64,000 bases of DNA, from NCBI RefSeq assembly GCF_000024225.1, contig NC_013203.1:1054001-1118000 (forward strand), read 5' to 3'. The stretch's first letter is position 1. The number at the start of each line of letters is the position of its first letter. This document shows, piece by piece, positions 1 to 64,000 of the stretch. Origin of the DNA: Lancefieldella parvula DSM 20469. Lineage in GTDB: Bacteria > Actinomycetota > Coriobacteriia > Coriobacteriales > Atopobiaceae. The notes under the pieces are model-generated. The model saw only the letters and a list, made by a program, of their open reading frames with translations, was not told the DNA's origin and made no database searches. Both the position numbers and the translations under genes were made by a program.

Positions 1-315
1 GTAGTCAAAACTGCGCACGACCTGCATCATCAGAGGAATCTTGGCACGGTCATCTTGAAGCGTGACATATTGTCTCATGCGAGCACGCAGGTTTTTAGCC
101 TTGCCTACATAGATTACCTTGCCAGAGCCGTCTTTCCAGAGATAACAGCCTGGATCAGTGGGAACCTGATCAACCTGCTCTCTAATGGACACCAGATCAT
201 CTGAGGGTTCAGAAGAAAATGACGGTGCAAGTCCCGGTGCCCCCGAAGGCACATAACTAGGATCAAACTTGTTCTGAGAACTGTCTTTGGCGCTTCTGTC
301 ACTGCCTCTGGCCAT
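1..315 (-). CDS. uvrC: UvrABC excinuclease subunit C, N-terminal part (runs off window)
   Basis: UvrC makes the dual incisions in nucleotide excision repair after UvrA and UvrB have found the lesion. Only the first 105 residues are present; the gene continues past the left edge. About 45 polar residues precede the GIY-YIG nuclease domain, which is recognisable from PTDPGCYLWKD, then GKVIYVGKAKNLRARMRQYV, with the catalytic GIY-YIG Tyr and Arg region intact. The N-terminal extension is longer than in most UvrC proteins. The ATG lies one base after the murJ stop codon, so uvrC is the last visible gene of the uvrA-ybaK-murJ-uvrC run and is probably translated from the same message. Confidence 0.93.
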   Translation of the reverse strand, partial: MARGSDRSAKDSSQNKFDPSYVPSGAPGLAPSFSSEPSDDLVSIREQVDQVPTDPGCYLWKDGSGKVIYVGKAKNLRARMRQYVTLQDDRAKIPLMMQVVRSFDY

Positions 316-316
316 G

Positions 317-1951
317 CTATGACCTTACGCGAGATACCAGTGAGCGAAGCATAGCAGACTCTGGTGATTTGAAGAGGATTGCCAAGCCATAGGTAACCAA
401 GACAGCTGGAATACCTGCAAAGATGCAATACAGCACGCCATAGAGCGCTCGTCCATCTGGAACACCAATGACAGCACGCAAACCTACCATAATCAGAAGC
501 GCCGTCGCAGATCCTGCTAGACCAAAAAGAATTGAGCGAGCAAAAGCAAACACCATGGACTTCAGTCCAATCTGGCCAAGATGCTTACGCAGGCTAATCA
601 ACATAATGGTGTCAATGACTACATAGAAGATAGCAGAGGTAGTTGCTACAAACATCATGCCAAAATGAGAAGTACCCACTAGCAGTACCAAGACCTGCAC
701 AACAGATCCCAGTGTTGCCGAGACAGCATAGAGTGTCATGCGTCGCATGGCTGAGCAGACTTTTTGAAGGTACATGCCAATACCATACAAAGGCAAAGCA
801 AGAGACTGACCAATCAAAAACTGCTGAGTTAACAGCATCTGATCTTCTGTAAACTTACTTGCTCCAATAATAGAAACAAGCGGCATCGAGAAAATCATCA
901 AGTACATCATAAACGGCACGGTAAAGAATAGAATTTGATTGATACCATGCTTGAGGTCCTTTTTAAACTGATCCATATTCTCTTTTGCCCAGCTATCAGA
1001 CAGCTCGGTAAAGAGTGCTGTGGTAATAGGTACTGTCAAAATGGAATATGGCAGCGTATACCAAAGACGAGCGTATGCCGCAATAGATGCACCAGATGCA
1101 GAAACACTAAGCTGAGAGCTTGTCTGAACTGACATAGTCACAAAAGTAGCAACCACAACAATCAGAGCAGGTGCACCAATCTTGAGCGTCTCTTTGAGTG
1201 CAAGATCTTTAAGATTAATTCTCCACGAGAGCTTAATCCCCTTGCGCTTAAGTGACGGAACCTGAATCAGAACCTGAATCAATACACCCAGCGGATTTCC
1301 CAATGCAAGAATCAAAAGACCCAGCTCAGGGTTAGTGTTAACCAAGAATGCATACGCAAAGAACGATGCTGTAGTCACAAAGTTATTAAAAATAGGAGCT
1401 GCGGCTGGCCAGAGGTAGTCTCGCTCTGCATTCAAAACACCAGAGAAAATGGTGGAGAAGCAGTACAGCATAACCTCTATGACGAAGAACCTGAAAAAGT
1501 ACACCGCCAGCGTAGGATCAAAATCAGTTCCTGCCGAGAAGGACTGTGTATACACCACTTCTGCGGCAAAGAAGAAGCCTAAGACAGCAACAAGTCCTGT
1601 TGCAACAACAACAATTGAAAGTAAGTTGGAGGTATAAGCGTTTGCCTCGTCTTGTCCAACTTTCTTTTTAATAGATAGATATACCGGCAAAAATGCTGTG
1701 GTAAGCATACCTGCACCAACAAGCTCATAGAGCTGGTCAGGAAGGGTGTTTGCAATGGAGTAACAGCTTGCAAGAACGGTTGCGCCCATAGCAAATGCTT
1801 GAGCCCAAGTTCTTAAGAAACCCGTAATACGACTAATCAGGACAAGCACACTCATCATGGAGGTAGAGCGGCTTAAGTCCTTCTGCTTAGAAGCATCCTC
1901 TTTATCAGGAGACTCTGCTGGAAGTCGCATATGTTTGGGCTGATATGCCAC
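317..1951 (-). CDS. murJ: Lipid II flippase MurJ (MviN family)
   Basis: A 544-residue polytopic membrane protein of the MOP exporter superfamily, which flips lipid II across the membrane for peptidoglycan synthesis. After a soluble N-terminus of about 30 residues there is a SRITGFLRTWAQAFAMG segment, the signature of MurJ transmembrane helix 1 with its conserved Arg residues, then about 14 hydrophobic helices. The start is GTG at 1951; it overlaps the TAG stop of the upstream gene (TAGTG) and has GAGGTG five bases before it. The next ATG (1930) lacks a ribosome site. It sits between a DNA-repair pair, which is gene order rather than functional linkage. Confidence 0.93.
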   Translation of the reverse strand: MAYQPKHMRLPAESPDKEDASKQKDLSRSTSMMSVLVLISRITGFLRTWAQAFAMGATVLASCYSIANTLPDQLYELVGAGMLTTAFLPVYLSIKKKVGQDEANAYTSNLLSIVVVATGLVAVLGFFFAAEVVYTQSFSAGTDFDPTLAVYFFRFFVIEVMLYCFSTIFSGVLNAERDYLWPAAAPIFNNFVTTASFFAYAFLVNTNPELGLLILALGNPLGVLIQVLIQVPSLKRKGIKLSWRINLKDLALKETLKIGAPALIVVVATFVTMSVQTSSQLSVSASGASIAAYARLWYTLPYSILTVPITTALFTELSDSWAKENMDQFKKDLKHGINQILFFTVPFMMYLMIFSMPLVSIIGASKFTEDQMLLTQQFLIGQSLALPLYGIGMYLQKVCSAMRRMTLYAVSATLGSVVQVLVLLVGTSHFGMMFVATTSAIFYVVIDTIMLISLRKHLGQIGLKSMVFAFARSILFGLAGSATALLIMVGLRAVIGVPDGRALYGVLYCIFAGIPAVLVTYGLAILFKSPESAMLRSLVSRVRS

Positions 1952-2460
1952 TAGTGCACCTCGCGAACAATATCTGCAAACGTAGCCGATACAAATGAAG
2001 CTAAATCCTCTGGAGAAAGCGTCAAACTGAGTCCACGTTTTCCACCAGAAATATGAATGAGCTCAAAAAGCTGAGCAGTCTCGTCAATTATAGTGGGAAA
2101 CTGCTTCTTCATACCAACAGGAGTGCAACCGCCGCGAACATAGCCTGTTAAACCCTCAAGCTCTTTAACGGGCAGCATGGAAAGGTTCTTTTGTCCCGAG
2201 GCTGCTGCTGCTTTCTTAAGATCAAGCTCTTGATCCACAGGAATGCAGCACACCACATGCTCTCCGCTTGAAGATACGCAGACAAGTGTTTTAAATGCAG
2301 CGTCTGGATCTTCTCCAAGCATCTCTGCAATATGAGTTCCCAACTCACCAGAAGGAACATTTTTGTCTACCTCATACGATTGGAACTCGTAAGCAATATT
2401 GGCAGCATCAAGCTCCCTCATTGCATTTGTTTTTTGGATCTTTGCCGTTTTTCTCGCCAT
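1951..2460 (-). CDS. ybaK: YbaK/EbsC-family aminoacyl-tRNA deacylase (Cys-tRNA(Pro) type)
   Basis: A 169-residue protein of the YbaK/ProX editing family, which hydrolyses mischarged aminoacyl-tRNAs, classically Cys-tRNA(Pro). Visible family features are AFKTLVCVSSSGEHVVCCIPVDQELDLKKAA in the first half and GGCTPVGMKKQFPTIID, containing the conserved GxxxP loop, in the second. An upstream in-frame extension exists, but the start is placed at the ATG at 2460: from there the protein begins MARKTAKIQKTNAMR as family members do, and it starts one base after the uvrA stop. This start codon lies inside a copy of the over-represented octamer TTCTCGCC. The exact tRNA substrate is inferred from the family. 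Confidence 0.88.
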   Translation of the reverse strand: MARKTAKIQKTNAMRELDAANIAYEFQSYEVDKNVPSGELGTHIAEMLGEDPDAAFKTLVCVSSSGEHVVCCIPVDQELDLKKAAAASGQKNLSMLPVKELEGLTGYVRGGCTPVGMKKQFPTIIDETAQLFELIHISGGKRGLSLTLSPEDLASFVSATFADIVREVH

Positions 2461-2461
2461 G

Positions 2462-5356
2462 TTATGCACGTTTCTTCTGAGCTTTTTTCTCTGCAGCGAG
2501 GCGTGCATTATCACGGTCAAGAATCTCTTTAAGGAACTTGCCTGTGTGGCTTTCTGGAGTTGCGGCAACCTTTTCTGGCGTACCAGAAACAACTACGGTT
2601 CCTCCACCGTCGCCGCCTTCTGGACCCATGTCAATAATGCGATCAGCCATTTTAATGACATCTAGATTGTGCTCAATGACAAGAACCGTGTTGCCAGCAT
2701 CAACAAGGCGCTCAAGAACAACAATAAGTTGCCTGACATCCTCAAAATGAAGACCAGTTGTTGGCTCATCCAGAATATAAAGAGTTTTACCAGTCTGCTG
2801 ACGGTGAAGCTCTTTTGCAAGCTTGACGCGCTGCGCCTCGCCACCAGATAGCGTGGTTGCTGGCTGACCAAGATGAATGTAGCCAAGACCAACATCATGG
2901 AGGGTCTGTAGCTTATTCTTAATGCGAGGAATGTTTGCAAAAAACGCTAGTGCCTCGTGAACAGTCATATCAAGTACGTCAGAGACAGACTTGCCGTGGT
3001 AGAGAATCTCTAGCGTCTCGCGGTTATAACGCTTACCGTGGCAAACCTCACAGGGAACATAAACGTCAGGCAGGAAGTTCATCTCGATCTTGATCTGGCC
3101 GTCGCCCTTACAGGCCTCGCAGCGACCTCCTTGGACGTTAAACGAGAAACGACCAGCCGAGTAGCCGCGTGCACGGGACTCTGGGACTGAAGCATACAGT
3201 GCGCGCAGATCATCCCAAAGGCCAATATACGTTGCTGGGTTAGAACGCGGGGTCCTGCCAATAGGACTCTGATCAATATCAATGACCTTATCGATAAGAT
3301 CAACGCCCTCGAGCTTTTTATACTCTCCTACCACGCGTTTTGAATGCTGAACTGCATTGGTAAGCGCAGGCGCAAGGGTATCGGTAACTAGAGAAGACTT
3401 ACCAGATCCAGAAACACCCGTAACTACCGTCAGCGTACCCAGCTCAATAAAAGCAGAAACATTCTTGAGGTTGTTAGCGCTAGCTCCCGTAATCTTAATC
3501 TTTCCACGACCAGGTTTACGACGGGCCTCCGGTAGCTTGATCTGCTTCTTTCCCGTAAGGTAAGCACCTGTAATGGAATCAGGATTTTTAACAATATCTT
3601 CTGGGGTTCCTGCAGCAACAACGTAGCCACCAAGCTCACCGGCACCGGGACCCATATCAATAACGTAATCAGCCGCGCGAATGGTGTCTTCATCGTGCTC
3701 AACAACAAGCACGGTGTTACCACGATCTCTAAGCTGCTTGAGCGTCTCGATAAGGCGATTGTTATCTCTTTGATGAAGACCAATAGAAGGCTCGTCCAAA
3801 ATGTAAAGGACGCCCATAAGACCAGCACCAATCTGAGTGGCCAAGCGAATACGCTGGGCTTCTCCACCAGAAAGCGATGCGGCCGCACGAGAAAGCGTGA
3901 GATAGTCCAAGCCAACATTCACCAAGAACTGCAGCCTGGCCACAATCTCTTTAACAATAGGACCTGCAATAACCTTTTGGCGATCGGTAATAGTTAGCTG
4001 CTTGAAGAACTCCAAAGATTCTTTACAAGAAAGTTCACAGACTTCCCAGATATTTTTCTTACCAACTGTAACGGAAAGAATTTCTGGCTTTAAGCGAGCT
4101 CCATGACAGGTGGTACAGGGCATCTCGCGAATATACTTCTCAAGATGTGTCTTCATATTTTCTGACGTGGTCTCTTGATACTTGTCAAAAAGAATCTTTC
4201 TGACACCAGAGAACGTGGTAAACCAGTGTGTATTGCGCCCGTCGCGCGTCTTGTAGTCAACGCGAATCTTAGTAGAACCAAGACCACCGAGAAGGGCATC
4301 TTGTACCTTCTTAGGCAGCTTGTTCCAAGGTGTTGTATCAGATACGTCAAAATGCTTACAGACTGCAGACAGAATCTGAGGATAGTAATTTGAGTGACCA
4401 AAGAGACTTCCAAAAACGCCCTCTGATACGGACAGCTTTGGATCAGCAATGAGTGCTGCAGCATCAATAATTTTACGAGTTCCCAAACCATCGCAGTCAG
4501 GACAAGCGCCGTATGGGGCGTTAAACGAGAAATCACGAGGCTGTAGGTCATCCATGGAGTGACCATGGATAGGACAAGCAAGCGCCAGTGAGTACTGAAA
4601 AAGCTCTTCTGGCATGGTTTCTGGATTGGACTTATCAGCAAGAAGTAAAATGCCTACCTTGCCCTGGGCAAGCTTAGTTGCCTGCTCGACTCCCTCAACA
4701 ATGCGACCCAAAGAATCAGGACGGATGACGATACGGTCAACAACTACCTCAATATCGTGCTTGAGCGTTTTGCCCAGTATGATCTCTTCATCAAGCTCAC
4801 GCACCACACCGTCAACACGAACGCGAGAAAATCCTTCTTTGCGCAGGTCCTCAAAAAGCTTGACGTACTCACCCTTGCGGCCCAAAACAACAGGAGCTAA
4901 AACATAAGCTCTGCGGCCTTGACCTGCCTCGAGGATTTTATCGGCAACTTGATCAGTTGTCTGGCGCTCAATAACGCGTCCACACTCAGGGCAGTGAGGA
5001 GTACCCATGCGAGCATACAAAAGACGCAAATAATCATAAATTTCTGTAACAGTACCTACGGTTGAGCGGGGGTTTCTAGAAGTTGTCTTCTGATCAATAG
5101 ACACAGCTGGAGAAAGACCGTCAATAGAGTCAAGGTCTGGCTTATCCATCTGTCCCAAAAACTGGCGGGCATAGCTGGACAAAGATTCAACGTAGCGACG
5201 CTGTCCTTCTGCATAAATTGTGTCAAAGGCAAGACTCGATTTACCTGAGCCAGAAAGTCCCGTAATAACTACCAGTTGATCACGAGGAATATCAATATCA
5301 ATATCTTGCAGGTTGTGCTCTCGTGCACCACGGATAGCAATTTTGCTTGAAGCCAT
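2462..5356 (-). CDS. uvrA: Excinuclease ABC subunit A
   Basis: A 964-residue UvrA, the damage-scanning ATPase of nucleotide excision repair. It has the expected double ABC architecture: a first Walker A (GLSGSGKSS, near residue 33), zinc-binding CPECG and CTTCHGARL modules, a LSGGEAQRIRLA signature, a second Walker A (GVSGSGKSSLV, about residue 640), the C-terminal zinc module CEACKGDG...CEVCHGKRYN, and a second signature LSGGEAQRVKLAKEL. Length is normal for the family. The ATG at 5356 is preceded by GTGAGGAACT. It heads the uvrA-ybaK-murJ-uvrC run. No clear LexA box is visible upstream, unlike uvrB. Confidence 0.97.
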   Translation of the reverse strand: MASSKIAIRGAREHNLQDIDIDIPRDQLVVITGLSGSGKSSLAFDTIYAEGQRRYVESLSSYARQFLGQMDKPDLDSIDGLSPAVSIDQKTTSRNPRSTVGTVTEIYDYLRLLYARMGTPHCPECGRVIERQTTDQVADKILEAGQGRRAYVLAPVVLGRKGEYVKLFEDLRKEGFSRVRVDGVVRELDEEIILGKTLKHDIEVVVDRIVIRPDSLGRIVEGVEQATKLAQGKVGILLLADKSNPETMPEELFQYSLALACPIHGHSMDDLQPRDFSFNAPYGACPDCDGLGTRKIIDAAALIADPKLSVSEGVFGSLFGHSNYYPQILSAVCKHFDVSDTTPWNKLPKKVQDALLGGLGSTKIRVDYKTRDGRNTHWFTTFSGVRKILFDKYQETTSENMKTHLEKYIREMPCTTCHGARLKPEILSVTVGKKNIWEVCELSCKESLEFFKQLTITDRQKVIAGPIVKEIVARLQFLVNVGLDYLTLSRAAASLSGGEAQRIRLATQIGAGLMGVLYILDEPSIGLHQRDNNRLIETLKQLRDRGNTVLVVEHDEDTIRAADYVIDMGPGAGELGGYVVAAGTPEDIVKNPDSITGAYLTGKKQIKLPEARRKPGRGKIKITGASANNLKNVSAFIELGTLTVVTGVSGSGKSSLVTDTLAPALTNAVQHSKRVVGEYKKLEGVDLIDKVIDIDQSPIGRTPRSNPATYIGLWDDLRALYASVPESRARGYSAGRFSFNVQGGRCEACKGDGQIKIEMNFLPDVYVPCEVCHGKRYNRETLEILYHGKSVSDVLDMTVHEALAFFANIPRIKNKLQTLHDVGLGYIHLGQPATTLSGGEAQRVKLAKELHRQQTGKTLYILDEPTTGLHFEDVRQLIVVLERLVDAGNTVLVIEHNLDVIKMADRIIDMGPEGGDGGGTVVVSGTPEKVAATPESHTGKFLKEILDRDNARLAAEKKAQKKRA

Positions 5357-5373
5357 AGTTCCTCACATAACGA

Positions 5374-5414
5374 GTTTGACGTGCGCGCTTCTTAATAAGC
5401 AGCTACCGTCAAAC
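5374..5414. repeat. Inverted repeat in the uvrA leader
   Basis: Eight-base perfect arms, GTTTGACG (5374-5381) and CGTCAAAC (5407-5414), are separated by 25 bases immediately upstream of the uvrA start. The pair could form a leader hairpin or mark a regulator site. No function can be assigned from the sequence alone. Confidence 0.3.
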
Positions 5415-5425
5415 AATAGAAAACA

Positions 5426-5464
5426 ACATCAGTACACACCTATGCAATTTGTGCGTACTGATGT
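5426..5464 (-). terminator. Intrinsic terminator of the YhcH-family gene
   Basis: Arms ACATCAGTAC (5426-5435) and GTACTGATGT (5455-5464) form a 10-bp stem that extends imperfectly inward. On the minus strand it is followed by TGTTTTC. It lies 49 bases after the stop of the 5513-5974 gene and before uvrA. Confidence 0.7.
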
Positions 5465-5512
5465 TCTAGTATACCCAAGATAATGCCGGCAAGACGCGAC
5501 AAGCATGCTTCC

Positions 5513-5974
5513 TTATTTAACGCGAACCTTCATCACAGCTTTCTTGAGCTTAGAGTCAGATTTCTCCAACGTACAACCTGGTTTATGAGCATCAGATGGA
5601 GGCGTTACCATAAAATCACCTGCGTGCAGAGTAACCCAAGTCTCTTTCCCAGGATTGGTATAAGCACCAAAATCAGTGTCATAATCAAATTTACCTTTAA
5701 GAACACACTGCTCAAGAGGGGCAACTGCGATACTTTCGGTGCCAGAAATAACTATGTGAATATCAGCGTAAATCTTATGAGCCTCATAGTCTTTCTCGCT
5801 AGGCTGAACTGACTCTATCTCCATGACGTTCACAAAAACGTTATCTCCATCAATTTCTGTTTTACCTAAAGGCAACTCATCCAAATTGTGAGTTGATAAA
5901 AACTCTGTAGCACAAGCCATATATTTCTGACCAAAGTCATTCTCAGATAAATTTTTAATTGACGAGAAAATCAT
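5513..5974 (-). CDS. YhcH/YjgK/YiaL family protein (DUF386)
   Basis: A 153-residue cupin-like protein of the YhcH/YjgK/YiaL family. Members include the sialic-acid anomerase NanQ and proteins linked to sugar-acid use. Family features are the central HKIYADIHIVISGTE segment, the E-rich strands (VNVMEIESVQ) and the LHAGDFMVTPPSDAHKPG metal-site-like motif near residue 120. It stands alone with its own terminator and diverges from mrp. No sialate or sugar-acid genes are next to it, so the substrate cannot be inferred from context. Confidence 0.82.
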   Translation of the reverse strand: MIFSSIKNLSENDFGQKYMACATEFLSTHNLDELPLGKTEIDGDNVFVNVMEIESVQPSEKDYEAHKIYADIHIVISGTESIAVAPLEQCVLKGKFDYDTDFGAYTNPGKETWVTLHAGDFMVTPPSDAHKPGCTLEKSDSKLKKAVMKVRVK

Positions 5975-6025
5975 GTGAACCTCCTACGTTCAGCTAAAGT
6001 GCACCGAAAAGATTATAGCTATCTC

Positions 6026-6038
6026 GTTTGTCACAAAC
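6026..6038. promoter_or_regulatory. Palindrome between divergent yhcH-type gene and mrp
   Basis: GTTTGTCACAAAC is a perfect 6-1-6 inverted repeat in the 118-base divergent intergenic region. It could be an operator shared by the two genes. A possible -10 (TAGAAT) for mrp lies just downstream, but no convincing -35 at standard spacing is visible. Confidence 0.3.
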
Positions 6039-6092
6039 TTCTATGGGTAGAATTAAGTAGTTACTGCATACAACTGCTACATAAGGAGAGAT

Positions 6093-6941
6093 ATGGCAGA
6101 CGTAGATATTGATCGTGAGGCGCTTCGCAAAGAGATTGATGCCGCACTACACGGTAAAAAGAAAGAACCACAGCCGCCAGCGGGCTTTGAACTTAATCAG
6201 CACTCAAGTGTGAAACACGTTATTGGCGTTGTTTCTGGTAAAGGTGGCGTTGGTAAGTCTTTTGTCACCGGCATCCTTGCTACCAACCTTGCTCGCGCAG
6301 GTAAACGCGTTGGTATTCTTGACGGCGATATTACAGGCCCTTCAATTCCTCGCATGTTTGGCATCTCTGATAAGCGCTCTTATGGCGTTGAAGAACAGCT
6401 TATTCCTATCGAGGATACAAACGGCATTAAAATTATGAGTGCCAACCTGGTGCTTCAAAACGAGACCGACCCTGTTCTCTGGAGAGGTCCGGTTGTTGCA
6501 GGTGCTATCCAACAGTTCTACAGCCAGTGTAACTGGGGTGACTTGGATTACCTGCTTATTGATATGCCTCCAGGAACAGGCGATGTTGCGCTAACCGTAT
6601 TTCAGTCCCTTCCTGTTGAGGGTGTTGTGATTGTTTCTTCTCCACAAGACCTTGTTCAGATGGTTGTAGGCAAGGCAGTTCGCATGGCAGAAATGATGCA
6701 TGTACCCGTACTTGGTTTGATTGAGAACATGGCATACATCACCTGTCCTCACTGTGATGAGCGCATTGAGCCTTATGGTCCATCAAAGCTTGCCGAGACT
6801 GCGGCGGCATTTAACCTCAAGCCTTTAGGACAGCTTCCTATGGATGCAATCTTTGCACAGATTGCTGACAAGGGAACCTTTAGTACAGATCTTCCTGAGG
6901 GCCTTGTTCCTGATGCTACACAAAGCGTTTTGGATCTGTAA
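6093..6941 (+). CDS. mrp: Mrp/ApbC (NBP35-type) Fe-S cluster carrier ATPase
   Basis: A 282-residue deviant Walker ATPase of the Mrp/ApbC/NBP35 family, cytosolic proteins that bind and transfer 4Fe-4S clusters. The P-loop VSGKGGVGKSFVTG (about residues 47-60), the DYLLIDMPPGTGDV Walker B region and the C-terminal CPHC pair (about residue 216), which bridges the cluster in a dimer, are all present. It lacks the N-terminal DUF59 domain found in some members. An AAGGAGAG ribosome site precedes the ATG. It is followed within 50 bases by two flavoprotein genes on the same strand. Confidence 0.93.
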   Translation: MADVDIDREALRKEIDAALHGKKKEPQPPAGFELNQHSSVKHVIGVVSGKGGVGKSFVTGILATNLARAGKRVGILDGDITGPSIPRMFGISDKRSYGVEEQLIPIEDTNGIKIMSANLVLQNETDPVLWRGPVVAGAIQQFYSQCNWGDLDYLLIDMPPGTGDVALTVFQSLPVEGVVIVSSPQDLVQMVVGKAVRMAEMMHVPVLGLIENMAYITCPHCDERIEPYGPSKLAETAAAFNLKPLGQLPMDAIFAQIADKGTFSTDLPEGLVPDATQSVLDL

Positions 6942-6987
6942 GTTACTATCGCCAGAAACTCAACTATCCAAAAGGTAAACGTCCACT

Positions 6988-8241
6988 ATGGCTCAAACAA
7001 CACGCGTTAAAGAACGTCAAGCAGCACAAGCTCAGCGCATCAAACAAGCCCAGGCATTTCTGGTACCTGATCACATTGATATCGCAATTCTAGGTGGTGG
7101 CGCAGCGGGACTCTGCGCTGCCATCACTGCTGCCGAAGCTCTTGAAGCAAACAAGCATGTTGTTGTCTTTGAAAAAGCATTGGAAAGCGGTAGAACTATC
7201 CTGGCAACAGGCGGCGGCCGCTGTAACTTCACCAATGCTAATTTGAGCTTTGAGAATTTCTCCAATCCTGAATTTGTACAGGCTGTCTGCAAAGACAAAG
7301 ACACCTTTCTTGCAGATATCCTCTCTTTCTTTAGGTCCAGCGGTCTTGCCTGGGCAACTGAAGACGAGGGACGCATGTACCCTCTTACCAGACAAGCAAG
7401 TTCCATCCAATCACTCTTACTCAGACGAGCTCAAACAGCTGGTGTGCAGTTTGCTTTGGGACGAGAAGTAACATCAATCAAGCCACATAAAGACGGCTTC
7501 ACCCTTACTTTCCAAGAATGCTTTGGTAGCGAGAAAATCCATGAGGTCCACACTTCAACAGCAATTCTAGCTACTGGTGGACGCACAACTAAAAAACTCG
7601 CAGAGAGTCTGCGACTAAAGACCACTTCGCTGCGACCCGGTCTCTGTGCACTCACCTGTACCCCTGAGCCTCCAAGAAACCTAGATGGCAAGCGCGTCCG
7701 TGCTCATGCGGCACTTTTGAGAGACGGCAATGTCCTCAAACAGGAATCTGGTGAGCTACTCTTTAGACCGTTTGGGCTCTCGGGCATTATGATTTTTAAC
7801 TTATCTCGTACCGCTTTACCTGGTGATACACTTGAGATCAATCTTCTCCCCCAGCTTACAGAAGAAGAAGTTGCTGCAGCAGTACATGCTCAAACCACTG
7901 ACGGTCTTCTCGACCCACAAATTGCTTCTTACCTGGGCACCAATGACTCAGTTGAGACTATTATTACCAAAGCTCACAAAATGACTTTTACCATTACTGG
8001 GACGTCCACCAAAGTTGTCCCACAGGTATGCATAGGCGGAATTTCCGTTGAACAAGTACATACAGATACGCTTGAGGTGCACCGAACTCCTGGACTTTTT
8101 ATTGCAGGAGAAGCCCTTGATATCGACGCTCAATGTGGAGGTTTTAACCTCTCATGGGCGTGGAAAAGCGGCATGGTCGCCGGTTTATCTGCTGCTCAAA
8201 ATGTTGATCAGAAAAATGCATCATTGAAAGAGGCTCACTGA
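6988..8241 (+). CDS. NAD(P)/FAD-dependent oxidoreductase, HI0933/BaiN-like
   Basis: A 417-residue flavoprotein of the HI0933 family, which includes BaiN-type bile-acid enzymes but is mostly uncharacterised. The Rossmann dinucleotide motif ILGGGAAGLCAAITAAEA begins near residue 33. It is followed by the family hallmark ATGGGRCNFTNANLS, and the C-terminal FAD contact GEALDIDAQCGGFNLSWAWKSG is intact. Roughly 30 basic and Gln-rich residues precede the Rossmann fold. It ends one base before the next flavoprotein starts, so the two are translationally coupled. The substrate is unknown. Confidence 0.85.
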   Translation: MAQTTRVKERQAAQAQRIKQAQAFLVPDHIDIAILGGGAAGLCAAITAAEALEANKHVVVFEKALESGRTILATGGGRCNFTNANLSFENFSNPEFVQAVCKDKDTFLADILSFFRSSGLAWATEDEGRMYPLTRQASSIQSLLLRRAQTAGVQFALGREVTSIKPHKDGFTLTFQECFGSEKIHEVHTSTAILATGGRTTKKLAESLRLKTTSLRPGLCALTCTPEPPRNLDGKRVRAHAALLRDGNVLKQESGELLFRPFGLSGIMIFNLSRTALPGDTLEINLLPQLTEEEVAAAVHAQTTDGLLDPQIASYLGTNDSVETIITKAHKMTFTITGTSTKVVPQVCIGGISVEQVHTDTLEVHRTPGLFIAGEALDIDAQCGGFNLSWAWKSGMVAGLSAAQNVDQKNASLKEAH

Positions 8242-8242
8242 T

Positions 8243-9913
8243 ATGCTGGAAGTATCAAACATTAAAGTTCGAGTTGCGCCTCTTCGTAAGCATCCTGGTA
8301 AAGAATCAAAGATGGGTTTTGACGCACTTCTTCGTACCCTCAGAGTCTCAGCAGATGATGTTGCCTGGTATGAACTACATAAACGCTCAATTGACGCACG
8401 TAAAAGAAACGACATTGTTCTTATTCTGACCTACCACGTCAGTCTTAAAGACGGACCTACAGCGGAGCAAAATCTTCTTAACAAGATTCAAGGCAAACCT
8501 GCAGCAAAACACATCAAACTTACTGAGCCAAATACTTTTACGCTTCCCAAAGCGACGCAACCCGCTCCTTCAGATAACCGTCCTGTTGTTGTAGGAGCAG
8601 GATGTGCAGGTCTGTTCTGTGCGCTTACGCTTGCAGAAGCTGGTCTCAATCCCTTGCTTATTGAGCGTGGAGATGATGCAGCACGAAGAACCGCTGCAGT
8701 TGAACACCACAATCAAACTGGTCAGTTAGATCTGGAGAGCAATATTCAGTTTGGCCTTGGTGGTGCTGGCACTTTCTCTGATGGAAAGCTCAACACTGGT
8801 ACCAAAAGCACTTCTCATCACTTTATTCTTGATACTTTTGTTAAAGCGGGGGCGCAGAAAAATATTTTGTGGGATGCAAAGCCCCATGTAGGAAGTGATA
8901 TTCTTCCCGCTGTTGTTACCAACATTGTCAAAATGATTGAAGACGCTGGCGGAACTGTTGCGTTTAGGACAAAACTCACCTCCCTAGAACGCACCTCAGA
9001 TGGCTCTCTTTCTACAATTCAAATTGAGAGAACTGCTCCAGACGGTTCAATTCAAACTGAAACCATAAAAACTCACACGATGATCCTGGCAACTGGTCAC
9101 TCCAGTAGAGATACATACATCATGCTCAAAGACAAAGGAATTTCTATGGAAAGAAAGACCTTTGCCATGGGCGTAAGGATTGAGCATCTTCAGTCTCAAA
9201 TCAACAAGTCACTGTACGGTCCCGAAGCAACTAATCCCGTGCTTGGAGCAGCGCCCTACAAACTTTCCGTTCATCTTCCCTCTGGTAGAAGTGCCTTCTC
9301 GTTTTGTATGTGCCCTGGTGGTTATGTTGTTTCTGCGGCTAGCGAGAAGGGCGGCGTAGTCACAAATGGCATGAGCTTGTCTGACCGCGCAGGACAAAAT
9401 GCTAACTCTGGTCTGTTGGCTAACGTCTACCCAGAGGATCTTCCAGGAAATGATGTACTTGCTGGAATTGAACTACAACGCTCATGCGAACAGGCAGCCT
9501 TTAAAGCAGGTGGCGGAGCTTACGTTGCACCTGCTCAACTTGTAGGAGATTTTCTAGAAAAGAAAACTTCTACTGGACCACGATCTGTAAAACCAACGTA
9601 TCCTCGTGGTGTTACCTGGACCTCACTTGAAGGCTGTCTGCCACCCTACATCTTAAACACCTTGCGAGAAGCCCTTCCTATTATGGACAAAAAGCTTCAT
9701 GGCTTTGCACATTCTGATGCTGTTCTTACAGGTGTTGAAACAAGATCAAGCTCTCCTGTAAGGATTACTCGTAACGAAACAGGGCAAAGCATTAACACAC
9801 CTGGTATATGGCCTGTAGGTGAAGGCGCTGGTTATGCAGGTGGCATCATGAGCGCAGCTGCTGACGGTATTAAAATGGCAGAACTCATAGTGGAACACTA
9901 CAACAACGCCTAA
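8243..9913 (+). CDS. FAD-dependent oxidoreductase with N-terminal extension
   Basis: A 556-residue flavoprotein related to the uncharacterised FAD-dependent dehydrogenases of the YtfP/Cbal type. An N-terminal domain of about 110 residues precedes the dinucleotide fold [19 protein letters not shown]. The segment [20 protein letters not shown] is characteristic of this family, as is the C-terminal [20 protein letters not shown]. It starts one base after the preceding flavoprotein stop. Its stop overlaps the convergent uvrB stop by four bases, so there is no room for a terminator between them. Function is unknown. Confidence 0.83.
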
Positions 9914-12150
9914 TGCTTACCTCGATAGCGTCTACGAGTAGCGTGTGCGCTACCCTTTCTAGCACCTGTCTTAAGCCTTTTAATAACATCATCTGAGGTA
10001 GTACCCTCAAGCTGGCTTCTGATGGCAACAATCTGGTCTCTGAGTTCTGCCGCGTGCTCATAATCCATAGACGCAGAAGCTTCTGCCATCTCTGCTTCCA
10101 TACCAGAAAGCATAGCTTCAACTTCTGAACGAGGGAGATTTTGAAGCTCTTCAGTAAGCAACTCTGCAGGCATCTCAAGAATTGATTCTTGCTGTTCCTC
10201 AAGCGAATCTTCATCATTGGAAGCGGTATAAAACTCTCCATTTTTGCGCTTACGCTTATCAATATTCTCTGAGGCTTCAGCGATAAAGCCTGCAATATCA
10301 GTAATAGATTTCTTAACAGTTTTAGGCACAATACCATGCTCTTTGTTAAATGCTTCCTGAAGCTCTCGACGCCTTTTTGTCTCATCAATAGCAATACGCA
10401 TGGAATCGGTAATTTTATCGGCGTACATAATAACCTGACCAGAAGCATTTCTTGCTGCTCTACCCATAGTCTGAATGAGAGATCTTCTATTTCTTAAGAA
10501 GCCTTCTTTATCTGCATCAAGAATAGCAACAAGAGAAACCTCAGGAATATCAAGTCCTTCTCGTAAAAGGTTAATTCCAACCAGTACGTCAATCTTACCC
10601 TGACGCAAATCTCTAATGATTTCTACACGGTCAAGTGTGGCAGTATCTGAGTGCATATAGTTGACTTTAATACCCTCATCTAACAGGTGATCTGTAAGGT
10701 CTTCTGCCATACGTTTAGTAAGTGTAGTAACAAGAACGCGTTCTTTTTTTGCCACACGCTCTTTAACCTCTGAAATAAGATCGTCAATCTGACCTCTTAC
10801 TGGCCTGACATCAATCTTTGGATCCAAAAGACCAGTTGGACGGATGATCTGCTCAACTTGTTGCTGAGCCACTGTCTCTTCATAGTCTCCAGGAGTTGCA
10901 GATACGTAAATAAACTGAGGGATACGTCCTTCAAACTCATCAAATCTGAGTGGTCTGTTGTCAAGCGCAGAAGGAAGTCTAAATCCATGATCTACCAGCG
11001 TAACTTTACGAGATCTATCACCCTCATACATACCTCTAATTTGAGGAACAGTAACGTGTGACTCATCGATAATGCAAATCATATCTTTAGGGAAATAGTC
11101 AATGAGTGTATAAGGAGGCTCACCTGGAGCACGGCCGTCCAAATGGCGGGAATAGTTCTCAATACCATTGCAGTAACCCATGGTCTCAAGCATCTCTAAA
11201 TCATAGTTTGTTCTCTGAGCAAGACGTTGGGCTTCTAATAGTTTATCGTTTTCTTTAAGCTCTTTAACACGAGCTTCCATCTCTTCAGAGATGGTTGTAA
11301 GAGCATGAGTAATCTTTGGGCGCTCAGTAACATAGTGAGAAGCTGGCCAAATTGGGATAGCGTCAAACTCTCTAAGCACCTCGCCTGTTACAGTACTAAC
11401 CTCTGAAATGCTTTCTACTTCGTCACCAAAAAACTCAATACGCAACGGATTTTCTGCATATGGCGGAAATACATCAACAACGTCTCCACGAACCCTAAAC
11501 ATGCCACGCTGCAAGTCATAATCATTTCTATCGTACTGAACATTAATAAGATCTTTAATAAAATCATCGCGCTCAAGAGGAACAGATTTATCTACATTAG
11601 GAGCAAGACCAGCATAATCTTGTGGACTACCAATACCGTAAATACACGATACAGATGCAACAACAATGACATCACGCCTGGACAAAAGAGACGAAGTTGC
11701 CTGGTGACGGAGCTTCTCTACCTCTTCATTAATGGAAGCATCTTTTTCTATATACGTATCTGACTGCGGAACATACGCTTCTGGCTGGTAATAATCATAA
11801 TATGAGACAAAGTACACAACAGCATTGTTAGGAAACAGTTCCTTCATCTCTGAAGCAACCTGAGCGGCCAGCGTTTTATTAGGTTCCATAATAAGCGTGG
11901 GGCGATTGAGTTTCTCGATAGTCTTAGCCATAGAGAAAGTCTTACCTGAGCCCGTAACACCTAAGAGTGTCTGATACCTAAGCCCATCTTCAATTCCTTG
12001 AGCCAACTTTTCTATTGCCTGCGGCTGATCACCTGCTGGCTCAAAAGGAGATACTACCTGAAGCTTCTCTTCTCCTGCTTCACGACCAAATCGACGCAGC
12101 TCAGCGCCTATATACTCTTTATGTTGATCTTCAGCATGAGATGAGTCCAT
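9910..12150 (-). CDS. uvrB: Excinuclease ABC subunit B
   Basis: A 746-residue UvrB, the helicase-like damage-verification subunit that receives DNA from UvrA and recruits UvrC. Present are Walker [11 protein letters not shown], the beta-hairpin region [12 protein letters not shown], the DESH Walker B ([10 protein letters not shown]), helicase motifs [17 protein letters not shown] and QTMGRAARN, and a C-terminal UVR domain ([19 protein letters not shown]) that binds UvrC. The N-terminus carries about 30 extra residues. The ATG has AAAAGGAGGA upstream. Expression is probably under SOS control because a LexA-like box overlaps the predicted -35. Confidence 0.97.
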
Positions 12151-12175
12151 GAAATCCTCCTTTTCTTGTGAAAGT

Positions 12176-12211
12176 AGTATACCCCACTTCTAAAAAATGA
12201 AACACTTGTTC
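12176..12211 (-). promoter_or_regulatory. uvrB promoter with LexA (SOS)-like box
   Basis: On the minus strand, GAACAAGTGTTT (12211-12200) matches the Gram-positive LexA consensus GAAC-N4-GTTC except for the last base. It overlaps a proposed -35 (TGTTTC, 12204-12199), which is 17 bases from a -10 of TATACT (12181-12176). Repression of uvrB by LexA is established in other bacteria; here it is inferred from the site. Confidence 0.6.
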
Positions 12212-12326
12212 TATACTTTTTATAAATTGCAGTATAGTTTCAAAGCGTGACGGGTAATAAATAAACTACCTATATACGCTAAAATAGCATTTAAACAAAT
12301 AAGATACACCAGATAAAGGAGATACC

Positions 12327-14411
12327 TTGGGCGTCTCAGATCTTTTCTCGCTAAATAAAGCTTCAAAGCAATCTCAGGGATCTACCCTAGAGAAGATTTT
12401 GCTGCGCTCAAATAATGTCATTGCCTCTCTTAAAGACCTTGTTGCAAACAATCAGATTACAGAGACGGGTCTTCAAGAGATGTTGATGCGCTCTAAAAAT
12501 CTCGAGAATACCAATCTGCCTAAGGGCGATGTTCATAAACTTGATAGAACGGGTCGCTGGTGGTTTAATGCCAACACACTGGAATGTGCGGCTGAAGAGT
12601 ACGATGCTTTTATTGCAACTGAAGCAATCCTCAATATTTCACAAGATGTTGAGGCTCTAAAAAATACTCACGCTTCTGAAACGGATCTCCAGCTTGTTCG
12701 TACTACACTCTCGCAGGTAGCAAGTATCATGCCCAAGTCATCCTCCCTTACTGAGCAAGTTGCTCCTTTTAGTGGTGGTGCAGACGGCAGCTCTGACTGG
12801 ATGAAACGTCTCTGGTTTGCCAACTATGTTGAGAACACACCATTTCCCTTTAGGATGGTGTATAACTTCTCTTACAACCCCCAGCTTGATATTTTGGTAT
12901 TTGAATTCTTTGTAGCTCGCCCTCGCTGCTTTAGTTTCTTATCTGCAGAAAAGTCAGAGCAAATTGCAGCAGCACGTGCTTATGCGCTGCGAACTTCTCT
13001 TTGCGTTGCTCGTATGGCGCTTCAAAGCTGTAAAATCTCTCGTGTCTGCATCAATGGCAGCCTACGCGGAGAAGACCGTATTGTCATATCGATGGACTTA
13101 AACGAGGCTGCACTTGCTCGCCTCTTACCTACTGCAGCAAATACTCAAATTGACAGTAACAGCTTTCCACAAGATCCTGCGCTTAGAGTTTCTTTTGACA
13201 CTGAAGGTTGGTTCAACGAGGTTGAACCCTTCATGAAGCCAACTGATGAGTGGGTTTCTCCTCGTAGCTTCTTTGAGGTACCAGACTTGTCTGATCGTCC
13301 TTGTTCGGCGGCGGTTACCGCTATTTGTGGAGCTCAAAAGGTAAATGATCTTGGGTACTCTGAAGCAGCTCATCGCATTAAGCTTTGGAATACCACCCTC
13401 AACAACATCCCAAAAGATGCTTCAACTGCAGATGTAGTTAGCCAGCTTGAGGAAGCAAAAGCTTCAACTTCTGATATTTATGCCATTGAAGGTCTTGATA
13501 GAGTCATTCACGGCCTGGTTGAAGGGACTATTGATTTTTCAGATAGAAGAACCATGGCCGAGAAATTCCTCTTTGGCTCGCCTCTCAACAAAACACTTGA
13601 GACCATAAAGAACATCATGGATGGAGAGCCAGATCCAGATGCTCTAGAAAAAACACTCACAGAGCTTGAATCGCAGGTTTCACCAACCCTTGATATGGGC
13701 TTATACCTGGACGATTCGGATTCTATCTACAGATATTTTGATTCCATCTCAGAGCGCATAGCCTATAACCTTGCGTTCCCCAATGAGCCAAGAAAACTTG
13801 TACTTATTCCAGATACGTACTTCATGTCTTTGGCAAGAATGGCACGCGCCTATAACCTGCTTGAGCAGTCAGAAAAAGCAGAACGCTACGCGCAAGAAGC
13901 CCACAGGATTTCTCCTTTGGGAATTGATGCAACATTGTTGCTAGTAAGAACACTGGAAGATCAGTCAAAAATTTTTGAGGCTGCAAAGCTTCTCAAAAAT
14001 CTTATCCAACATCTTTTCTCCAGTTCAGATGTTGCACTGGTGTACTATCGCCTGGCATATATGGAGTGGAAACTGGGACGCTCTGATCTTTGCGCAGCTT
14101 GCTATCAAATGGCCATAATTATCGGTGGTAATGTTGCTCAGCCTGCAAAAGAAGAGCTTAAAGACCTTCTAAAGACAGATTCTTCTGTCAAAACGCTAGA
14201 CACCCCTCAAGAGGTCTTCTCGTTCCTTGAGCAAAATAATATTCCTGTCTTTGACCAGAAAGCTGTATTTAACAAGGCAGTTACTATTGCCAGTGCCTGT
14301 GTTAACGATGGCGTTTATTGTGTTGGTCAGAATATGCTCAAGAACTGCCTTGAGATTACGTTTGATGATGCAGCTGCAAAAGTTGAGAGTTCACTGAGAT
14401 CACCCTACTAA
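12327..14411 (+). CDS. Tetratricopeptide-repeat protein of unknown function
   Basis: A 694-residue soluble protein with no signal peptide or membrane segment. TPR-like helix pairs are visible in the C-terminal third, for example ARMARAYNLLEQSEKAERYAQEAHRISPL and VALVYYRLAYMEWKLGRSDLCAACYQMAIIIGG. The first 450 residues resemble nothing I recognise. The start is TTG at 12327, chosen because AAAGGAG lies five to six bases upstream and no better start exists nearby. It diverges from uvrB across 176 bases. It probably acts as a scaffold or regulator through protein contacts, but that is only inferred from the repeats. Confidence 0.75.
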   Translation: MGVSDLFSLNKASKQSQGSTLEKILLRSNNVIASLKDLVANNQITETGLQEMLMRSKNLENTNLPKGDVHKLDRTGRWWFNANTLECAAEEYDAFIATEAILNISQDVEALKNTHASETDLQLVRTTLSQVASIMPKSSSLTEQVAPFSGGADGSSDWMKRLWFANYVENTPFPFRMVYNFSYNPQLDILVFEFFVARPRCFSFLSAEKSEQIAAARAYALRTSLCVARMALQSCKISRVCINGSLRGEDRIVISMDLNEAALARLLPTAANTQIDSNSFPQDPALRVSFDTEGWFNEVEPFMKPTDEWVSPRSFFEVPDLSDRPCSAAVTAICGAQKVNDLGYSEAAHRIKLWNTTLNNIPKDASTADVVSQLEEAKASTSDIYAIEGLDRVIHGLVEGTIDFSDRRTMAEKFLFGSPLNKTLETIKNIMDGEPDPDALEKTLTELESQVSPTLDMGLYLDDSDSIYRYFDSISERIAYNLAFPNEPRKLVLIPDTYFMSLARMARAYNLLEQSEKAERYAQEAHRISPLGIDATLLLVRTLEDQSKIFEAAKLLKNLIQHLFSSSDVALVYYRLAYMEWKLGRSDLCAACYQMAIIIGGNVAQPAKEELKDLLKTDSSVKTLDTPQEVFSFLEQNNIPVFDQKAVFNKAVTIASACVNDGVYCVGQNMLKNCLEITFDDAAAKVESSLRSPY

Positions 14412-14434
14412 AAGTAGCACGCGTAAGCTCTAAC

Positions 14435-15058
14435 TTATTGCTCTAAATGTTGGTTAAACCGAGCGTTGAGCCAAAGCTCTACCTGTGCTTTAAGCTCATC
14501 CAGGCCTCCGGAGTTCACAAACACTGTATCCGCCTGATCACGCAAGTATTTATCGGTAGGTTGATGCGCTATACGTTGCTCAAACTCCTGGCGAGAAGAC
14601 CCTCGCTGTTCAGCGCGCTTTGCTCTGAGCTCTAAAGGTGCTACAACAACGACAACTTCATCAACCAGCTCCAACAAATCTTCAACACGATCAAGCAACG
14701 GAACCTCTACAAAGCAGAACCGAGCATCTGCAACAGGTGCCTCTTTTGTCAGAAACTGACGCATATACTCCCTGATAAAAGGCATTTCAAGATCTTCTAG
14801 AAGCTCCGCTGATTCACTAGTAGCAAAAGCTCTACGGCCAAGCTCTCGCCTATTAATTTCATTAGTATCAGGATCCAGTAAATCTTTTCCAAAAGCCTCT
14901 GCCACACGATAGGTGCACTCACATCCTGGACGTAAAAGCTTTCGAGAAACTTCATCAAGATCAAAGCGCAGACCACCTGCTGCTTCAAACATTTTAGAAA
15001 CAGTTGATTTTCCAGACGCCATTCCGCCAGCGAGAATTACCTTGTACATGTAGCTCAC
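14435..15058 (-). CDS. coaE: Dephospho-CoA kinase
   Basis: A 207-residue P-loop kinase that phosphorylates the 3'-hydroxyl of dephospho-CoA, the last step of coenzyme A synthesis. The P-loop GGMASGKSTVSKMF, the FDLDEVSRKLLRPG substrate region, and the lid and C-terminal segments RAEQRGSSRQEFEQRIAHQ are typical. Length is normal. It begins two bases after the stop of the ABC ATPase gene upstream, so it is probably cotranscribed with that importer, although a functional link is not evident. The region encoding GSSRQ carries one copy of the GGCGAGAA octamer. Confidence 0.93.
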   Translation of the reverse strand: MSYMYKVILAGGMASGKSTVSKMFEAAGGLRFDLDEVSRKLLRPGCECTYRVAEAFGKDLLDPDTNEINRRELGRRAFATSESAELLEDLEMPFIREYMRQFLTKEAPVADARFCFVEVPLLDRVEDLLELVDEVVVVVAPLELRAKRAEQRGSSRQEFEQRIAHQPTDKYLRDQADTVFVNSGGLDELKAQVELWLNARFNQHLEQ

Positions 15059-15060
15059 TC

Positions 15061-15690
15061 CTATAACTGCAGTGCTGTATAAGAGCCTAGCAGTTTTATT
15101 TCTTCAGGAGTGTGAGTTACCCAAATTACAACTTTTGATTCAATAAACGGTTTGATAAAGGCAATAACCTGCTGCTTAAGCGCTTCATCTAATCCTTTAA
15201 ACGGTTCATCAAAGAGTAAAATATCTGCATTAGCAAAGAGTGTGCGCAAAAGAGCAACGCGTCTCTTTTGTCCACCAGAGAGCTCATTTACTAACTTGTT
15301 ATCTGTGCCTTCAAGTCCAACTCCACAAAGAGCTTCCTTTATTCGTACTCGTAAGATTTGTTTTTGCTCCTTTGAGCGTGCTTGTGTAGCAAGCATAATA
15401 TTTGCCATAACACTCAAATTTTCTAGCAGCCTATCTTCTTGAAACATCATGACTGTTTTAGCATAAGGTGATTTGTACACTGTACCTGAGTCAGCCATTT
15501 CAAGACCACAAAGAATACGAAGAAGTGTTGTTTTTCCAGCTCCGGAGGGATCAGAAAGTACGTATACTCCCCTATCAAACTTGTAGGAAAAGTCATCTAA
15601 CACAACCGTATCGCCAAACGATTTAAAGATGTTTTTTACCTCAAGCTGAGGCTTAGTCATGTTCACAGAATTTGTAATTTTTTCTCTCAT
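15061..15690 (-). CDS. ABC importer ATPase, NitT/TauT (SsuB-like) family
   Basis: A cytoplasmic ATP-binding subunit of about 209 residues, with Walker A (DPSGAGKTTLLRIL), a NELSGGQKRRVALLRTLFA signature and Walker B DILLFDEPF. A longer in-frame reading exists, but the ATG at 15690 is favoured. It overlaps the permease stop as ATGA and has an AAAGAGC ribosome-site-like sequence, whereas an ATG at 15660 has none. Residues 15-20 of the usual Walker A lead, GPSG, read DPSG here. It powers the adjacent permease and binding lipoprotein. The transported compound is unknown. Confidence 0.87.
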   Translation of the reverse strand: MREKITNSVNMTKPQLEVKNIFKSFGDTVVLDDFSYKFDRGVYVLSDPSGAGKTTLLRILCGLEMADSGTVYKSPYAKTVMMFQEDRLLENLSVMANIMLATQARSKEQKQILRVRIKEALCGVGLEGTDNKLVNELSGGQKRRVALLRTLFANADILLFDEPFKGLDEALKQQVIAFIKPFIESKVVIWVTHTPEEIKLLGSYTALQL

Positions 15691-16568
15691 GAACAGCTCT
15701 TTTCTAACCTTGTAGCAGCCCATGAAACTAACCACATTACAATCTTCTCGCCAAGTACACTCATCACAATAACTACAAGTGTCCATGCAAAAAGCGCTGG
15801 TGTATCTAGGTACACTTTAGCATTATAGAGATGCTCACCAATGGAAAATGTAGGAAGGCCAATGACCTCGGCAGCAATTCCTGACTTCCAGCAAAATCCC
15901 ATAGCAAGTGAGGTTGCTGTCTTGAGCGAGGGCATAAGTTGTGACAAATATATTGCCTTAACGCGATACCAGCCATGAATTTGGTACACGTTGGCCATTT
16001 CAATTAGCTTCTGGTCAGTACCAAGAAGTCCTTCAAGCACCGCAATATAAATAATAGGAAGTGCCATCAAAAACGAAATTGAAATTGAGAGATAGGGTGT
16101 ACGAACCCAGATAAGTAACAAGATGACAAATGATGCCACCGGAATTGACTTAATGGTAGAAATAAGTGGCTCAAAAAGAAGTTTGACCAGCTTGTACTTA
16201 AAACTCAAAAACGCCAGCAAAGAACCAGCTGTAAAGGCAAGCGCTCCACCAACAAAAATACGTAAAAGAGAAAGACCAATAGAAACCCAAAATTCGCGTA
16301 GTTGAGCAAGCGAGAAAAGCGTCTGGATAGTCTGTATAGGCGAAGTTAAAACAATATCCTGGTTGATGGCAACTGCAACTATCTGCCATATAGCAAGCCA
16401 AAATACCAGGACACCTAAACGAACTCCCCAACTTGAAATAATTTTGCGAATAGTCTGAGTGCATGAAGTGCAACCGCTTTTCTCCGCAGAAAAGTATGCC
16501 GAGGCAGCACCTGTTGGGGCACTACCTCGGTCAGAGAAACTATCTTTTATGTGCGGATTATGCGCCAA
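15687..16568 (-). CDS. ABC importer permease, NitT/TauT (SsuC-like) family
   Basis: A 293-residue membrane subunit with about six transmembrane helices after a 45-residue polar N-terminus that carries two cysteines. The coupling-helix region EMANVYQIHGWYRVKAIYLSQLMPSL is the EAA loop expected of BPD_transp_1 permeases. The start is TTG at 16568, overlapping the binding-protein gene by 11 bases. A GGAGA element lies about 11 bases upstream. It forms one transcription unit with the genes on either side. Confidence 0.87.
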   Translation of the reverse strand: MAHNPHIKDSFSDRGSAPTGAASAYFSAEKSGCTSCTQTIRKIISSWGVRLGVLVFWLAIWQIVAVAINQDIVLTSPIQTIQTLFSLAQLREFWVSIGLSLLRIFVGGALAFTAGSLLAFLSFKYKLVKLLFEPLISTIKSIPVASFVILLLIWVRTPYLSISISFLMALPIIYIAVLEGLLGTDQKLIEMANVYQIHGWYRVKAIYLSQLMPSLKTATSLAMGFCWKSGIAAEVIGLPTFSIGEHLYNAKVYLDTPALFAWTLVVIVMSVLGEKIVMWLVSWAATRLEKSCS

Positions 16569-17574
16569 AGTAGAAATCGTCTCCGGGAACCTGTCCGCCT
16601 ACTGACTGAGGATTAGCCTCGGCCAGAATGCCTAAATAACTTGAAAGTGCAGTCTTCATATCTGCGCCATCAATATACGTAATATTACACTTAGGCAGTG
16701 CAACCTTGGCAATAGGCTCTGGAACAATGCCGTATTTGCCCACAAGTGTAGCAGCATCATCTGGATGATCAACAGCAAATTCAACAGAGTCTTTGTAGTG
16801 AGAAAGCAGAGCAGTCACAGCATCTGGAGAATCCGAGATAAGCTTTGAAGAAATAATGGTTACGCCTGCAATCAACTTACTCTGAGGATTAACTGTCTCC
16901 CACTCGGCACCAAGGTCAATTGCTATGCGAATCTGACTGTTCTTGGTTTGTGCCACGGTAACAAAAGGCTGTGGAAGCAATGCGATTCCCTCTGGATCTT
17001 GTGCTAGAGCTGCAACGCACTCGGTATGCTCGCTCTTCCACTCAACCTGGACATCTTCACCAAGCGTCATACCATTTTTGCTCAACAAGTAGGACAGTGT
17101 GTACTCTGGAACAGCACCCTTACCAGAGGCATAGAGCGTCTTTCCCTTAAGGTCAGCAATCTTAGAAATAGCGCTTCCCGTCTCAACAATGTAGAGAACA
17201 TTCAGTACGTTGAGGCAAGCTACCTTGTAGGCACCTTTGGTCTTGTTGAATAACGTAGCGGCAAGGTTTGCAGGAATAGACGCAACGTCGACATCACCCT
17301 GAGCTACCTTAGCAACTACCTGATCAGGGGCATCTAAAATCTCAAATGAATAATTGTTGTCGGTAATGTTTTTTGCTTCAACCTCACTCATGAACTTAAC
17401 CAAGCCCATGGCGGTAGGTCCTTTAAGTGTTGCAACTTTTACCGCAACGGGGTCAGATTTCTTAGCCTCATCTTTTGCAGTTTCTTGAGACTTCTCTTGA
17501 CTTGTTCCCTTGCAGCCAAACAATGCTGTAGCTGGAATAAGACTTGCAAGCTTAAGGAACGAACGTCTATCCAT
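16558..17574 (-). CDS. ABC substrate-binding lipoprotein, NitT/TauT family
   Basis: A 338-residue lipoprotein. The leader has an RR-containing stretch MDRRSFLKLASLIPATALFGC, which combines a possible Tat motif with a lipobox ending at Cys21. The mature part fits the NMT1/OMS1-like periplasmic-binding fold used for nitrate, taurine, riboflavin or thiamine-precursor importers, for example SAISKIADLKGKTLYASGKGAVPEYTLSYLLSKNGM. It is first in the operon with permease, ATPase and coaE, and is preceded by an extended -10 promoter. The ligand cannot be read from the sequence. Confidence 0.85.
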   Translation of the reverse strand: MDRRSFLKLASLIPATALFGCKGTSQEKSQETAKDEAKKSDPVAVKVATLKGPTAMGLVKFMSEVEAKNITDNNYSFEILDAPDQVVAKVAQGDVDVASIPANLAATLFNKTKGAYKVACLNVLNVLYIVETGSAISKIADLKGKTLYASGKGAVPEYTLSYLLSKNGMTLGEDVQVEWKSEHTECVAALAQDPEGIALLPQPFVTVAQTKNSQIRIAIDLGAEWETVNPQSKLIAGVTIISSKLISDSPDAVTALLSHYKDSVEFAVDHPDDAATLVGKYGIVPEPIAKVALPKCNITYIDGADMKTALSSYLGILAEANPQSVGGQVPGDDFYFGA

Positions 17575-17619
17575 AGATTACTCCTGACTCAAAAAGTTAA
17601 CTAGAGCTACCTTATCACG

Positions 17620-17653
17620 TCTATAGCAAAATTCACACGATATACAATATATC
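17620..17653 (-). promoter_or_regulatory. Promoter and operator-like repeat of the NitT/TauT importer operon
   Basis: On the minus strand, -35 TTGTAT (17647-17642) lies 16 bases from a -10 TATAGA (17625-17620) with an extended TGC in front. The imperfect palindrome GATATACAATATATC (17639-17653, arms GATATA/TATATC) overlaps the -35, as a repressor site would. Confidence 0.5.
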
Positions 17654-17707
17654 TTGCAAACTATTTGATACATCTATGAGAATAAGATGTGTCTACAGCG
17701 AGAAAAA

Positions 17708-18769
17708 CTAGTTCTTCTCGCCATATCCAAGGACGTAAGCGCGGCACAGATTTTCGGTACCAATAATTGCGTCAATGTGACAACGCTCACGCCCATGAGT
17801 ATTCAAGCAAGCTGGACCAAACGCGCCACTCTTAAGATTATTGCCAGAAAAATATGATGCGTTAGCATCGGTTGAGAAGTGGAAGGCAACCTGCTGATTC
17901 CACTTTTCTGGCTCAATAACTTCCTGTGCGCAAGCAATAAGCTTGTTGGAAACTTCCCAGTCATATGGAGAGCGAATATCAGAAACAATGATACCCACGT
18001 GATGCTCGTTTGAATTGTAGTCTGGACCAATGAGGGTAATGTCTAGCGATACGTACTCATCCACCTCAACGGGCAAGAAAGCGCCGCCGTGGCCAATCTC
18101 CTCATACATTGGGAAGGCAAATAAGGTGTTATAGAGGGGTTTCTCGCCAGACTGTGCAAGCCAACGTAGTGTGTGAAGTTGTGCTGCTACACAAGCCTTG
18201 TCATCAATAAAGCGAAAAACCATATAGCCGTTGTCATACATCTCAAAGTGAGGATCAATGGCAACAACTGCGCCCTCTGAGACACCCAGTGCACGCGCTT
18301 CTTCAGCAGTAGAAACATCAGCAATGAGCGAGATGGACATGTTGTCCTCATTGCGCTCCATAGTTTTAGCGTCCTCAAAAACGTGAACAGAGTGATGGTT
18401 GCAGATTACCTGACCATCAACAACAGAGCCATCTCTGCAGACAACATGACAGGTCTCGCCCTCAATGCTGTGATAGTTAATACCGCCCAGTTGACGAACG
18501 CGTAGCGTGCCGTCTGAATTAAACCCGCGGACAATCAAACCAATTGTATCAAGGTGGGCATTGACGCCCACGGTCTTACTAGTATCCTTGCCCTCTACCA
18601 GGACATATGCTGTAGCTTTGTTATCAATTTGAAGCTCATAGCCTGTTTCAGCAACAAGTTTACGAAGTAAATCGTGAATGCGATCGTAATAGCCAACAGG
18701 ACTATCACATTCGACAAGCTTCTTTGTAGTATCAATCAAGTACTGTATATCGGTCTCAAAACGAGTCAT
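17708..18769 (-). CDS. M42-family metallopeptidase
   Basis: A 353-residue cytosolic aminopeptidase-like enzyme of clan MH, family M42 (PepA/FrvX type). Zinc-ligand segments are NAHLDTIGLIV, FIDDKACVAA, the MYEEIGHGGA general-base region with its Glu pair, and the C-terminal CLNTHGRERCHIDAI. The closest family term is glutamyl/deblocking aminopeptidase, but specificity is unclear. It ends the pair pepT-M42, with a nine-base gap to pepT. Together with the peptide importers nearby it points to growth on peptides. Confidence 0.88.
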   Translation of the reverse strand: MTRFETDIQYLIDTTKKLVECDSPVGYYDRIHDLLRKLVAETGYELQIDNKATAYVLVEGKDTSKTVGVNAHLDTIGLIVRGFNSDGTLRVRQLGGINYHSIEGETCHVVCRDGSVVDGQVICNHHSVHVFEDAKTMERNEDNMSISLIADVSTAEEARALGVSEGAVVAIDPHFEMYDNGYMVFRFIDDKACVAAQLHTLRWLAQSGEKPLYNTLFAFPMYEEIGHGGAFLPVEVDEYVSLDITLIGPDYNSNEHHVGIIVSDIRSPYDWEVSNKLIACAQEVIEPEKWNQQVAFHFSTDANASYFSGNNLKSGAFGPACLNTHGRERCHIDAIIGTENLCRAYVLGYGEKN

Positions 18770-18778
18770 GAATATCTC

Positions 18779-20029
18779 CTAGTTTTGTGGATAAGTGTAA
18801 AGCTCTACCAGGTGCTCAAGCATGTCAACCATACCCTCAAGCTCTGGGACAGGAACAAACTCTCTAACGCCGTGGGCGTTGTAGTAGCAGGCCGAAAGAT
18901 TAGCGCAAGGAAATCCTCTAAAGGAGAGCTGAGACCCATCGGTGCCACCGCGCATTGGAATGCAGGTCATCTGTACACCAGCCTTCTCGTATGCAATGCG
19001 CGCATTCTCAATTAAGTGCGCATACTCAGGTTTCAAGACAATATCAGCCAAGTTGTGATACTGATCATGAATCTCAACAGAGAGAACCTCAGAGCCAATC
19101 TGCTTGTTTACATATGCTGCAGCATCAACCATCAGCTGCTTACGACGCTCAACTTTTGCCTGGTCATGATCACGAATAATGTAATCAGCACGTGCGGACT
19201 CACAATCACCATTGACGCGCTCCAGATAGAAAAAACCGTCATAACCTTCTGTGAACTCAGGACGCTCCGCAGGTGGAAGCAACTCATGAAAACGCATGAT
19301 TGCCTCAGACGCATTAATCATCTGTCCTTTTGCGGTTCCCGTGTGAACCGAAAGTCCATGAGCGCAAACAAACACCTCAGCAGCATTGAAGGTCTCGTAA
19401 CAGAACTCGCCAAACGGACCGCCGTCAATGGTGTAGCCATAAACAGCACCAAAGGCGTCAAGATCCAGAAGGGCCGCACCGTGACCAATCTCCTCATCAG
19501 GAACAAACGCAAGTGCAATGCGCGGATGCTTAAGCTCCGGATGTTCCTTGTAGCGAGCAAGCAAGCTAACAAGCATGGCAATACCAGCCTTGTCATCACC
19601 GCCAAGCAATGATGTACCGTCAGTAGTAACAAGCTGCCAACCAGTCATATGCTCAAGCTGAGGGTTTGTCTCGGGGCTAATATAAACCTCTCTACCCTCG
19701 CGATCTGAACCAACCACCAGCTTGCCGCCCTCGTAGGTAACTACCTGAGGATGAACGGGATTGCCCCAAGACTGCCAAGCAGTATCAATATGGCAACAGA
19801 AACCAAGTGTAGGAAGATCTTCCAAACCCTTACTTGCAGGCCAGTGAGCAACCACATAAGCATGCTCATCTACTGTTACATTTTCTGCACCAAGCTCACG
19901 AAGATCAGCCGCAACAACCTCAGCCATCTGATGCTGAGACTCAGTTGAAGGAACCGTATCTGCAGTCAGCGGATTGGACTGAGAAGAAACCTTGCAATAC
20001 GCAATAAATCTATCTAAAACGTCACTCAT
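18779..20029 (-). CDS. pepT: Peptidase T (tripeptide aminopeptidase)
   Basis: A 416-residue M20-family dizinc peptidase that removes N-terminal residues from tripeptides in the cytoplasm. Metal-site motifs are GFCCHIDTA, LLGGDDKAGIAMLVSLL, and PDEEIGHGAALLDLDAFGA. RGGTDGSQLSFRGFPCANL is the C-terminal catalytic segment typical of PepT. Length is standard. It is followed nine bases later by the M42 peptidase gene, suggesting coexpression in peptide catabolism. Confidence 0.94.
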   Translation of the reverse strand: MSDVLDRFIAYCKVSSQSNPLTADTVPSTESQHQMAEVVAADLRELGAENVTVDEHAYVVAHWPASKGLEDLPTLGFCCHIDTAWQSWGNPVHPQVVTYEGGKLVVGSDREGREVYISPETNPQLEHMTGWQLVTTDGTSLLGGDDKAGIAMLVSLLARYKEHPELKHPRIALAFVPDEEIGHGAALLDLDAFGAVYGYTIDGGPFGEFCYETFNAAEVFVCAHGLSVHTGTAKGQMINASEAIMRFHELLPPAERPEFTEGYDGFFYLERVNGDCESARADYIIRDHDQAKVERRKQLMVDAAAYVNKQIGSEVLSVEIHDQYHNLADIVLKPEYAHLIENARIAYEKAGVQMTCIPMRGGTDGSQLSFRGFPCANLSACYYNAHGVREFVPVPELEGMVDMLEHLVELYTYPQN

Positions 20030-20045
20030 ATAACTCCCTCACAAA

Positions 20046-20077
20046 AAACTGCGCTAACCAAATAGTTAACGCAGTTT
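20046..20077 (-). terminator. Intrinsic terminator of the glutamine-amidotransferase-like gene
   Basis: A stem of AAACTGCGYTAAC arms (20046-20058 and 20065-20077) with a six-base loop is followed by TTTTTTG on the minus strand, 15 bases after the stop of the 20092-20886 gene. Confidence 0.8.
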
Positions 20078-20091
20078 AGAGTATCAATATA

Positions 20092-20886
20092 TTAACGAGA
20101 AGACCGTGAAGCTTGTGAAGCTGTAACAAAGGATTTCCAAAGTTCGCAGTCAGCCTTGCTGTAATGCCATCCATACTCTGGATGCCACTGTACACCTAAG
20201 GCAAACGTCTTTCCCTTAACCTCAGCACCTTCAATAATGCCGTCTGAGGCATAGGCAACTACATTGAGCTCAGAGGATACTTTTCGTAAAGCCTCATCAT
20301 GGTATGAATTTACCTGGATGTCTTCAACCTTACCCAAAGTTTCATATAACAAAGAATCTTTTTGAATATGAACTGCATGAGCTGGATGATACAGATTTGC
20401 AGCATGGGTCCAAAATACATGATTTTCTGCTGGTTCAAGCGTGTGCAAATCTTGTGCAAGCGTACCACCAAGTACAACATTTAAAAGCTGAAGACCGCGA
20501 CAGATAGCAAGTAATGGTTTATCTGCAGCAAGCACTTGTTTTACTAACTCAAACTCAAGCGCATCTCTCATAGGAGATAAACGGTTGAGGTCACGTGGTT
20601 CTTCTCCCCAATTACGTGGATCAACATCATGACCACCGGTAAGACAAAAGCCATCACATATCTCAACAAACTGAGCAATAACCTCTGGATCTTCAGTTAA
20701 AGGCATCATGATTGGAATGCCACCTGCAGCAAGAATGGCATCAAACTGAATTTGTCCTACAGAAGCAGAATCAGAAAAGTTCTCTTCAGGCATCCAACGA
20801 GGAGTCACGCAGATAAGAGGACGCTCAGAAGCAGGAAGATTTGAAACATCACTAAATGCATCTTTAACAATATCTGGAATAACCAC
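20092..20886 (-). CDS. Class I glutamine amidotransferase-like hydrolase (PuuD/gamma-glutamyl-GABA hydrolase family)
   Basis: A 264-residue single-domain amidohydrolase. The nucleophile elbow LLAICRGLQLLNVVLGGTL places the catalytic Cys near residue 130, GGHDVDPRNWGEEP is the substrate-side loop, and VQWHPEYGW supplies the His-Glu pair. Members cleave gamma-glutamyl bonds, for example gamma-glutamyl-GABA in putrescine breakdown. No other Puu genes are present, so the natural substrate is uncertain. The start is GTG at 20886 with AAGAGGA five bases upstream. It diverges from the peptide-binding protein gene at 21121. Confidence 0.87.
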   Translation of the reverse strand: MVIPDIVKDAFSDVSNLPASERPLICVTPRWMPEENFSDSASVGQIQFDAILAAGGIPIMMPLTEDPEVIAQFVEICDGFCLTGGHDVDPRNWGEEPRDLNRLSPMRDALEFELVKQVLAADKPLLAICRGLQLLNVVLGGTLAQDLHTLEPAENHVFWTHAANLYHPAHAVHIQKDSLLYETLGKVEDIQVNSYHDEALRKVSSELNVVAYASDGIIEGAEVKGKTFALGVQWHPEYGWHYSKADCELWKSFVTASQASRSSR

Positions 20887-21035
20887 AAAATCCTCTTAAC
20901 ACTCAGCTCTTCGAACAACATAACAGTAAAGGTTGACCCTTGTTGAGTCTTTGACTTTATCGCTTTTACGCCTTCCATGCCACTCTGACAGTTCTTCCTC
21001 CACAATGTTTTTTCACTAATGAAACATTTTTCTGT

Positions 21036-21047
21036 ATTGTGCACAAT
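21036..21047. promoter_or_regulatory. Palindrome upstream of peptide-binding protein gene
   Basis: ATTGTGCACAAT is a perfect 12-base palindrome in the 234-base divergent region between the amidotransferase-like gene and the binding-protein gene. It is a plausible operator; no regulator gene is adjacent. Confidence 0.3.
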
Positions 21048-21120
21048 TAATTTGGGTATCAAAAAAGCAGTTCTTTACATTTAAGCTTCATGTTTTAAAA
21101 ATGCAAACGGAAGGCGCCCT

Positions 21121-22725
21121 ATGAAAGAGCACGTATTTAATAATCTTTCCCGTAAATCATTTTTACGTGGATCTTTGGCGGCTGCCGTTGCCGCCGGTTC
21201 TGCTTCACTACTTTCTGCTTGTGGTGGATCTGCTAGCGGAGATGGTGAAAAAAAGGTATTACGCTTTGGCGTAAACAATCCAAAAGTTACCTTTGATACT
21301 CAAAAAACCTCTGGCTCTGTTGGTGTATCTGAAGCAGTTGCAGAATCTTTACTGGTGCTTAACCCAGACACAAAAGAGATTGAGCCAAATCTGGTAACTG
21401 GTCTTCCTACTGTTTCTGATGATGGTCTTACTTACTCATTTGAGCTTAAAGATGGCGTCAAATTCCACAACGGAGAAACCCTTAAATCATCTGACGTTAA
21501 GTACACCTTAACGCGCATGTTCTTGCCTGCTACCAAGGCAACCTCAATTGACTCTTATGCTTACATTGAGGGTGCTAAAGACATTATTGCTGGTAAAACT
21601 GAAGAGCTTTCTGGCGTTGTTATTAAAGACGACCGTCACTTTGACATTAAGCTAACCCAACCGTATTCAACCTTCAATGCAATCATGGCTCAATTCTATG
21701 CTGTCATCTACCCAGAGAAGGCCTGCAAAGAAGCTGGTGAAGCGTGGGGTACTGAGACCAATTTCATTGGCACTGGTGCATACAAGCTTGTCTCAAACGA
21801 TAGCGCTACAGAAGTTGTTCTTGAGGGATTTGCTGACTACCATGAAGGTAAACCTGGCCTGGATGAGCTTAGATTTGTTTACATTGACGACGCTAACACC
21901 CGTGTTCTTAACTACAAGAACAACGATGTTGACCTGGTCTTTATTTCTCAGTCTCTTATTCAGCAGTATCAAAACGATGAATCTATCTCCAAAGAAATTG
22001 TCAATTACACACCTGCATCCACGCAGTTTGTAAACTTGAATCTTCAGAGTCAGAACCTCAAAGATGTTCGTGTTCGTCAGGCGCTCTCAATGGCAATTGA
22101 TAGAGACACCATTTGTAGCACCATTCTTTCTAATGTTGCTAAACCTGCAAAGTCATTTATTCCATCTTCTGAGACTGGTTACAATGAGTCCGCTCCAGAG
22201 TTTGAGTACAACGTAGACAAAGCAAAACAGCTTCTTGCACAAGCAGGTGTTTCTAACCTTACTCTTAACGCACAGGTTAGAAGCCAAGACCAGAACCTTA
22301 TGGTTGCTATACAGGATGCATGGTCCAAGATTGGCGTTACTTGTAACGTAAGCGTTATTGACTCTGGTGTTTGGAGCGACGCACGCGCCAACGGAGAGCT
22401 TGAGGTTACCTTGGTTACCTGGTCTACCCTCTCCTTCCAAGGCATTGAGCACATGGGCTCCTACTTCCGCTCTGACCGCGCTGCAAAGAAGTCTTCCTTC
22501 TACAACAGTTCCGAGTTTGACAACCTTGTTGACCAAGCTCGCCTCACAGTCAATGACAATGACAAAGTTCTTGAGCTTACCCGTCAGGCAGATAGTCTCA
22601 TGACACACACAGACTACGCTTGCCTGCCTATTGACTGGCCACAGATGCCCTACGTCCTAAAGCCAGAATTTACGGGCCTCAGCGTTCTGGTCAATCCTCA
22701 CTTTGATAAGGTTAAGAAGAAGTAA
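21121..22725 (+). CDS. Peptide ABC substrate-binding lipoprotein (SBP family 5)
   Basis: A 534-residue binding protein of the DppA/OppA family. The leader SRKSFLRGS...LLSAC contains a Tat-like motif followed by a lipobox with Cys near residue 34. Family 5 signatures include the GVKFHNGETLKSSDVKYTL segment and VRQALSMAIDRDTI. It is clearly related to the oppA-like protein at 27093-28736: shared stretches include YSSEFD-like and the N/C-terminal NSSEFD motifs. It faces the opp genes convergently and shares a bidirectional terminator with oppF. It probably feeds the same or a sister permease with different peptides. Confidence 0.92.
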   Translation: MKEHVFNNLSRKSFLRGSLAAAVAAGSASLLSACGGSASGDGEKKVLRFGVNNPKVTFDTQKTSGSVGVSEAVAESLLVLNPDTKEIEPNLVTGLPTVSDDGLTYSFELKDGVKFHNGETLKSSDVKYTLTRMFLPATKATSIDSYAYIEGAKDIIAGKTEELSGVVIKDDRHFDIKLTQPYSTFNAIMAQFYAVIYPEKACKEAGEAWGTETNFIGTGAYKLVSNDSATEVVLEGFADYHEGKPGLDELRFVYIDDANTRVLNYKNNDVDLVFISQSLIQQYQNDESISKEIVNYTPASTQFVNLNLQSQNLKDVRVRQALSMAIDRDTICSTILSNVAKPAKSFIPSSETGYNESAPEFEYNVDKAKQLLAQAGVSNLTLNAQVRSQDQNLMVAIQDAWSKIGVTCNVSVIDSGVWSDARANGELEVTLVTWSTLSFQGIEHMGSYFRSDRAAKKSSFYNSSEFDNLVDQARLTVNDNDKVLELTRQADSLMTHTDYACLPIDWPQMPYVLKPEFTGLSVLVNPHFDKVKKK

Positions 22726-22745
22726 GGTTTTCCTCCATACAAAAC

Positions 22746-22779
22746 AAAGGCGAGAAGATCAATTGGTCTTCTCGCCTTT
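22746..22779 (+). terminator. Bidirectional terminator built from an inverted GGCGAGAA pair
   Basis: The stem arms are AAAGGCGAGAAGATC (22746-22760) and GGTCTTCTCGCCTTT (22765-22779), with one G-T wobble and a four-base loop, followed by TTTTTT on the plus strand. It ends the 21121 gene and can serve oppF from the other side. Both arms contain the octamer GGCGAGAA. Confidence 0.88.
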
Positions 22780-22819
22780 TTTGTTTGTAAGCCGTTTTAA
22801 GATACGACAATGTGATGTA

Positions 22820-23932
22820 CTACTCAGATATCTTCTCCTCAAGCCGCGCTTCTTCTACGGCCTTCTGGGCAGCCTCAATAGCATGTGCAACCTGTGGTGT
22901 ACGATCAGTATCAGAGAGCGATGTGTCGTACAGGTGGCAGGAGCAGAAATGACCAGACTCAACCTCGACACGTTCAGGAATGCGCTCAGAGCAAACCTTC
23001 ATTGCCTTAGGGCAGCGAGTATGGAACACGCAGCCTAAAGGTGGGTTTGCAGGACTTGGAACATCACCTTGGAGGATGCGCTTCTCCTGAATACGCTCAT
23101 GACGGATACGAGGAATAACATCCAAGAGTGCCTGAGTATATGGGTGCAGAGGATGCTCAAATAGCGCATCCTTGCTAGCAAACTCCATCTGATGGCCCAG
23201 GTACATGACCATAACAGTATCTGCAATGTGACGAACAACAGAGAGATCGTGGCTGATAAAGATATATGCCAAGCCATGCTCTTTCTGCAGTTCCTCAAGC
23301 AAATTAATTACCTTTGCTTGGACAGAAACATCCAAAGCAGAAACAGGCTCATCGCAAACAACAATCTCTGGTTCAAGCACAATAGCACGAGCAATACCAA
23401 TACGCTGGCGCTGACCGCCTGAGAACTCATGAGGATAGCGGTACTTAAACTCAAGGTTAAGGCCAACTTCTTCCATAACCTCTTCAATGCGGGCATCACG
23501 CTCTGCTTTTGTCTTATATGTGCCCGCAATATCAATAGGCTCGCCAATGATATCCATGACAGTCATACGAGGATTCAAAGAGCTATAAGGATCTTGGAAG
23601 ATAAGTTTCATCTTCTGACGAGCACGCTTAAGATCTTCCCCCTTAAGTGAGGTAAAGTCTTCCCCGTCAAGCTCAACCGTACCGGAGGTTGGCTCGGTTA
23701 AGCGTAGCACGCACTTACCTGTTGTAGACTTTCCGCAACCAGACTCGCCAACAATAGCCAGGGTCTCTTTACGTCTAAGGTCAAACGAAACATCCTCAAC
23801 AGCATAAACTGAAGCGTTAGAACGACCAAAAACACCATTTTTAATGGGGAAACGTTTAACAAGGTTCTTTACAGACAAGATGGTTTTCTCGCCAGAAAGG
23901 TCCTTTATGTCTGTGTTCTTCTCTTCTGCCAT
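22820..23932 (-). CDS. oppF: Oligopeptide ABC transporter ATPase, OppF-like
   Basis: A 370-residue ATP-binding subunit. The nucleotide-binding domain carries Walker A GESGCGKSTTGKC, the HEFSGGQRQRIGIARAI signature and EIVVCDEPVSALDVSVQ, followed by the oligopeptide-transporter C-terminal domain with the cysteine cluster CVFHTRCPKAMKVC that can hold an Fe-S cluster. An extra C-terminal tail of about 40 residues is acidic and Ala/Glu-rich. It starts two bases after oppD ends and completes the oppABCDF order. It drives peptide import together with OppD. Confidence 0.93.
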   Translation of the reverse strand: MAEEKNTDIKDLSGEKTILSVKNLVKRFPIKNGVFGRSNASVYAVEDVSFDLRRKETLAIVGESGCGKSTTGKCVLRLTEPTSGTVELDGEDFTSLKGEDLKRARQKMKLIFQDPYSSLNPRMTVMDIIGEPIDIAGTYKTKAERDARIEEVMEEVGLNLEFKYRYPHEFSGGQRQRIGIARAIVLEPEIVVCDEPVSALDVSVQAKVINLLEELQKEHGLAYIFISHDLSVVRHIADTVMVMYLGHQMEFASKDALFEHPLHPYTQALLDVIPRIRHERIQEKRILQGDVPSPANPPLGCVFHTRCPKAMKVCSERIPERVEVESGHFCSCHLYDTSLSDTDRTPQVAHAIEAAQKAVEEARLEEKISE

Positions 23933-23934
23933 AA

Positions 23935-25101
23935 CTACTCACCCCACTCATCAGTGTATTTCCAACAGCTGACAGTATGGCAATTGTCTTCGCCAACAGC
24001 AGTCATGCCAGGACGACGATTCTTACAAATGTCCTTAGCAAACGGACAACGTGGATGGAACGGGCAACCAGAAGGCATATGAGAAAGCATAGGGACGCTA
24101 CCAGGAATTGCATAGAGTTTTTTAGTATGCTCATCAAACGAGGGAATGGATGCAATTAAGCCCTGAGCATATGGATGCAGAGGGTTAGTAAAGAGCTCTG
24201 CAGACTGTGCATACTCAACGCGATGACCAGCGTACATGACAAGAACCCAGTCAGCCATCTCGGAAACAACACCCATGTCGTGCGTAATCAGCATAATGGC
24301 AGTTCCCAAATCTTGCTTCATGCGGTCAATAATCTGCAAAATCTGAGCTTGAACTGTTACATCCAAAGCGGTGGTAGGTTCGTCACAGATAAGAAGCGAT
24401 GGCTGACAAGCAAGTGCCATAGCAATCATGACACGCTGACGCATACCACCAGAAAGCTCATGTGGATATGACGAGAAAACCTTCTCTGGTGCAGGAATAC
24501 CCACCAGTTTGATCATATCAAGGGCCTTTTGATCTGCTTTTTCTTTGCTCATACTTGGATTATGAACAAGGATACCCTCACGAATCTGAAGACCAGATTT
24601 CATAACAGGGTTCAAAGAGGTCATAGGCTCTTGGAAAATCATACCAATGCGATTACCACGGAAGTCACGCATACCGCCACGAGGAAGTTGAGTTAAATCA
24701 GTTCCCTCAAAAATAATTTCTCCGCCGGTAATTTGCGCAGGAGGCGTGGGAAGCAATCCCATGACAGATAAAGCTGTCATAGACTTACCACAGCCAGACT
24801 CTCCCACTACCGCAAGAGTCTCGCCTTTTCGCATAATAAACGAGAGGTCACTTACTGCAGGAAGCGCGCCATCTTCAGTGAAGAGCGTAACATCAAGATG
24901 ATTAACGTCAAGAAGAACATTCTTCTTACACTGCTCTTCTCGCTCCTTTTGGGCGGTCTCTTGTGCAAGACGACGCTCCTCAAGGCTGCAAAATTGTACT
25001 GATTGTCCATTTGGACCTTCAATAACGTGCTCGAATGCTGTATCTACAGTCTCAGTTGCATGATTATTCTCTTGTGCAAGAACATCTGTATTTTCTGCCA
25101 T
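23935..25101 (-). CDS. oppD: Oligopeptide ABC transporter ATPase, OppD-like
   Basis: A 388-residue ATPase. The ATG at 25101 is chosen over an upstream in-frame extension because AGGAGGTTACGTTT immediately precedes it. About 65 polar, charged residues come before the ABC domain, an unusual extension for OppD. Then come Walker A GESGCGKSMTALS, HELSGGMRQRVMIAMALA and LLICDEPTTALDVTVQ, and the C-terminal CPFHPRCPFAKDIC cysteine cluster. It pairs with OppF to energise the OppBC permease. Confidence 0.93.
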   Translation of the reverse strand: MAENTDVLAQENNHATETVDTAFEHVIEGPNGQSVQFCSLEERRLAQETAQKEREEQCKKNVLLDVNHLDVTLFTEDGALPAVSDLSFIMRKGETLAVVGESGCGKSMTALSVMGLLPTPPAQITGGEIIFEGTDLTQLPRGGMRDFRGNRIGMIFQEPMTSLNPVMKSGLQIREGILVHNPSMSKEKADQKALDMIKLVGIPAPEKVFSSYPHELSGGMRQRVMIAMALACQPSLLICDEPTTALDVTVQAQILQIIDRMKQDLGTAIMLITHDMGVVSEMADWVLVMYAGHRVEYAQSAELFTNPLHPYAQGLIASIPSFDEHTKKLYAIPGSVPMLSHMPSGCPFHPRCPFAKDICKNRRPGMTAVGEDNCHTVSCWKYTDEWGE

Positions 25102-25117
25102 AAACGTAACCTCCTTC

Positions 25118-26074
25118 CTAAGAACGCATCTTTGGATCAAGGGCGTCGCGAAGTGCGTCACCAAGTAAGTTGAAAGACATAACCGTAATGATGATGACAA
25201 TACCTGGAGCAATACTGTAGAGAGGTTGTGATGCCAGATAAGGCTGAGAGGCTGCAATCATTTGACCCCAACTTGCCTCAGGTGGCTGAACGCCTAATCC
25301 CAAGAACGAAAGTGTTGCCTCAGAAAGAATTGCACTTGGAATACCTAAAGTAGAAACAACAATCAACGTAGAAATACAATTAGGCAGCAGGTGCTTCATG
25401 ATGATGCGGAAGCTGTTACCACCAGACAAAATACAAGACTGAATATATTCAGAATTCTTTAGACGCATAACATCGCCTCGAATCAGCCTTGCTGTAGTTG
25501 TCCACATCAAAAGACCCAGTGCAATGTAGAGATTAATAAGACCTGGACCCATAACAAACATGATCAAGATTGCAAAAAGTAAAAATGGGAAGCTGGAGAA
25601 AACCTGGATGATAAAGGAAACAACCGAATCAACCCAGCGACCATAATATCCTGCTGCTACGCCTGCGACAAAGCCAATAAAGAGAGCAATGACCTGCGAA
25701 ATGATACCGACAGACAGAGAAATCTGGCAGCCATAAATAATACGAGAGAGAATATCTCGACCGTACTCATCTGTACCAAGCAAATGTGCAAAAGTTGGAT
25801 TCTGGTTCTGAATTGCCAGGTTTTGATCTTTGTAGCTATAAGGAGCAATAACAGGAGCAAGAATCGCAATAATTGCCAAAACCAAAACAATACCCAAGCA
25901 AATCATACCAAGCTTGTTTTTCTTAAAAATGTTCCAGCTAACCTGCCAATAACTCTGTGCACGGACCTTCTTAGTGGCGGCCTGCTCTTCTTCTTGAGCT
26001 TTGGCGGCATCCTCAAGAACAGCTTCAGTCTTTTGGACCTTCTTGCTATTTTTATCACTAGTAAACAAAGCCAT
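25118..26074 (-). CDS. oppC: Oligopeptide ABC transporter permease, OppC-like
   Basis: A 318-residue permease. An N-terminal cytoplasmic extension of about 45 residues, rich in Lys, Glu and Ala, precedes the OppC N-terminal helix SWNIFKKNKLGMICLGIVLVLAIIA. The GTDEYGRDILSRIIYG motif and the EAA-loop RGDVMRLKNSEYIQSCILSGGNSFRIIMKHLLPN are characteristic of the DppC/OppC family. The ATG overlaps the oppB stop by one base (TAATG), indicating coupling. Confidence 0.93.
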   Translation of the reverse strand: MALFTSDKNSKKVQKTEAVLEDAAKAQEEEQAATKKVRAQSYWQVSWNIFKKNKLGMICLGIVLVLAIIAILAPVIAPYSYKDQNLAIQNQNPTFAHLLGTDEYGRDILSRIIYGCQISLSVGIISQVIALFIGFVAGVAAGYYGRWVDSVVSFIIQVFSSFPFLLFAILIMFVMGPGLINLYIALGLLMWTTTARLIRGDVMRLKNSEYIQSCILSGGNSFRIIMKHLLPNCISTLIVVSTLGIPSAILSEATLSFLGLGVQPPEASWGQMIAASQPYLASQPLYSIAPGIVIIITVMSFNLLGDALRDALDPKMRS

Positions 26075-27009
26075 TACTCTGATGCCTCCTCTCCAAGACG
26101 AATACGTGGATCAACCACTGCGTACAAAATATCAACGAGTAAATAAATCACAACGCAGATAATTGCCACATACATGACACTACCCTGAATCAGTGGCAGG
26201 TCACGAGCATTAATTGCATCAATAAGTAGCTTACCCATACCATTCATATTAAAGATTTGCTCAATAATGATGGAACCAGTGAGAATGTCTCCCAACTGAG
26301 AGCCAGCAATGGTAATGATTGGAATAAGAGCATTTCTCAGTGCATGCTTCAAAACAATAGCAGAGCGCTTAAGACCCTTAGCTTCAGCAGTTCTGATGTA
26401 GTCCTGATTCAATACATCCAGCATGCTAGTTCTAGTAACACGAGCAATACTTGCTGCATAACGAGAACCCAATGCAATTACAGGAAGAACGTACGCTGTC
26501 GGAGTCTTAACGCCAGAAAGCGGGAACCACTTAAGTGTCAAAGCAAAAATAATCTGCAGCACCAATGCTACCCAAAACGAAGGAGCAGAAATACCAAAGA
26601 TTGCAACGGACATAAGTGTTCTATCAAGCCATTTTCCATGGTTTACTGCAGCGAGAATGCCCATCAATAGGCCAAGCACTATGGCAAAAAGATACGCGAA
26701 TACCGCTAAGCGCAGCGTAACTCCTACAGCCTTTGTCAGAAGTGCAATGACAGGTCGCTTCTGAGTGTAGGAAGTTCCAAAATCTCCACCAAGCATTTTT
26801 ACAAACCAATTTGCATACTGCTCTGGGATTGGCTTATCAAGACCCATCGTATGACGAACCTGCTGAACCGTAGCCTCATCAGCCATATCGCCCATCATGA
26901 CCCTTACTGGATCACCTGGAACAATATTCAAGACAAAAAACGTTAAAGCAGATATACAAATTACAACGCTAACTGCTTGAAGGATTCGTTTGATTAGAAA
27001 CGATCTCAC
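26074..27009 (-). CDS. oppB: Oligopeptide ABC transporter permease, OppB-like
   Basis: A 311-residue membrane permease of the DppB/OppB family with six helices. The N-terminal signature VLNIVPGDPVRVMMGDMA and EAA loop RTSMLDVLNQDYIRTAEAKGLKRSAIVLKHALRNALIPI are present. The start is GTG at 27009; the leader GGGGAGAGGAG lies seven bases upstream and provides the ribosome site. That site is preceded by a strong intercistronic hairpin, so OppB levels may be lower than OppA levels. Confidence 0.93.
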   Translation of the reverse strand: MRSFLIKRILQAVSVVICISALTFFVLNIVPGDPVRVMMGDMADEATVQQVRHTMGLDKPIPEQYANWFVKMLGGDFGTSYTQKRPVIALLTKAVGVTLRLAVFAYLFAIVLGLLMGILAAVNHGKWLDRTLMSVAIFGISAPSFWVALVLQIIFALTLKWFPLSGVKTPTAYVLPVIALGSRYAASIARVTRTSMLDVLNQDYIRTAEAKGLKRSAIVLKHALRNALIPIITIAGSQLGDILTGSIIIEQIFNMNGMGKLLIDAINARDLPLIQGSVMYVAIICVVIYLLVDILYAVVDPRIRLGEEASE

Positions 27010-27038
27010 TCCTGAGCTCCTCTCCCCTCAAGAAAATG

Positions 27039-27069
27039 AAGCGGCATCCAAGAACCTTAGATGCCGCTT
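27039..27069 (-). other. Intercistronic hairpin between oppA and oppB
   Basis: Arms AAGCGGCATC (27039-27048) and GATGCCGCTT (27060-27069) extend through further pairs to a 14-bp stem with a three-base loop. On the minus strand only CATTTTC follows, so it is a weak terminator or an mRNA-stabilising stem. Such elements commonly raise binding-protein levels above permease levels. Confidence 0.6.
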
Positions 27070-27092
27070 AAAGTTTATAGCAAGTTTGCTAC

Positions 27093-28736
27093 TTAGTCTT
27101 CTGGAACGGTGTAATCGGAATTAGATGTATCAATATCAATATCAAAGAAGTGATAAATCAAGTTTCCAACCTTAGCGTTCTTGACGTACTTCTTAGCGAC
27201 AAAGGAATTCTTTGGCCAGTACAGAGGAAGTGTCGCAAAGTCTGTACGGGTCAACAGATTGTCTGCGTCTTTGTAATCCTCTGTTCTCTTATCCTTGTTA
27301 GACTCAGAGCGACCCTCAACAAGAAGCTTGTCAAACTCGGAACTATTATAGAAGGAAGACTTCTTTGCAGCATTAGTGCTGTAGAAGTAGGTGTAAAGGT
27401 GCTGATCGCCATCAGCAAACAGTGGATACCAACCAAGAGTAGTAATCTGAAGGTTACCAGCAGCCCAGTCAGTATTCCAAACTGCGTTGTCCTCTACCTG
27501 AACATCAAGGGTAACACCAATCTTGTTCCAGTACTCCTGAACGGCAACAAGGAGCTTCTCGTAAGATTTTCTAACCTTTGCAGAAAGCTTAAGGTCAGTG
27601 ACACCAGCCTCAGCAAGAAGAGACTTAGCCTTCTCTGGATTGTACTCAAAAGCAGGAGCACTCTTATCATAACCAGGAGTTGATGGTGCAAGCCAGCCGC
27701 TTGCAACGGTACCATTACCTGAAGCAATGTTGTCAACAAGCTCCTGGCGGTTAATTGCCAAGGAAAGCGCCTGGCGAACCTTAGGATCGGTAAGCTCAAA
27801 GCCCTCTTTGAGGTTGAGGTTGATGAAGTTAACACCAAGGGTCTGATATGCAGTAATAAGATCCTTAACGTCAGCATCGCTTGAATATTGCTGATACAAA
27901 GAAGATGGAAGATCGCAGAAGTCAATATCGTTGTTTTTAAATGCAAGTAACTGAGTGTTGGAATCATCGTAGTAGTGGATACGAATCTCATCCAGAGCAG
28001 GCTTGCCATCGTGATAGTCATCAAAACGCTCAAGAACTACCTCAGTGGTGTCATCGTTGCTCTTAATCTTGTACTTACCAGTACCAATGAGGTTAGTACC
28101 AGTACCCCAATCAGTACCAGCAGCCTCGCATGCCTTCTCTGGGAAAATGCAGGCATAGGAGATTCCAAGAACGCTTACAAAAACAATGTAAGGCTCAGAA
28201 AGTGTAAAGGTGAAGTGAGTATCATCCTGAACAGTCAGGCCCTCAAGCTCAGTTGTCTTACCGGCAAGCATCTCTGGAGCTCCCTTGATCTTGTCAAAGA
28301 AGCTGGTGGAGAGAGCCTTAGTCTCTGGCTTAAACATACGCTCAAAGGTGTACTTAACATCCTTTGCGGTCAAAGTAGTACCATCGTGAAACTTGATACC
28401 CTCTTTAAGCTCGCACTTAAGAGTAACACCATCAGACTCAAAGGTTGGAGTCTCTTTGAGTAGACATGGAACAAGCTCGTTATCCTCAGTCCAACGAAGC
28501 AAAGACTCACATACAGAATCTGCAACGCATGCGGACTGTGAGTTATTAGCACGCTGCATATCAAGACCTTGCTTAGAGTTTGCAGAACCATAACGAAGAA
28601 TCTTTTTCTTATCGGATGCCTGAGGAGTATCAGTAGAAGAGTTGCAGCCAGCCAACATCATAGATGCGCCACCACCAGCCGCTACCATACCTGATGCCTT
28701 CAAAAAATTACGACGGCTAAGTGAGTTCTCCAGCAT
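27093..28736 (-). CDS. oppA: Oligopeptide-binding lipoprotein, OppA-like (SBP family 5)
   Basis: A 547-residue substrate-binding lipoprotein heading the oppABCDF operon. The leader SRRNFLKASGMVAAGGGASMMLAGC has a twin-arginine motif and a lipobox, so it is likely exported folded and lipid-anchored. Family 5 marks include GIKFHDGTTLTAKDVKYTFERMF and VRQALSLAINRQEL. The ATG has GAAGGG upstream. Peptide-length preference cannot be read from the sequence. Confidence 0.94.
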   Translation of the reverse strand: MLENSLSRRNFLKASGMVAAGGGASMMLAGCNSSTDTPQASDKKKILRYGSANSKQGLDMQRANNSQSACVADSVCESLLRWTEDNELVPCLLKETPTFESDGVTLKCELKEGIKFHDGTTLTAKDVKYTFERMFKPETKALSTSFFDKIKGAPEMLAGKTTELEGLTVQDDTHFTFTLSEPYIVFVSVLGISYACIFPEKACEAAGTDWGTGTNLIGTGKYKIKSNDDTTEVVLERFDDYHDGKPALDEIRIHYYDDSNTQLLAFKNNDIDFCDLPSSLYQQYSSDADVKDLITAYQTLGVNFINLNLKEGFELTDPKVRQALSLAINRQELVDNIASGNGTVASGWLAPSTPGYDKSAPAFEYNPEKAKSLLAEAGVTDLKLSAKVRKSYEKLLVAVQEYWNKIGVTLDVQVEDNAVWNTDWAAGNLQITTLGWYPLFADGDQHLYTYFYSTNAAKKSSFYNSSEFDKLLVEGRSESNKDKRTEDYKDADNLLTRTDFATLPLYWPKNSFVAKKYVKNAKVGNLIYHFFDIDIDTSNSDYTVPED

Positions 28737-29158
28737 GTTAACCCTTCTTTCTTATTAAAATGATTTATAAGACATCCCTACTGGGGTTAGATAACTATAC
28801 ATAACAATTACCAGCATTTATCCATGTATATCCATGATGAAATAGACATGAAACATTAAATAGCTTTAGTAACAACAAAATCTATTTACCTGCAATTTGT
28901 GTCAAATCATATAGGAATTACCTATATGAAAGCATAAAAATTGACTAAGCATTTATAGACAGATGTCTATTTTTATATAAAAAATGTTAGCAGTATGTTT
29001 TCGCGTTAACACGCTATAGAAGGAATAGAAATAATTATTGCTCGCATAAAAAACCTCCCATTTCTTATGTCCAAGAAATGGGAGGCGGTTCAATCTATTT
29101 TGATACGGCTCTTTTATACCTTGTAAGCTTCTTTAACAGCCTAAAAAGAGACTCTTTG
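28737..29158. promoter_or_regulatory. AT-rich control region upstream of the opp operon
   Basis: This gene-free stretch of 422 bases is strongly AT-rich. It holds a TTGACA -35-like hexamer on the minus strand (28905-28900), although no matching -10 at 17 bases is convincing. It also holds an inverted repeat CATATAGG-N5-CCTATATG (28908-28928) just upstream of that hexamer, and a palindrome ATAGACAGATGTCTAT (28955-28970). The terminator of the adhesin gene lies at 29048-29085. I see no open reading frame of note. Confidence 0.45.
29048..29085 (-). terminator. Intrinsic terminator of the LPYTG surface-protein gene
   Basis: A perfect 13-bp stem, CCTCCCATTTCTT (29054-29066) with AAGAAATGGGAGG (29073-29085), is followed on the minus strand by TTTTTT (29053-29048), 73 bases after the stop codon. 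Confidence 0.9.
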
Positions 29159-32100
29159 TTACTTACGCTTTCTTCCTAAAGCCATTCCTGTGCCAAGTAG
29201 TGCAACACTTCCTGCAACAAATGAAGCAATAGATGCGAGTGTGCTTACATCACCAGTGTAAGGAAGCTTCTTCTTAGGAGTGCTAGGAGGTGTATTAGGT
29301 GGAATCTGAGTGTTGGTTACGGTAAATCCAGAAGTGGCATCACCAGAAACCTCAGATGTATAACCTGCTACCTCATCCTCTTTGACTGTGTAAGCAATCT
29401 CTGTACCGTCAGCGTTGTACTTATCTAGGCCAGAGAACGCGCCTTTCCAGTTTCCTGCCTCATCAAGAGTCAAAATTTTACCCGTATCAGTACCATCAGC
29501 GAGTAAGTGGATGGTGACAGATGAACCCTTATCTCCAACCCAAGTCTTAGTTACAGAAATGTCAACCTTCTCAGTATTGGTATTGGTGATAGTAAAGCCA
29601 GAAGTAGCATCACCAGTTATTTCACTCGTATAGTTGGCAACGTCATCTTCCTTGACGGTATAGGCGATCTCTGTACCATCAGCATTGTACTTATCCAAGC
29701 CAGAGAAGGTACCTGTCCAGTTGCCAGCCTCATCAAGTGTGAGTGTCTTTCCAGTATCAGTACCGTCAGCAAGTAAGTGTACGGTGACAGGTCCTGCCTT
29801 AGGTCCAACCCAAGTCTTGGTTACAGGAACATCTACCTTCTCGGTATTAGTATTAGTGATGGTAAAACCGGAAGTAGCATCGCCCGTTACCGTACCTGTG
29901 TAGTTAGTTACATCATCTTCTTTGACGGTGTAAGCAATAACGTTACCATCTTTATATTTAGGAAGATTGCCAAAAGATCCCGTCCAGTTTCCTGCCTCAT
30001 CAAGAGTCAAGGTCTTGCCAGTATCGGTACCGTCAGCAAGTAAGTGTACGGTGACAGGTCCTGCCTTAGGTCCAACCCAAGTCTTAGAAACTTTGACGGT
30101 TGTAACCTCAGGAGTATAAGAGTTTTTGATGTCAGTTCCTGTCACGGTTGAGGTATAACCATCTACCGCTTCTTCAGAAACTGTATAGGTATTCTCTGCT
30201 CCTGTAGTTGAATCATACTTATCCAAGTTATCAAAGGTGTATGTCCAATTACCGGATGCATCAGGAGTAACTGTCTTAGAGTCTACCTTAGTGCCATTCT
30301 TAAGAAGGTTAACGGTAATAGATGAAGGACGCTTACCATCTTGGTTATTACTATCATCCCATGTCTTAGTACCAGAGATACTGGTCTTCTCGGTATTGGT
30401 ATTGGTGATAGTAAAGCCAGAAGCAGCATCACCAGTTACCGCACCTGTGTAGTTAGTTACATCATCTTCCTTGACAGTATAGACGATTTCTGTACCATCA
30501 GCTTTGCACTTACGAAGGTTATCAAAAGTACCCGTCCAGTTTCCTGCCTCATCAAGAGTCAAGGTCTTGCCAGTATCGGTACCGTCAGCAAGTAAGTGTA
30601 CGGCGACAGGTCCTGCCTTAGGGCCAATCCACTTCTTGGTAACGTTTACAGAAATCTTAATTGGTTTATTGGAAATCTTTTTGATTGCACCGCCTGTAGG
30701 AGTTACTTCAAGGGTGTACTCTTCATCACTAAGCTCATAACCCTGTGGAGCGGTCTTTTCTTTAACCTTATAAGTGCCTTGCTCCAATAAATCAGAGACG
30801 ATTGTACCGTCTGCACCAGTAGTGAGCTCAAAAGTAGTGCCGTCTGGTTTAGTGACGGTAAATACTGCACCCTTAAGAGGTGTGGTACCGTCTTCGTCTA
30901 CCTTAACAATCTTAATTTTACTTGCAAGGTCACCACTACCATGTCCGCCAGTCTCAGCTGACTTATGGCTCGCAATTACTTGTTTTTGTTTCTGATCGGA
31001 ATCAAGCCTCATACGATTCTTAAGTGTAGTACCAGGAACATAAGTAGATCTATATACCAATCGATACTGATCACTTGTATTACCCAAATTAAGAGTAAAT
31101 GAACTCATATCTGCAGAGAATGTCAACATTCCACTATTGATAAGCTCGTCAACCGTATACTCTTTTAGAACCTGAGTTGTTTCACCATATTGGTCATACA
31201 CAACTTTTCTTAGTTTAAAAGAATCTTTGATATAAGTCATTCCGGAAGAGCCAAGAGTGTCAGTAACTACTGCATTAGTAAGATTGGCCTTACTAAAATT
31301 AATACGAGACCACCACTCAGCTTTAGTGTCACCTGCAATGCCTGTGCCCTGTCCCCACTTAGTAAGGTATTCTTCATCAATGGGCTTTGAACCATTAATT
31401 TTTACGCCCGTATTTGCAGTATGCTTTTTTCCTGGTACGTCACCATTAACCGTTACTTCAAATTTATTTTCAGAATCTTTATTAATCTTTGTTTGATCAA
31501 AACGCGCAGCAATGTTCATGGTGCCTTTTACATTGTATTTATTCTCAACAGCAGGACCAAAGGTAACGTGAATTTTACCACCAGTATCATTAGGGCCAGG
31601 AGTAATATGCGCATGCGCAATAACGTTTCCATCATCATCGGTAATATCAAAATCAGTCTTTGTTGTACCAGATGGGAATTTCATATTGTTTGGAAGATCG
31701 ACATCAAAATAATCTCCCTCATGCAAGTTAGTACCGTGTCCTGTTGCATTCCATTTCATGTTTAAAAGAAAAGTATCAGAATGAAACACGGTATCTACAT
31801 CTTGATGATCTACATTCTGAATTTTAAAATCTGTAATATTTACATCAACCGCTTTAGGTGTACCAGAAACAGCTAAAAGTGAAGTAGTAAGAGCAGAAGC
31901 GCTAAAGAAAGAAGCATCAGGAACAAGTTCTGTTACAGGGCCTGCTCGCGTTCCATTAGCCTGCTCATCTTCTTGTACAGACTGTACGGGTTGATTCTCA
32001 GAAACTGTCTGAGAGTTCTCTTCAGATGAAACAGCGTTAGCGTCAACTTCTTTTTTCTCAGACTCAGAAGTTGTAGTAACTAGACTGCTTGCCGTAGTCT

Positions 32101-32218
32101 CAGAACTTGTCTGAGCCGGAGTAACTTCCTCAGCAATTGCCTTAATGGCACCGCTTGGAATCATGAGACTGAGTGCAAGCACAAGTCCCAGGAAGTTACA
32201 TAGACGTTTTTTCATCAT
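29159..32218 (-). CDS. Sortase-anchored (LPYTG) surface protein with SpaA and five Cna-B repeats
   Basis: A 1019-residue cell-wall protein, probably an adhesin. There is a signal peptide (about residues 1-29) and a Ser/Thr/Glu-rich linker to about 120. A non-repetitive region to about 430 resembles the paired Ig-like ligand-binding domains of Gram-positive adhesins (INFSKANLTNAVVTDTLG is typical). Then come a SpaA-like prealbumin domain (about 437-520) and five Cna-B domains (about 525-980). The end has LPYTG at 985-989, a hydrophobic helix and the tail GRKRK. The repeats carry KTW and E(D/E)xV residues of the kind that form isopeptide crosslinks in Cna-B folds. No sortase gene is in the window. 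Ligand unknown. Confidence 0.9.
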   Translation of the reverse strand: MMKKRLCNFLGLVLALSLMIPSGAIKAIAEEVTPAQTSSETTASSLVTTTSESEKKEVDANAVSSEENSQTVSENQPVQSVQEDEQANGTRAGPVTELVPDASFFSASALTTSLLAVSGTPKAVDVNITDFKIQNVDHQDVDTVFHSDTFLLNMKWNATGHGTNLHEGDYFDVDLPNNMKFPSGTTKTDFDITDDDGNVIAHAHITPGPNDTGGKIHVTFGPAVENKYNVKGTMNIAARFDQTKINKDSENKFEVTVNGDVPGKKHTANTGVKINGSKPIDEEYLTKWGQGTGIAGDTKAEWWSRINFSKANLTNAVVTDTLGSSGMTYIKDSFKLRKVVYDQYGETTQVLKEYTVDELINSGMLTFSADMSSFTLNLGNTSDQYRLVYRSTYVPGTTLKNRMRLDSDQKQKQVIASHKSAETGGHGSGDLASKIKIVKVDEDGTTPLKGAVFTVTKPDGTTFELTTGADGTIVSDLLEQGTYKVKEKTAPQGYELSDEEYTLEVTPTGGAIKKISNKPIKISVNVTKKWIGPKAGPVAVHLLADGTDTGKTLTLDEAGNWTGTFDNLRKCKADGTEIVYTVKEDDVTNYTGAVTGDAASGFTITNTNTEKTSISGTKTWDDSNNQDGKRPSSITVNLLKNGTKVDSKTVTPDASGNWTYTFDNLDKYDSTTGAENTYTVSEEAVDGYTSTVTGTDIKNSYTPEVTTVKVSKTWVGPKAGPVTVHLLADGTDTGKTLTLDEAGNWTGSFGNLPKYKDGNVIAYTVKEDDVTNYTGTVTGDATSGFTITNTNTEKVDVPVTKTWVGPKAGPVTVHLLADGTDTGKTLTLDEAGNWTGTFSGLDKYNADGTEIAYTVKEDDVANYTSEITGDATSGFTITNTNTEKVDISVTKTWVGDKGSSVTIHLLADGTDTGKILTLDEAGNWKGAFSGLDKYNADGTEIAYTVKEDEVAGYTSEVSGDATSGFTVTNTQIPPNTPPSTPKKKLPYTGDVSTLASIASFVAGSVALLGTGMALGRKRK
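29300..30640 (-). repeat. Tandem Cna-B coding repeats
   Basis: Five tandem units of about 260-280 bases encode the Cna-B domains. Units around 29300-29565, 29570-29850, 29850-30090 and 30390-30640 are close copies: all encode VHLLADGTDTGK and LTLDEAGNW. The unit around 30110-30390 is diverged, with the motif KTWDDSNNQDGKRPSS. Near-identical neighbours can recombine and change copy number. Confidence 0.85.
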
Positions 32219-32607
32219 TTACTTCCACCCTTCTTCTGCCAATACACAAAAATTTCAATTGCTTAAATAGTGCACTAATATTATAGGTGAGTAATATTGG
32301 GGATACTAACCAACTATTAGTTTGCATTGAATGATACCCCCCCCCCGACATTTTTATTGTAAATTTGAATAAATTATTTTTTTCATAATTATCATACATG
32401 TGTACACGTACTATACTTCATAAATCTTTTAATTTTCTAGCATAGTAGCTGTTTAAAGTCATATTAGAGTAATTAAAGTGCTACATGAAATACGTCAAAC
32501 ACTTAAAATATTCATTCATTTTTAATTATAAATTATACAGAAATTGTTATAAAAAAGGCGACATATTACTATGTCGCCTTTTCTTTACTTCTTATAGTAC
32601 AAAAATA
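32219..32607. promoter_or_regulatory. Adhesin promoter region with G10 homopolymer tract
   Basis: A -10 of TATAAT (minus strand, 32285-32280) lies 62 bases before the adhesin ATG, with only a weak -35 candidate (TTAGTA at 18 bases). About 50 bases further upstream is a run of ten G on the minus strand (32346-32337), a classic slippage-prone tract. A 67-codon reading frame crosses the tract, but the adhesin frame has a TAA directly before its ATG, so the two cannot fuse. The rest of the gap holds the rpsA terminator at 32551-32580. Confidence 0.55.
32551..32580 (-). terminator. Intrinsic terminator of rpsA
   Basis: An 11-bp stem, AAGGCGACATA (32555-32565) with TATGTCGCCTT (32570-32580), is followed on the minus strand by a T-run, 28 bases after the rpsA stop. 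Confidence 0.88.
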
Positions 32608-33864
32608 CTACTCGGAAGCCTCTTCTTCATCCTTCTTATCAGAAGCAATCTTTGTCTCAGTTGCTGCCTCATGAGCTGCAAGATCAGCCTCAGCCTCAGC
32701 TGCTGCTGCCTCTGCTGCTGCACGCTCCTCTTCTGGAAGTGGAGTGACCTCAATATCAATTCCAAGAGTCTCTGCAGCTGCCTTCATAGACAGAGAGATG
32801 CGACGACGGTCAAGATCAATCTCCATGACCTTTACCTGTACAACGTCGCCAACCTTGCAGACCTGAGATGGAGCGGTGACATGCTGCTTAGCCATCTCGG
32901 AAATGTGGACAAGGCCCTCAACGCCATTGCCAAGGTCAACAAATGCACCAAAGGTAACAAGCTTAGTGACCGTGCCCTCGATGATAGCGTCGACTGGATA
33001 CTTAGAAACAAGTACACGCCATGGATCCTCGGAAGTCTGCTTAAGGCCAAGGGAGATACGCTCACGGTTAAGGTCAACGTCGAGAACCTGAACCTCAACC
33101 TCCTGACCAACCTTAACAACCTCAGATGGGTGGTTAACGTGGTTCCAAGAAAGCTCGGAGATGTGAACCAGGCCATCAATGCCGCCGAGATCAACAAACG
33201 CACCAAACTCAACGATGGAGGAAACGGTACCCTTGAGCTTCATGCCAACCTGGAGCTTACCAAGGATGTCCTGACGCTCTGCTTTACGAGCCTCCTCAAG
33301 AACAATACGGCGAGAAAGAACAACGTTGTTGCGGTTGCGATCCATCTCAATAACACGAGCCTCAATACGAGTACCCATGAATGCACCAAGATCCTTGACA
33401 CGACGGAGGTCAACAAGGGATGCAGGCAGGAAGCCACGGAGGCCAATGTCAAGAATCAGGCCACCCTTAACAACCTCAATAACCTCACCCTCAACGGTCT
33501 CGCCAGCGTTGAACTTATCTTCAACTGCCTTCCAAGCACGCTCGTACTCAGCACGCTTCTTGGAAAGAACCAGACGACCCTCTTTGTCCTCTTTCTGAAG
33601 GACAAGAGCCTCGACGTCCTCACCCAGAGAGATAATCTCTGCAGGGTTAACGTCTTTACGAATAGAAAGCTCACGAGCAGGAATAACGCCCTCAGACTTA
33701 TAACCAATGTCTACGAGGACCTCATCGCGCTCAATCTTGACGACGGTACCGTTGACAAGATCTCCCTCATCAAAATCGGTGACAGTGCCGTCAATCAGGC
33801 TGTTCATTTCCTCATCGGAAATTTCATCCAAAGAGAAGATGGACGAGTTCTGAATCTCACTCAA
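32608..33864 (-). CDS. rpsA: 30S ribosomal protein S1
   Basis: A 418-residue S1-type protein with four S1 RNA-binding domains (about residues 35-105, 120-190, 205-275, 290-360), as in many Gram-positives. Typical strands are GTVVKIERDEVLVDIGYKSEGVIPARELS and GTVSSIVEFGAFVDLGGIDGLVHISELSW. The C-terminal tail is Ala/Glu-rich. The start is TTG at 33864, supported by AAGGGG seven bases upstream; no ATG or GTG fits. That ribosome site lies inside a hairpin, suggesting translational control. Its coding sequence produces a 506-codon antisense open frame, which I treat as an artefact. Confidence 0.95.
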   Translation of the reverse strand: MSEIQNSSIFSLDEISDEEMNSLIDGTVTDFDEGDLVNGTVVKIERDEVLVDIGYKSEGVIPARELSIRKDVNPAEIISLGEDVEALVLQKEDKEGRLVLSKKRAEYERAWKAVEDKFNAGETVEGEVIEVVKGGLILDIGLRGFLPASLVDLRRVKDLGAFMGTRIEARVIEMDRNRNNVVLSRRIVLEEARKAERQDILGKLQVGMKLKGTVSSIVEFGAFVDLGGIDGLVHISELSWNHVNHPSEVVKVGQEVEVQVLDVDLNRERISLGLKQTSEDPWRVLVSKYPVDAIIEGTVTKLVTFGAFVDLGNGVEGLVHISEMAKQHVTAPSQVCKVGDVVQVKVMEIDLDRRRISLSMKAAAETLGIDIEVTPLPEEERAAAEAAAAEAEADLAAHEAATETKIASDKKDEEEASE

Positions 33865-34120
33865 AGGTGGACCCCTTCCAAAACGGGGCCCCGGTCAACA
33901 TGGTTGCTGCCAGAGTGCCAATACGTGGGCTTCTCTACTCGGAAACTTACATGCTCTCGGGGGCCAACAGATACAGTGTATAACTTGATGCCATACGGGC
34001 AATAGGATAGCGCTCTTCGGCTAATTTAACAAGCCAAAGAGCGCTACTTTGCACAGCTATTACGCAAGTTTTACAAAACTTCTTCAAAGTTTGTTCCTTG
34101 CAAGATTGTTTTGTTACTGC
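33865..34120. promoter_or_regulatory. rpsA leader: SD-sequestering hairpin and possible promoter
   Basis: On the minus strand, GGGCCCC (33891-33885) pairs with GGGGTCC (33875-33869). This buries the AAGGGG ribosome site of rpsA across a nine-base loop. Further upstream, TTGCCC and TACACT with a 16-base spacer form a weak promoter candidate near 33980-34005. S1 autoregulates its own translation in E. coli; here it is inferred only from the fold. Confidence 0.45.
34008..34046 (-). terminator. Long inverted repeat after the HMA-domain gene
   Basis: Fifteen-base arms, TAGCGCTCTTCGGCT (34008-34022) and AGCCAAAGAGCGCTA (34032-34046), pair fully with one G-T wobble on the minus strand. No T-run follows, so it may be a factor-assisted end or a processing barrier rather than a classical terminator. 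Confidence 0.5.
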
Positions 34121-34513
34121 TTACGTAAGAAGGCGATAACCCTCTTTCTCTACGGCAGCTCGATACGCATCAACATCAATTGGATTTTTGCTGAGGATAC
34201 GCGCCTGACCACCGGCTAGAGTAACCTGCGCCCATGTTCCCTCAATACTATCAAGAGCACGAGTCACATGATTAACGCAGTTCTGGCAAGTCATACCACC
34301 AATCTCAAAAGTTTGTACATAGGGATAATGAGACTCATCTTTGTCTTCTGGACCATCTGCAGCAGTAACCTGTTCTGTATTACAGGTAGTAATGCCCGTT
34401 CCCTCATCAGAACAGCATCCCTTTTTACCTACAGCAATTCCGTAAACTCGATAAGCTGCAAAACCACAAAGTACAACAACAGCAAGAACGACAATAATAT
34501 TGATTGGTGACAT
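34121..34513 (-). CDS. Membrane-anchored heavy-metal-associated (HMA) domain protein
   Basis: A 130-residue protein. One N-terminal transmembrane helix (about residues 5-25) and a linker with CCSDEG and a further Cys lead to an HMA domain (about 68-130). Its GMTCQNCVNHVTRAL motif carries the CxxC metal pair. Such domains bind Cu(I) or similar thiophilic ions and hand them to P-type ATPases. The ATG has GAAGGGAAG upstream. It follows flavodoxin on the same strand after about 110 bases, in a metal-related block. The cytosolic or external side of the HMA domain is uncertain. Confidence 0.82.
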   Translation of the reverse strand: MSPINIIVVLAVVVLCGFAAYRVYGIAVGKKGCCSDEGTGITTCNTEQVTAADGPEDKDESHYPYVQTFEIGGMTCQNCVNHVTRALDSIEGTWAQVTLAGGQARILSKNPIDVDAYRAAVEKEGYRLLT

Positions 34514-34623
34514 AAAGACTTCCCTTCTGTTGCTGTTTTACTACCCATCGTTTTCTAGATTAATCAAAAAAATGATATTTTTATCGCAAAATTTAACAGC
34601 AACAGCAGCTATTACGATGCAAC

Positions 34624-35028
34624 TTAAGCAGAAAGTTTTGCACCAAGACCACGGAGAGCCTCAAGAGCGTCGTCATCTGGCTCAAGATTGCAGATAAAAG
34701 TCTCAATAACGTTGACGCCCTCTGCTTCAGCATTCTGCTTCCAGGTCTCCATCCAGTCACCGGTTCCCCAATCATAAGAACCAAAGAGAGCGGTTGGTTT
34801 CTGACCAAGCTTCCCTGCACAATCGTTAAAGAGCTCCTCAAAATCAGGATCAAGCTCCTCATCACCCATGGCAGGGCAACCAAAAGCAAATGCGTCATAC
34901 TGATCACACATATCAGCAGAGAACTCAGAAGACTCAATAGCCTCGGTACCTGCTGCACTTGCAAGTTCTTTAGCCATTGCCTCAGTATTGCCCGTCATGG
35001 ACCAATACACAACTGCTACTTTACTCAT
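34624..35028 (-). CDS. Flavodoxin
   Basis: A 134-residue short-chain flavodoxin, a soluble FMN electron carrier that typically replaces ferredoxin when iron is scarce. The FMN phosphate loop is VYWSMTGNTEAMAKEL, and the GSYDWGTGDWMETWK segment provides an aromatic FMN stacking position. The ribosome site is GAAGGAGGAAATGT. Its leader has a small hairpin (TCCAGG/CCTGGA, 35047-35063). It sits downstream of a DUF3793 gene and the 35880-36015 RNA element, in keeping with iron-responsive control. Confidence 0.92.
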   Translation of the reverse strand: MSKVAVVYWSMTGNTEAMAKELASAAGTEAIESSEFSADMCDQYDAFAFGCPAMGDEELDPDFEELFNDCAGKLGQKPTALFGSYDWGTGDWMETWKQNAEAEGVNVIETFICNLEPDDDALEALRGLGAKLSA

Positions 35029-35046
35029 ACATTTCCTCCTTCTGTA

Positions 35047-35063
35047 TCCAGGTTCCCCCTGGA
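35047..35063 (-). other. Small hairpin in the flavodoxin leader
   Basis: Arms TCCAGG and CCTGGA enclose a five-base loop 10-15 bases before the ribosome site. The segment GGGAACCTG on the minus strand is exactly complementary to CAGGTTCCC near the 5' end of the RNA proposed at 41344-41463. Confidence 0.4.
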
Positions 35064-35112
35064 AAACTACACATTACTTTCAATACCTCAACAAGAAATC
35101 CAAGTACACCCC

Positions 35113-35859
35113 TTATGCGACTCGATATTTCTCGGCATTGCCATATGACGAGAGAATCTGCGCTAAAGATTCCCCTTGGTAAAAACGAAGCTTGCAATGG
35201 TTTTCTACATCTTTAAGCTGCTCAAGACGCGAACGCGTTTCTTCAGTGTTGTCATAAACTTTCCAAGCACCTGTAAAGAGTTCGGACTGTCCGTTCATAA
35301 AGCCTTGTACGTCTGCAAGCGGATAGCCCAACACAAGTCCAATCTCGTGCGGAAATACAGCTTTTCTCACATGAAATGCAAAGATTCTTGAACGCATACT
35401 TTTCATCAACGTCTGTACTGACTCGGTAGAATGACCAAAAGTAGCCAAAAACTCACGGTGCTCTGGTTTAGCGAGAATATCCTCAACAAGCTCAGATCTA
35501 TAGGCAACAAAAGATACCTTTCCGCACGAAATCGCGGAAGTGGCAAGTAAAGTTACCCCAAACAGTGAGAGCTCATGAGTAGCATTACATAAAAATGTTC
35601 TCAGTGTTGAATCAGTACAGATGGGACTTATGCAAGAGCTACAAGATTTATGTGATGCAAATGAAAACAATGCAGCTGGCTTGACGTGAGCAATAACACC
35701 AGCAGCACAACGAACAAACGTTGTCGCAAAATCATGGCAAAGCTCGGGAGCATAAGTTCTTCTCGCCCCGTTGTAAGCAGGTTTTATATCAGCAGAATAA
35801 GCACAGGGAGAAGTAACGTCTAAAAGTAATGAATTCTCAAAAGAAGTAAGACAATTCAT
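35113..35859 (-). CDS. DUF3793 family protein
   Basis: A 248-residue cytosolic protein of the uncharacterised DUF3793 family. The family core is the C-terminal half: FPHEIGLVLGYPLADVQGFM followed by TGAWKVYDNTEETRSRLEQLKDVENHCKLRFYQGESLAQIL. The N-terminal half is Cys-rich (pairs such as CSSCISPIC). In other anaerobes DUF3793 genes lie near iron-uptake and flavodoxin genes, and here too flavodoxin follows by 84 bases. The ATG lies about 20 bases beyond the T-run of an intrinsic terminator, so expression probably depends on read-through or a conditional fold of the preceding RNA element. Function is unknown. Confidence 0.8.
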   Translation of the reverse strand: MNCLTSFENSLLLDVTSPCAYSADIKPAYNGARRTYAPELCHDFATTFVRCAAGVIAHVKPAALFSFASHKSCSSCISPICTDSTLRTFLCNATHELSLFGVTLLATSAISCGKVSFVAYRSELVEDILAKPEHREFLATFGHSTESVQTLMKSMRSRIFAFHVRKAVFPHEIGLVLGYPLADVQGFMNGQSELFTGAWKVYDNTEETRSRLEQLKDVENHCKLRFYQGESLAQILSSYGNAEKYRVA

Positions 35860-35879
35860 ACCGTGCTTGCTCCCTTCTT

Positions 35880-36015
35880 AAAAATGCGCCGCCGACTAAA
35901 AGGGAGCCGACGGCGCCTGGATTCCGGACCCTTGGAGAGGGGAAAGGTTCCGGGCTGATAAAGCAAACTTGTTAGAAAGAGCCTCTGTTAAATAAATAAC
36001 TTAACAAGTTAGCCT
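35880..36015 (-). ncRNA. Structured leader or small RNA upstream of DUF3793 (element 1)
   Basis: On the minus strand there is an operator-like block with the palindrome TAACTTGTTAAGTTA (36011-35997). It is followed by TTGCTTTATCAG and then a hairpin with arms CCGGA..CCTT/AAGG..TCCGG (35953-35924) and loop TCCCCTCTCC. Last is an 11-bp terminator stem (35916-35886) with T5. The DUF3793 gene starts about 20 bases later. The same order of parts recurs at 41344-41497. It may be an sRNA, an attenuator or both. The promoter hexamers are weak (TTAGAA/TATTTA), so the 5' end is approximate. Confidence 0.5.
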
Positions 36016-36177
36016 CTTCTAACTATCTAAAGTGTAAGCCATAGCTAACTAATTGCAAGCGAAAACTCAAAATATTTTTACTTTTTTGACAGAAAAAAGC
36101 TCCCGCCTCTTACAAATAAGAAACGGGAACTCTTACGTAAATCCAAAAAAACGTTTTAACGATAACCAAAATAAGTT
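36016..36177. other. Intergenic remainder between element 1 and the P-type ATPase gene
   Basis: AT-rich. It contains AATTAGTTAGC-type repeats on the minus strand that may belong to the element 1 control region. A strong terminator at 36098-36131 lies on the minus strand: 15 paired bases (three G-T wobbles), a four-base loop, then TTTTTT. It ends the P-type ATPase transcript, so element 1 must have its own promoter. No coding potential is seen. Confidence 0.6.
36098..36131 (-). terminator. Intrinsic terminator of the P-type ATPase gene
   Basis: AGCTCCCGCCTCTTA (36098-36112) pairs with TAAGAAACGGGAACT (36117-36131) over 15 positions, and the minus strand continues with TTTTTTC. Confidence 0.88.
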
Positions 36178-38346
36178 CTAAGCAGTCTGTTCCTCAGCCA
36201 AGAGCATTTTTACCTCTGAAGGAACATATGGATTATGAGCTGCAGTGGTAAGCAACGATCTTGTGTTTGCAAGCGTTACCATAAGTGTTAGAAGATTGTG
36301 CATATACGCAGCAGTACTTACGGTAATAAGACCTGCAACACCTGCGGCGATGAAAGAACTATTTAGAGCAACAATCGTACGATAGTCAGCATGAATTCTC
36401 TTCATTACCTGCTGGCCCAAAAGACGCATGATTACCAGCGATTCAAGCGAATCATTTCTAATTGAAATATCAGCAACAGCACGAGCAATATCAGTTGCAT
36501 CAGAAAGTGCCAATGAAACATCAGAAACAGCTAGAGCAGGTGAATCATTAATTCCGTCACCTACCATTGCAACGGTGTAGCCCTCCTGCTGGAACTTCTT
36601 AACATATGCACACTTATCTTCTGGAAGAATCTGTGCTACATAGTCATCAAGACCAAGCTTCCTGGCGACACTTGCTGCAACGTTTTCTGAGTCACCAGTC
36701 AACATAACCATACGCTTAACGCCAAGAGCGCGGAGCTGCGTAATAGTTGCAGCTGCATCTTCTCTTACAGGATCGGTAATACAAATTGCAGCAATAAGCT
36801 TTGAATCTTCGGATATGAAGATAATAGACGAGGTTGGAGCAATCTGCGCGAGGTCATCTAGAATTCCCTCAGGCATTGGAGTCTTCTCGTCATCAAAAAT
36901 GAAGTGAGCAGAACCAATGCAAACCTCTTTGTTGTTAACCTTGGTACGAATACCATGAGCAACAACATATTTAACCTCTGCATGGAACTCGTCCTTGTGC
37001 TTGAGACCACGTACCTTTGCCTCATTCACAATTGCGCGGGCCATGCTGTGTGGAAAGTGTTCCTCAATACATGCAGCAAGACGCAAAAGTTGGTCTTCGG
37101 TGCGATCACAGAAGCTGACAATACACTCAACATGTGGGACTGCCTTGGTCAGCGTACCCGTCTTATCAAAGACGATAAGATCTGCTGCAGCGATCTTCTC
37201 AAGATACTTGCCACCCTTAACAGTCATGCCAAACTTAGCTGCCTCATCCATAGCACTACCCACTGCAACAGGAGTGGAAAGCTTAATAGCACAGGAATAA
37301 TCAACCATAAGAACGGTCAAGGCCTTAGTGATGTTTTGGGTAACACCCCAAATGCCAAAGAAAGCAAGGAAGCTGTAAGGAACCAGTGCATCGGAAAGGC
37401 GTTCAGCTTTTGACTGTGCACCAGCCTTGAGCTCGGCAGACTGCTCAACCATATCAACGATGTTGTCAATACGAGACGTACCTGGAGGAGCGGTAACGCT
37501 TACCATAAGGTCACCGTCTTCAAGTGCAGTGCCAGCGTAAACGGTTGAGCCAGGCTCCTTGGTAACAAGGCGAGACTCACCTGTCATGGCAGCTTCGTTC
37601 ATCTGGCCGATACCTTCGACAACTTTGCCGTCAACAGGAAGAACGCCGCCAGCACGCTGATGCAAAACCATGCCCTTCTCAACCTCAGAAAGAGCAATCA
37701 TAACGTCCTTGCCATCAATACGAGCCCAAACGTTCTCAGAACGAGTAATCAGGCCGTCACGGAGTGCAAGACGAGCTCGGCTGGCAACGTGATTCTCCAT
37801 AGTTGCAGAAAGCTCAAGCAAAAACATGACAGTAGATGCATCTGCCCATTCATTTCTAAGAATGGAAGTAGTGATAGCAGTTGCGTCCAAAACCTCAACT
37901 GTTAGCTCTTTCTTAAACAGACGCTTAACGCCTTCTACAACAAATGGAATGGCGCGGAGAATAACGTAGGCGTAGTTAGCAACTGCAGGCAGTGGCAAAG
38001 AACGCATAATCCAGCGACGAGCGAATGTAGTCACAACCTCCATCTGGAAGCGATTATTCTCAAGAGCCATCTCAATTGAGCTGCAGAAGTCTTCAAGACC
38101 TGCCTCTTCTTCTCGTGGCAAGTTCAAGACATCAAAAGCACTAACAGCGGCAAGTACCTGGTCTCTCTTAAGAGGATCAAACCTCAGCAGTAGAGAGCCG
38201 TTTGCCATGTGAACTTCTGCATGACGAACACCGTCAACGCGCATCAGCTCATAGGAAATACCGCGAGCCTCAGCCTCGTCGATATGACCCAAGTCGCATT
38301 TTGCACGAATGCGACCTGAGATTTCATTTGTAATTGTGAAGCGCAT
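36178..38346 (-). CDS. P1B-type metal-transporting ATPase with an SCA membrane motif
   Basis: A 722-residue P-type ATPase. The N-terminal 100 residues look like a degenerate HMA fold without CxxC. Then come the actuator TGES (NEAAMTGESRLV), phosphorylation site DKTGTLTK, EEHFPHSMARAI in place of the usual HP-locus wording, and hinge GDGINDSPALA. The membrane motif is DYSCAIKLSTP instead of the CPC of copper or zinc pumps, so the exported ion is unclear; Mn, Fe or Co are possible. It starts three bases after a DUF6110-like gene and probably works with it. It lies near gpx, ohrR, a CDF transporter and feo genes, so a role in iron or manganese efflux is plausible but inferred. Confidence 0.9.
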   Translation of the reverse strand: MRFTITNEISGRIRAKCDLGHIDEAEARGISYELMRVDGVRHAEVHMANGSLLLRFDPLKRDQVLAAVSAFDVLNLPREEEAGLEDFCSSIEMALENNRFQMEVVTTFARRWIMRSLPLPAVANYAYVILRAIPFVVEGVKRLFKKELTVEVLDATAITTSILRNEWADASTVMFLLELSATMENHVASRARLALRDGLITRSENVWARIDGKDVMIALSEVEKGMVLHQRAGGVLPVDGKVVEGIGQMNEAAMTGESRLVTKEPGSTVYAGTALEDGDLMVSVTAPPGTSRIDNIVDMVEQSAELKAGAQSKAERLSDALVPYSFLAFFGIWGVTQNITKALTVLMVDYSCAIKLSTPVAVGSAMDEAAKFGMTVKGGKYLEKIAAADLIVFDKTGTLTKAVPHVECIVSFCDRTEDQLLRLAACIEEHFPHSMARAIVNEAKVRGLKHKDEFHAEVKYVVAHGIRTKVNNKEVCIGSAHFIFDDEKTPMPEGILDDLAQIAPTSSIIFISEDSKLIAAICITDPVREDAAATITQLRALGVKRMVMLTGDSENVAASVARKLGLDDYVAQILPEDKCAYVKKFQQEGYTVAMVGDGINDSPALAVSDVSLALSDATDIARAVADISIRNDSLESLVIMRLLGQQVMKRIHADYRTIVALNSSFIAAGVAGLITVSTAAYMHNLLTLMVTLANTRSLLTTAAHNPYVPSEVKMLLAEEQTA

Positions 38347-38349
38347 GAA

Positions 38350-38652
38350 TTATGCCTGTGCGCCCTCTGCGTCAACTTGCTTGGTAACCTCAGCGCGGAT
38401 ACCCTCCTCAAGCTCAGCAAGGCGAGCGCGAACAGCAGCATCAATCTTAGACTCACGACGAGCCTCTGCAACAACGTCATTAGCCTCGTCAACAACGTTC
38501 TGAGTCTCTGCGGAAACGCGATCAGTTACGAGAAGACCACATGCAGTTGCTTTGACAGCTGCCTTGTGAAGAATACCGTCAGAAGCAAGTCCAGCGACAA
38601 CGCTAGCAAGTGCAGCGCCACCAGCTACAAGACACCACTTGTGCAGTTTCAT
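38350..38652 (-). CDS. DUF6110-like small membrane-associated protein
   Basis: A 100-residue protein with a short N-terminal hydrophobic, Gly/Ala-rich segment (KWCLVAGGAALASVVAGLASDGIL), a conserved-looking middle (AAVKATACGLLVTDRV) and a charged helical tail. Small proteins of this kind (DUF6110-like) are found next to P1B-type ATPase genes. Its stop is three bases before the ATPase ATG, and GGGGGA provides its ribosome site. It may be an accessory or chaperone subunit. The family assignment is from memory and only moderate. Confidence 0.6.
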   Translation of the reverse strand: MKLHKWCLVAGGAALASVVAGLASDGILHKAAVKATACGLLVTDRVSAETQNVVDEANDVVAEARRESKIDAAVRARLAELEEGIRAEVTKQVDAEGAQA

Positions 38653-39051
38653 GTTAATCCCCCATCTGCTAATGCAAATTAATCGGTTAGTGTTCTATTG
38701 AAGATAAAATTTTTTGATTCAAAAAACAAGTGAAAATCATTACTAATTAGTTATCCTAATGAAACAATTGTACACAAGTAATTCTTTACCTGCAAAAATA
38801 TTTCCTACGGTTAGCCATGGTATACATATAAATTTTATGAAGAAGGAACTCTGGAACGTTACTTAAATTATTGATATTTATTCATATAAGTAAACAAATA
38901 AATGAAATTAACATCTCTCCTGTGTCATTACTGTGAAATTTAAATTGTATACAATTTATTTACGTTAGTTTAAAACAACTGGGATACACTACCAAATAAA
39001 ATGAAACCATCCAAAGCCTCGCAATAATCGCGGCTAGTTGAAAGGAACATC
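38653..39051. promoter_or_regulatory. Divergent control region: ATPase operon and gpx operon, with OhrR-like box
   Basis: This is 399 AT-rich bases without genes. For gpx, TAAATTGTATACAATTTA (38941-38958) is a perfect 18-base palindrome containing AATTGTA/TACAATT arms, the half-sites bound by Bacillus OhrR. A TACACT -10-like hexamer lies about 30 bases downstream of it. For the minus-strand ATPase operon, the palindrome ACTAATTAGT (38742-38751) and TTAGGATAACTAA overlap the likely promoter and recall metalloregulator sites. Confidence 0.5.
38941..38958 (+). promoter_or_regulatory. Candidate OhrR operator of gpx-ohrR-CDF operon
   Basis: A perfect 18-base palindrome centred on TATA, with AATTGTA and TACAATT half-sites, lies 94 bases before the gpx ATG. 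The second gene of the operon encodes an OhrR-type repressor with the sensing Cys, which makes autoregulation likely. Inference from site and neighbour. Confidence 0.6.
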
Positions 39052-39606
39052 ATGGCAAATACCAACATCTATGACCTCTCTGTAGAAGAGCGCGACGGAT
39101 CTCTTACTTCCCTCTCATCTTTTGACGGAAAAGTTCTTCTGATTGTCAACACTGCAACTGGCTGCGGTTTTACCCCACAGTATGAAGATCTTGAACGAAT
39201 TTACGCTACTTATAAAGATCAAGGCTTTGAGATTTTGGACTTCCCTTGTAATCAGTTTGCAGGCCAGGCTCCAGAGTCCGATGAAGAAATTCACCAGTTC
39301 TGCACTATGAAGTTTGGTACCAATTTTCCACAGTTCAAGAAAAGTGATGTCAACGGAGAGACCGCAAATCCTCTCTTTGAGCGTCTTGCAACAGCTTTTC
39401 CTTTCCAGGGCTTTGGTAAGGGCATCAAGGCACTTGCACTGGACAAATTTGCAAAAGCAAACAACAAAAAGTTTGGCAACAAAGCCTACATCATGTGGAA
39501 CTTCACCAAGTTCCTTGTAGACCGCCAAGGAAACGTTGTTGCCCGCTTTGAGCCAACCGCCGATATGGCAGAGGTTGAGACCGCAATTAAAAACCTTCTT
39601 GCATAA
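39052..39606 (+). CDS. gpx: Glutathione peroxidase-family (thiol) peroxidase
   Basis: A 184-residue GPx/BsaA-type peroxidase with a peroxidatic Cys in VNTATGCGFTPQY (about residue 38), the CNQFAGQAP segment with the catalytic Gln and second Cys, and WNFTKFLVDRQGNVV with the catalytic Trp-Asn. Bacterial members usually use thioredoxin rather than glutathione. The ribosome site GAAAGGAAC precedes the ATG. It is first in an operon with an OhrR-like regulator, so it is probably induced by organic peroxides. The stop overlaps a near-octamer GGCGAGAG. Confidence 0.94.
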   Translation: MANTNIYDLSVEERDGSLTSLSSFDGKVLLIVNTATGCGFTPQYEDLERIYATYKDQGFEILDFPCNQFAGQAPESDEEIHQFCTMKFGTNFPQFKKSDVNGETANPLFERLATAFPFQGFGKGIKALALDKFAKANNKKFGNKAYIMWNFTKFLVDRQGNVVARFEPTADMAEVETAIKNLLA

Positions 39607-39627
39607 GGCGAGAGGAACGGTCCACTC

Positions 39628-40143
39628 ATGAGTTCTTCTCAAAAAGAAATAAAATCCGTTGTAGCCGCTAGCACTTTTACTAGCGGCTCTTCTGCGCTCG
39701 GCAACTCCCAAGAAATCCCCGAGCTTCTCCTTAAAAATCAGCTCTGCTTCCCGCTCTACAGCGCCTCAAAAGAAGTAGTACGCAGATATACACCGCTACT
39801 TAAGCCCTTTAATCTGACATACACGCAATACATCACCATGATGGCGCTCTGGGAGAATAAATCCTTAGATGTCAAAGCTTTAGGTGAACTTTTATTCCTT
39901 GATTCAGGAACCTTAACCCCGCTGCTCAAAAAGCTCGAAGAAAAAGGACTTGTCTTACGTCAAAAAACAAACAAAGACGGACGTCAGCTGATTGTTTCTC
40001 TTACCCAAAAAGGTAAAGACCTTAAGCAAGAAATACAAATAGTTCCACATCAAATTGGCTCATGTGTTGATCTCTCACCCGAAGAAGGCGCTGAGCTCAA
40101 ACGATTACTTTTAAAAGTTCTTTCTAACGTTACAGAAAGCTAA
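39628..40143 (+). CDS. ohrR: MarR-family repressor, OhrR type
   Basis: A 171-residue winged-helix regulator. Residues about 35-70 (LLKNQLCFPLYSASKEVVRRY..FNLTYTQYITMMALWE) closely match OhrR. The single reactive Cys (NQLCF) is oxidised by organic hydroperoxides to release DNA, and the Tyr residues that hydrogen-bond it are present. A disordered Ser-rich N-terminus of about 30 residues is extra. No ohr gene is adjacent; the neighbours are gpx and a cation transporter. The ribosome site GAGAGG is about 12 bases from the ATG, rather far, so translation may be modest. Confidence 0.88.
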   Translation: MSSSQKEIKSVVAASTFTSGSSALGNSQEIPELLLKNQLCFPLYSASKEVVRRYTPLLKPFNLTYTQYITMMALWENKSLDVKALGELLFLDSGTLTPLLKKLEEKGLVLRQKTNKDGRQLIVSLTQKGKDLKQEIQIVPHQIGSCVDLSPEEGAELKRLLLKVLSNVTES

Positions 40144-40150
40144 TTATATT

Positions 40151-41323
40151 ATGACCCAATCACAGGTAACCATTACCTCCTCTGAACGCGAAGCCGCTAT
40201 TGTACGTACCAGTGCTATTGGCATTGCGGCCAATGTTGCACTTGCGGCATTCAAAGCTGCAGTGGGTATTCTTTCCAACTCAATTGCTGTCACTCTTGAT
40301 GCAGTTAACAATCTTTCTGATGCAATCTCATCAATCATTACAATTGTCGGAACCAAACTCTCTAACAAAAAAGCTGATCGCGAACACCCTTTTGGTCACG
40401 GGCGCATTGAATACATCACTACAACGGTAATTGCTGCAATCATTATGTATGCAGGTATTTCTTCACTTATTAAATCTATCCAGGACATTATGAATCCTGC
40501 AACACCAGACTATAGTCCCCTGTCTTTAGTCATCATTGCTGTAGCTGTACTGGTAAAGATTGTTTTGGGTCACTATGTTCGTACTATTGGTAATCGCGTA
40601 AACTCCGACACACTTGTTGCTTCAGGTTCTGACGCGCTATTTGATGCCATGCTTTCTACTTCTGTTCTAGCGGCTGCTCTTATCTTTATCTTTACGGGAA
40701 TTAGCCTTGAAGCATACGTAGGAGTTGTTATCTCTGCATTCATCATCAAGGCTTCAATTGAACTGTTACACGATTCTATTAAAGAGATTATTGGAATGCG
40801 TCCTGACGCAGCTCTTTCAACACTCATCTATGACATTGTAAAAGATGACCCAGATGCAGAGGGTGTCTACGACCTTATCATCCATAGTTATGGTCCAGAT
40901 AAATTTGTTGGATCATTCCATACTGAGGTTCTTGATACCACTTCAGCTATTGAGATTGATACGATGATCCGACGTCTGAGTACAGAAATATACAACCAAA
41001 CATCAGGCAAAATCATCATTGCTGCTATTGGTATTTATGCGAAAAACACCACTGATAATCGCATTATAAAGATGCGTACTAAAGTTACTGAAATGGCTTT
41101 AGCTCATGAAGGAGTTCTTCAAATTCATGGCTTTATTGCTGACATTGAAAACCAATTTATGGCCTTTGATGCTGTTATTGAGTTTGGCTATGATGGCAAG
41201 CAAATTATTCACGATATTATTCATGAAGTAGAAGAGGTCTACCCTGACATGAATGTCTCGATTCTTTTAGATCGCGATACAAGTGATTTATCCGAGCAAG
41301 AGGATGCTGGAGACTTAGCCTAA
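40151..41323 (+). CDS. Cation diffusion facilitator (CDF) metal exporter
   Basis: A 390-residue CDF-family transporter: six transmembrane helices (about residues 15-215) and a cytoplasmic ferredoxin-like C-terminal domain. The metal site reads N-x3-D in helix 2 (LDAVNNLSDAI) and D-x3-D in helix 5 (SDALFDAML). This resembles Mn/Fe-type rather than Zn-type CDFs, which usually have His at one position. REHPFGHGRIEY is the conserved loop. It begins seven bases after ohrR. Exporting Mn or Fe during peroxide stress would make sense, but that is inference. Confidence 0.88.
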   Translation: MTQSQVTITSSEREAAIVRTSAIGIAANVALAAFKAAVGILSNSIAVTLDAVNNLSDAISSIITIVGTKLSNKKADREHPFGHGRIEYITTTVIAAIIMYAGISSLIKSIQDIMNPATPDYSPLSLVIIAVAVLVKIVLGHYVRTIGNRVNSDTLVASGSDALFDAMLSTSVLAAALIFIFTGISLEAYVGVVISAFIIKASIELLHDSIKEIIGMRPDAALSTLIYDIVKDDPDAEGVYDLIIHSYGPDKFVGSFHTEVLDTTSAIEIDTMIRRLSTEIYNQTSGKIIIAAIGIYAKNTTDNRIIKMRTKVTEMALAHEGVLQIHGFIADIENQFMAFDAVIEFGYDGKQIIHDIIHEVEEVYPDMNVSILLDRDTSDLSEQEDAGDLA

Positions 41324-41343
41324 TCTTAAGCAATTACAGCTAT

Positions 41344-41463
41344 AAAAAGGGGCGAGCCGCTGACACCCAGAGTCAGCGGCTCGTGTTCTACGCTCGCAAG
41401 AAAGGGAGAGGGTCTTTCTTCGAGCTACGGGAACCTGAAAAAAGCAAGCAACTAAATTGCTTA
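41344..41463 (-). ncRNA. Candidate metal-responsive small RNA (element 2)
   Basis: A free-standing RNA of about 120 bases on the minus strand. It begins near 41463, passes TTGCTTTTTTCAGG, and folds into a hairpin with arms GCTCG-AAGAAAG/CTTTCTT-G-CGAGC (41425-41392) and loop ACCCTCTCC. It ends in a perfect 12-bp stem (41383-41353) followed by CCCC and T5. There is no reading frame, and the only downstream gene runs convergently, so it cannot be a leader. The CU-rich loop could pair with Shine-Dalgarno sequences, as in the iron-regulated sRNA FsrA of Bacillus. Confidence 0.6.
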
Positions 41464-41468
41464 AAAAC

Positions 41469-41497
41469 ATAATAAGTTAACCTAGGAAAACTTACAA
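41469..41497 (-). promoter_or_regulatory. Promoter with internal operator driving the small RNA
   Basis: -35 TTGTAA (41497-41492) and -10 TATTAT (41474-41469) are separated by exactly 17 bases. The spacer holds an imperfect palindrome with outer arms TAAGTT/AACTTA and centre CCTAGG (41473-41494), matching at 9 of 11 pairs. A repressor bound there would block RNA polymerase. Confidence 0.62.
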
Positions 41498-41607
41498 GGA
41501 TATTTTCAACATTTTCAGCCAACCTCGTAAACTCTACAAAAAGTTAGACTAAGTTTACGCATCTATGGATTTTTATCTTACCTTAAGATAATCCAAAAAA
41601 CGTAAAC

Positions 41608-41641
41608 AAAAAATCCCTCGTACCAGATTGGTACGAGGGAT
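41608..41641 (-). terminator. Intrinsic terminator of feoB
   Basis: A 12-bp stem, ATCCCTCGTACC (41613-41624) with GGTACGAGGGAT (41630-41641), is followed on the minus strand by TTTTTT, 27 bases after the feoB stop. Confidence 0.9.
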
Positions 41642-41667
41642 CAAATCAACTTAAGAAATAAGTAACT

Positions 41668-44328
41668 TTATGCTTTTGCAACCTCGTTAAGACTCGTGAG
41701 AATCTTGTCATCCTTCTTATCCCACTTTGGAGCAGGACGGAAGAGCTGGAAGAGAATTGCTGCCAAGAAGGCAAAGGCAATAACGGTCCAGATGCCAAAG
41801 GAACCAAGAACAAAGAACTCCCAAAGCTGATTGATAATAAGACCAATAACCCATGCAAAGATGCACTGATACCCAATGGCAAACCAGAACCACTTAGAGT
41901 CATTCATCTGACGGCGAATGGTACCAACTGCGGCAAAGCAAGGTGCATCAAGCATGTTAAAAGCAACAAATGCACACATTGCACCAATGTGGAGGACACC
42001 ACCAGCATCGGTGAACATTCCAGCAAAGCCAGACCACATGGTAACTGACTTCTCGCTTGCATCACCTAGACCATAAAGAACACCAAAAGTAGAAACAAGA
42101 TTCTCTTTAGCAATCAATGCGGAGATGGAAGCAGCAGGTGCCTGCCAGTTTGCAAATCCAAGAGGAGCAAAGATAACGCCAATGAAACCACCAATAGCAG
42201 CAAGCAAGGAGAAGTCCATAACGTTCTCAGGAGCGCCCTCAACGCTTGGAAGGTAACCGAAGGCTCCACTTGCACCCTCCCAAGTAGCCCAACCAAAGTT
42301 GGAAAGAGCCCAAATGCCAACAGCAGCTGCGAAGATAATCGTACCAGCTTTAACAATGTAAGCAGAGATGCGCTCCCATACATGCATTGCCCAAGATCTA
42401 ATAGATGGCATGTGGTAATCGGGAAGCTCCATAACAAATGGCGCAGGTTCTCCCGCAAAGGCCTTTGTCTTCTTCAACATAATTGCAGAAATAACAATTG
42501 CTGCAACACCCATGAAATAGAACGCTGGCGCAACCCACCATGCACTTGTGCCACCAATAAGGACGCCCATAACCAAGGCAATAATTGGTTGTTTAGCAGA
42601 ACATGGAATCATGGTAGTAAGCATTGCGGTCATACGACGGTCCTTCTCGTTCTCAATAGTACGAGTCGAAAGAACGCCAGGAACACCACAGCCAGAAGAA
42701 ATCAGAAGTGGAATAAAGGACTTACCGGAAAGACCAAAGCGACGGAAAACACGGTCCATAACAAAGGCAACACGACTCATGTAGCCACAGTCCTCGAGGA
42801 AGGACAACATGACAAACAGGACAAACATCTGTGGGATGAAGCCCAAGACAGAGCCAACACCATTGATAACACCATCAACAACAAGGCCAGTAACAACAGG
42901 GCTTGCTCCTGCGTTCTCCAAAGCACCGCGAACCAGAGTTGGAATACCAGGAACAAACATACCGTACTCAGATGCATCAGGCTCAGTCGCTGCACCTTCA
43001 ACAGCACTCTTAAATCCTGCTGCAGTAACGCCGCCGAGTGTCTGAAGTTCCTGACCGTCTGCCAAAATTGGCTTTCCGTCAGCGTCAAGCTTCAGCGGAT
43101 TATCATCAGTATCAACAAAGTTACCGTTGTCATCGTGAACAGGAGCGCTCAGAGCAACAACGCTCTTCTCAGCAGCTTCTTTTTCAAAGCTGGTAATAGC
43201 GTCAGAATCCCACTCTTTAGCCTCAATAGCCGCACGAACATCAGTAGTATCAATTCCAGCTTCATCAGCAGCATCAAGATACGCATCAATTTGATCTGAA
43301 TAATGATGAGAATCAAAATCCTCTTTAGCTGCATTGTATTCAGCGTCACCGATTCCCATAAAGTGGAAACCAGCATCAAATAGGTTATCGTTTACCCAGT
43401 TTGTAGCGCCAGTACCAACAGTAGAAATAGAAACAAAATAAACAAGCGTCATAACAAGAATAAAAATTGGAAGACCGAGAATACGATTAGTAACAATGCG
43501 GTCAATCTTCTCAGAAGTGGTCAGCTGCTTTGGAGCCTTCTTAACGCAAGCTGCCATGACGCCAGCAATCCACTCATAACGGTCAGAGGTAATGATGGAC
43601 TCAGCATCGTCATCGCGAGACTGCTCAACTGCAGTAATAATCTTCTCAAGCTCTGCGATCTTCTCGGCAGAAAGGTTAAGAGGAGCAATAGCATTTGCAT
43701 CGCGCTCAAAGACCTTAATGGAGTACCAACGAGACAGAGTTGCAGGCGCAATGCCCTCGATTGCAGCAGCAATCTTACCAAGAGCTTCTTCGACCTCTGG
43801 GGTAAAGCACTTAACGCCCTCAGCAGGAGTTCCATCCTGGCCAGCCTTAATTGCAGTCTTTACCAGAGTATCAATATTCTTGTTACGAAGTGCAGAAACC
43901 TCAACAACCTCAACACCAAGCTGCTTGGAGAGTTCCTTGGTGTCAATGACGTCACCGGACTCCTTGAGAAGATCAATCATGTTAAGACCAAGAACAACAG
44001 GACGACCAGCCTCAAGAACCTGAGTTGTCAAATAGAGATTACGCTCCAGGTTGGTGACATCAAGAAGGTCAATAATGGCGTCTGGGCGCTCATTAATGAG
44101 GTAATCACGAGATACCTGCTCCTCAGGTGAATAAGGAGACAATGAGTAAATACCAGGAAGGTCGACAAAGGTAACGTCCTTATCAGCACGCCAGTTTGCC
44201 TGCTTCTTCTCAACGGTAACGCCTGGCCAGTTGCCAACGTAGCCGTTTGAGCCTGTAAGCTCATTAAATAGGGTGGTCTTACCGCAGTTTGGGTTACCTG
44301 CAAGACCAATAATAGTTTTTTGTGCCAT
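41668..44328 (-). CDS. feoB: Ferrous iron transporter FeoB with a large inserted loop
   Basis: An 886-residue inner-membrane Fe(II) importer. The N-terminal G domain has G1 GNPNCGKTTLFN, G3 DLPGIYSLSPYS and G4 LNMID, followed by the GDI helical region and the membrane domain with its two Gate motifs (CGVPGVLSTRTIE and the second around CFAAVGTIRRQ). An insertion of about 130 residues (roughly 325-455), rich in Asp, Glu and Ala, sits between the first transmembrane helix and the first Gate segment and should lie outside the cell. The ATG overlaps the feoA stop (TAATG). Last gene of the feoA-feoA-feoB run. Confidence 0.95.
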   Translation of the reverse strand: MAQKTIIGLAGNPNCGKTTLFNELTGSNGYVGNWPGVTVEKKQANWRADKDVTFVDLPGIYSLSPYSPEEQVSRDYLINERPDAIIDLLDVTNLERNLYLTTQVLEAGRPVVLGLNMIDLLKESGDVIDTKELSKQLGVEVVEVSALRNKNIDTLVKTAIKAGQDGTPAEGVKCFTPEVEEALGKIAAAIEGIAPATLSRWYSIKVFERDANAIAPLNLSAEKIAELEKIITAVEQSRDDDAESIITSDRYEWIAGVMAACVKKAPKQLTTSEKIDRIVTNRILGLPIFILVMTLVYFVSISTVGTGATNWVNDNLFDAGFHFMGIGDAEYNAAKEDFDSHHYSDQIDAYLDAADEAGIDTTDVRAAIEAKEWDSDAITSFEKEAAEKSVVALSAPVHDDNGNFVDTDDNPLKLDADGKPILADGQELQTLGGVTAAGFKSAVEGAATEPDASEYGMFVPGIPTLVRGALENAGASPVVTGLVVDGVINGVGSVLGFIPQMFVLFVMLSFLEDCGYMSRVAFVMDRVFRRFGLSGKSFIPLLISSGCGVPGVLSTRTIENEKDRRMTAMLTTMIPCSAKQPIIALVMGVLIGGTSAWWVAPAFYFMGVAAIVISAIMLKKTKAFAGEPAPFVMELPDYHMPSIRSWAMHVWERISAYIVKAGTIIFAAAVGIWALSNFGWATWEGASGAFGYLPSVEGAPENVMDFSLLAAIGGFIGVIFAPLGFANWQAPAASISALIAKENLVSTFGVLYGLGDASEKSVTMWSGFAGMFTDAGGVLHIGAMCAFVAFNMLDAPCFAAVGTIRRQMNDSKWFWFAIGYQCIFAWVIGLIINQLWEFFVLGSFGIWTVIAFAFLAAILFQLFRPAPKWDKKDDKILTSLNEVAKA

Positions 44329-44573
44329 TAGGCTTCCTCTACCTTGTGAACGTCTACTACTTCAATGCTTGCAGCTTCATCCTTACGGATAGAAAGCTCG
44401 TAGCCGCGGACTGTGAGCTCAATTGGGTCTCCCAGTGGTGCTACCTTTTTGACATGAACCTCAGTGCCCTTAGTAAGGCCCATATCCATGATGCGACGTT
44501 TCACGGCGCCTGCACCCTTTAGCGCAGCAACCGTGCAACTCTCCCCCACCTTAACGTCTCTCAGAGTTGCCAT
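44328..44573 (-). CDS. feoA: FeoA-domain protein (adjacent to feoB)
   Basis: An 81-residue SH3-like FeoA protein, a small cytosolic partner that binds FeoB and supports Fe(II) uptake. The family pattern is seen in VGESCTVAALKG..RRIMDMGLTKGTEVHVKKVAPLGDPIELTVRGYELSIRKDEA. It ends on the first base of the feoB start codon, so the two are translationally coupled. Confidence 0.92.
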   Translation of the reverse strand: MATLRDVKVGESCTVAALKGAGAVKRRIMDMGLTKGTEVHVKKVAPLGDPIELTVRGYELSIRKDEAASIEVVDVHKVEEA

Positions 44574-44642
44574 AACCTTCCTTTCAACAAAACACGCATT
44601 AAAAGCTGCAGGTTTTACCAGCAGCGCAATACAACAAAGTGC

Positions 44643-44909
44643 TTAGAGTGGAGAAACCATGATGTGCGACGACATTTGACGGTTAAGTCCAAGTCGTGCA
44701 CCCTTCACGCTAACAATAACATCACCGTTGACACGTGAAATAACCTTTACCTCTGCACCCTCAACAAAACCAAGCGTAAAGAGATGCTGACGAAGATCAG
44801 AAGCACCCTTAACCGTTACGATTAACGCAGTCTCTCCCTCGCCAAGCATGGCAAGAGGAAGAACTGGACCAGAATTGGCAGGACCCTGTGAGGTCTTTTC
44901 TGTATCCAT
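44643..44909 (-). CDS. Second FeoA-domain protein
   Basis: An 88-residue paralogue of FeoA with a Pro-rich N-terminal tail of about 18 residues. The core LGEGETALIVTVKGASDLRQHLFTLGFVEGAEVKVISRVNGDVIVSVKGARLGLNRQM is clearly FeoA-like. Tandem FeoA genes before feoB are common in Gram-positives. The ATG has GGGGGA three bases upstream, which is close. First gene of the feo operon, behind a region of metalloregulator-like repeats. Confidence 0.88.
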   Translation of the reverse strand: MDTEKTSQGPANSGPVLPLAMLGEGETALIVTVKGASDLRQHLFTLGFVEGAEVKVISRVNGDVIVSVKGARLGLNRQMSSHIMVSPL

Positions 44910-45025
44910 GCATCCCCCAAAATAACCGTAGGCAAACTAAGTTTGTTTATTCAAACTTTTACTTCATTAGTATCAACTAAAAGTTAAGGTAATTCAACTT
45001 TCATTTAATAATTTAGCTAAAAAAT
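44910..45025 (-). promoter_or_regulatory. feo operon control region with operator-like repeats
   Basis: There are two inverted repeats: CAAACTAAGTTTG (44933-44945, perfect around a central A) and TCAACTAAAAGTTAA (44973-44987, five of six pairs). Both share AACT/AGTT half-sites with the palindrome of element 1 (TAACTT-N3-AAGTTA). An iron-sensing repressor of Fur or DtxR type is the natural guess. No clear promoter hexamers were identified. Confidence 0.45.
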
Positions 45026-45063
45026 AAGGCGAGAAATTCTGTCTACCAGTGATTTCTCGCCTT
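45026..45063 (-). terminator. ppc terminator built from an inverted GGCGAGAA pair
   Basis: Perfect 12-base arms, AAGGCGAGAAAT (45026-45037) and ATTTCTCGCCTT (45052-45063), enclose a 14-base loop and are followed on the minus strand by TTATTTTTT. Each arm contains the octamer GGCGAGAA, as in the terminator at 22746-22779. Confidence 0.85.
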
Positions 45064-45150
45064 TTAAATATTGCAATTTTATTTCAGGTGACATTCTTCT
45101 TACGTAAAAATGAACAATTATTTGCTCAAAATACGATAAGTAGTGTTATA

Positions 45151-48018
45151 TCAGCCCGTATTCTGCAGACCCGCAGCAACACCAGACACAGTGCACAAAA
45201 TCAGATACGTGATATTTGCACGCTCCTCTGGAGTAAGCATGTCGTCCCTTGTACGAAGCTCAGAAAGGGCATGTACCTGCGTAACCGAGAGAATGTTAAC
45301 AAATGGTAGACGCAGACGAATAACAGGTCCTAGCACGCGACGGTTCTCCAGAGGCCACTTGTTACCGGTAATAGCAAGGACCCACTTACGTGTCAACGAC
45401 ATCTCAGAAAGAACCATCTCTGAAAGCTCAGGGCGATCTCCCAAAGCCAGGTAAAGTCTTGCGATACGAGCATCAACCTTCGAGATTGACATCTCGATGT
45501 TGTCAATAAACGTAGTGAACAGCGGCCACTCCTTGTATGCCTCACGAAGACGCTCAATATCTCCCACAGCCTCACATGCACTACCCAATCCGTACCAAGC
45601 AGCTAGGTTGATACGAGCCTGTGACCACGAGAAAATCCATGGGATTGCGCGTAAATCATCAAGAGACTTTGCACCAAGACCACGTTTTGCAGGTCTTGAA
45701 CCAATAGGGAGAAGACCAATCTCAGTCAGAGGGGTAACAACCGAGAACCACTCGGCAAAACCATCAGAGTGAATGAGTTCTAAGAAGCGCTGTTTGGAAG
45801 CCTTATCAAGCTCAGAAGCTAATGAAGCAAACTTCACATCTGCATGAGTATTCTTCTGCTCAAGAGAAGGTGCCATCTGAAGCAGCGTTGCTCCTGCAAC
45901 AGACTCTACGTGACGGCGAGCAAGCGTTGGGTCTCCATAACGAGCAAAGATAACCTCTCCTTGCTCGGTAAGTTTAAAGCGGCCGTTAACAGATCCCTTA
46001 GGCTGAGACAAAACAGCGCGGTTTGCAGGACCACCGCCACGACCAACAGCACCACCGCGGCCGTGCATCAGGATAAGATCAATGGAGTTCTTCTCTGCCC
46101 ACTCCGCCAAAGCGGCTTGAGTTTTATGCAGTACCAGTGTTGCAGTAGTTGGACCTTCATCCTTTGAAGAATCTGAGTAGCCTAGCATAACCTCAAGCTT
46201 GCGGTCTGTCTGAGTAAGACGCTCCTGTACCTCAGGAATCTGAATTACCTGATCAAGTGTGGTAACAGCGTTCTCAAGATCTTCAATCTGTTCAAACAAC
46301 GGAATAACGTCTAGTACGGGAACATCTTCTTCATTTGCAAACGCAAGGCGTGCCAGTTTGTAAACATTCTCAACATCCTGAGCAGACTGTGTAAACGAAA
46401 TAATATAACGACGAGCAGCGTTAATACCGTTCTTCTTTTGGATTGAGCCAATAGATCGGAAGGTATCAAGCACCTCCTGCGTCATAGCATCAAGCTTTGC
46501 GGGTTTCTCGGCAGTTGATGGATGTGCCTCAAGATCAGCAAGTGCACGTTTGTGTACCAAAGAGTGCTGACGGAACTCCATCTCTACCAAGTGAAAACCA
46601 AAGGTCTGAGCCTGCCAGATAAGCCTCTGAATAGGACCGTAGGCAATACGACGAGCTCCTGCCTGAACAAGCGAATCCTGAATAACACGCAGGTCAGCAA
46701 TAAACTCTTCGGCGTTTTGATACATAAGGTCAGCATTGCGTTCAATGGTGGCGCTGAGTCGACCAGAAATTACGCGCATAGCCGCACGATGCAACTCAGA
46801 CCCAGCCTTATCAACAGCGCGAGACGTCAGAGCCTGGCTCATCTCTACCTGCTGCGCCCAAAGATTAGCAAGTGCGGGTGAAGCTGGGGTTGAAATACCA
46901 TCAAGCGTCAGACCTCGACTGACCTCCTTAGTAGCTTCAGCCAGTGCTTGTAGTACGTGTACACGGTACTTCTCGGCAACTTGGCGAGAAACTAAAGCAG
47001 TGACGTTAGGGTTACCATCGCGATCGGAGCCAATCCAGCTGCCTGGGCGAAAGAACGGCGGACAGACAGGTGGTACACAACCAGCGTTTTCTCCCAGCGC
47101 CCAGTTATCAAAGCGACGATACACCGAAGGAACCATCTCAAAGAGAGTAGTGTCAAAGATATTAAGGACGGTATCTGCTTCCTCCAAAGGAGTTGGCTTT
47201 TTATGACCGATAGGAGATGTACGGAACAGGCCGTCAATTTCCTGCAGCATGCGACGCTCATTTTCCACACGAGCAGGACCGCCAAGTCTTTGGCGTTCAT
47301 CAAGAAGCTCTGAAATAATGCGGATTCGACGTTCAACATTTTTACGGCGAGCCTCAGTTGGATGAGCAGTAAAAACAGGATGGAACTCAAGACGATTAAG
47401 ACGTGCCTTTGCCTCTTCTTCACCACACTCGTCAATGAGCTGCCTATATGCAACAGTTATCTCGTTGATTGGATCTTCTGCAGAAGATGAATCAACAGAA
47501 GCCTCACGAGAACGCAAGCTGGTAACGCGATAATTTTCTTCACAGAGATTTGCCAAGTGGAAAAAAGTTACAAACGCACGCATAAGAAGCACGGAGTCTT
47601 CCATGCTCAAGCTATCGATGGTAGAGGCAAAACGAAGGAAAGCGTTAAGCGATTCCTTCTCTGAATCTACCTTGAGCACAGCATTAATTGCCTCAAGTAA
47701 CAAGGGCGCACGAGTTGTAGACAAATCATCTGGTCCAGCCTTAATTGCCTCAACCAGCAACGTATCAAAACTAGTAAGAAGATCTGGATTGTACTCAGCA
47801 AGCACTTTTCTTACCAAGCGTAAAAAGAAGGTAAGGTTATCACGCAGTGGAGCTGGTGCTTTAAGCGCCTGAATAAGGGTGCGAGCAGCAGCAATCTCAT
47901 TTCCACGTCGCTCAAGAAGCGACTGAGCTACCTCAGAAGTTGCTACACTATCGATGGGTTTCTCGTCAAAAGAAGCATTGCTGGACTCTAGATTTGAATC
48001 TTGAGAACTGCCTGCCAT
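45151..48018 (-). CDS. ppc: Phosphoenolpyruvate carboxylase
   Basis: A 955-residue enzyme that carboxylates PEP to oxaloacetate, replenishing C4 acids. Catalytic motifs are FTAHPTEARRK (catalytic His), GSDRDGNPNV, GYSDSSKDEGP and the mobile-loop region HGRGGAVGRGGGP. An in-frame extension exists upstream, but the ATG at 48018 is preferred: AAAGG lies six bases upstream of it, whereas the ATG at 48024 abuts that site. The N-terminus has about 35 extra Ser-rich residues. Length is otherwise normal. Confidence 0.95.
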   Translation of the reverse strand: MAGSSQDSNLESSNASFDEKPIDSVATSEVAQSLLERRGNEIAAARTLIQALKAPAPLRDNLTFFLRLVRKVLAEYNPDLLTSFDTLLVEAIKAGPDDLSTTRAPLLLEAINAVLKVDSEKESLNAFLRFASTIDSLSMEDSVLLMRAFVTFFHLANLCEENYRVTSLRSREASVDSSSAEDPINEITVAYRQLIDECGEEEAKARLNRLEFHPVFTAHPTEARRKNVERRIRIISELLDERQRLGGPARVENERRMLQEIDGLFRTSPIGHKKPTPLEEADTVLNIFDTTLFEMVPSVYRRFDNWALGENAGCVPPVCPPFFRPGSWIGSDRDGNPNVTALVSRQVAEKYRVHVLQALAEATKEVSRGLTLDGISTPASPALANLWAQQVEMSQALTSRAVDKAGSELHRAAMRVISGRLSATIERNADLMYQNAEEFIADLRVIQDSLVQAGARRIAYGPIQRLIWQAQTFGFHLVEMEFRQHSLVHKRALADLEAHPSTAEKPAKLDAMTQEVLDTFRSIGSIQKKNGINAARRYIISFTQSAQDVENVYKLARLAFANEEDVPVLDVIPLFEQIEDLENAVTTLDQVIQIPEVQERLTQTDRKLEVMLGYSDSSKDEGPTTATLVLHKTQAALAEWAEKNSIDLILMHGRGGAVGRGGGPANRAVLSQPKGSVNGRFKLTEQGEVIFARYGDPTLARRHVESVAGATLLQMAPSLEQKNTHADVKFASLASELDKASKQRFLELIHSDGFAEWFSVVTPLTEIGLLPIGSRPAKRGLGAKSLDDLRAIPWIFSWSQARINLAAWYGLGSACEAVGDIERLREAYKEWPLFTTFIDNIEMSISKVDARIARLYLALGDRPELSEMVLSEMSLTRKWVLAITGNKWPLENRRVLGPVIRLRLPFVNILSVTQVHALSELRTRDDMLTPEERANITYLILCTVSGVAAGLQNTG

Positions 48019-48199
48019 GCTCATCCTTTCGTCACACAACTCAGAATACGTACTATCTACCATACCCATTTGTAACAATCTACGCACGATTGTTTGTCAA
48101 TCTGTTACCTAATGTACATGGTGCACTACAATCGATACAACAAACAAAAATTGATATGTCAAAGTTCCTGACCACGCTAAAGAAGATTTTAGGTTTTAC

Positions 48200-49633
48200 A
48201 TGCTCAATCCATTTAAGAAAAGTCGTACTGCGTACAACAATTCTTCCGTACATAAACAGGTAGAGCGACTACGCACTCCTCGCTATGAGCTTGATGACTC
48301 TAGTGCAAACGAGAGTCAGCCTGGCATCGTGGTTACTTGGTGGACCAGACTTCTTTCTGCAGTGGTTTCTGGTGATATTGCCAATCAAGATGAACAATAC
48401 TTAGCGCATCAAACATCACAGGACTATCTCTTTAACGCACTTGGACAAGGGGCCTGGGGTGCACTTTTCCCGCTTCTAACCGTTGTCTGTTCCCAACTTG
48501 TTGGCATTGAGCAAGCAGGTCTTTTCTCCATGGCGTTTGTTGTGGCAACGCTTTTATTATTTGTTGCCCAATACGGTGTTCGTACCTATCAGATTTCCGA
48601 CTTAACCGAACAACGTAGTTTTTCTGATTACCAGATTCAACGTGCAGCTACCGTCATTGTCATGGTGATAGCTGGCCTTATTTGGTGCTTCTTTAAAGGC
48701 TACACCGAGCCCATGTTTTCTATCTGCACAGGAGCTTTGCTCTTTAGAGCAGTCGACGGCATGGCAGATGTCTACGAAGGCCGCCTACAGCAAAAAGACA
48801 AGCTTTACCTAGCTGGATTAAGCCAGGCTCTTAGGTGCAGCACCAGTTTTGTTCTCTTTACAGTTGTACTTTTTGTAACCAGAAATCTTGTCTGGGCAAG
48901 TTGGGGCATGGGTATTTGTGCACTTATTACCCTAATATTTGTTTCTGCTCCCCTTGCTATTCTTGAGACTGATAAAAGCGCCCGATTCAAAATTGCCAAC
49001 ATCAAAGATATCTTTGCACAATGCTGGCCTCTCTTTTTAGCACTTTTCCTCTACAACCTTATTGATTCATTGCCAAAGTTTGCCATGGAAGGCACGCTTT
49101 CTTATAGCAATCAGCTGTACTTTAACGCACTCTATTTTCCAGCTCACACTATTCTGATGATCTCTACGCTCATCTATAGACCACAGCTCTTTAAGCTTGC
49201 CAACTTACTAGAAACCTCTATTCATAATCCCGCTAACAAAAAACGCTTTGGTGTAATGGTACTTGCACTGTTTGGAGCTATTACTGTAGTAACCGCAGGC
49301 ACTGCTGCATTTGTCGAGTTCATTGGCATTCCTCTTAATAGTTTCTTGTACGGCGTTGATTTTGAACAATATCGAGGACTTGCACGCATCATGGTAGCTA
49401 CTGGCGGTCTCTGTGCAGCAATTGACTTTTTATACCAACTCATTACCATCATACGCGCTCAAAAAGTTATTACTCGCGCCTACCTGATTTCATTTGTCGT
49501 CTCTATCCCCATTATCTGGATGATGGTCAGCTTTACCGGTCTTAACGGTGCGGTTATTGGCAGCTTCTCTTCTATTCTCGTCCTCTTCTTGCTACTTATC
49601 AGCGAATATGCCGTTGTACGTCTGAAAGGCTAA
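48200..49633 (+). CDS. Polysaccharide/oligosaccharide flippase-like membrane protein (MOP superfamily)
   Basis: A 477-residue membrane protein with about 12 hydrophobic helices after a polar N-terminus of about 60 residues. The layout resembles the PST/Wzx branch of the MOP superfamily, which moves lipid-linked sugars outward, with GYTEPMFSICTGALLFRAVDGMADVYEGRLQQKDKLYLAGLSQALRC in the centre. No glycosyltransferase genes are adjacent, so the substrate is unknown. The ribosome site is weak (TTTTAGG). It diverges from ppc and ends in its own terminator. Confidence 0.75.
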   Translation: MLNPFKKSRTAYNNSSVHKQVERLRTPRYELDDSSANESQPGIVVTWWTRLLSAVVSGDIANQDEQYLAHQTSQDYLFNALGQGAWGALFPLLTVVCSQLVGIEQAGLFSMAFVVATLLLFVAQYGVRTYQISDLTEQRSFSDYQIQRAATVIVMVIAGLIWCFFKGYTEPMFSICTGALLFRAVDGMADVYEGRLQQKDKLYLAGLSQALRCSTSFVLFTVVLFVTRNLVWASWGMGICALITLIFVSAPLAILETDKSARFKIANIKDIFAQCWPLFLALFLYNLIDSLPKFAMEGTLSYSNQLYFNALYFPAHTILMISTLIYRPQLFKLANLLETSIHNPANKKRFGVMVLALFGAITVVTAGTAAFVEFIGIPLNSFLYGVDFEQYRGLARIMVATGGLCAAIDFLYQLITIIRAQKVITRAYLISFVVSIPIIWMMVSFTGLNGAVIGSFSSILVLFLLLISEYAVVRLKG

Positions 49634-49660
49634 CAAGACAATCAAAGTTCAAACGAAAAC

Positions 49661-49695
49661 CCCTCTGCTCCATATACTGGAACAGAGGGATTTTT
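49661..49695 (+). terminator. Intrinsic terminator of the flippase gene
   Basis: CCCTCTG (49661-49667) pairs with CAGAGGG (49683-49689), with an inner TCCA/TGGA extension, and TTTTT follows. Confidence 0.85.
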
Positions 49696-49746
49696 ATTGC
49701 ATATAATGAGAAACCCGTTTAATTGATGCTCTTCCCGACAATGAAC

Positions 49747-50064
49747 TTAAAAGGAGCAAGCACCACCAATAGTACAAGCAGCTGCCGCGGAGCCGTCATC
49801 TGAATCATTGTTTGAACCAGAAACATGGAAGACCTCGGAGAGATAGTTAATGATGTCGCCAGACTCATACATTGCCTTGCCGTCAATGAACAGACATGGG
49901 ACCTGGCGCTTACCGCCAACCTCAATAAGGCGCTCACGAGCTGCATCATCAGCAACAATATCATGCATAGGAAGCTCGATGTTGTTCTGCTCCATGAAGG
50001 ACATAACTTTGTGGCAGTATGGACAAGTTGGCTTATAGAAAAGTTCAAGGTTCTGAGTAGCCAT
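49747..50064 (-). CDS. Glutaredoxin-like protein with cysteine tail
   Basis: A 105-residue thioredoxin-fold protein. The CPYC redox pair (about residues 14-17) in LFYKPTCPYCHKVMSFM and the cis-Pro segment KRQVPCLFIDGKAMYESGDIINYL fit glutaredoxins or the N-terminal GST-like fold. The last 20 residues are low-complexity and end ACTIGGACSF, adding two cysteines not usual in glutaredoxins. AAAGGAG precedes the ATG. It is monocistronic. Whether it uses glutathione or another thiol is unknown. Confidence 0.85.
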   Translation of the reverse strand: MATQNLELFYKPTCPYCHKVMSFMEQNNIELPMHDIVADDAARERLIEVGGKRQVPCLFIDGKAMYESGDIINYLSEVFHVSGSNNDSDDGSAAAACTIGGACSF

Positions 50065-50192
50065 AAAAACTCCTTTTGTTAGTAATTACTACTGTTTTGT
50101 CTATACCCACCACAGTGCAGTTGTTTCACATGGATTTACACGGGGTCTGCTTAGTCAGAAAAAATCCCAAACAAGTCCGCCTATAGTGACAA

Positions 50193-50217
50193 AAATAGCC
50201 GCACAAGGCGGCTATTT
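50193..50217 (-). terminator. Terminator of tRNA-Thr
   Basis: AAATAGCCGC (50193-50202) and GCGGCTATTT (50208-50217) form a 10-bp stem with a five-base loop, and TTTTTG follows on the minus strand. Confidence 0.85.
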
Positions 50218-50229
50218 AATAGTTAATGG

Positions 50230-50302
50230 TGCCAGCAACCAGGATCGAACTGATGACCCCCGCTTTACGAGAGCGGTGCTCTACCAACTGAGCTATGCTG
50301 GC
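50230..50302 (-). tRNA. tRNA-Thr (anticodon CGU)
   Basis: A complete cloverleaf: acceptor arms GCCAGCA/TGCTGGC, D arm GCTC..GAGC, anticodon stem CCGCT/AGCGG with loop CTCGTAA (anticodon CGT, reading ACG), and T arm with GTTCGATCC. A CCA end is encoded just outside (50229-50227). It is transcribed alone and closed by the terminator at 50193-50217. Confidence 0.97.
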
Positions 50303-50357
50303 ATAAAAACGCGTTAACAACTATACGGGGAAGCCCTGTATTATTCAAGCAGAAATA

Positions 50358-51548
50358 CTAAAGAAGCCCGAGAACACCACGAACAAGACGTTCAAGATCA
50401 TCTGCATACTTCTCGGATGCCTCTTGAACACTCTTATGCGTTGTTCCGTGAGCGCCGGCTGGATTTGCTGCAAGCGTCAAAGCCAATACATTCATATCAA
50501 GTGCTCGAGCCATAATGACCTCAAGAGCTGTAGAAACACCAACGTATGAGACACCAAAACTGCGGAGCATAGCAACCTCTGCAGGAGTCTCAAAGTTTGG
50601 ACCCAAAAGACCGGCAAAAACACCTTCATTAAGCTCAATTTTGAGGTCGTCTGCTACCCCACGTGCAAGCGTTCTAAGATAAGGTGAGAAAGCATCATTC
50701 ATATCTACAAATGGAGTCTCAACATCGCGAAGACCTGCCCACTCTGCAAGTGGATTAGTTCCAGTAAGGTTAATCTGGTCAGTAATGACACCAAGGCCAG
50801 TCTTTGCATTACCAGAAACAGCACCCGTTGCACCTGCAAAAATAATATCTCTGCAGCCTAGATGATGTGCATGCTGAACAAGAGAGGTTACCTCAGCTGC
50901 AGAATAGCCTTGATAAAGGTGAACGCGACCAGGATAAACAACTACAGGCACACCGTCGATAGTGCCAATGGTTGCCTCAAAGGTGTGTCCTGTCATAGGA
51001 GAAGCGTTAACAGGAAAACCAGGAATATCACGATAATCAATGCGACGAACTGGCTTTACTAAACCAGCAAGATGACCAAGTCCAGTTCCTAAAATGAGAG
51101 CAACAGGATGCTCGACAGATGGGCTTACATTCTCAATGGTTTTCTCGGTAACCACACAAATCCCCTCCTCTAAGAGGTGACGAGCAAGTATTCCCTCGCC
51201 AGAAACAAGCTTTCCTGAGTACGTACCATCATAAATCTCATGTACGCCGCAAGACGGACTTTTTGCCTTCAAAACGGCGAGCGTAATGTCAGAAGGCTTA
51301 ACGGCACTAAGCACAATCTTAGCTCCACGCTCAAAATCGTCTGTAACATCTGAGCCATCCTTGAGCCAAACGCGTCCTTCTCGCTGCTCTGCGGGCGGAC
51401 GAGGCACAGGAAGACCTGCGGAAATCTCGGGGCAAATCTTTGTAACGTTTACTTTTTGAGCAAGTTTTTGTACTGCAGAAACAGACTTGGCCCCTCCGTC
51501 ATATCTGACGGGGAGGCCAAGTAAACAAGCGCTAATAGCAACTTTCAT
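50358..51548 (-). CDS. DUF523 (TudS-like) domain fused to purine nucleoside phosphorylase
   Basis: A 396-residue two-domain protein. Residues 1 to about 140 are a DUF523/TudS domain, a 4Fe-4S family that includes thiouracil desulfurase. The three invariant cysteines are visible in SACLLG, ICPEIS and SPSCG, although the CRYDG cysteine often seen is LPVRYDG here. Residues about 147-396 are a trimeric-type purine nucleoside phosphorylase: ILGTGLGHLA phosphate loop, MTGHTFEATIG, GRVHLYQGYS (Gln where Glu is usual), GLLGPNFETPAEVAMLRSFG, and the base-site Asn in LAANPAGA. The combination suggests salvage of sulfur-modified nucleosides. The phosphorylase half is certain; the role of the fusion is inferred. 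Confidence 0.9.
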   Translation of the reverse strand: MKVAISACLLGLPVRYDGGAKSVSAVQKLAQKVNVTKICPEISAGLPVPRPPAEQREGRVWLKDGSDVTDDFERGAKIVLSAVKPSDITLAVLKAKSPSCGVHEIYDGTYSGKLVSGEGILARHLLEEGICVVTEKTIENVSPSVEHPVALILGTGLGHLAGLVKPVRRIDYRDIPGFPVNASPMTGHTFEATIGTIDGVPVVVYPGRVHLYQGYSAAEVTSLVQHAHHLGCRDIIFAGATGAVSGNAKTGLGVITDQINLTGTNPLAEWAGLRDVETPFVDMNDAFSPYLRTLARGVADDLKIELNEGVFAGLLGPNFETPAEVAMLRSFGVSYVGVSTALEVIMARALDMNVLALTLAANPAGAHGTTHKSVQEASEKYADDLERLVRGVLGLL

Positions 51549-51561
51549 TAAATTTCAAATC

Positions 51562-52410
51562 CTAAAGAGCAAGAGAGTAAACAGTAACGGATACTTTACC
51601 AAGGATCTCGTTAATCTTCTGTGACCACTCCTGAGAAGCCTTACTTGCAACAGCAGAGTACTTGCTCATTGCAACTTTATAAGCAGTCTGAGCGGCTGCG
51701 TAAGAAGCAGAGTCATTGGAGATTGTATAAGCAGAAAGCTGCTTATAGTAATCACCATCCTGGGAAGCCCAAGTGTTGTTCTTAGCATCCCACTCATCAC
51801 CAGCAAGACCAATAATGTACTGAGCGTACTCCTGGCTTGTGGTTTCAGAGTTGCCGTCCTCAGGTGCAGTTGGTGCCTTTGGAGCATCTGGAAGAGTTGT
51901 GGTTAGAACACTGTCACGATACTTCTTCATGATGACAGCATCATTGATAAGCTTCTTTGCAACGTCCTCAGAGAGCTTGTATGCAGAAGCAACCTTACTT
52001 ATATCGGTTGTCTTGAAGTTATTCTGCATGTACTCATTAATCTCATCATCAGTGACGGTAATACCTTTACTCTTGGCTTCAGCAACAACAAGAGCATTAC
52101 GGATATAGCCAATGATCTTATCCGCTGGTGGAACAGCATACGTACCATCAGACTGCTTTGCTGCATCAAGACCTGAAGTAGCTTCAATAACCTCACGAGT
52201 AGTTACTTCTTTGGTCTGACCGTTATAGGTATAAGAAGCAACGGGAGTATTGAGCTCGCCCTCAGAAAGTGTGGTACGACCATTCAAAGAACCAGTAGCT
52301 CCACCGCCGCCAAGGAGAAAGCGACCAATAGCAACACCAAGGGCAAACAATACAACTGCGCCTAGTCCAATAAAAATCTTAAAGTGCTTTCTTACGTCAA
52401 TAGATGGCAT
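51562..52410 (-). CDS. Membrane-anchored SurA-N-like protein
   Basis: About 282 residues with one N-terminal transmembrane helix (KIFIGLGAVVLFALGVAIGRFLL) and a Gly-rich spacer. The extracytoplasmic part reads like the SurA N-terminal chaperone fold: RNALVVAEAKSKGITVTDDEINEYMQNNFK. No PPIase domain follows. The ATG at 52410 (MPSIDVRK) is chosen over 52425 because AAAGGCAAGGAT sits at good spacing only for the former. It may assist folding of exported proteins. It is 13 bases upstream of the TudS-PNP gene on the same strand, a link that need not be functional. Confidence 0.7.
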   Translation of the reverse strand: MPSIDVRKHFKIFIGLGAVVLFALGVAIGRFLLGGGGATGSLNGRTTLSEGELNTPVASYTYNGQTKEVTTREVIEATSGLDAAKQSDGTYAVPPADKIIGYIRNALVVAEAKSKGITVTDDEINEYMQNNFKTTDISKVASAYKLSEDVAKKLINDAVIMKKYRDSVLTTTLPDAPKAPTAPEDGNSETTSQEYAQYIIGLAGDEWDAKNNTWASQDGDYYKQLSAYTISNDSASYAAAQTAYKVAMSKYSAVASKASQEWSQKINEILGKVSVTVYSLAL

Positions 52411-52544
52411 ATCCTTGCCTTTCATCGTTTAATGAGACTATGCGTACACCAACACAAAATTTTAGTTTACCCTTATTATCAAAAAATAAACATATAACCG
52501 GTAAATTTTCCCGTTTACACACAATCATTTATAGGCAAAACAAA

Positions 52545-53231
52545 TTACTTAGTAGCTGCAACAATCTCTTCCGAATACTGCTTAATATATCCAGTGGCAT
52601 TTTCTGCGTCAAACTTCATGCGTTGAGATAGTGCCTTCTTTACGTCTTTAGAAATAGTTCCATGTGCTAAGGCGAGAAGACCCTGGAGCATGTCATGGTA
52701 CTCAGCGTCGCCATGATAGCATTGGACCGCCTCGTCTAGAAGTGCCCATGCCTCATCAGAATGCTTTGCAGAAGTTGCCCCGTACTGACAGAGAAACAAA
52801 AATGCTGCTAAACGTACAGTTGCTGAGTCATTATCAAACAGAGAAGCCTCAGCGGCATCAAATGCCTTAAAGACCTGGTCACCAAAATGCTCACTCAGAT
52901 TGGCAAGCGCATCTAGCACTTCCCAACGAGTCTGCGCTTCTGGCCTATAAAGTGCATCAATAAGAGAATCAATATGCTCTTCAAAGGCAAGAGGAGCAAC
53001 ATGAGCCAACTCTGCAAGCTCATGAGAAGCATCTTGACGAGTGCGCCTACTAGCATCAGACAAAGCGATAACCAGTGCATTCACTTTTTTCTTCTGTGCC
53101 ATAGTTGGCTTTTTAGTAACCTTCTTAGCTGGCTTCTTTTCTTCTTTTGACGCCTTTGTAGAGCCCGCTTTTGCGGTTGCCTTAGTTGAAGCCTTTTTTG
53201 GCTTCTGAGCAGTTTCTTTCTTCTCTGCCAT
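52545..53231 (-). CDS. HEAT-repeat protein with Lys/Ala-rich N-terminus
   Basis: A 228-residue soluble protein. The first 50 residues are Lys, Ala and Thr rich and likely disordered, similar to nucleic-acid-binding tails. From about 50 to 200 there are helical HEAT-like repeats (SRRTRQDASHELAELAHVAPLAFEEHIDSLIDALYRPEAQTRWEVLDALANLSEHF). Function is unknown. It follows the NYN-domain gene by 28 bases, so an RNA-related role is conceivable but unsupported. The segment encoding GLLALAH contains an octamer copy. Confidence 0.72.
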   Translation of the reverse strand: MAEKKETAQKPKKASTKATAKAGSTKASKEEKKPAKKVTKKPTMAQKKKVNALVIALSDASRRTRQDASHELAELAHVAPLAFEEHIDSLIDALYRPEAQTRWEVLDALANLSEHFGDQVFKAFDAAEASLFDNDSATVRLAAFLFLCQYGATSAKHSDEAWALLDEAVQCYHGDAEYHDMLQGLLALAHGTISKDVKKALSQRMKFDAENATGYIKQYSEEIVAATK

Positions 53232-53259
53232 GAAACCTAAATCCTCTCTAAAACACCCA

Positions 53260-54042
53260 TTATTCTCTAAATCCGTCTACGACAACGGTACCGCTTTTTT
53301 GATCCTCATGAATTTTAATAAATCCAAGGCTCGATGCTTCGCGTAAAAGAGAAGTAAACGAACGATATCCATAAGTTGCCTCAGCAAACTGTGGACGCTT
53401 CCTTCGCATAGTCTCCTTTAAACGAGACGCATAAATGAATGTTTCGCTTTCACGTTCCAAAGACTCAATGGTCTCAAATAAAAGCTGATAGCAGTCGTGT
53501 TTCTCGGCAGGTACTTTCTCTTTAAAGTCTGGAATTCTACCAGAACTTAAAATATCTTCGTAAAAGATAAACTCATCACAAACCTCAGCAAGAAGCGAGC
53601 TGGTAGATTCCTTCATGCCAACGCCAATAACCGTTTTACCAGCCTCTTTAAGCTTTGCTACTAATGGCGAGAAGTCCGAGTCACCAGAAAGCACAGCAAA
53701 TGTGTCAATATGATCTTTAGTAAGGCACATCTCAACAGCATCTACCGCAAGTCTAATGTCAGCAGAATTCTTGCCAGTATATGCCCTATCTGGAATCTCA
53801 ATTAACTCAATACCAAGCTCATGCAGAGGTGTAATAGCATTTGGAAAGCGCTGCCAGTCACAGTAAGCACGCTTGGCAGTAATGCGACCCTTATCAACCA
53901 GCCTCTCCATAATGAGCTTCATCTCTGGAAGATGACCTGGTTCTTGATGGCCGTTTCTCTTTCTCTTGCCTGTTCCTAGTGCTAAATTTTCATAATCAAT
54001 GAAAACCGCAATAGAGCTCTGAGGGGTAGAAATATCACTCAT
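53260..54042 (-). CDS. NYN-domain (PIN-like) RNase-type protein with OST-HTH domain
   Basis: 260 residues. The N-terminal NYN domain (LabA/DUF88-like) has IAVFIDYENLALG, AVEMCLTKDHIDTFAVLSGDSDFSPLVAKL and conserved acidic residues consistent with a PIN-type nuclease centre. The C-terminal 75 residues match an OST-HTH/LOTUS RNA-binding domain (YASRLKETMRRKRPQFAEATYGYRSFTSLLREA). The ATG at 54042 has AAAGGA upstream; an earlier in-frame start would overlap the neighbouring gene. It probably processes or degrades RNA in the cytoplasm; the target is unknown. Confidence 0.82.
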   Translation of the reverse strand: MSDISTPQSSIAVFIDYENLALGTGKRKRNGHQEPGHLPEMKLIMERLVDKGRITAKRAYCDWQRFPNAITPLHELGIELIEIPDRAYTGKNSADIRLAVDAVEMCLTKDHIDTFAVLSGDSDFSPLVAKLKEAGKTVIGVGMKESTSSLLAEVCDEFIFYEDILSSGRIPDFKEKVPAEKHDCYQLLFETIESLERESETFIYASRLKETMRRKRPQFAEATYGYRSFTSLLREASSLGFIKIHEDQKSGTVVVDGFRE

Positions 54043-54068
54043 AACCTGGGTTCCTTTGCGGCTCGTGC

Positions 54069-55133
54069 CTAATGACAACAGTGTTCATCATGGCCGTGCT
54101 CATGACCTTCGTGGTCATGATGATGTCCGTGGCCGTGGCACTCGCACTCGTGATTGCCATCTTCATGATCGTGACCGCAGCAGCATTCGTGTTCACCCTC
54201 ATCTTCCTGGTCCTCAAGAAGTGACCAATCAAGGCCAGCTGCAGTACTAGTTGCCTCATCAGCATAAAGCAACGAGATTGCCTGAGTACCCTTACGAGCA
54301 CCACCAATCTGACACAGCATGTCATACAAAGTAAATGCAGTCTCTGCACCAGGAAGCGTAATCTCAAGATCCTCAGACTGAGCAAGAGCAAGCGCAATAT
54401 CCTTGCGGAAGTGCTCAGCCAAAAATCCTGGCTGGAAATCTCCCTCAAGCGATTTAGGAGCAAGCTCTTTAAGTGCACGAGAAGAACCCATGCCACTTGC
54501 AACAACCTCAAGCATTTGCTCAACATCAAGTCCGCCCTGCTCTGCCAAAGCCATTGCGTCAGCATAGCCAATCATGCAGGAAGCAAGAGATACCTGATTA
54601 CAGAGCTTTGCAGTCTGACCCTTACCAGCACCGCCCATACAGAAAATCTTTGATGAGAAGGTCTCGAGAAGTGCGCGAACTGGCTCAATGTCATTCTCAG
54701 TTGCACCAATAATCAACGTAAGAGTACCGTCTTGAGCTCCCTTCTGACCTCCAGTAACGGGGCAGTCAAACGCATGTTTTCCCTCAATCTCAGCAGCATC
54801 GTGAATATCACGCGCAAGCTGAGATGAAGAAGTGGTGAGGTCAATAAGGTATGCACCTTTCTTAGCAACGCGAATAAGACCATCTGTTGTTAAATAAACG
54901 TCTTCAACATCAGTTGGATAACCAACCATGGTAAAGACAACGTCAGCATCTTTTACGGCATCTGTTACGCTCTCCGCAGCATGAGCACCCAAAGAGACAA
55001 GCCTTTGGACTTTTTCTGGTGTTCTGTTATAAACAGTAACGTCATAACCAGCAGAAATAAGGTGCTCTGCAATAGGAGCGCCCATAATACCTGTTCCAAT
55101 AAAAGCAACCTTTGCATTTTTGCTCAGTGCCAT
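54069..55133 (-). CDS. 3-hydroxyisobutyrate dehydrogenase-family reductase with His/Cys-rich tail
   Basis: A 354-residue NAD(P)-dependent beta-hydroxyacid dehydrogenase (GarR/GLYR type). It has Rossmann motif VAFIGTGIMGAPIAEHLISAG, substrate loop DCPVTGGQKGAQDGTL and catalytic Lys segment GKGQTAKLCNQVSLA. The catalytic domains end near residue 308. A 40-residue tail then carries about 15 His and 7 Cys in short GH, HD and CC runs, a metal-storage or metal-sensing sequence not normal for this family. The natural substrate is unknown. It is preceded by GAAAGGA. Confidence 0.88.
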   Translation of the reverse strand: MALSKNAKVAFIGTGIMGAPIAEHLISAGYDVTVYNRTPEKVQRLVSLGAHAAESVTDAVKDADVVFTMVGYPTDVEDVYLTTDGLIRVAKKGAYLIDLTTSSSQLARDIHDAAEIEGKHAFDCPVTGGQKGAQDGTLTLIIGATENDIEPVRALLETFSSKIFCMGGAGKGQTAKLCNQVSLASCMIGYADAMALAEQGGLDVEQMLEVVASGMGSSRALKELAPKSLEGDFQPGFLAEHFRKDIALALAQSEDLEITLPGAETAFTLYDMLCQIGGARKGTQAISLLYADEATSTAAGLDWSLLEDQEDEGEHECCCGHDHEDGNHECECHGHGHHHDHEGHEHGHDEHCCH

Positions 55134-55169
55134 GTACGAGTCCTTTCAGACTGAAATAAATATACAAAC

Positions 55170-55195
55170 TGGGGCCACTCCAAAGAGCGACCCCA
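55170..55195 (-). terminator. Terminator-like hairpin after degV
   Basis: TGGGGCCACTC (55170-55180) and GAGCGACCCCA (55185-55195) pair over 11 positions (two G-T wobbles) with a four-base loop. A T-rich but interrupted run follows on the minus strand. Confidence 0.65.
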
Positions 55196-55208
55196 TACCT
55201 TTTACCCG

Positions 55209-56237
55209 TTAATTAGATTTACGAACCCTGTTAGCAATTCGGTCAGAAAGCGAAAGTTTCTCGCGGCGATCAGTTCCCCAAAAGACAATAGCTACCATGC
55301 CTGGACCAACGTGAGCGCCAATGACCGGTCCTACCTGACTATGAATAATAGTGAGTCCCTCACAGCCCTTCTCCTTACGAATCTGAGCCTCTAGCCAATT
55401 GGCATCCTTCTGCGCATCTGCTGAAATAATGCCAACAGGAAGTGAAGTATCATGAGAATAGCTATCTCTAAAGTCCTGAATTAAAGACTTGAGCGCCTTC
55501 TTACGGCCTCTGCACACAGTCTTAACAGTAAGAGCTCCTGTTGAGTCATACGTAAGTTCTGGCTTCACATCAAGTTTGCCACCAATGTTTGCCGCAGCAG
55601 CAGGAATACGACCACCTGCAGCAAGAGCATCCAAAGTCTCAAGCGTAAAATAACCTTGAATATAGTTGCGCGCATCTTTTGCCCACTCAGCAACTTCTTT
55701 TGCCGAGAGACCCTTATTGGCCTGATGTACTGCCTCAAGACCCAAAAGCTGAGCAGCAGACGAAGGAGCGCCGTTGTCAACTACGTAAATCTCAAAGTCT
55801 GGGTATTTCTCTCTTACCATATCTGCTGCTTGCTCGGCTGCATAAAATGATGAAGAGAGAGCAGAGGTAAAGCAAAGATACACTGTTGGCGTACCTTGTT
55901 TTGCAGCATGCTCAAAGACTTCAAAGTAATGACCAGGAGTAATTGCAGAGGTGGTGTAGCGCAGCTTCTTATCCTTGCGCATTCCCTCAAAAAACTCATG
56001 CGCACTAATGCTCTTCCAGCCATCGTCATAGTGCTCTCCATCTGGTCCCACATAAGGGAACTGGATGATATCAACACCTAGCTGTTCAGCAATTCCTGGA
56101 GCAAAATCTGCGCAGGAGTCCATGATGATTCGAACGTTACTGGGCTTATGGTATACAGGTGAAAGCTCAGTAGGCTCAAGATCTTCAAACGCAACCTCGC
56201 TAATTTCTTCTTCGGCATTATCTTTTTTATTGAACAT
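55209..56237 (-). CDS. DegV family fatty-acid-binding protein
   Basis: A 342-residue DegV-fold protein. Members bind long-chain fatty acids and can act as FakB subunits of fatty-acid kinase. Family marks are RIIMDSCADFAPGIAEQLGVDIIQFP, TSAITPGHYFEVFEHA, the fatty-acid head-group region FTSALSSSFYAAEQA, and GPVIGAHVGPGMVAIVFWG. The ATG at 56237 has GAGG six bases upstream and overlaps the hpf stop by 11 bases; a longer in-frame version would run deep into hpf. An acidic N-terminal tail of about 30 residues is extra. Confidence 0.88.
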   Translation of the reverse strand: MFNKKDNAEEEISEVAFEDLEPTELSPVYHKPSNVRIIMDSCADFAPGIAEQLGVDIIQFPYVGPDGEHYDDGWKSISAHEFFEGMRKDKKLRYTTSAITPGHYFEVFEHAAKQGTPTVYLCFTSALSSSFYAAEQAADMVREKYPDFEIYVVDNGAPSSAAQLLGLEAVHQANKGLSAKEVAEWAKDARNYIQGYFTLETLDALAAGGRIPAAAANIGGKLDVKPELTYDSTGALTVKTVCRGRKKALKSLIQDFRDSYSHDTSLPVGIISADAQKDANWLEAQIRKEKGCEGLTIIHSQVGPVIGAHVGPGMVAIVFWGTDRREKLSLSDRIANRVRKSN

Positions 56238-56817
56238 CTGGTTCCTCAATCTTGGGTTTAATAATTCCATAACCACCATTTTTACGATGGTAAATGACAT
56301 TAGTCAAACCCGTTGAAGAATTAACAAAGACATAAAAATCATGACCGAGAAGATCAGTTTGGACAAGCGCCTCCTCTTCTGTCATTGGTTCAAGATCAAC
56401 GTATTTCTCGCGAACAAGCTGGTCATCAAGGTCTTCAGCTGGGATCTCAATAAGATTAGCAAGATCTTCTTGTGTAAGAGCAATACCGCGCTCAGACTTC
56501 ATGTGATGACGGCGCTCAACAACCTTTGTCTTGTACTTACGTAACTGTCTGGAGACTTTGTCCGCTGCTTCATCAATAGCTGCATACATATCGTCAGAAC
56601 TAGCGGTGACACGAACAACATTGTTACGGACAAATACTGTAACCTCAGTTGTCTTTCTATCTGGATTTGAAGGGTTTTTGTCTACTCTGAGAACAACATC
56701 GCAAGACATAGGAGTGATGTCAAATACCTTAAGAGCATCACCAATTTTCTGGTCTACGTGTGCGCGCAAAGCCTCAGAAATACTTACCTTGCGTCCCGAA
56801 ATCTTGATGTCCACCAT
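56227..56817 (-). CDS. hpf: Long-form ribosome hibernation promoting factor
   Basis: 196 residues: an N-terminal S30AE/YfiA domain (VDIKISGRKVSISEALRAHVDQKIG..) that sits in the 30S decoding region, and a C-terminal domain (DLLGHDFYVFVNSSTGLTNVIYHRKNGGYGIIKP) that dimerises ribosomes into 100S particles. This is the long form typical of Gram-positives. TAGGAGG precedes the ATG. The leader contains a hairpin with arms AGACATC/GATGTCT. degV is coupled downstream. Confidence 0.94.
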   Translation of the reverse strand: MVDIKISGRKVSISEALRAHVDQKIGDALKVFDITPMSCDVVLRVDKNPSNPDRKTTEVTVFVRNNVVRVTASSDDMYAAIDEAADKVSRQLRKYKTKVVERRHHMKSERGIALTQEDLANLIEIPAEDLDDQLVREKYVDLEPMTEEEALVQTDLLGHDFYVFVNSSTGLTNVIYHRKNGGYGIIKPKIEEPDVQ

Positions 56818-56954
56818 GGGAGCCTCCTATCGGATACACGAGACATCTTCTATCTGATGTCTGTATAACAACAATACCCATTTGTCGGCCAATCATTCCA
56901 TAAATAATTGAATTGAACGGTAAACGGTCAGAGACTATCTCTCTTTATGTATAA

Positions 56955-57887
56955 CTAATTTTGCTCAGAAGATGCAGATGAATCAGTGCTGGTTGACTGA
57001 GTAGATACTTCTACAAGACCAGAAATCTTATTGGTAGTTGAGAGGTGTGGCAATGTACCAACCCATTTATTTCTAATGACGCCCTCGACGCCGTTAGATT
57101 GAATAGATGAAAGCGCTTGCTGAATTTGCGTAGCAAGAGTTTTATTACTTGTTGCCACAGAAATCCCAACCGTAGTTGGAACGTCTACAACACCAACCAT
57201 AGAAATATCTTTATTTGCCGCTAGATAAGCACCAGCATATGCATCACAAGCCACATAATCGATAGAACCATTTTCAAGTGCCTCAAAAGCTTCGTTTAGG
57301 TTAGAAAAACCCTGAACAGACATGCCAGTAAGCACCTGACCCATTGCTCGCTCAGACAAAGAGCCACTTTGAACTCCAACGGACTTTCCACTCAAATTAT
57401 CTGCAGTGATGTCTGTTTCTGAACCCTTATGGAAAAGAGCTGTTGTAGACTCAGCGTACCCAGAAATCAACGTACTTGATGAATCTTCACCACTTCTGAC
57501 ATCCATTACAATGTCACAGCCCGCTTGTAGGCCATCTACTGGCCCATTAACTGACACAAACTTAACATCTACACCCAGTTGATCTGCAATCGCAGAAGCT
57601 ACTTCAACGTCAATCCCCTGAAGCATTCCGCCTTCTGAAGCAGCAATCATTGGAGCAGTTACTGACTGAGTACGCAGGCCAACCGTAAGAGTACCAGCTG
57701 TGTGTAACGAAGAATCAGGAACCTTCTGCTGACGAGCTTCTCGCTTCTCTTGGATTGCTTCCTGCACTGACTTGACGTGGAACCATTTATCCAAATCAAT
57801 GTTGATGGGACCAATGGAGCATCCTGTTAAAACAACAGCAAGTGCCATAAGAAGCAACACCTTAAGAGAGCTTTTAACGCGCGTCAT
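56955..57887 (-). CDS. Orphan amino-acid-type substrate-binding lipoprotein (SBP family 3)
   Basis: A 310-residue lipoprotein with lipobox LLLMALAVVLTGC (Cys23). The mature part follows the family 3 solute-binding fold: AGTLTVGLRTQSVTAPM, GIDVEVASAIADQLGVDVKFVSV and LSGKSVGVQSGSLSERAMGQ. A Ser/Thr-rich tail ends the protein. No permease or ATPase gene is adjacent, so it either serves a system elsewhere or has a sensing role. The ligand is probably an amino acid, by family only. Confidence 0.82.
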   Translation of the reverse strand: MTRVKSSLKVLLLMALAVVLTGCSIGPINIDLDKWFHVKSVQEAIQEKREARQQKVPDSSLHTAGTLTVGLRTQSVTAPMIAASEGGMLQGIDVEVASAIADQLGVDVKFVSVNGPVDGLQAGCDIVMDVRSGEDSSSTLISGYAESTTALFHKGSETDITADNLSGKSVGVQSGSLSERAMGQVLTGMSVQGFSNLNEAFEALENGSIDYVACDAYAGAYLAANKDISMVGVVDVPTTVGISVATSNKTLATQIQQALSSIQSNGVEGVIRNKWVGTLPHLSTTNKISGLVEVSTQSTSTDSSASSEQN

Positions 57888-58202
57888 CAGAACTCCTTTT
57901 TCTATTTAGGTGTCTTTTCAGCTGACCTGGTATTTGACCCCACACTCGCATACTGGAACGTTTGCTTTACTACCGCAGTAGCTCCACTAATAGCTCTCTC
58001 GCCTGCGAGACCCTTTGTCTCATTTATATAACAGGCGGTACGGCTTACTTCTAGGACGAGCCATGATCGTTTACGTGCGCACACATAAACTTACGTGGAT
58101 CCCTTTGACCTCGTCTGTCATGGACTAGAAGCTCATAGAGAACTTCGCAACCACAGACCTGAAAAGACTCATAAATTATAGCTGTTTGCAGTCATAGTTA
58201 AC
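57888..58202. other. Region between comF and the orphan binding protein
   Basis: 315 bases. On the minus strand a TATAAT hexamer lies about 30 bases past the comF stop, suggesting a new promoter there for the binding protein, though no good -35 is seen. Several very short frames with start codons lie in the leader, and one 60-codon frame (57902-58084) ends 14 bases before the binding protein start. Confidence 0.4.
57902..58084 (-). CDS. Possible small protein of 60 residues
   Basis: Not recognised. The frame encodes a basic first half (MCARKRSWLVLEVSRT) and a Ser/Thr/Gln-containing second half (GATAVVKQTFQYASVGSNTR). The ATG has only a weak ribosome site (CGTAAG). Its stop lies 14 bases before the binding-protein ATG, so translation could be coupled. 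It may equally be leader sequence. Confidence 0.3.
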   Translation of the reverse strand: MCARKRSWLVLEVSRTACYINETKGLAGERAISGATAVVKQTFQYASVGSNTRSAEKTPK

Positions 58203-58952
58203 TCACCATACACGAGCTAATGCGCCTACGGTTACAGAATGTACGCCTGCGGCACAAAGCACTCTTGTAGCTTCCCTAATTGATGCTCCGGTAGTTACTA
58301 CATCATCCAAAAGTAAAATATTTGATTGATTAACTGGCGCAGTACAAGCAATACTTCCTTTCAAATTTATTTGTCTTTGAGCGGATGTGAGCAGTCTTTG
58401 GTCTTTTGCATGAGGTCGTATAAGCACGTCATACAAGGGCAAGCCTGTAAGCTTGCAAAACGATTGCGCTACAAGTTCCATATGATCAAAACCTCTGCGC
58501 GCATATGCTTCCGCAGTTGCTGGAATAAATGAAACGCCATCAATTTTTGAACTATCAAAGCGAGAAGTGCCATCACGTGCGCGCCATGCTGAAGCTTCTT
58601 CAAGCGAACATAAAATAGCTGCAGCAATTATGGGAGCTAGCCGAAGCTCATAGCCGTCCTTAAGCGTCAGAATCAGCCGTGCAGGAGGACCTTTGAACCC
58701 CATAGCACAAATGACTGCCCTGCTCTCCCACTGAACGGGACGTTTCTTTTTATCCATGCACTCTGAGCAGACAAGCTTCCCATACGGTGCACCACAATTA
58801 GGACATGCCCACCGCTGAGTAATCCACGGTAACTTTGACTGACACTCATCACAAAGAAGCTGACCGGGTTTCTCGCACACGACACAGCGTGTAGGAGCAA
58901 GCAGCTCAAGTGTTGAGTTTGCTGTTGCCGTAAAGATAGATGTAGATAGCAT
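58203..58952 (-). CDS. comF: ComF-family phosphoribosyltransferase-like protein
   Basis: A 249-residue protein. An N-terminal zinc-ribbon has four CxxC pairs (TRCVVCEKPGQLLCDECQ and WACPNCGAPYGKLVCSECM). It is followed by a type I phosphoribosyltransferase fold with the PRPP motif ILLLDDVVTTGASIREA. ComF is needed for DNA uptake in naturally competent bacteria. The ribosome-site region forms a tight hairpin with CCCCCAGA/TCTGGGGG. It lies downstream of the ECF S component on the same strand, separated by 93 bases. Confidence 0.9.
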   Translation of the reverse strand: MLSTSIFTATANSTLELLAPTRCVVCEKPGQLLCDECQSKLPWITQRWACPNCGAPYGKLVCSECMDKKKRPVQWESRAVICAMGFKGPPARLILTLKDGYELRLAPIIAAAILCSLEEASAWRARDGTSRFDSSKIDGVSFIPATAEAYARRGFDHMELVAQSFCKLTGLPLYDVLIRPHAKDQRLLTSAQRQINLKGSIACTAPVNQSNILLLDDVVTTGASIREATRVLCAAGVHSVTVGALARVW

Positions 58953-58957
58953 TTTTA

Positions 58958-58974
58958 CCCCCAGAATCTGGGGG
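58958..58974 (-). promoter_or_regulatory. Hairpin covering the comF ribosome site
   Basis: CCCCCAGA-A-TCTGGGGG is an almost uninterrupted inverted repeat ending five bases before the comF ATG. The only purine-rich ribosome-binding candidate (GGGGG) is one arm, so translation may be restrained or the true site may be weak. Confidence 0.45.
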
Positions 58975-59045
58975 CTGACAGTGAATTTAGTCTAGACCAA
59001 TAATCGCAAAATGGAAGGTATTTTAGGCAGACGGCAAAAGACGGC

Positions 59046-59807
59046 TTATCTAAAACTTCTACCAGTGAGATTGTATTTTGTAAGAATTCGGTTAACGGAT
59101 TTTTGCCATGAAAGCCACAGTAAACCCAAGAAAATAAGTGTTGCTACTCCATGTGTTAGATCAAACGGAATAGAAGCTGCAAATGCGAGAAGTGCTGACT
59201 CTATAGTCAGAGGATGTACAAAGCCAATAATAAAATACACGTTCATTACAAAACCAAAGAATGGTCCAGAGATAAACGCCCAAATCATAAGTAAAAATGG
59301 TGGAAGCTTGTGGGTTTTCTCGTCATGTGAAACGGCTTGATGAGCTGAAGACGTAGGATGAGTTGAGGTAAAAGTTGCAAGAAGCCCACCTAGATAGCCA
59401 ACAAGTCCCCATGCATACATCTGCCATGGCGTCCACGAGCCTTGACCAAAGAAAGCGTTGGAGAGAAGCGCGGATAGAGCACCTACCAGAAAGCCAGCAT
59501 GCCTACCGAGAAATGCTCCAGCAAAGATAGCAACAGCAGAGACGGGTTTTACGTATGCAAGTGGTGCAAAGGCAATTCTTCCCGCAGCTCCCAATGCACT
59601 AAAGACTGCCGTAGGAACCAGATTGGCTACTGAAGGCTGTCGAGTCTCAAAACTTAACATAAATAATGCAACTGAAATGATTGCTAAAATAATTGAAGAT
59701 GCAGCGGTAAAATCAGGTAAATAATACATTTCAACAGTAAGAATAATAGGTGTAGCAAAAATTGCTACAACCTCTAAAAGAATTGATAACGTGTGCCGAT
59801 TATCCAC
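59046..59807 (-). CDS. ECF transporter S component-like membrane protein
   Basis: A 253-residue membrane protein with about seven hydrophobic segments. The central part NLVPTAVFSALGAAGRIAFAPLAYVKPVSAVAIFAGAFLGRHAGFLVGALSALLSNAFFGQGSWTPWQMYAWGLVGYLGG resembles S components for vitamins or vitamin precursors (ECF-type). Its C-terminal half, including PFDLTHGVATLIFLGLLW, is typical too. The start is GTG at 59807 with GTGAGG upstream. The matching A and T genes lie 600 bases away, separated by a plus-strand gene. The substrate is unknown; the DUF4430 neighbour hints at a cobalamin-like ligand. Confidence 0.82.
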   Translation of the reverse strand: MDNRHTLSILLEVVAIFATPIILTVEMYYLPDFTAASSIILAIISVALFMLSFETRQPSVANLVPTAVFSALGAAGRIAFAPLAYVKPVSAVAIFAGAFLGRHAGFLVGALSALLSNAFFGQGSWTPWQMYAWGLVGYLGGLLATFTSTHPTSSAHQAVSHDEKTHKLPPFLLMIWAFISGPFFGFVMNVYFIIGFVHPLTIESALLAFAASIPFDLTHGVATLIFLGLLWLSWQKSVNRILTKYNLTGRSFR

Positions 59808-59900
59808 TAGAACCTCACGCTTACCGTCAAAATAAAAATATCGAGAAGGTCTGTCTTATTTTGGCATAAGATGATTTAAAACTACAACAAGGAGGTCTTG

Positions 59901-60368
59901 ATGATCTATCTGGGAAATTTTAGCTATAACGACAAGCTCGATTCTACTGACAACTACTGTCTTATGCCTTGCATTGTTGAGGCGGATTCCACAGATCATG
60001 CACTTGAGCTTTTCTCAGAACACCTCATTGAGGTTACAAAGACATCTGACCTGCTTGATGGCGCAAAAGAGATTTTTCTTGACTCCATTGTTGAGTTGGG
60101 AGAAGTTCCTACCACTCCTCTGATTGCTCAATGGCAAAAAATTATGCCTGCAGGAGTAGGTCTCTGCAGTATTACCAGCGCTCTTCCAACGCTTGATCTT
60201 GATGATGAAACAGCAAATGCTTACGGCTTCAATGAGTATTCTCATGATCACGACCATGAGGAAGATGAAGAAGATCATAAGCATGAGGAGTTTGGTAACA
60301 TCAACAATCTTGATAATAAGCTTCTTGAAGAGCTTAGCCAGGACGAGGAGCCTTTCTTAAGGTTTTAG
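59901..60368 (+). CDS. Uncharacterised acidic protein with His/Asp/Glu-rich stretch
   Basis: 155 residues, soluble. The ATG at 59901 is five bases after AAGGAGG; a TTG three bases earlier is too close to that site. The first 110 residues have a mixed alpha/beta look (IVEADSTDHALELFSEHLIEVT). Residues about 118-132 are HDHDHEEDEEDHKHEE, a likely metal-binding run. It is the only plus-strand gene inside the ECF locus. I do not recognise the family. Confidence 0.7.
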   Translation: MIYLGNFSYNDKLDSTDNYCLMPCIVEADSTDHALELFSEHLIEVTKTSDLLDGAKEIFLDSIVELGEVPTTPLIAQWQKIMPAGVGLCSITSALPTLDLDDETANAYGFNEYSHDHDHEEDEEDHKHEEFGNINNLDNKLLEELSQDEEPFLRF

Positions 60369-60390
60369 CTGCTACCAGCGTTCTAGCCGT

Positions 60391-61875
60391 TTATTCTGCC
60401 GACCACACCCACGAGTTTTCAAAAAACTCTGAAGTTGGTTCTGTCAAAGAAATTTGACCATCAAAAACTAAAGAAACGTTATCAGCAATGCGCGATATCA
60501 ACTGCATGTCGTGCGTTGCTACTAGTATGGTTGCTCCTTCTGCTTGTGCGCGAGAGAGCAAATTGATAACAGCTTCCTTGGTTAAAGCATCCAAACCTTT
60601 TGTGGGCTCGTCAAGAATGAGCAGGCGCGCTTTTGTAAGCAGCACTTTTATGAGGGCTATGAGTTGCTGCTGTCCACCAGACAAATCGTATGGGTGAGAA
60701 GACATAAGCTTCTGATATGTCGTACGAGCAAGAAGTCCTGAAGCTTCTAAGAGAGACTGAATATCCTTGTCTGAATAAGCGCAAGTCTGTTGCCACTGAG
60801 CAAGCTCTTTGCCCACACTCTGACAGGTAAAGAGCAGCTCGGGGTCTTGTGGAATATATCCTTGGGATTGTCGAAGCTGGTTGTAGACATAGCCTCTTCT
60901 TGGACGAAGAACACCTGCCGCAAGCTTTAGAAGCGTTGATTTACCAGAGCCGTTACCGCCTACAAACGCACGAATTTCTCGCCTAGAGATCTCAAGTGAG
61001 CACTTGTTGAACACTAGTTGGTCACTCTGAGGGTATGCAAACGTTACGGCGCTGAACTCGACCACAGGCGAGTTGTCGGCAAAGGTGGAACCTGAGTTCA
61101 GCGTGAAGCTACTAGGACAGACCACCTGGCGAGAAGAGCCTTCTGCTTGGAGTGCATTGGGTTTCTCGCCATCGAGGCAGAAACACCTGTCTGCCAAGTG
61201 TGCAAACGCAGCAACGTCGTGGGTTGCAACAAGCACGGCAACGTTGAGCTCGCGCGCCACTCGCTCCAGGTGTGCGATAAAGTTCTTCTGCGCAAACGGA
61301 TCAAGCTGCGAGGTTGGCTCGTCTAACAAAAGCAACTTTGGACGCATGACAAGTGCGGCGGCAAGAGCTACTAGCTGCTGCTCTCCCCCGGAAAGCTCAT
61401 AGTTACGTTTATGCAAAAGTGATTCCATACCAAAAAAACTGACCGTTTCAAAAATGCGGCGACGCATCTCTTTCTCAGATATACCACGATTTTCCAAGCC
61501 AAAAACAAGCTCTTTAAGAGGAGTCTCACACACAAGTGCACGTGATGTAACTTGCGGTACAAAAGCAATAGCGTCAACGGATTGCGCCTGAGTCATCGTT
61601 GAAACATCCTGACCACAAACGATAATTGAACCGTCTTGCCTGCCTTGAGGCGCAATCTCTGGTTTAATGAGGCTCAAAATTGTAGACTTACCTGAACCAG
61701 TTGATCCAAGCAAAAGACCAATCTGACCAGCATGAACTTCGCAAGAAAAATCCTCTATAACCTTGCTATTTGGATTCAAGGCATATGCAAACGAGAGATT
61801 TTGAATAGCAAGAATAGTTTCTTTATTTACTAAGGATTCAAGCGAATTCTGCTTGTAGGAAGGGTGCTCACTCAT
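60391..61875 (-). CDS. ECF-type importer ATPase with two fused nucleotide-binding domains
   Basis: A 494-residue tandem ABC ATPase equivalent to EcfA-EcfA' in one chain. First domain: Walker A GSTGSGKSTILSL and YELSGGEQQLVALAAALV. Second domain (from about residue 275): Walker A GGNGSGKSTLLKL and YDLSGGQQQLIALIKVLL. The ATG at 61875 overlaps the T-component stop as ATGA with GGGAG upstream, and is preferred to an ATG at 61890. It provides energy for the adjacent T protein and one or more S components. Three GGCGAGAA octamers fall in this gene. Confidence 0.9.
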   Translation of the reverse strand: MSEHPSYKQNSLESLVNKETILAIQNLSFAYALNPNSKVIEDFSCEVHAGQIGLLLGSTGSGKSTILSLIKPEIAPQGRQDGSIIVCGQDVSTMTQAQSVDAIAFVPQVTSRALVCETPLKELVFGLENRGISEKEMRRRIFETVSFFGMESLLHKRNYELSGGEQQLVALAAALVMRPKLLLLDEPTSQLDPFAQKNFIAHLERVARELNVAVLVATHDVAAFAHLADRCFCLDGEKPNALQAEGSSRQVVCPSSFTLNSGSTFADNSPVVEFSAVTFAYPQSDQLVFNKCSLEISRREIRAFVGGNGSGKSTLLKLAAGVLRPRRGYVYNQLRQSQGYIPQDPELLFTCQSVGKELAQWQQTCAYSDKDIQSLLEASGLLARTTYQKLMSSHPYDLSGGQQQLIALIKVLLTKARLLILDEPTKGLDALTKEAVINLLSRAQAEGATILVATHDMQLISRIADNVSLVFDGQISLTEPTSEFFENSWVWSAE

Positions 61876-62786
61876 ACCGACTGCTCCCATAAAACATTAT
61901 CAACGCGCACAAAAATTACCGGTAAAACTGCAAACACTACCAGACCCACATACCAAAAGCTCAATTGAAGCTCTGGCATAGTGGGATAAAACTGCCAAGC
62001 TTGTACAAGAATGTGCAAAGAAACTACTGCTAAAACACCCGTTAAAGTAAATACCAGTAACGCAATAGTATCGTAAGCGTCAAGTATCTCAGTGTTCCAC
62101 CTACTTCTATGAACAGCCATTCCCCAGCCTCGAGACACAATAGACTGAAACGTGCTCATCGACTTCTCCAGCGCACTCATACACACTGCGTTGATTATAG
62201 CGACTGACTGCATAATAGCTTTTCTCGCGCCCAGATGATGGTGTTGCTGATGTGTCTGCGAATCAAAATCACATGCCTGAGCGGCAGTATTTGCTGACTG
62301 AATTTGACGAGATGTTGTAAGGTCTGCAAGCAACTGCGGCATTAACTGCATAGAAAGACTCAAGACCAACTGCAATCCCGGAAAACGAACGCTTGAGCGC
62401 TGTAGCAACTCGAGTGGCGAAACTACCGCAAACAAACACTCCAGCCAGCTTAAAGTGCTCACAAGTACTAATCCTGAGGTAGCTCCATACACTAAACTCT
62501 CTACATACAGCTGCGTATGACCAAAAGAATACAAAACGGTAGAACCCGATGCCGAAAAGAACGGATTAATAACTGTCATCAAGATAATAATTGGAGCATA
62601 CCAAATAAGCTGTTTAACAGCATGCTTAACATCAAACAGTTGAGCTGTGCACAGTTCAGCGGCCATAAAGGTAATCAACGCGCAAAAAGGCTGAAAAGAA
62701 AAGGCAGCAAGTACTGCTTCACATCCAAACAACACAACCGTGGCAAATGGATGCAGACGAGAAAAACTTGTGCGTGCAGGATTCAT
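61872..62786 (-). CDS. ECF transporter T component (EcfT-like)
   Basis: A 304-residue membrane protein with about six hydrophobic helices. The EcfT/CbiQ pattern is recognisable in the central SMQLMPQLLADLTTSRQIQSANTAA region and in SMSTFQSIVSRGWG, which corresponds to the ARG motif coupling helices that contact the ATPases. The ATG overlaps the stop of the DUF4430 gene (TAATG). Confidence 0.85.
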   Translation of the reverse strand: MNPARTSFSRLHPFATVVLFGCEAVLAAFSFQPFCALITFMAAELCTAQLFDVKHAVKQLIWYAPIIILMTVINPFFSASGSTVLYSFGHTQLYVESLVYGATSGLVLVSTLSWLECLFAVVSPLELLQRSSVRFPGLQLVLSLSMQLMPQLLADLTTSRQIQSANTAAQACDFDSQTHQQHHHLGARKAIMQSVAIINAVCMSALEKSMSTFQSIVSRGWGMAVHRSRWNTEILDAYDTIALLVFTLTGVLAVVSLHILVQAWQFYPTMPELQLSFWYVGLVVFAVLPVIFVRVDNVLWEQSV

Positions 62787-63451
62787 TAGTTCACCGCGTT
62801 AACATACGTCCAAACAACCGAATCACCATCGTGCAAAATATATGCATCTGAAGTGTAATTGGGCTGAACGCCATTAACCGAATAGACCCAACCACTCTGT
62901 GGACCATGATCTCGCTCTGCAAGCCCGTTAATAGCTGCAACATACATACCAAACGAAGTACTGCGAGCATTTACCCCTGCGCCACTTGCAAGTAACGCAT
63001 CATAGACAGAAGCGCCCTCTTGTACCTGGAGGTTAACAGAAAACGAAAGTCCCTTTGCGGCAGAACCATCAACTGTAACGTTTACAGAAAGCGTGCTCTT
63101 GTCTTTATGAGGAACAACTGCATCATTTGTTGAATTGTCAGAGTTAGAAGATTCTGGCTCTGACGTGTTCTGATTAGAAGAATCTTGAGTTTTAGACGCA
63201 TCAGAATTTGATTGAGTGTCTGAACCTGAACTTCCTTGCGTTTGTGCGGTCTGAGAGTCCGTCTGAGTACCAGAGGCTTCTGCCACTGTTTGACCTTGCA
63301 CTGCATTTGGCGCCTCTTGAGAGGAAGCGCTTGAAGTGAGTGCAAAGAAATACTGAACCAATGTCCATGCGAAAAAAAGCATGAACAAAAGAGACACAAT
63401 TGATACAGCTAAATAGACAATCCGTTTAGATTCTCTTGTGAACTTAATCAC
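62786..63451 (-). CDS. DUF4430 (transcobalamin C-terminal-like) secreted anchored protein
   Basis: 221 residues with an N-terminal transmembrane anchor (IVYLAVSIVSLLFMLFFAWTLVQYFF), a 75-residue Ser/Thr/Gln/Asn-rich linker, and a C-terminal DUF4430 domain (about 140-221). That domain has VYDALLASG..SFGMYVAAINGLAERDHGPQSGWVYSVNGVQPN..DAYILHDGDSVVWTYV. The fold matches the C-terminal domain of intrinsic factor and transcobalamin, so it may present cobalamin or a similar ligand to the ECF importer. The start is GTG at 63451, overlapping the upstream stop. Confidence 0.85.
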   Translation of the reverse strand: MIKFTRESKRIVYLAVSIVSLLFMLFFAWTLVQYFFALTSSASSQEAPNAVQGQTVAEASGTQTDSQTAQTQGSSGSDTQSNSDASKTQDSSNQNTSEPESSNSDNSTNDAVVPHKDKSTLSVNVTVDGSAAKGLSFSVNLQVQEGASVYDALLASGAGVNARSTSFGMYVAAINGLAERDHGPQSGWVYSVNGVQPNYTSDAYILHDGDSVVWTYVNAVN

Positions 63452-64000
63452 TTGTTCACCTTGCCTCTGCCATTGGAAACATGGTGAATTGCAGCGGTTT
63501 CTTTCTTAAGTAACGCTACAAATACTGCAAGGACTGCTGCAGAACCAAAAAAACCAAAGATACTCAAAAGCGGAATGGTAGGCGCAGAGGATCCCTGTCG
63601 TGGGGCGGCAGTTTCCTTGTTTACATATTCAGTCTGTGGAAGTTGCTTCTTGTCAGAGCTGGTATCTGCAGTCTCATTCTCAGATGGGGCTTGTGTGACC
63701 TCCTCACCTGCATTTGTGGGAGTAGCTGAGAAACTTTCATGCGCCGCCGGAGATGAAGAGTCTTGAGCTGGCGCATCTGTGGATGTGATATCTGTCCTGT
63801 TAGAAATATCACCAGATGGCTGGGTATTCTCGCCAGATGGTTTCTGATTAATAAGCGAGAAAAGCGTACCAGAGTCATTGGTGTAGTAAAGGTTGCCCGC
63901 AAAGTCTGCAATAACTGACGACGTAGTGTAGTTCTGATGATCTTTATCGGGAGTGTAAATCTGAGCTGCTCGACCAGTGCCCAACTTGTATACCCACACG
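63448..64000 (-). CDS. Surface protein, C-terminal part (runs off window)
   Basis: Only the last 184 codons are visible. The N-terminal end of the fragment, VIADFAGNLYYTNDSGTLFSL, reads like a beta-propeller (PQQ-type) repeat. A long Ser/Thr/Glu linker follows, then a single transmembrane helix (TIPLLSIFGFFGSAAVLAVFVALL) and a basic tail. LPQTE occurs about 20 residues before the helix but is not a normal sortase signal. It overlaps the DUF4430 start by four bases, making it the upstream member of the ECF operon and perhaps an extracellular ligand-capture protein. Confidence 0.7.
   Translation of the reverse strand, partial: VWVYKLGTGRAAQIYTPDKDHQNYTTSSVIADFAGNLYYTNDSGTLFSLINQKPSGENTQPSGDISNRTDITSTDAPAQDSSSPAAHESFSATPTNAGEEVTQAPSENETADTSSDKKQLPQTEYVNKETAAPRQGSSAPTIPLLSIFGFFGSAAVLAVFVALLKKETAAIHHVSNGRGKVNK

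Follow-up and report, generated by a model that had tools for sequence, protein, structure and literature searches.

A structured RNA located downstream of feoB in Lancefieldella parvula DSM 20469 belongs to a family that, as far as tested, is found mainly in Atopobiaceae. The family has a conserved structure with covariation and a conserved C-rich loop. Its members are associated with iron genes and with an operator, and Shine-Dalgarno sites complementary to the loop are biased toward genes for iron proteins. The RNA is best explained, with a probability of about 0.72, as a trans-acting, terminator-ended, metal-repressed iron-sparing sRNA that is most likely controlled by a DtxR-type protein. 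This explanation implies that the RNA would be transcribed, that it would respond to metal through this particular repressor, and that it would pair directly with mRNAs. The stretch of DNA analyzed (64,000 nucleotides, hereafter the window, from a genome of 1,543,805 bases) contains two copies (Table 1), the second of which was absent from the original prediction.

In the proposed mechanism, a metal-sensing repressor, for which the one DtxR-type protein found in the genome is the likeliest candidate, would occupy the operator AAGTTAACC-NN-GGTTAACTT when metal is plentiful and keep the promoter off. When iron is scarce, the repressor would leave, and the RNA would accumulate alongside the products of iron-uptake and flavodoxin genes. 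The single-stranded and nearly invariant CCUCUCC loop would then pair with the GGAGAGG Shine-Dalgarno sequences of iron-protein mRNAs, and this pairing would block translation and so spare iron. Release of a repressor in scarcity, accumulation of the RNA and a translation block are described for FsrA and IsrR in passages of PMC9410917 and PMC12871923.

Table 1. Positions, within the window, of the two RNA copies, their predicted signals and adjacent genes
Feature	Start	End	Strand	Remarks
sRNA copy 1	41344	41462	minus	~119 nt; 5' end placed from the -10 box
Promoter of copy 1	41469	41497	minus	TTGTAA-17-TATTAT; scan and genus comparison
Covarying hairpin of copy 1	41392	41425	minus	Loop ACCCTCTCC at 41405-41413, the proposed seed
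Intrinsic terminator of copy 1	41344	41383	minus	12-bp stem, 7-nt loop, T5; scan
Operator of copy 1	41474	41493		Over promoter spacer; matrix score 20.3, the window maximum; among the 74 matrix-building sites
Second operator-like site, upstream of copy 1	41541	41560		Score 14.3
feoB	41668	44328	minus	Upstream of copy 1; own terminator at 41612-41642
Weak operator-like sites upstream of feoA	44920	45000		Scores 8.6, 6.0 and 8.3; within random-top range
Cation_efflux (CDF efflux) gene	40151	41323		Convergent; next gene downstream of copy 1
sRNA copy 2, core	35875	35964	minus	R2 E value 2.0e-9; loop UCCCCUCUCC at 35943-35934; terminator, then T5
Operator-like sites before copy 2	36006	36051		36006: 17.1, in matrix; 36032: 19.0, outside matrix
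DUF3793 gene	35113	35859	minus	Start codon 15 nt beyond end of copy 2 match
Flavodoxin gene	34624	35028	minus	Behind DUF3793

The copy 1 unit was originally predicted as a free-standing small RNA, and most of its parts are borne out. A scan recovers the minus-strand promoter, the terminator stem followed by five T residues, and the terminator that separates feoB from the unit. The hairpin exposes the C-rich loop, and in the palindrome described for the promoter spacer, AAGTTTTCCTAGGTTAACTT, 16 of the 20 positions agree with the reverse complement when read directly. Transcription would start near position 41462. The 6 kb that were scanned contain 8 promoter-like matches when 9.7 are expected, which is the chance level, so the weight of the copy 1 promoter derives from its conservation. 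All five genomes of the genus carry a -10-like box (TATTAT, TACTAT or TATTCT) together with the operator half GGTTAACTTA. The 119-nucleotide RNA has a predicted folding energy of -48.2 kcal/mol (z = -4.8), which none of 200 shuffled sequences equals. The terminator loop of copy 1, UCUGGGU (41365-41371), is identical in all five copy 1 loci of the genus and could pair with the ACCC of the C-rich loop, either as a kissing interaction or in a dimer. In the consensus of the wider family, the terminator loop is C-rich, unlike UCUGGGU.

Contrary to the original description of the unit as free of any reading frame, a 51-amino-acid ORF (41315-41470, minus strand) spans it. The ORF is kept in the nearest relative, G002, as might be expected if the unit encodes a small protein. 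However, the longest frames in the other three genomes of the genus have 11, 11 and 35 amino acids and unlike sequences, and the stems of the RNA covary. We reject a small protein because it is contradicted by the genus alignment, and we give it scarcely any probability at all.

The copy 1 unit is found in five of five genomes of the genus, including its own. For three of these genomes, the BLAST match covers the 3' half alone; the stems have diverged with pairing kept, and the loop ACCCUCUCC and the operator half are unchanged. Among the four distinct sequences of the genus, 99% of cells pair, and double-change cells number 8, compared with 4.0 in shuffles. Wider searches of 140 genomes of the family used two covariance models, of which R1 is the first and R2, built from 12 sequences, the second. 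R1 has matches at E values of at most 0.1 in 23 of the 140 genomes. Besides the genus, these matches comprise seven loop-bearing relatives in four other genera and 12 sequences without the loop (L065-L068, L070, L072, L074, L076, L078, L079, L082 and L083), which were dropped by eye as terminator-like hairpins. Several of these rejected sequences come after an apparent feoB end. R2 matches 106 of the 140 Atopobiaceae genomes at E values of at most 0.1, and 87 at E values below 1e-6. Eighty of the strongest R2 matches, from 79 genomes, were fetched with their flanks. CCTCTCC (CCUCUCC in the RNA) lies within the core of 79 of these 80 copies, a figure that is partly expected because R2 was built on that loop. 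Outside the family, 20 of 255 genomes of the order give candidate matches at E values of at most 1e-3 (best 2.6e-7), and we thus make no claim that the RNA is confined to the family. Two matches to the RNA model fall within a single fetched stretch of at most 12 kb at L172, L180 and L120; the two at L120 stand before DUF3793 and after flavodoxin.

A MAFFT alignment of 12 sequences contains 36 double-change cells, compared with 13.0 in shuffled alignments. When 91 matches are aligned to the model, the corresponding values are 297 and 76.9, in an alignment that is biased toward the model and includes seven weak matches (27.8-31.5 bits), of which three or more consist of the terminator alone; it is not pure, because the places of L065, L066 and L067 recur among its seven weakest rows. 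RNAalifold, applied to a separate MAFFT alignment of 81 cores, recovers the four innermost pairs of the loop hairpin along with the terminator of 12 pairs. With all settings pooled, every one of the seven loop columns is occupied by a single base in 79 to 81 of the 81 cores. The original prediction had staked itself on conservation of the loop and terminator in relatives, and had proposed a covariation search of the hairpins. Both elements are conserved, and the stems carry changes in both arms around a loop that does not vary.

It was also considered that the region might be a shared terminator of convergent genes, accompanied by chance hairpins, with no functional RNA. The terminator hairpin does score on the opposite strand as well, and terminator-only matches exist. 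Yet the loop hairpin covaries, the loop and operator are conserved, and the unit stays in place while its neighbors change. A shared terminator alone is very improbable and is rejected on the basis of the covariation and the loop conservation.

The family copies are frequently near genes related to iron or other metals. Genes for feoA/feoB, flavodoxin or DUF3793 occur within 6 kb (less at contig ends) of 53 of the 80 fetched copies, and within 1.5 kb of 39. Inclusion of ZIP-like genes directly upstream, which were recognized by the motif HNIPEG and in one example confirmed by Pfam, brings the count to 58 of 80. The RNA is located behind feoB on the same strand in 28 of the 80 copies, directly behind ZIP in 26, and directly before DUF3793 in 19, one of which is copy 2 of G002. 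One copy (L069) lies just past the apparent stop codon of a flavodoxin gene. No Feo, flavodoxin, DUF3793 or ZIP gene was found near 22 of the 80 copies, although one of these 22 (L167) adjoins an MntP-type pump. In genus g29, a CDF efflux gene is 1.6 to 2.3 kb from the RNA. Among 21 chance loci (about 3 kb or less each), a single Feo, flavodoxin or DUF3793 gene was found, at L012, and this locus is itself a family member, being the same place as the match in G028. A 100-amino-acid protein without a Pfam or NCBIfam match is encoded on the minus strand (38350-38652) before a P-type ATPase gene in the window, and the same protein recurs beside the ATPase near some other RNA copies.

Copy 2 is followed by DUF3793, flavodoxin and then an HMA-domain gene. 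Its position and terminator imply that the RNA is there the terminated leader of the DUF3793-flavodoxin operon. The original statement that the RNA is not a leader therefore holds for copy 1, but not for copy 2 or for the 19 fetched copies directly before DUF3793. In these 20 leader loci (the 19 fetched copies and copy 2 of the window), the gene start, as set by a rough start-codon rule, is 15-187 nt beyond the terminator. A high-scoring operator lies between terminator and gene in three of them (L129, L140 and L151), and none is present in the other 17. Most leader genes would thus need read-through of the sRNA terminator, barring an unrecognized promoter in between. In genus g9, the RNA stands before DUF3793 at six loci (L168, L177, L178, L182, L183 and L185) with no recognizable operator within 200 nt. 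By eye, a short frame apparently lies between the RNA and DUF3793 at the g9 loci, and an enolase-like frame is upstream at L185.

The leader loci raise the alternative that the RNA is chiefly a cis element, such as an attenuator or leader for the downstream gene, and that free-standing copies are relics. Copy 2 and the 19 fetched copies upstream of DUF3793 fit this alternative, as do the 17 loci without an intervening operator. In contrast, copy 1 is kept in all five genomes of the genus even though no gene follows it on its strand, 28 copies are behind feoB, and the loop is conserved when all settings are pooled. We regard a chiefly cis-acting role as improbable. It is possible, although we hold this more tentatively than the iron-sparing function itself, that a single RNA module acts at both ends of the iron response: in the flavodoxin setting, the repressor-controlled promoter would first yield the terminated leader, which would itself be the iron-sparing sRNA, and flavodoxin would be made solely via read-through. 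A single transcript would then couple the iron-free substitute with the silencing of iron proteins, and the terminator decision would set their ratio. As part of the same tentative reading, copies of the module might have arisen in other family members, placed behind feoB-ZIP or flavodoxin or standing as a free gene.

The operator precedes most copies. Sequences conforming to it in at least 12 of 18 bases occur within 200 nt upstream of 69 of 82 copies, compared with 4.6% of Markov shuffles, in a test that is not fully independent, since three of the tested copies had supplied the first reading of the consensus. At this level and distance, no operator was found for the remaining 13 of 82 copies. 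The top matrix scores of five random 64-kb sequences range from 7.9 to 13.6, and the sites in the window that exceed all five are the two at copy 1, the two at copy 2, and one at 17594 (15.8). This last site (17594-17613) is just upstream of a lipoprotein gene that resembles, by eye, an ABC substrate-binding protein, and it possibly belongs to the same regulon. For operator-like sites upstream of the P-type ATPase operon, the scores fall inside the random range. A genome-wide search for the pattern with at most 3 mismatches gives 13 forward matches and 14 reverse ones, at 17 distinct places; the reversed pattern gives 5 and 5. Fourteen of these places were examined, seven of which are inside ORFs and the rest intergenic. 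One (C1:321156) is within the 3' end of an ABC-3 permease ORF. The best match is 95 nt before a gene for a ZnuA-type metal-binding protein, and other intergenic matches are 49 nt before ahpC (named by eye) and 26 nt before a DUF438/hemerythrin gene.

Regulators encoded by the genome include one DtxR-type and one FUR-type match. When compared by eye alone with the Fur box, the operator looks different, which makes a DtxR-type regulator the more likely one. It has half-site letters in common with the canonical DtxR/IdeR box (TTAGGTTAGSCTAACCTAA), in a different arrangement by eye, and because of these letters a DtxR-type protein is named as the likeliest repressor. No operator was found at the DtxR gene, where the best score within the surrounding 3.2 kb is 7.1.

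Candidate targets were sought as genes preceded by GGAGAGG, the complement of the conserved loop, with GAGGAGG, which has the same composition, as control. The pattern GGAGAGGN{3,11}ATG was searched in genomes G000 and G003, with GAGGAGGN{3,11}ATG as the control pattern. A stricter earlier 8-mer pattern, GGAGAGGGN{2,12}ATG, had given 6, 13 and 9 matches, compared with 0, 5 and 4 for the reversed pattern, many of them not gene starts. Every G000 match was examined, 30 for the target and 40 for the control pattern, and 17 and 33 of them, respectively, head ORFs of at least 80 amino acids. Iron proteins, as judged by Pfam names, are encoded by 7 of the 17 GGAGAGG genes and 2 of the 33 GAGGAGG genes (p=0.0044), under an iron criterion that was set once some of the targets had already been inspected. 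The targets are rubrerythrin, two Fe-ADH family proteins, a hybrid-cluster protein, two DHODB Fe-S flavoproteins and one Fer4 protein; the controls are an Fe-hydrogenase and again this Fer4 protein, with both motifs present at its site. Without this shared gene, the counts are 6 of 16 and 1 of 32 (p=0.0036). Seven control ORFs and one target ORF lack an in-frame stop just upstream and are possibly internal; without them, the counts are 7 of 16 and 2 of 26 (p=0.009). One of the Fe-ADH targets is glycerol dehydrogenase, which is usually a zinc enzyme, and its removal gives p=0.013. The other 10 of the 17 GGAGAGG genes do not encode iron proteins by Pfam name. NCBIfam names identify three further targets as RlmD, an acyl-CoA dehydratase activase and a YgfK fragment, which falls below the NCBIfam cut-off because its sequence is incomplete. 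On the basis of these names and known biochemistry, we take these three to be Fe-S proteins.

For G003, 33 of 35 matches were examined and yielded 21 ORFs, six of which encode iron proteins. A scan identified four of them as desulfoferrodoxin, a Fer2 protein, Hcp and an Fe-ADH family glycerol dehydrogenase, and similarity marks the other two as orthologues of rubrerythrin and a DHODB protein. The G003 control set (27 of 47 matches fetched) yielded 16 ORFs, and two of the 8 that were scanned have iron in their Pfam descriptions. One is an Rrf2-type regulator (L352), the other a ParA/NUBPL-type NTPase (L340), and neither is a plain iron enzyme. G031, which represents a second genus, has 23 matches and 11 ORFs (all scanned but L376). 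Pfam names mark three of the 11 as iron proteins (p=0.09 when set against the control of G000), and pyruvate:ferredoxin oxidoreductase brings the number to 4 (p=0.027 against the same control). L361 appeared NifU-like by eye, matched no Pfam family, and was left out of the iron count. GGAGAGG precedes rubrerythrin and one Fe-ADH gene in both genera, and the flanking bases differ.

Predicted duplexes between the copy 1 loop and the sites have median energies of -14.0 kcal/mol for targets and -10.8 kcal/mol for controls, a difference that the selection of sites alone would yield. Pairing with the anti-Shine-Dalgarno sequence is alike for the two sets (-13.1 for targets and -13.8 for controls), so the control is fair with regard to site strength. 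We infer that the loop would block translation of iron proteins by pairing with the GGAGAGG Shine-Dalgarno sequences. For copy 1, both the response to metal and the pairing of loop and target are predicted from sequence.

Alternately, the same sRNA might respond to manganese, or to divalent metals generally, through an MntR-like repressor. DtxR-type proteins include manganese sensors, a CDF efflux gene is beside copy 1 and not far from the RNA in g29, and ZIP-like genes are directly upstream of 26 of the 80 copies. The MntP-type pump at L167 and the operator before the ZnuA-type gene also fit such a signal. However, the Feo genes, flavodoxin and the iron-protein target sites indicate iron, and we consider a manganese signal unlikely.

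Rfam 15 yielded no match for positions 41300-41600 at E values up to 10; the 4227 models searched presumably include that of FsrA, and we take the 6C model to be part of the same library. The original proposal of an FsrA analogue is supported with regard to iron by the gene neighbors, the distribution of operators and the bias of complementary Shine-Dalgarno sites toward iron proteins; by Rfam, the RNA is not an FsrA homologue. The RNA is best read as an iron-sparing sRNA that is an analogue, and not a homologue, of FsrA, IsrR and MrsI. With its conserved C-rich proposed seed in a hairpin loop, it would form a new family within an already known functional type, the C-rich-loop iron-sparing sRNAs.

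FsrA of Bacillus subtilis, a Fur-controlled iron-sparing sRNA, resembles the RNA as proposed here in its iron-linked promoter control, its C-rich region directed against Shine-Dalgarno sequences, and its iron-protein targets, as described in passages of PMC9410917 and PMC12871923. In contrast to FsrA, copy 1 lacks an Rfam match and its operator is not Fur-like by eye, and the RNA described here has a single hairpin loop of 9 nt, is present more than once and can be placed as a leader. IsrR of Staphylococcus, according to passages of PMC9410917, is an iron-repressed sRNA with C-rich single-stranded regions and a terminator, conserved across a genus together with its operators. IsrR differs in its three C-rich regions and its pair of Fur boxes, and copy 1 has no Rfam match. 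MrsI of Mycobacterium tuberculosis, as presented in part of PMC8628891, is an actinobacterial iron-sparing sRNA with a promoter site for the DtxR-type protein IdeR, and its regulation follows a comparable logic; its six-nucleotide seed and its targets, hypF and bfrA, set it apart. The same source describes 6C RNA of high-GC Gram-positives, which also has C-rich loops that bind mRNAs, as two stem-loops with six cytosines; copy 1 does not have two hairpins with six-C loops. CcsR1 (RF02791) shares the motif CCUCCUCCC, and one relative matches it weakly; this match was rejected as chance, since 22.2 bits is far under the gathering score of 65.3. Matches to microRNAs, far under their cut-offs, were also rejected.

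A literature search yielded no such RNA in Coriobacteriia or Atopobium among the matches listed, with few subscription journals covered, and the literature on Coriobacteriia named no regulatory sRNA among the matches listed. A term search of the main text of PMC8040213 gave no match, and a search for DUF3793 found nothing relevant. Within the window, a raiA RNA occurs on the minus strand at 57913-58167 (171.8 bits). The raiA RNA is a large structured RNA whose function is unsettled.

Coriobacteriia inhabit the human mouth and gut. If the proposed function is true, C-rich iron-sparing RNAs that block Shine-Dalgarno sequences would have arisen independently once more. The leader arrangement would couple the sRNA to flavodoxin supply, an arrangement with no equivalent in the literature consulted. 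The family-wide sequence set, the predicted operator and the named candidate targets are ready for testing.
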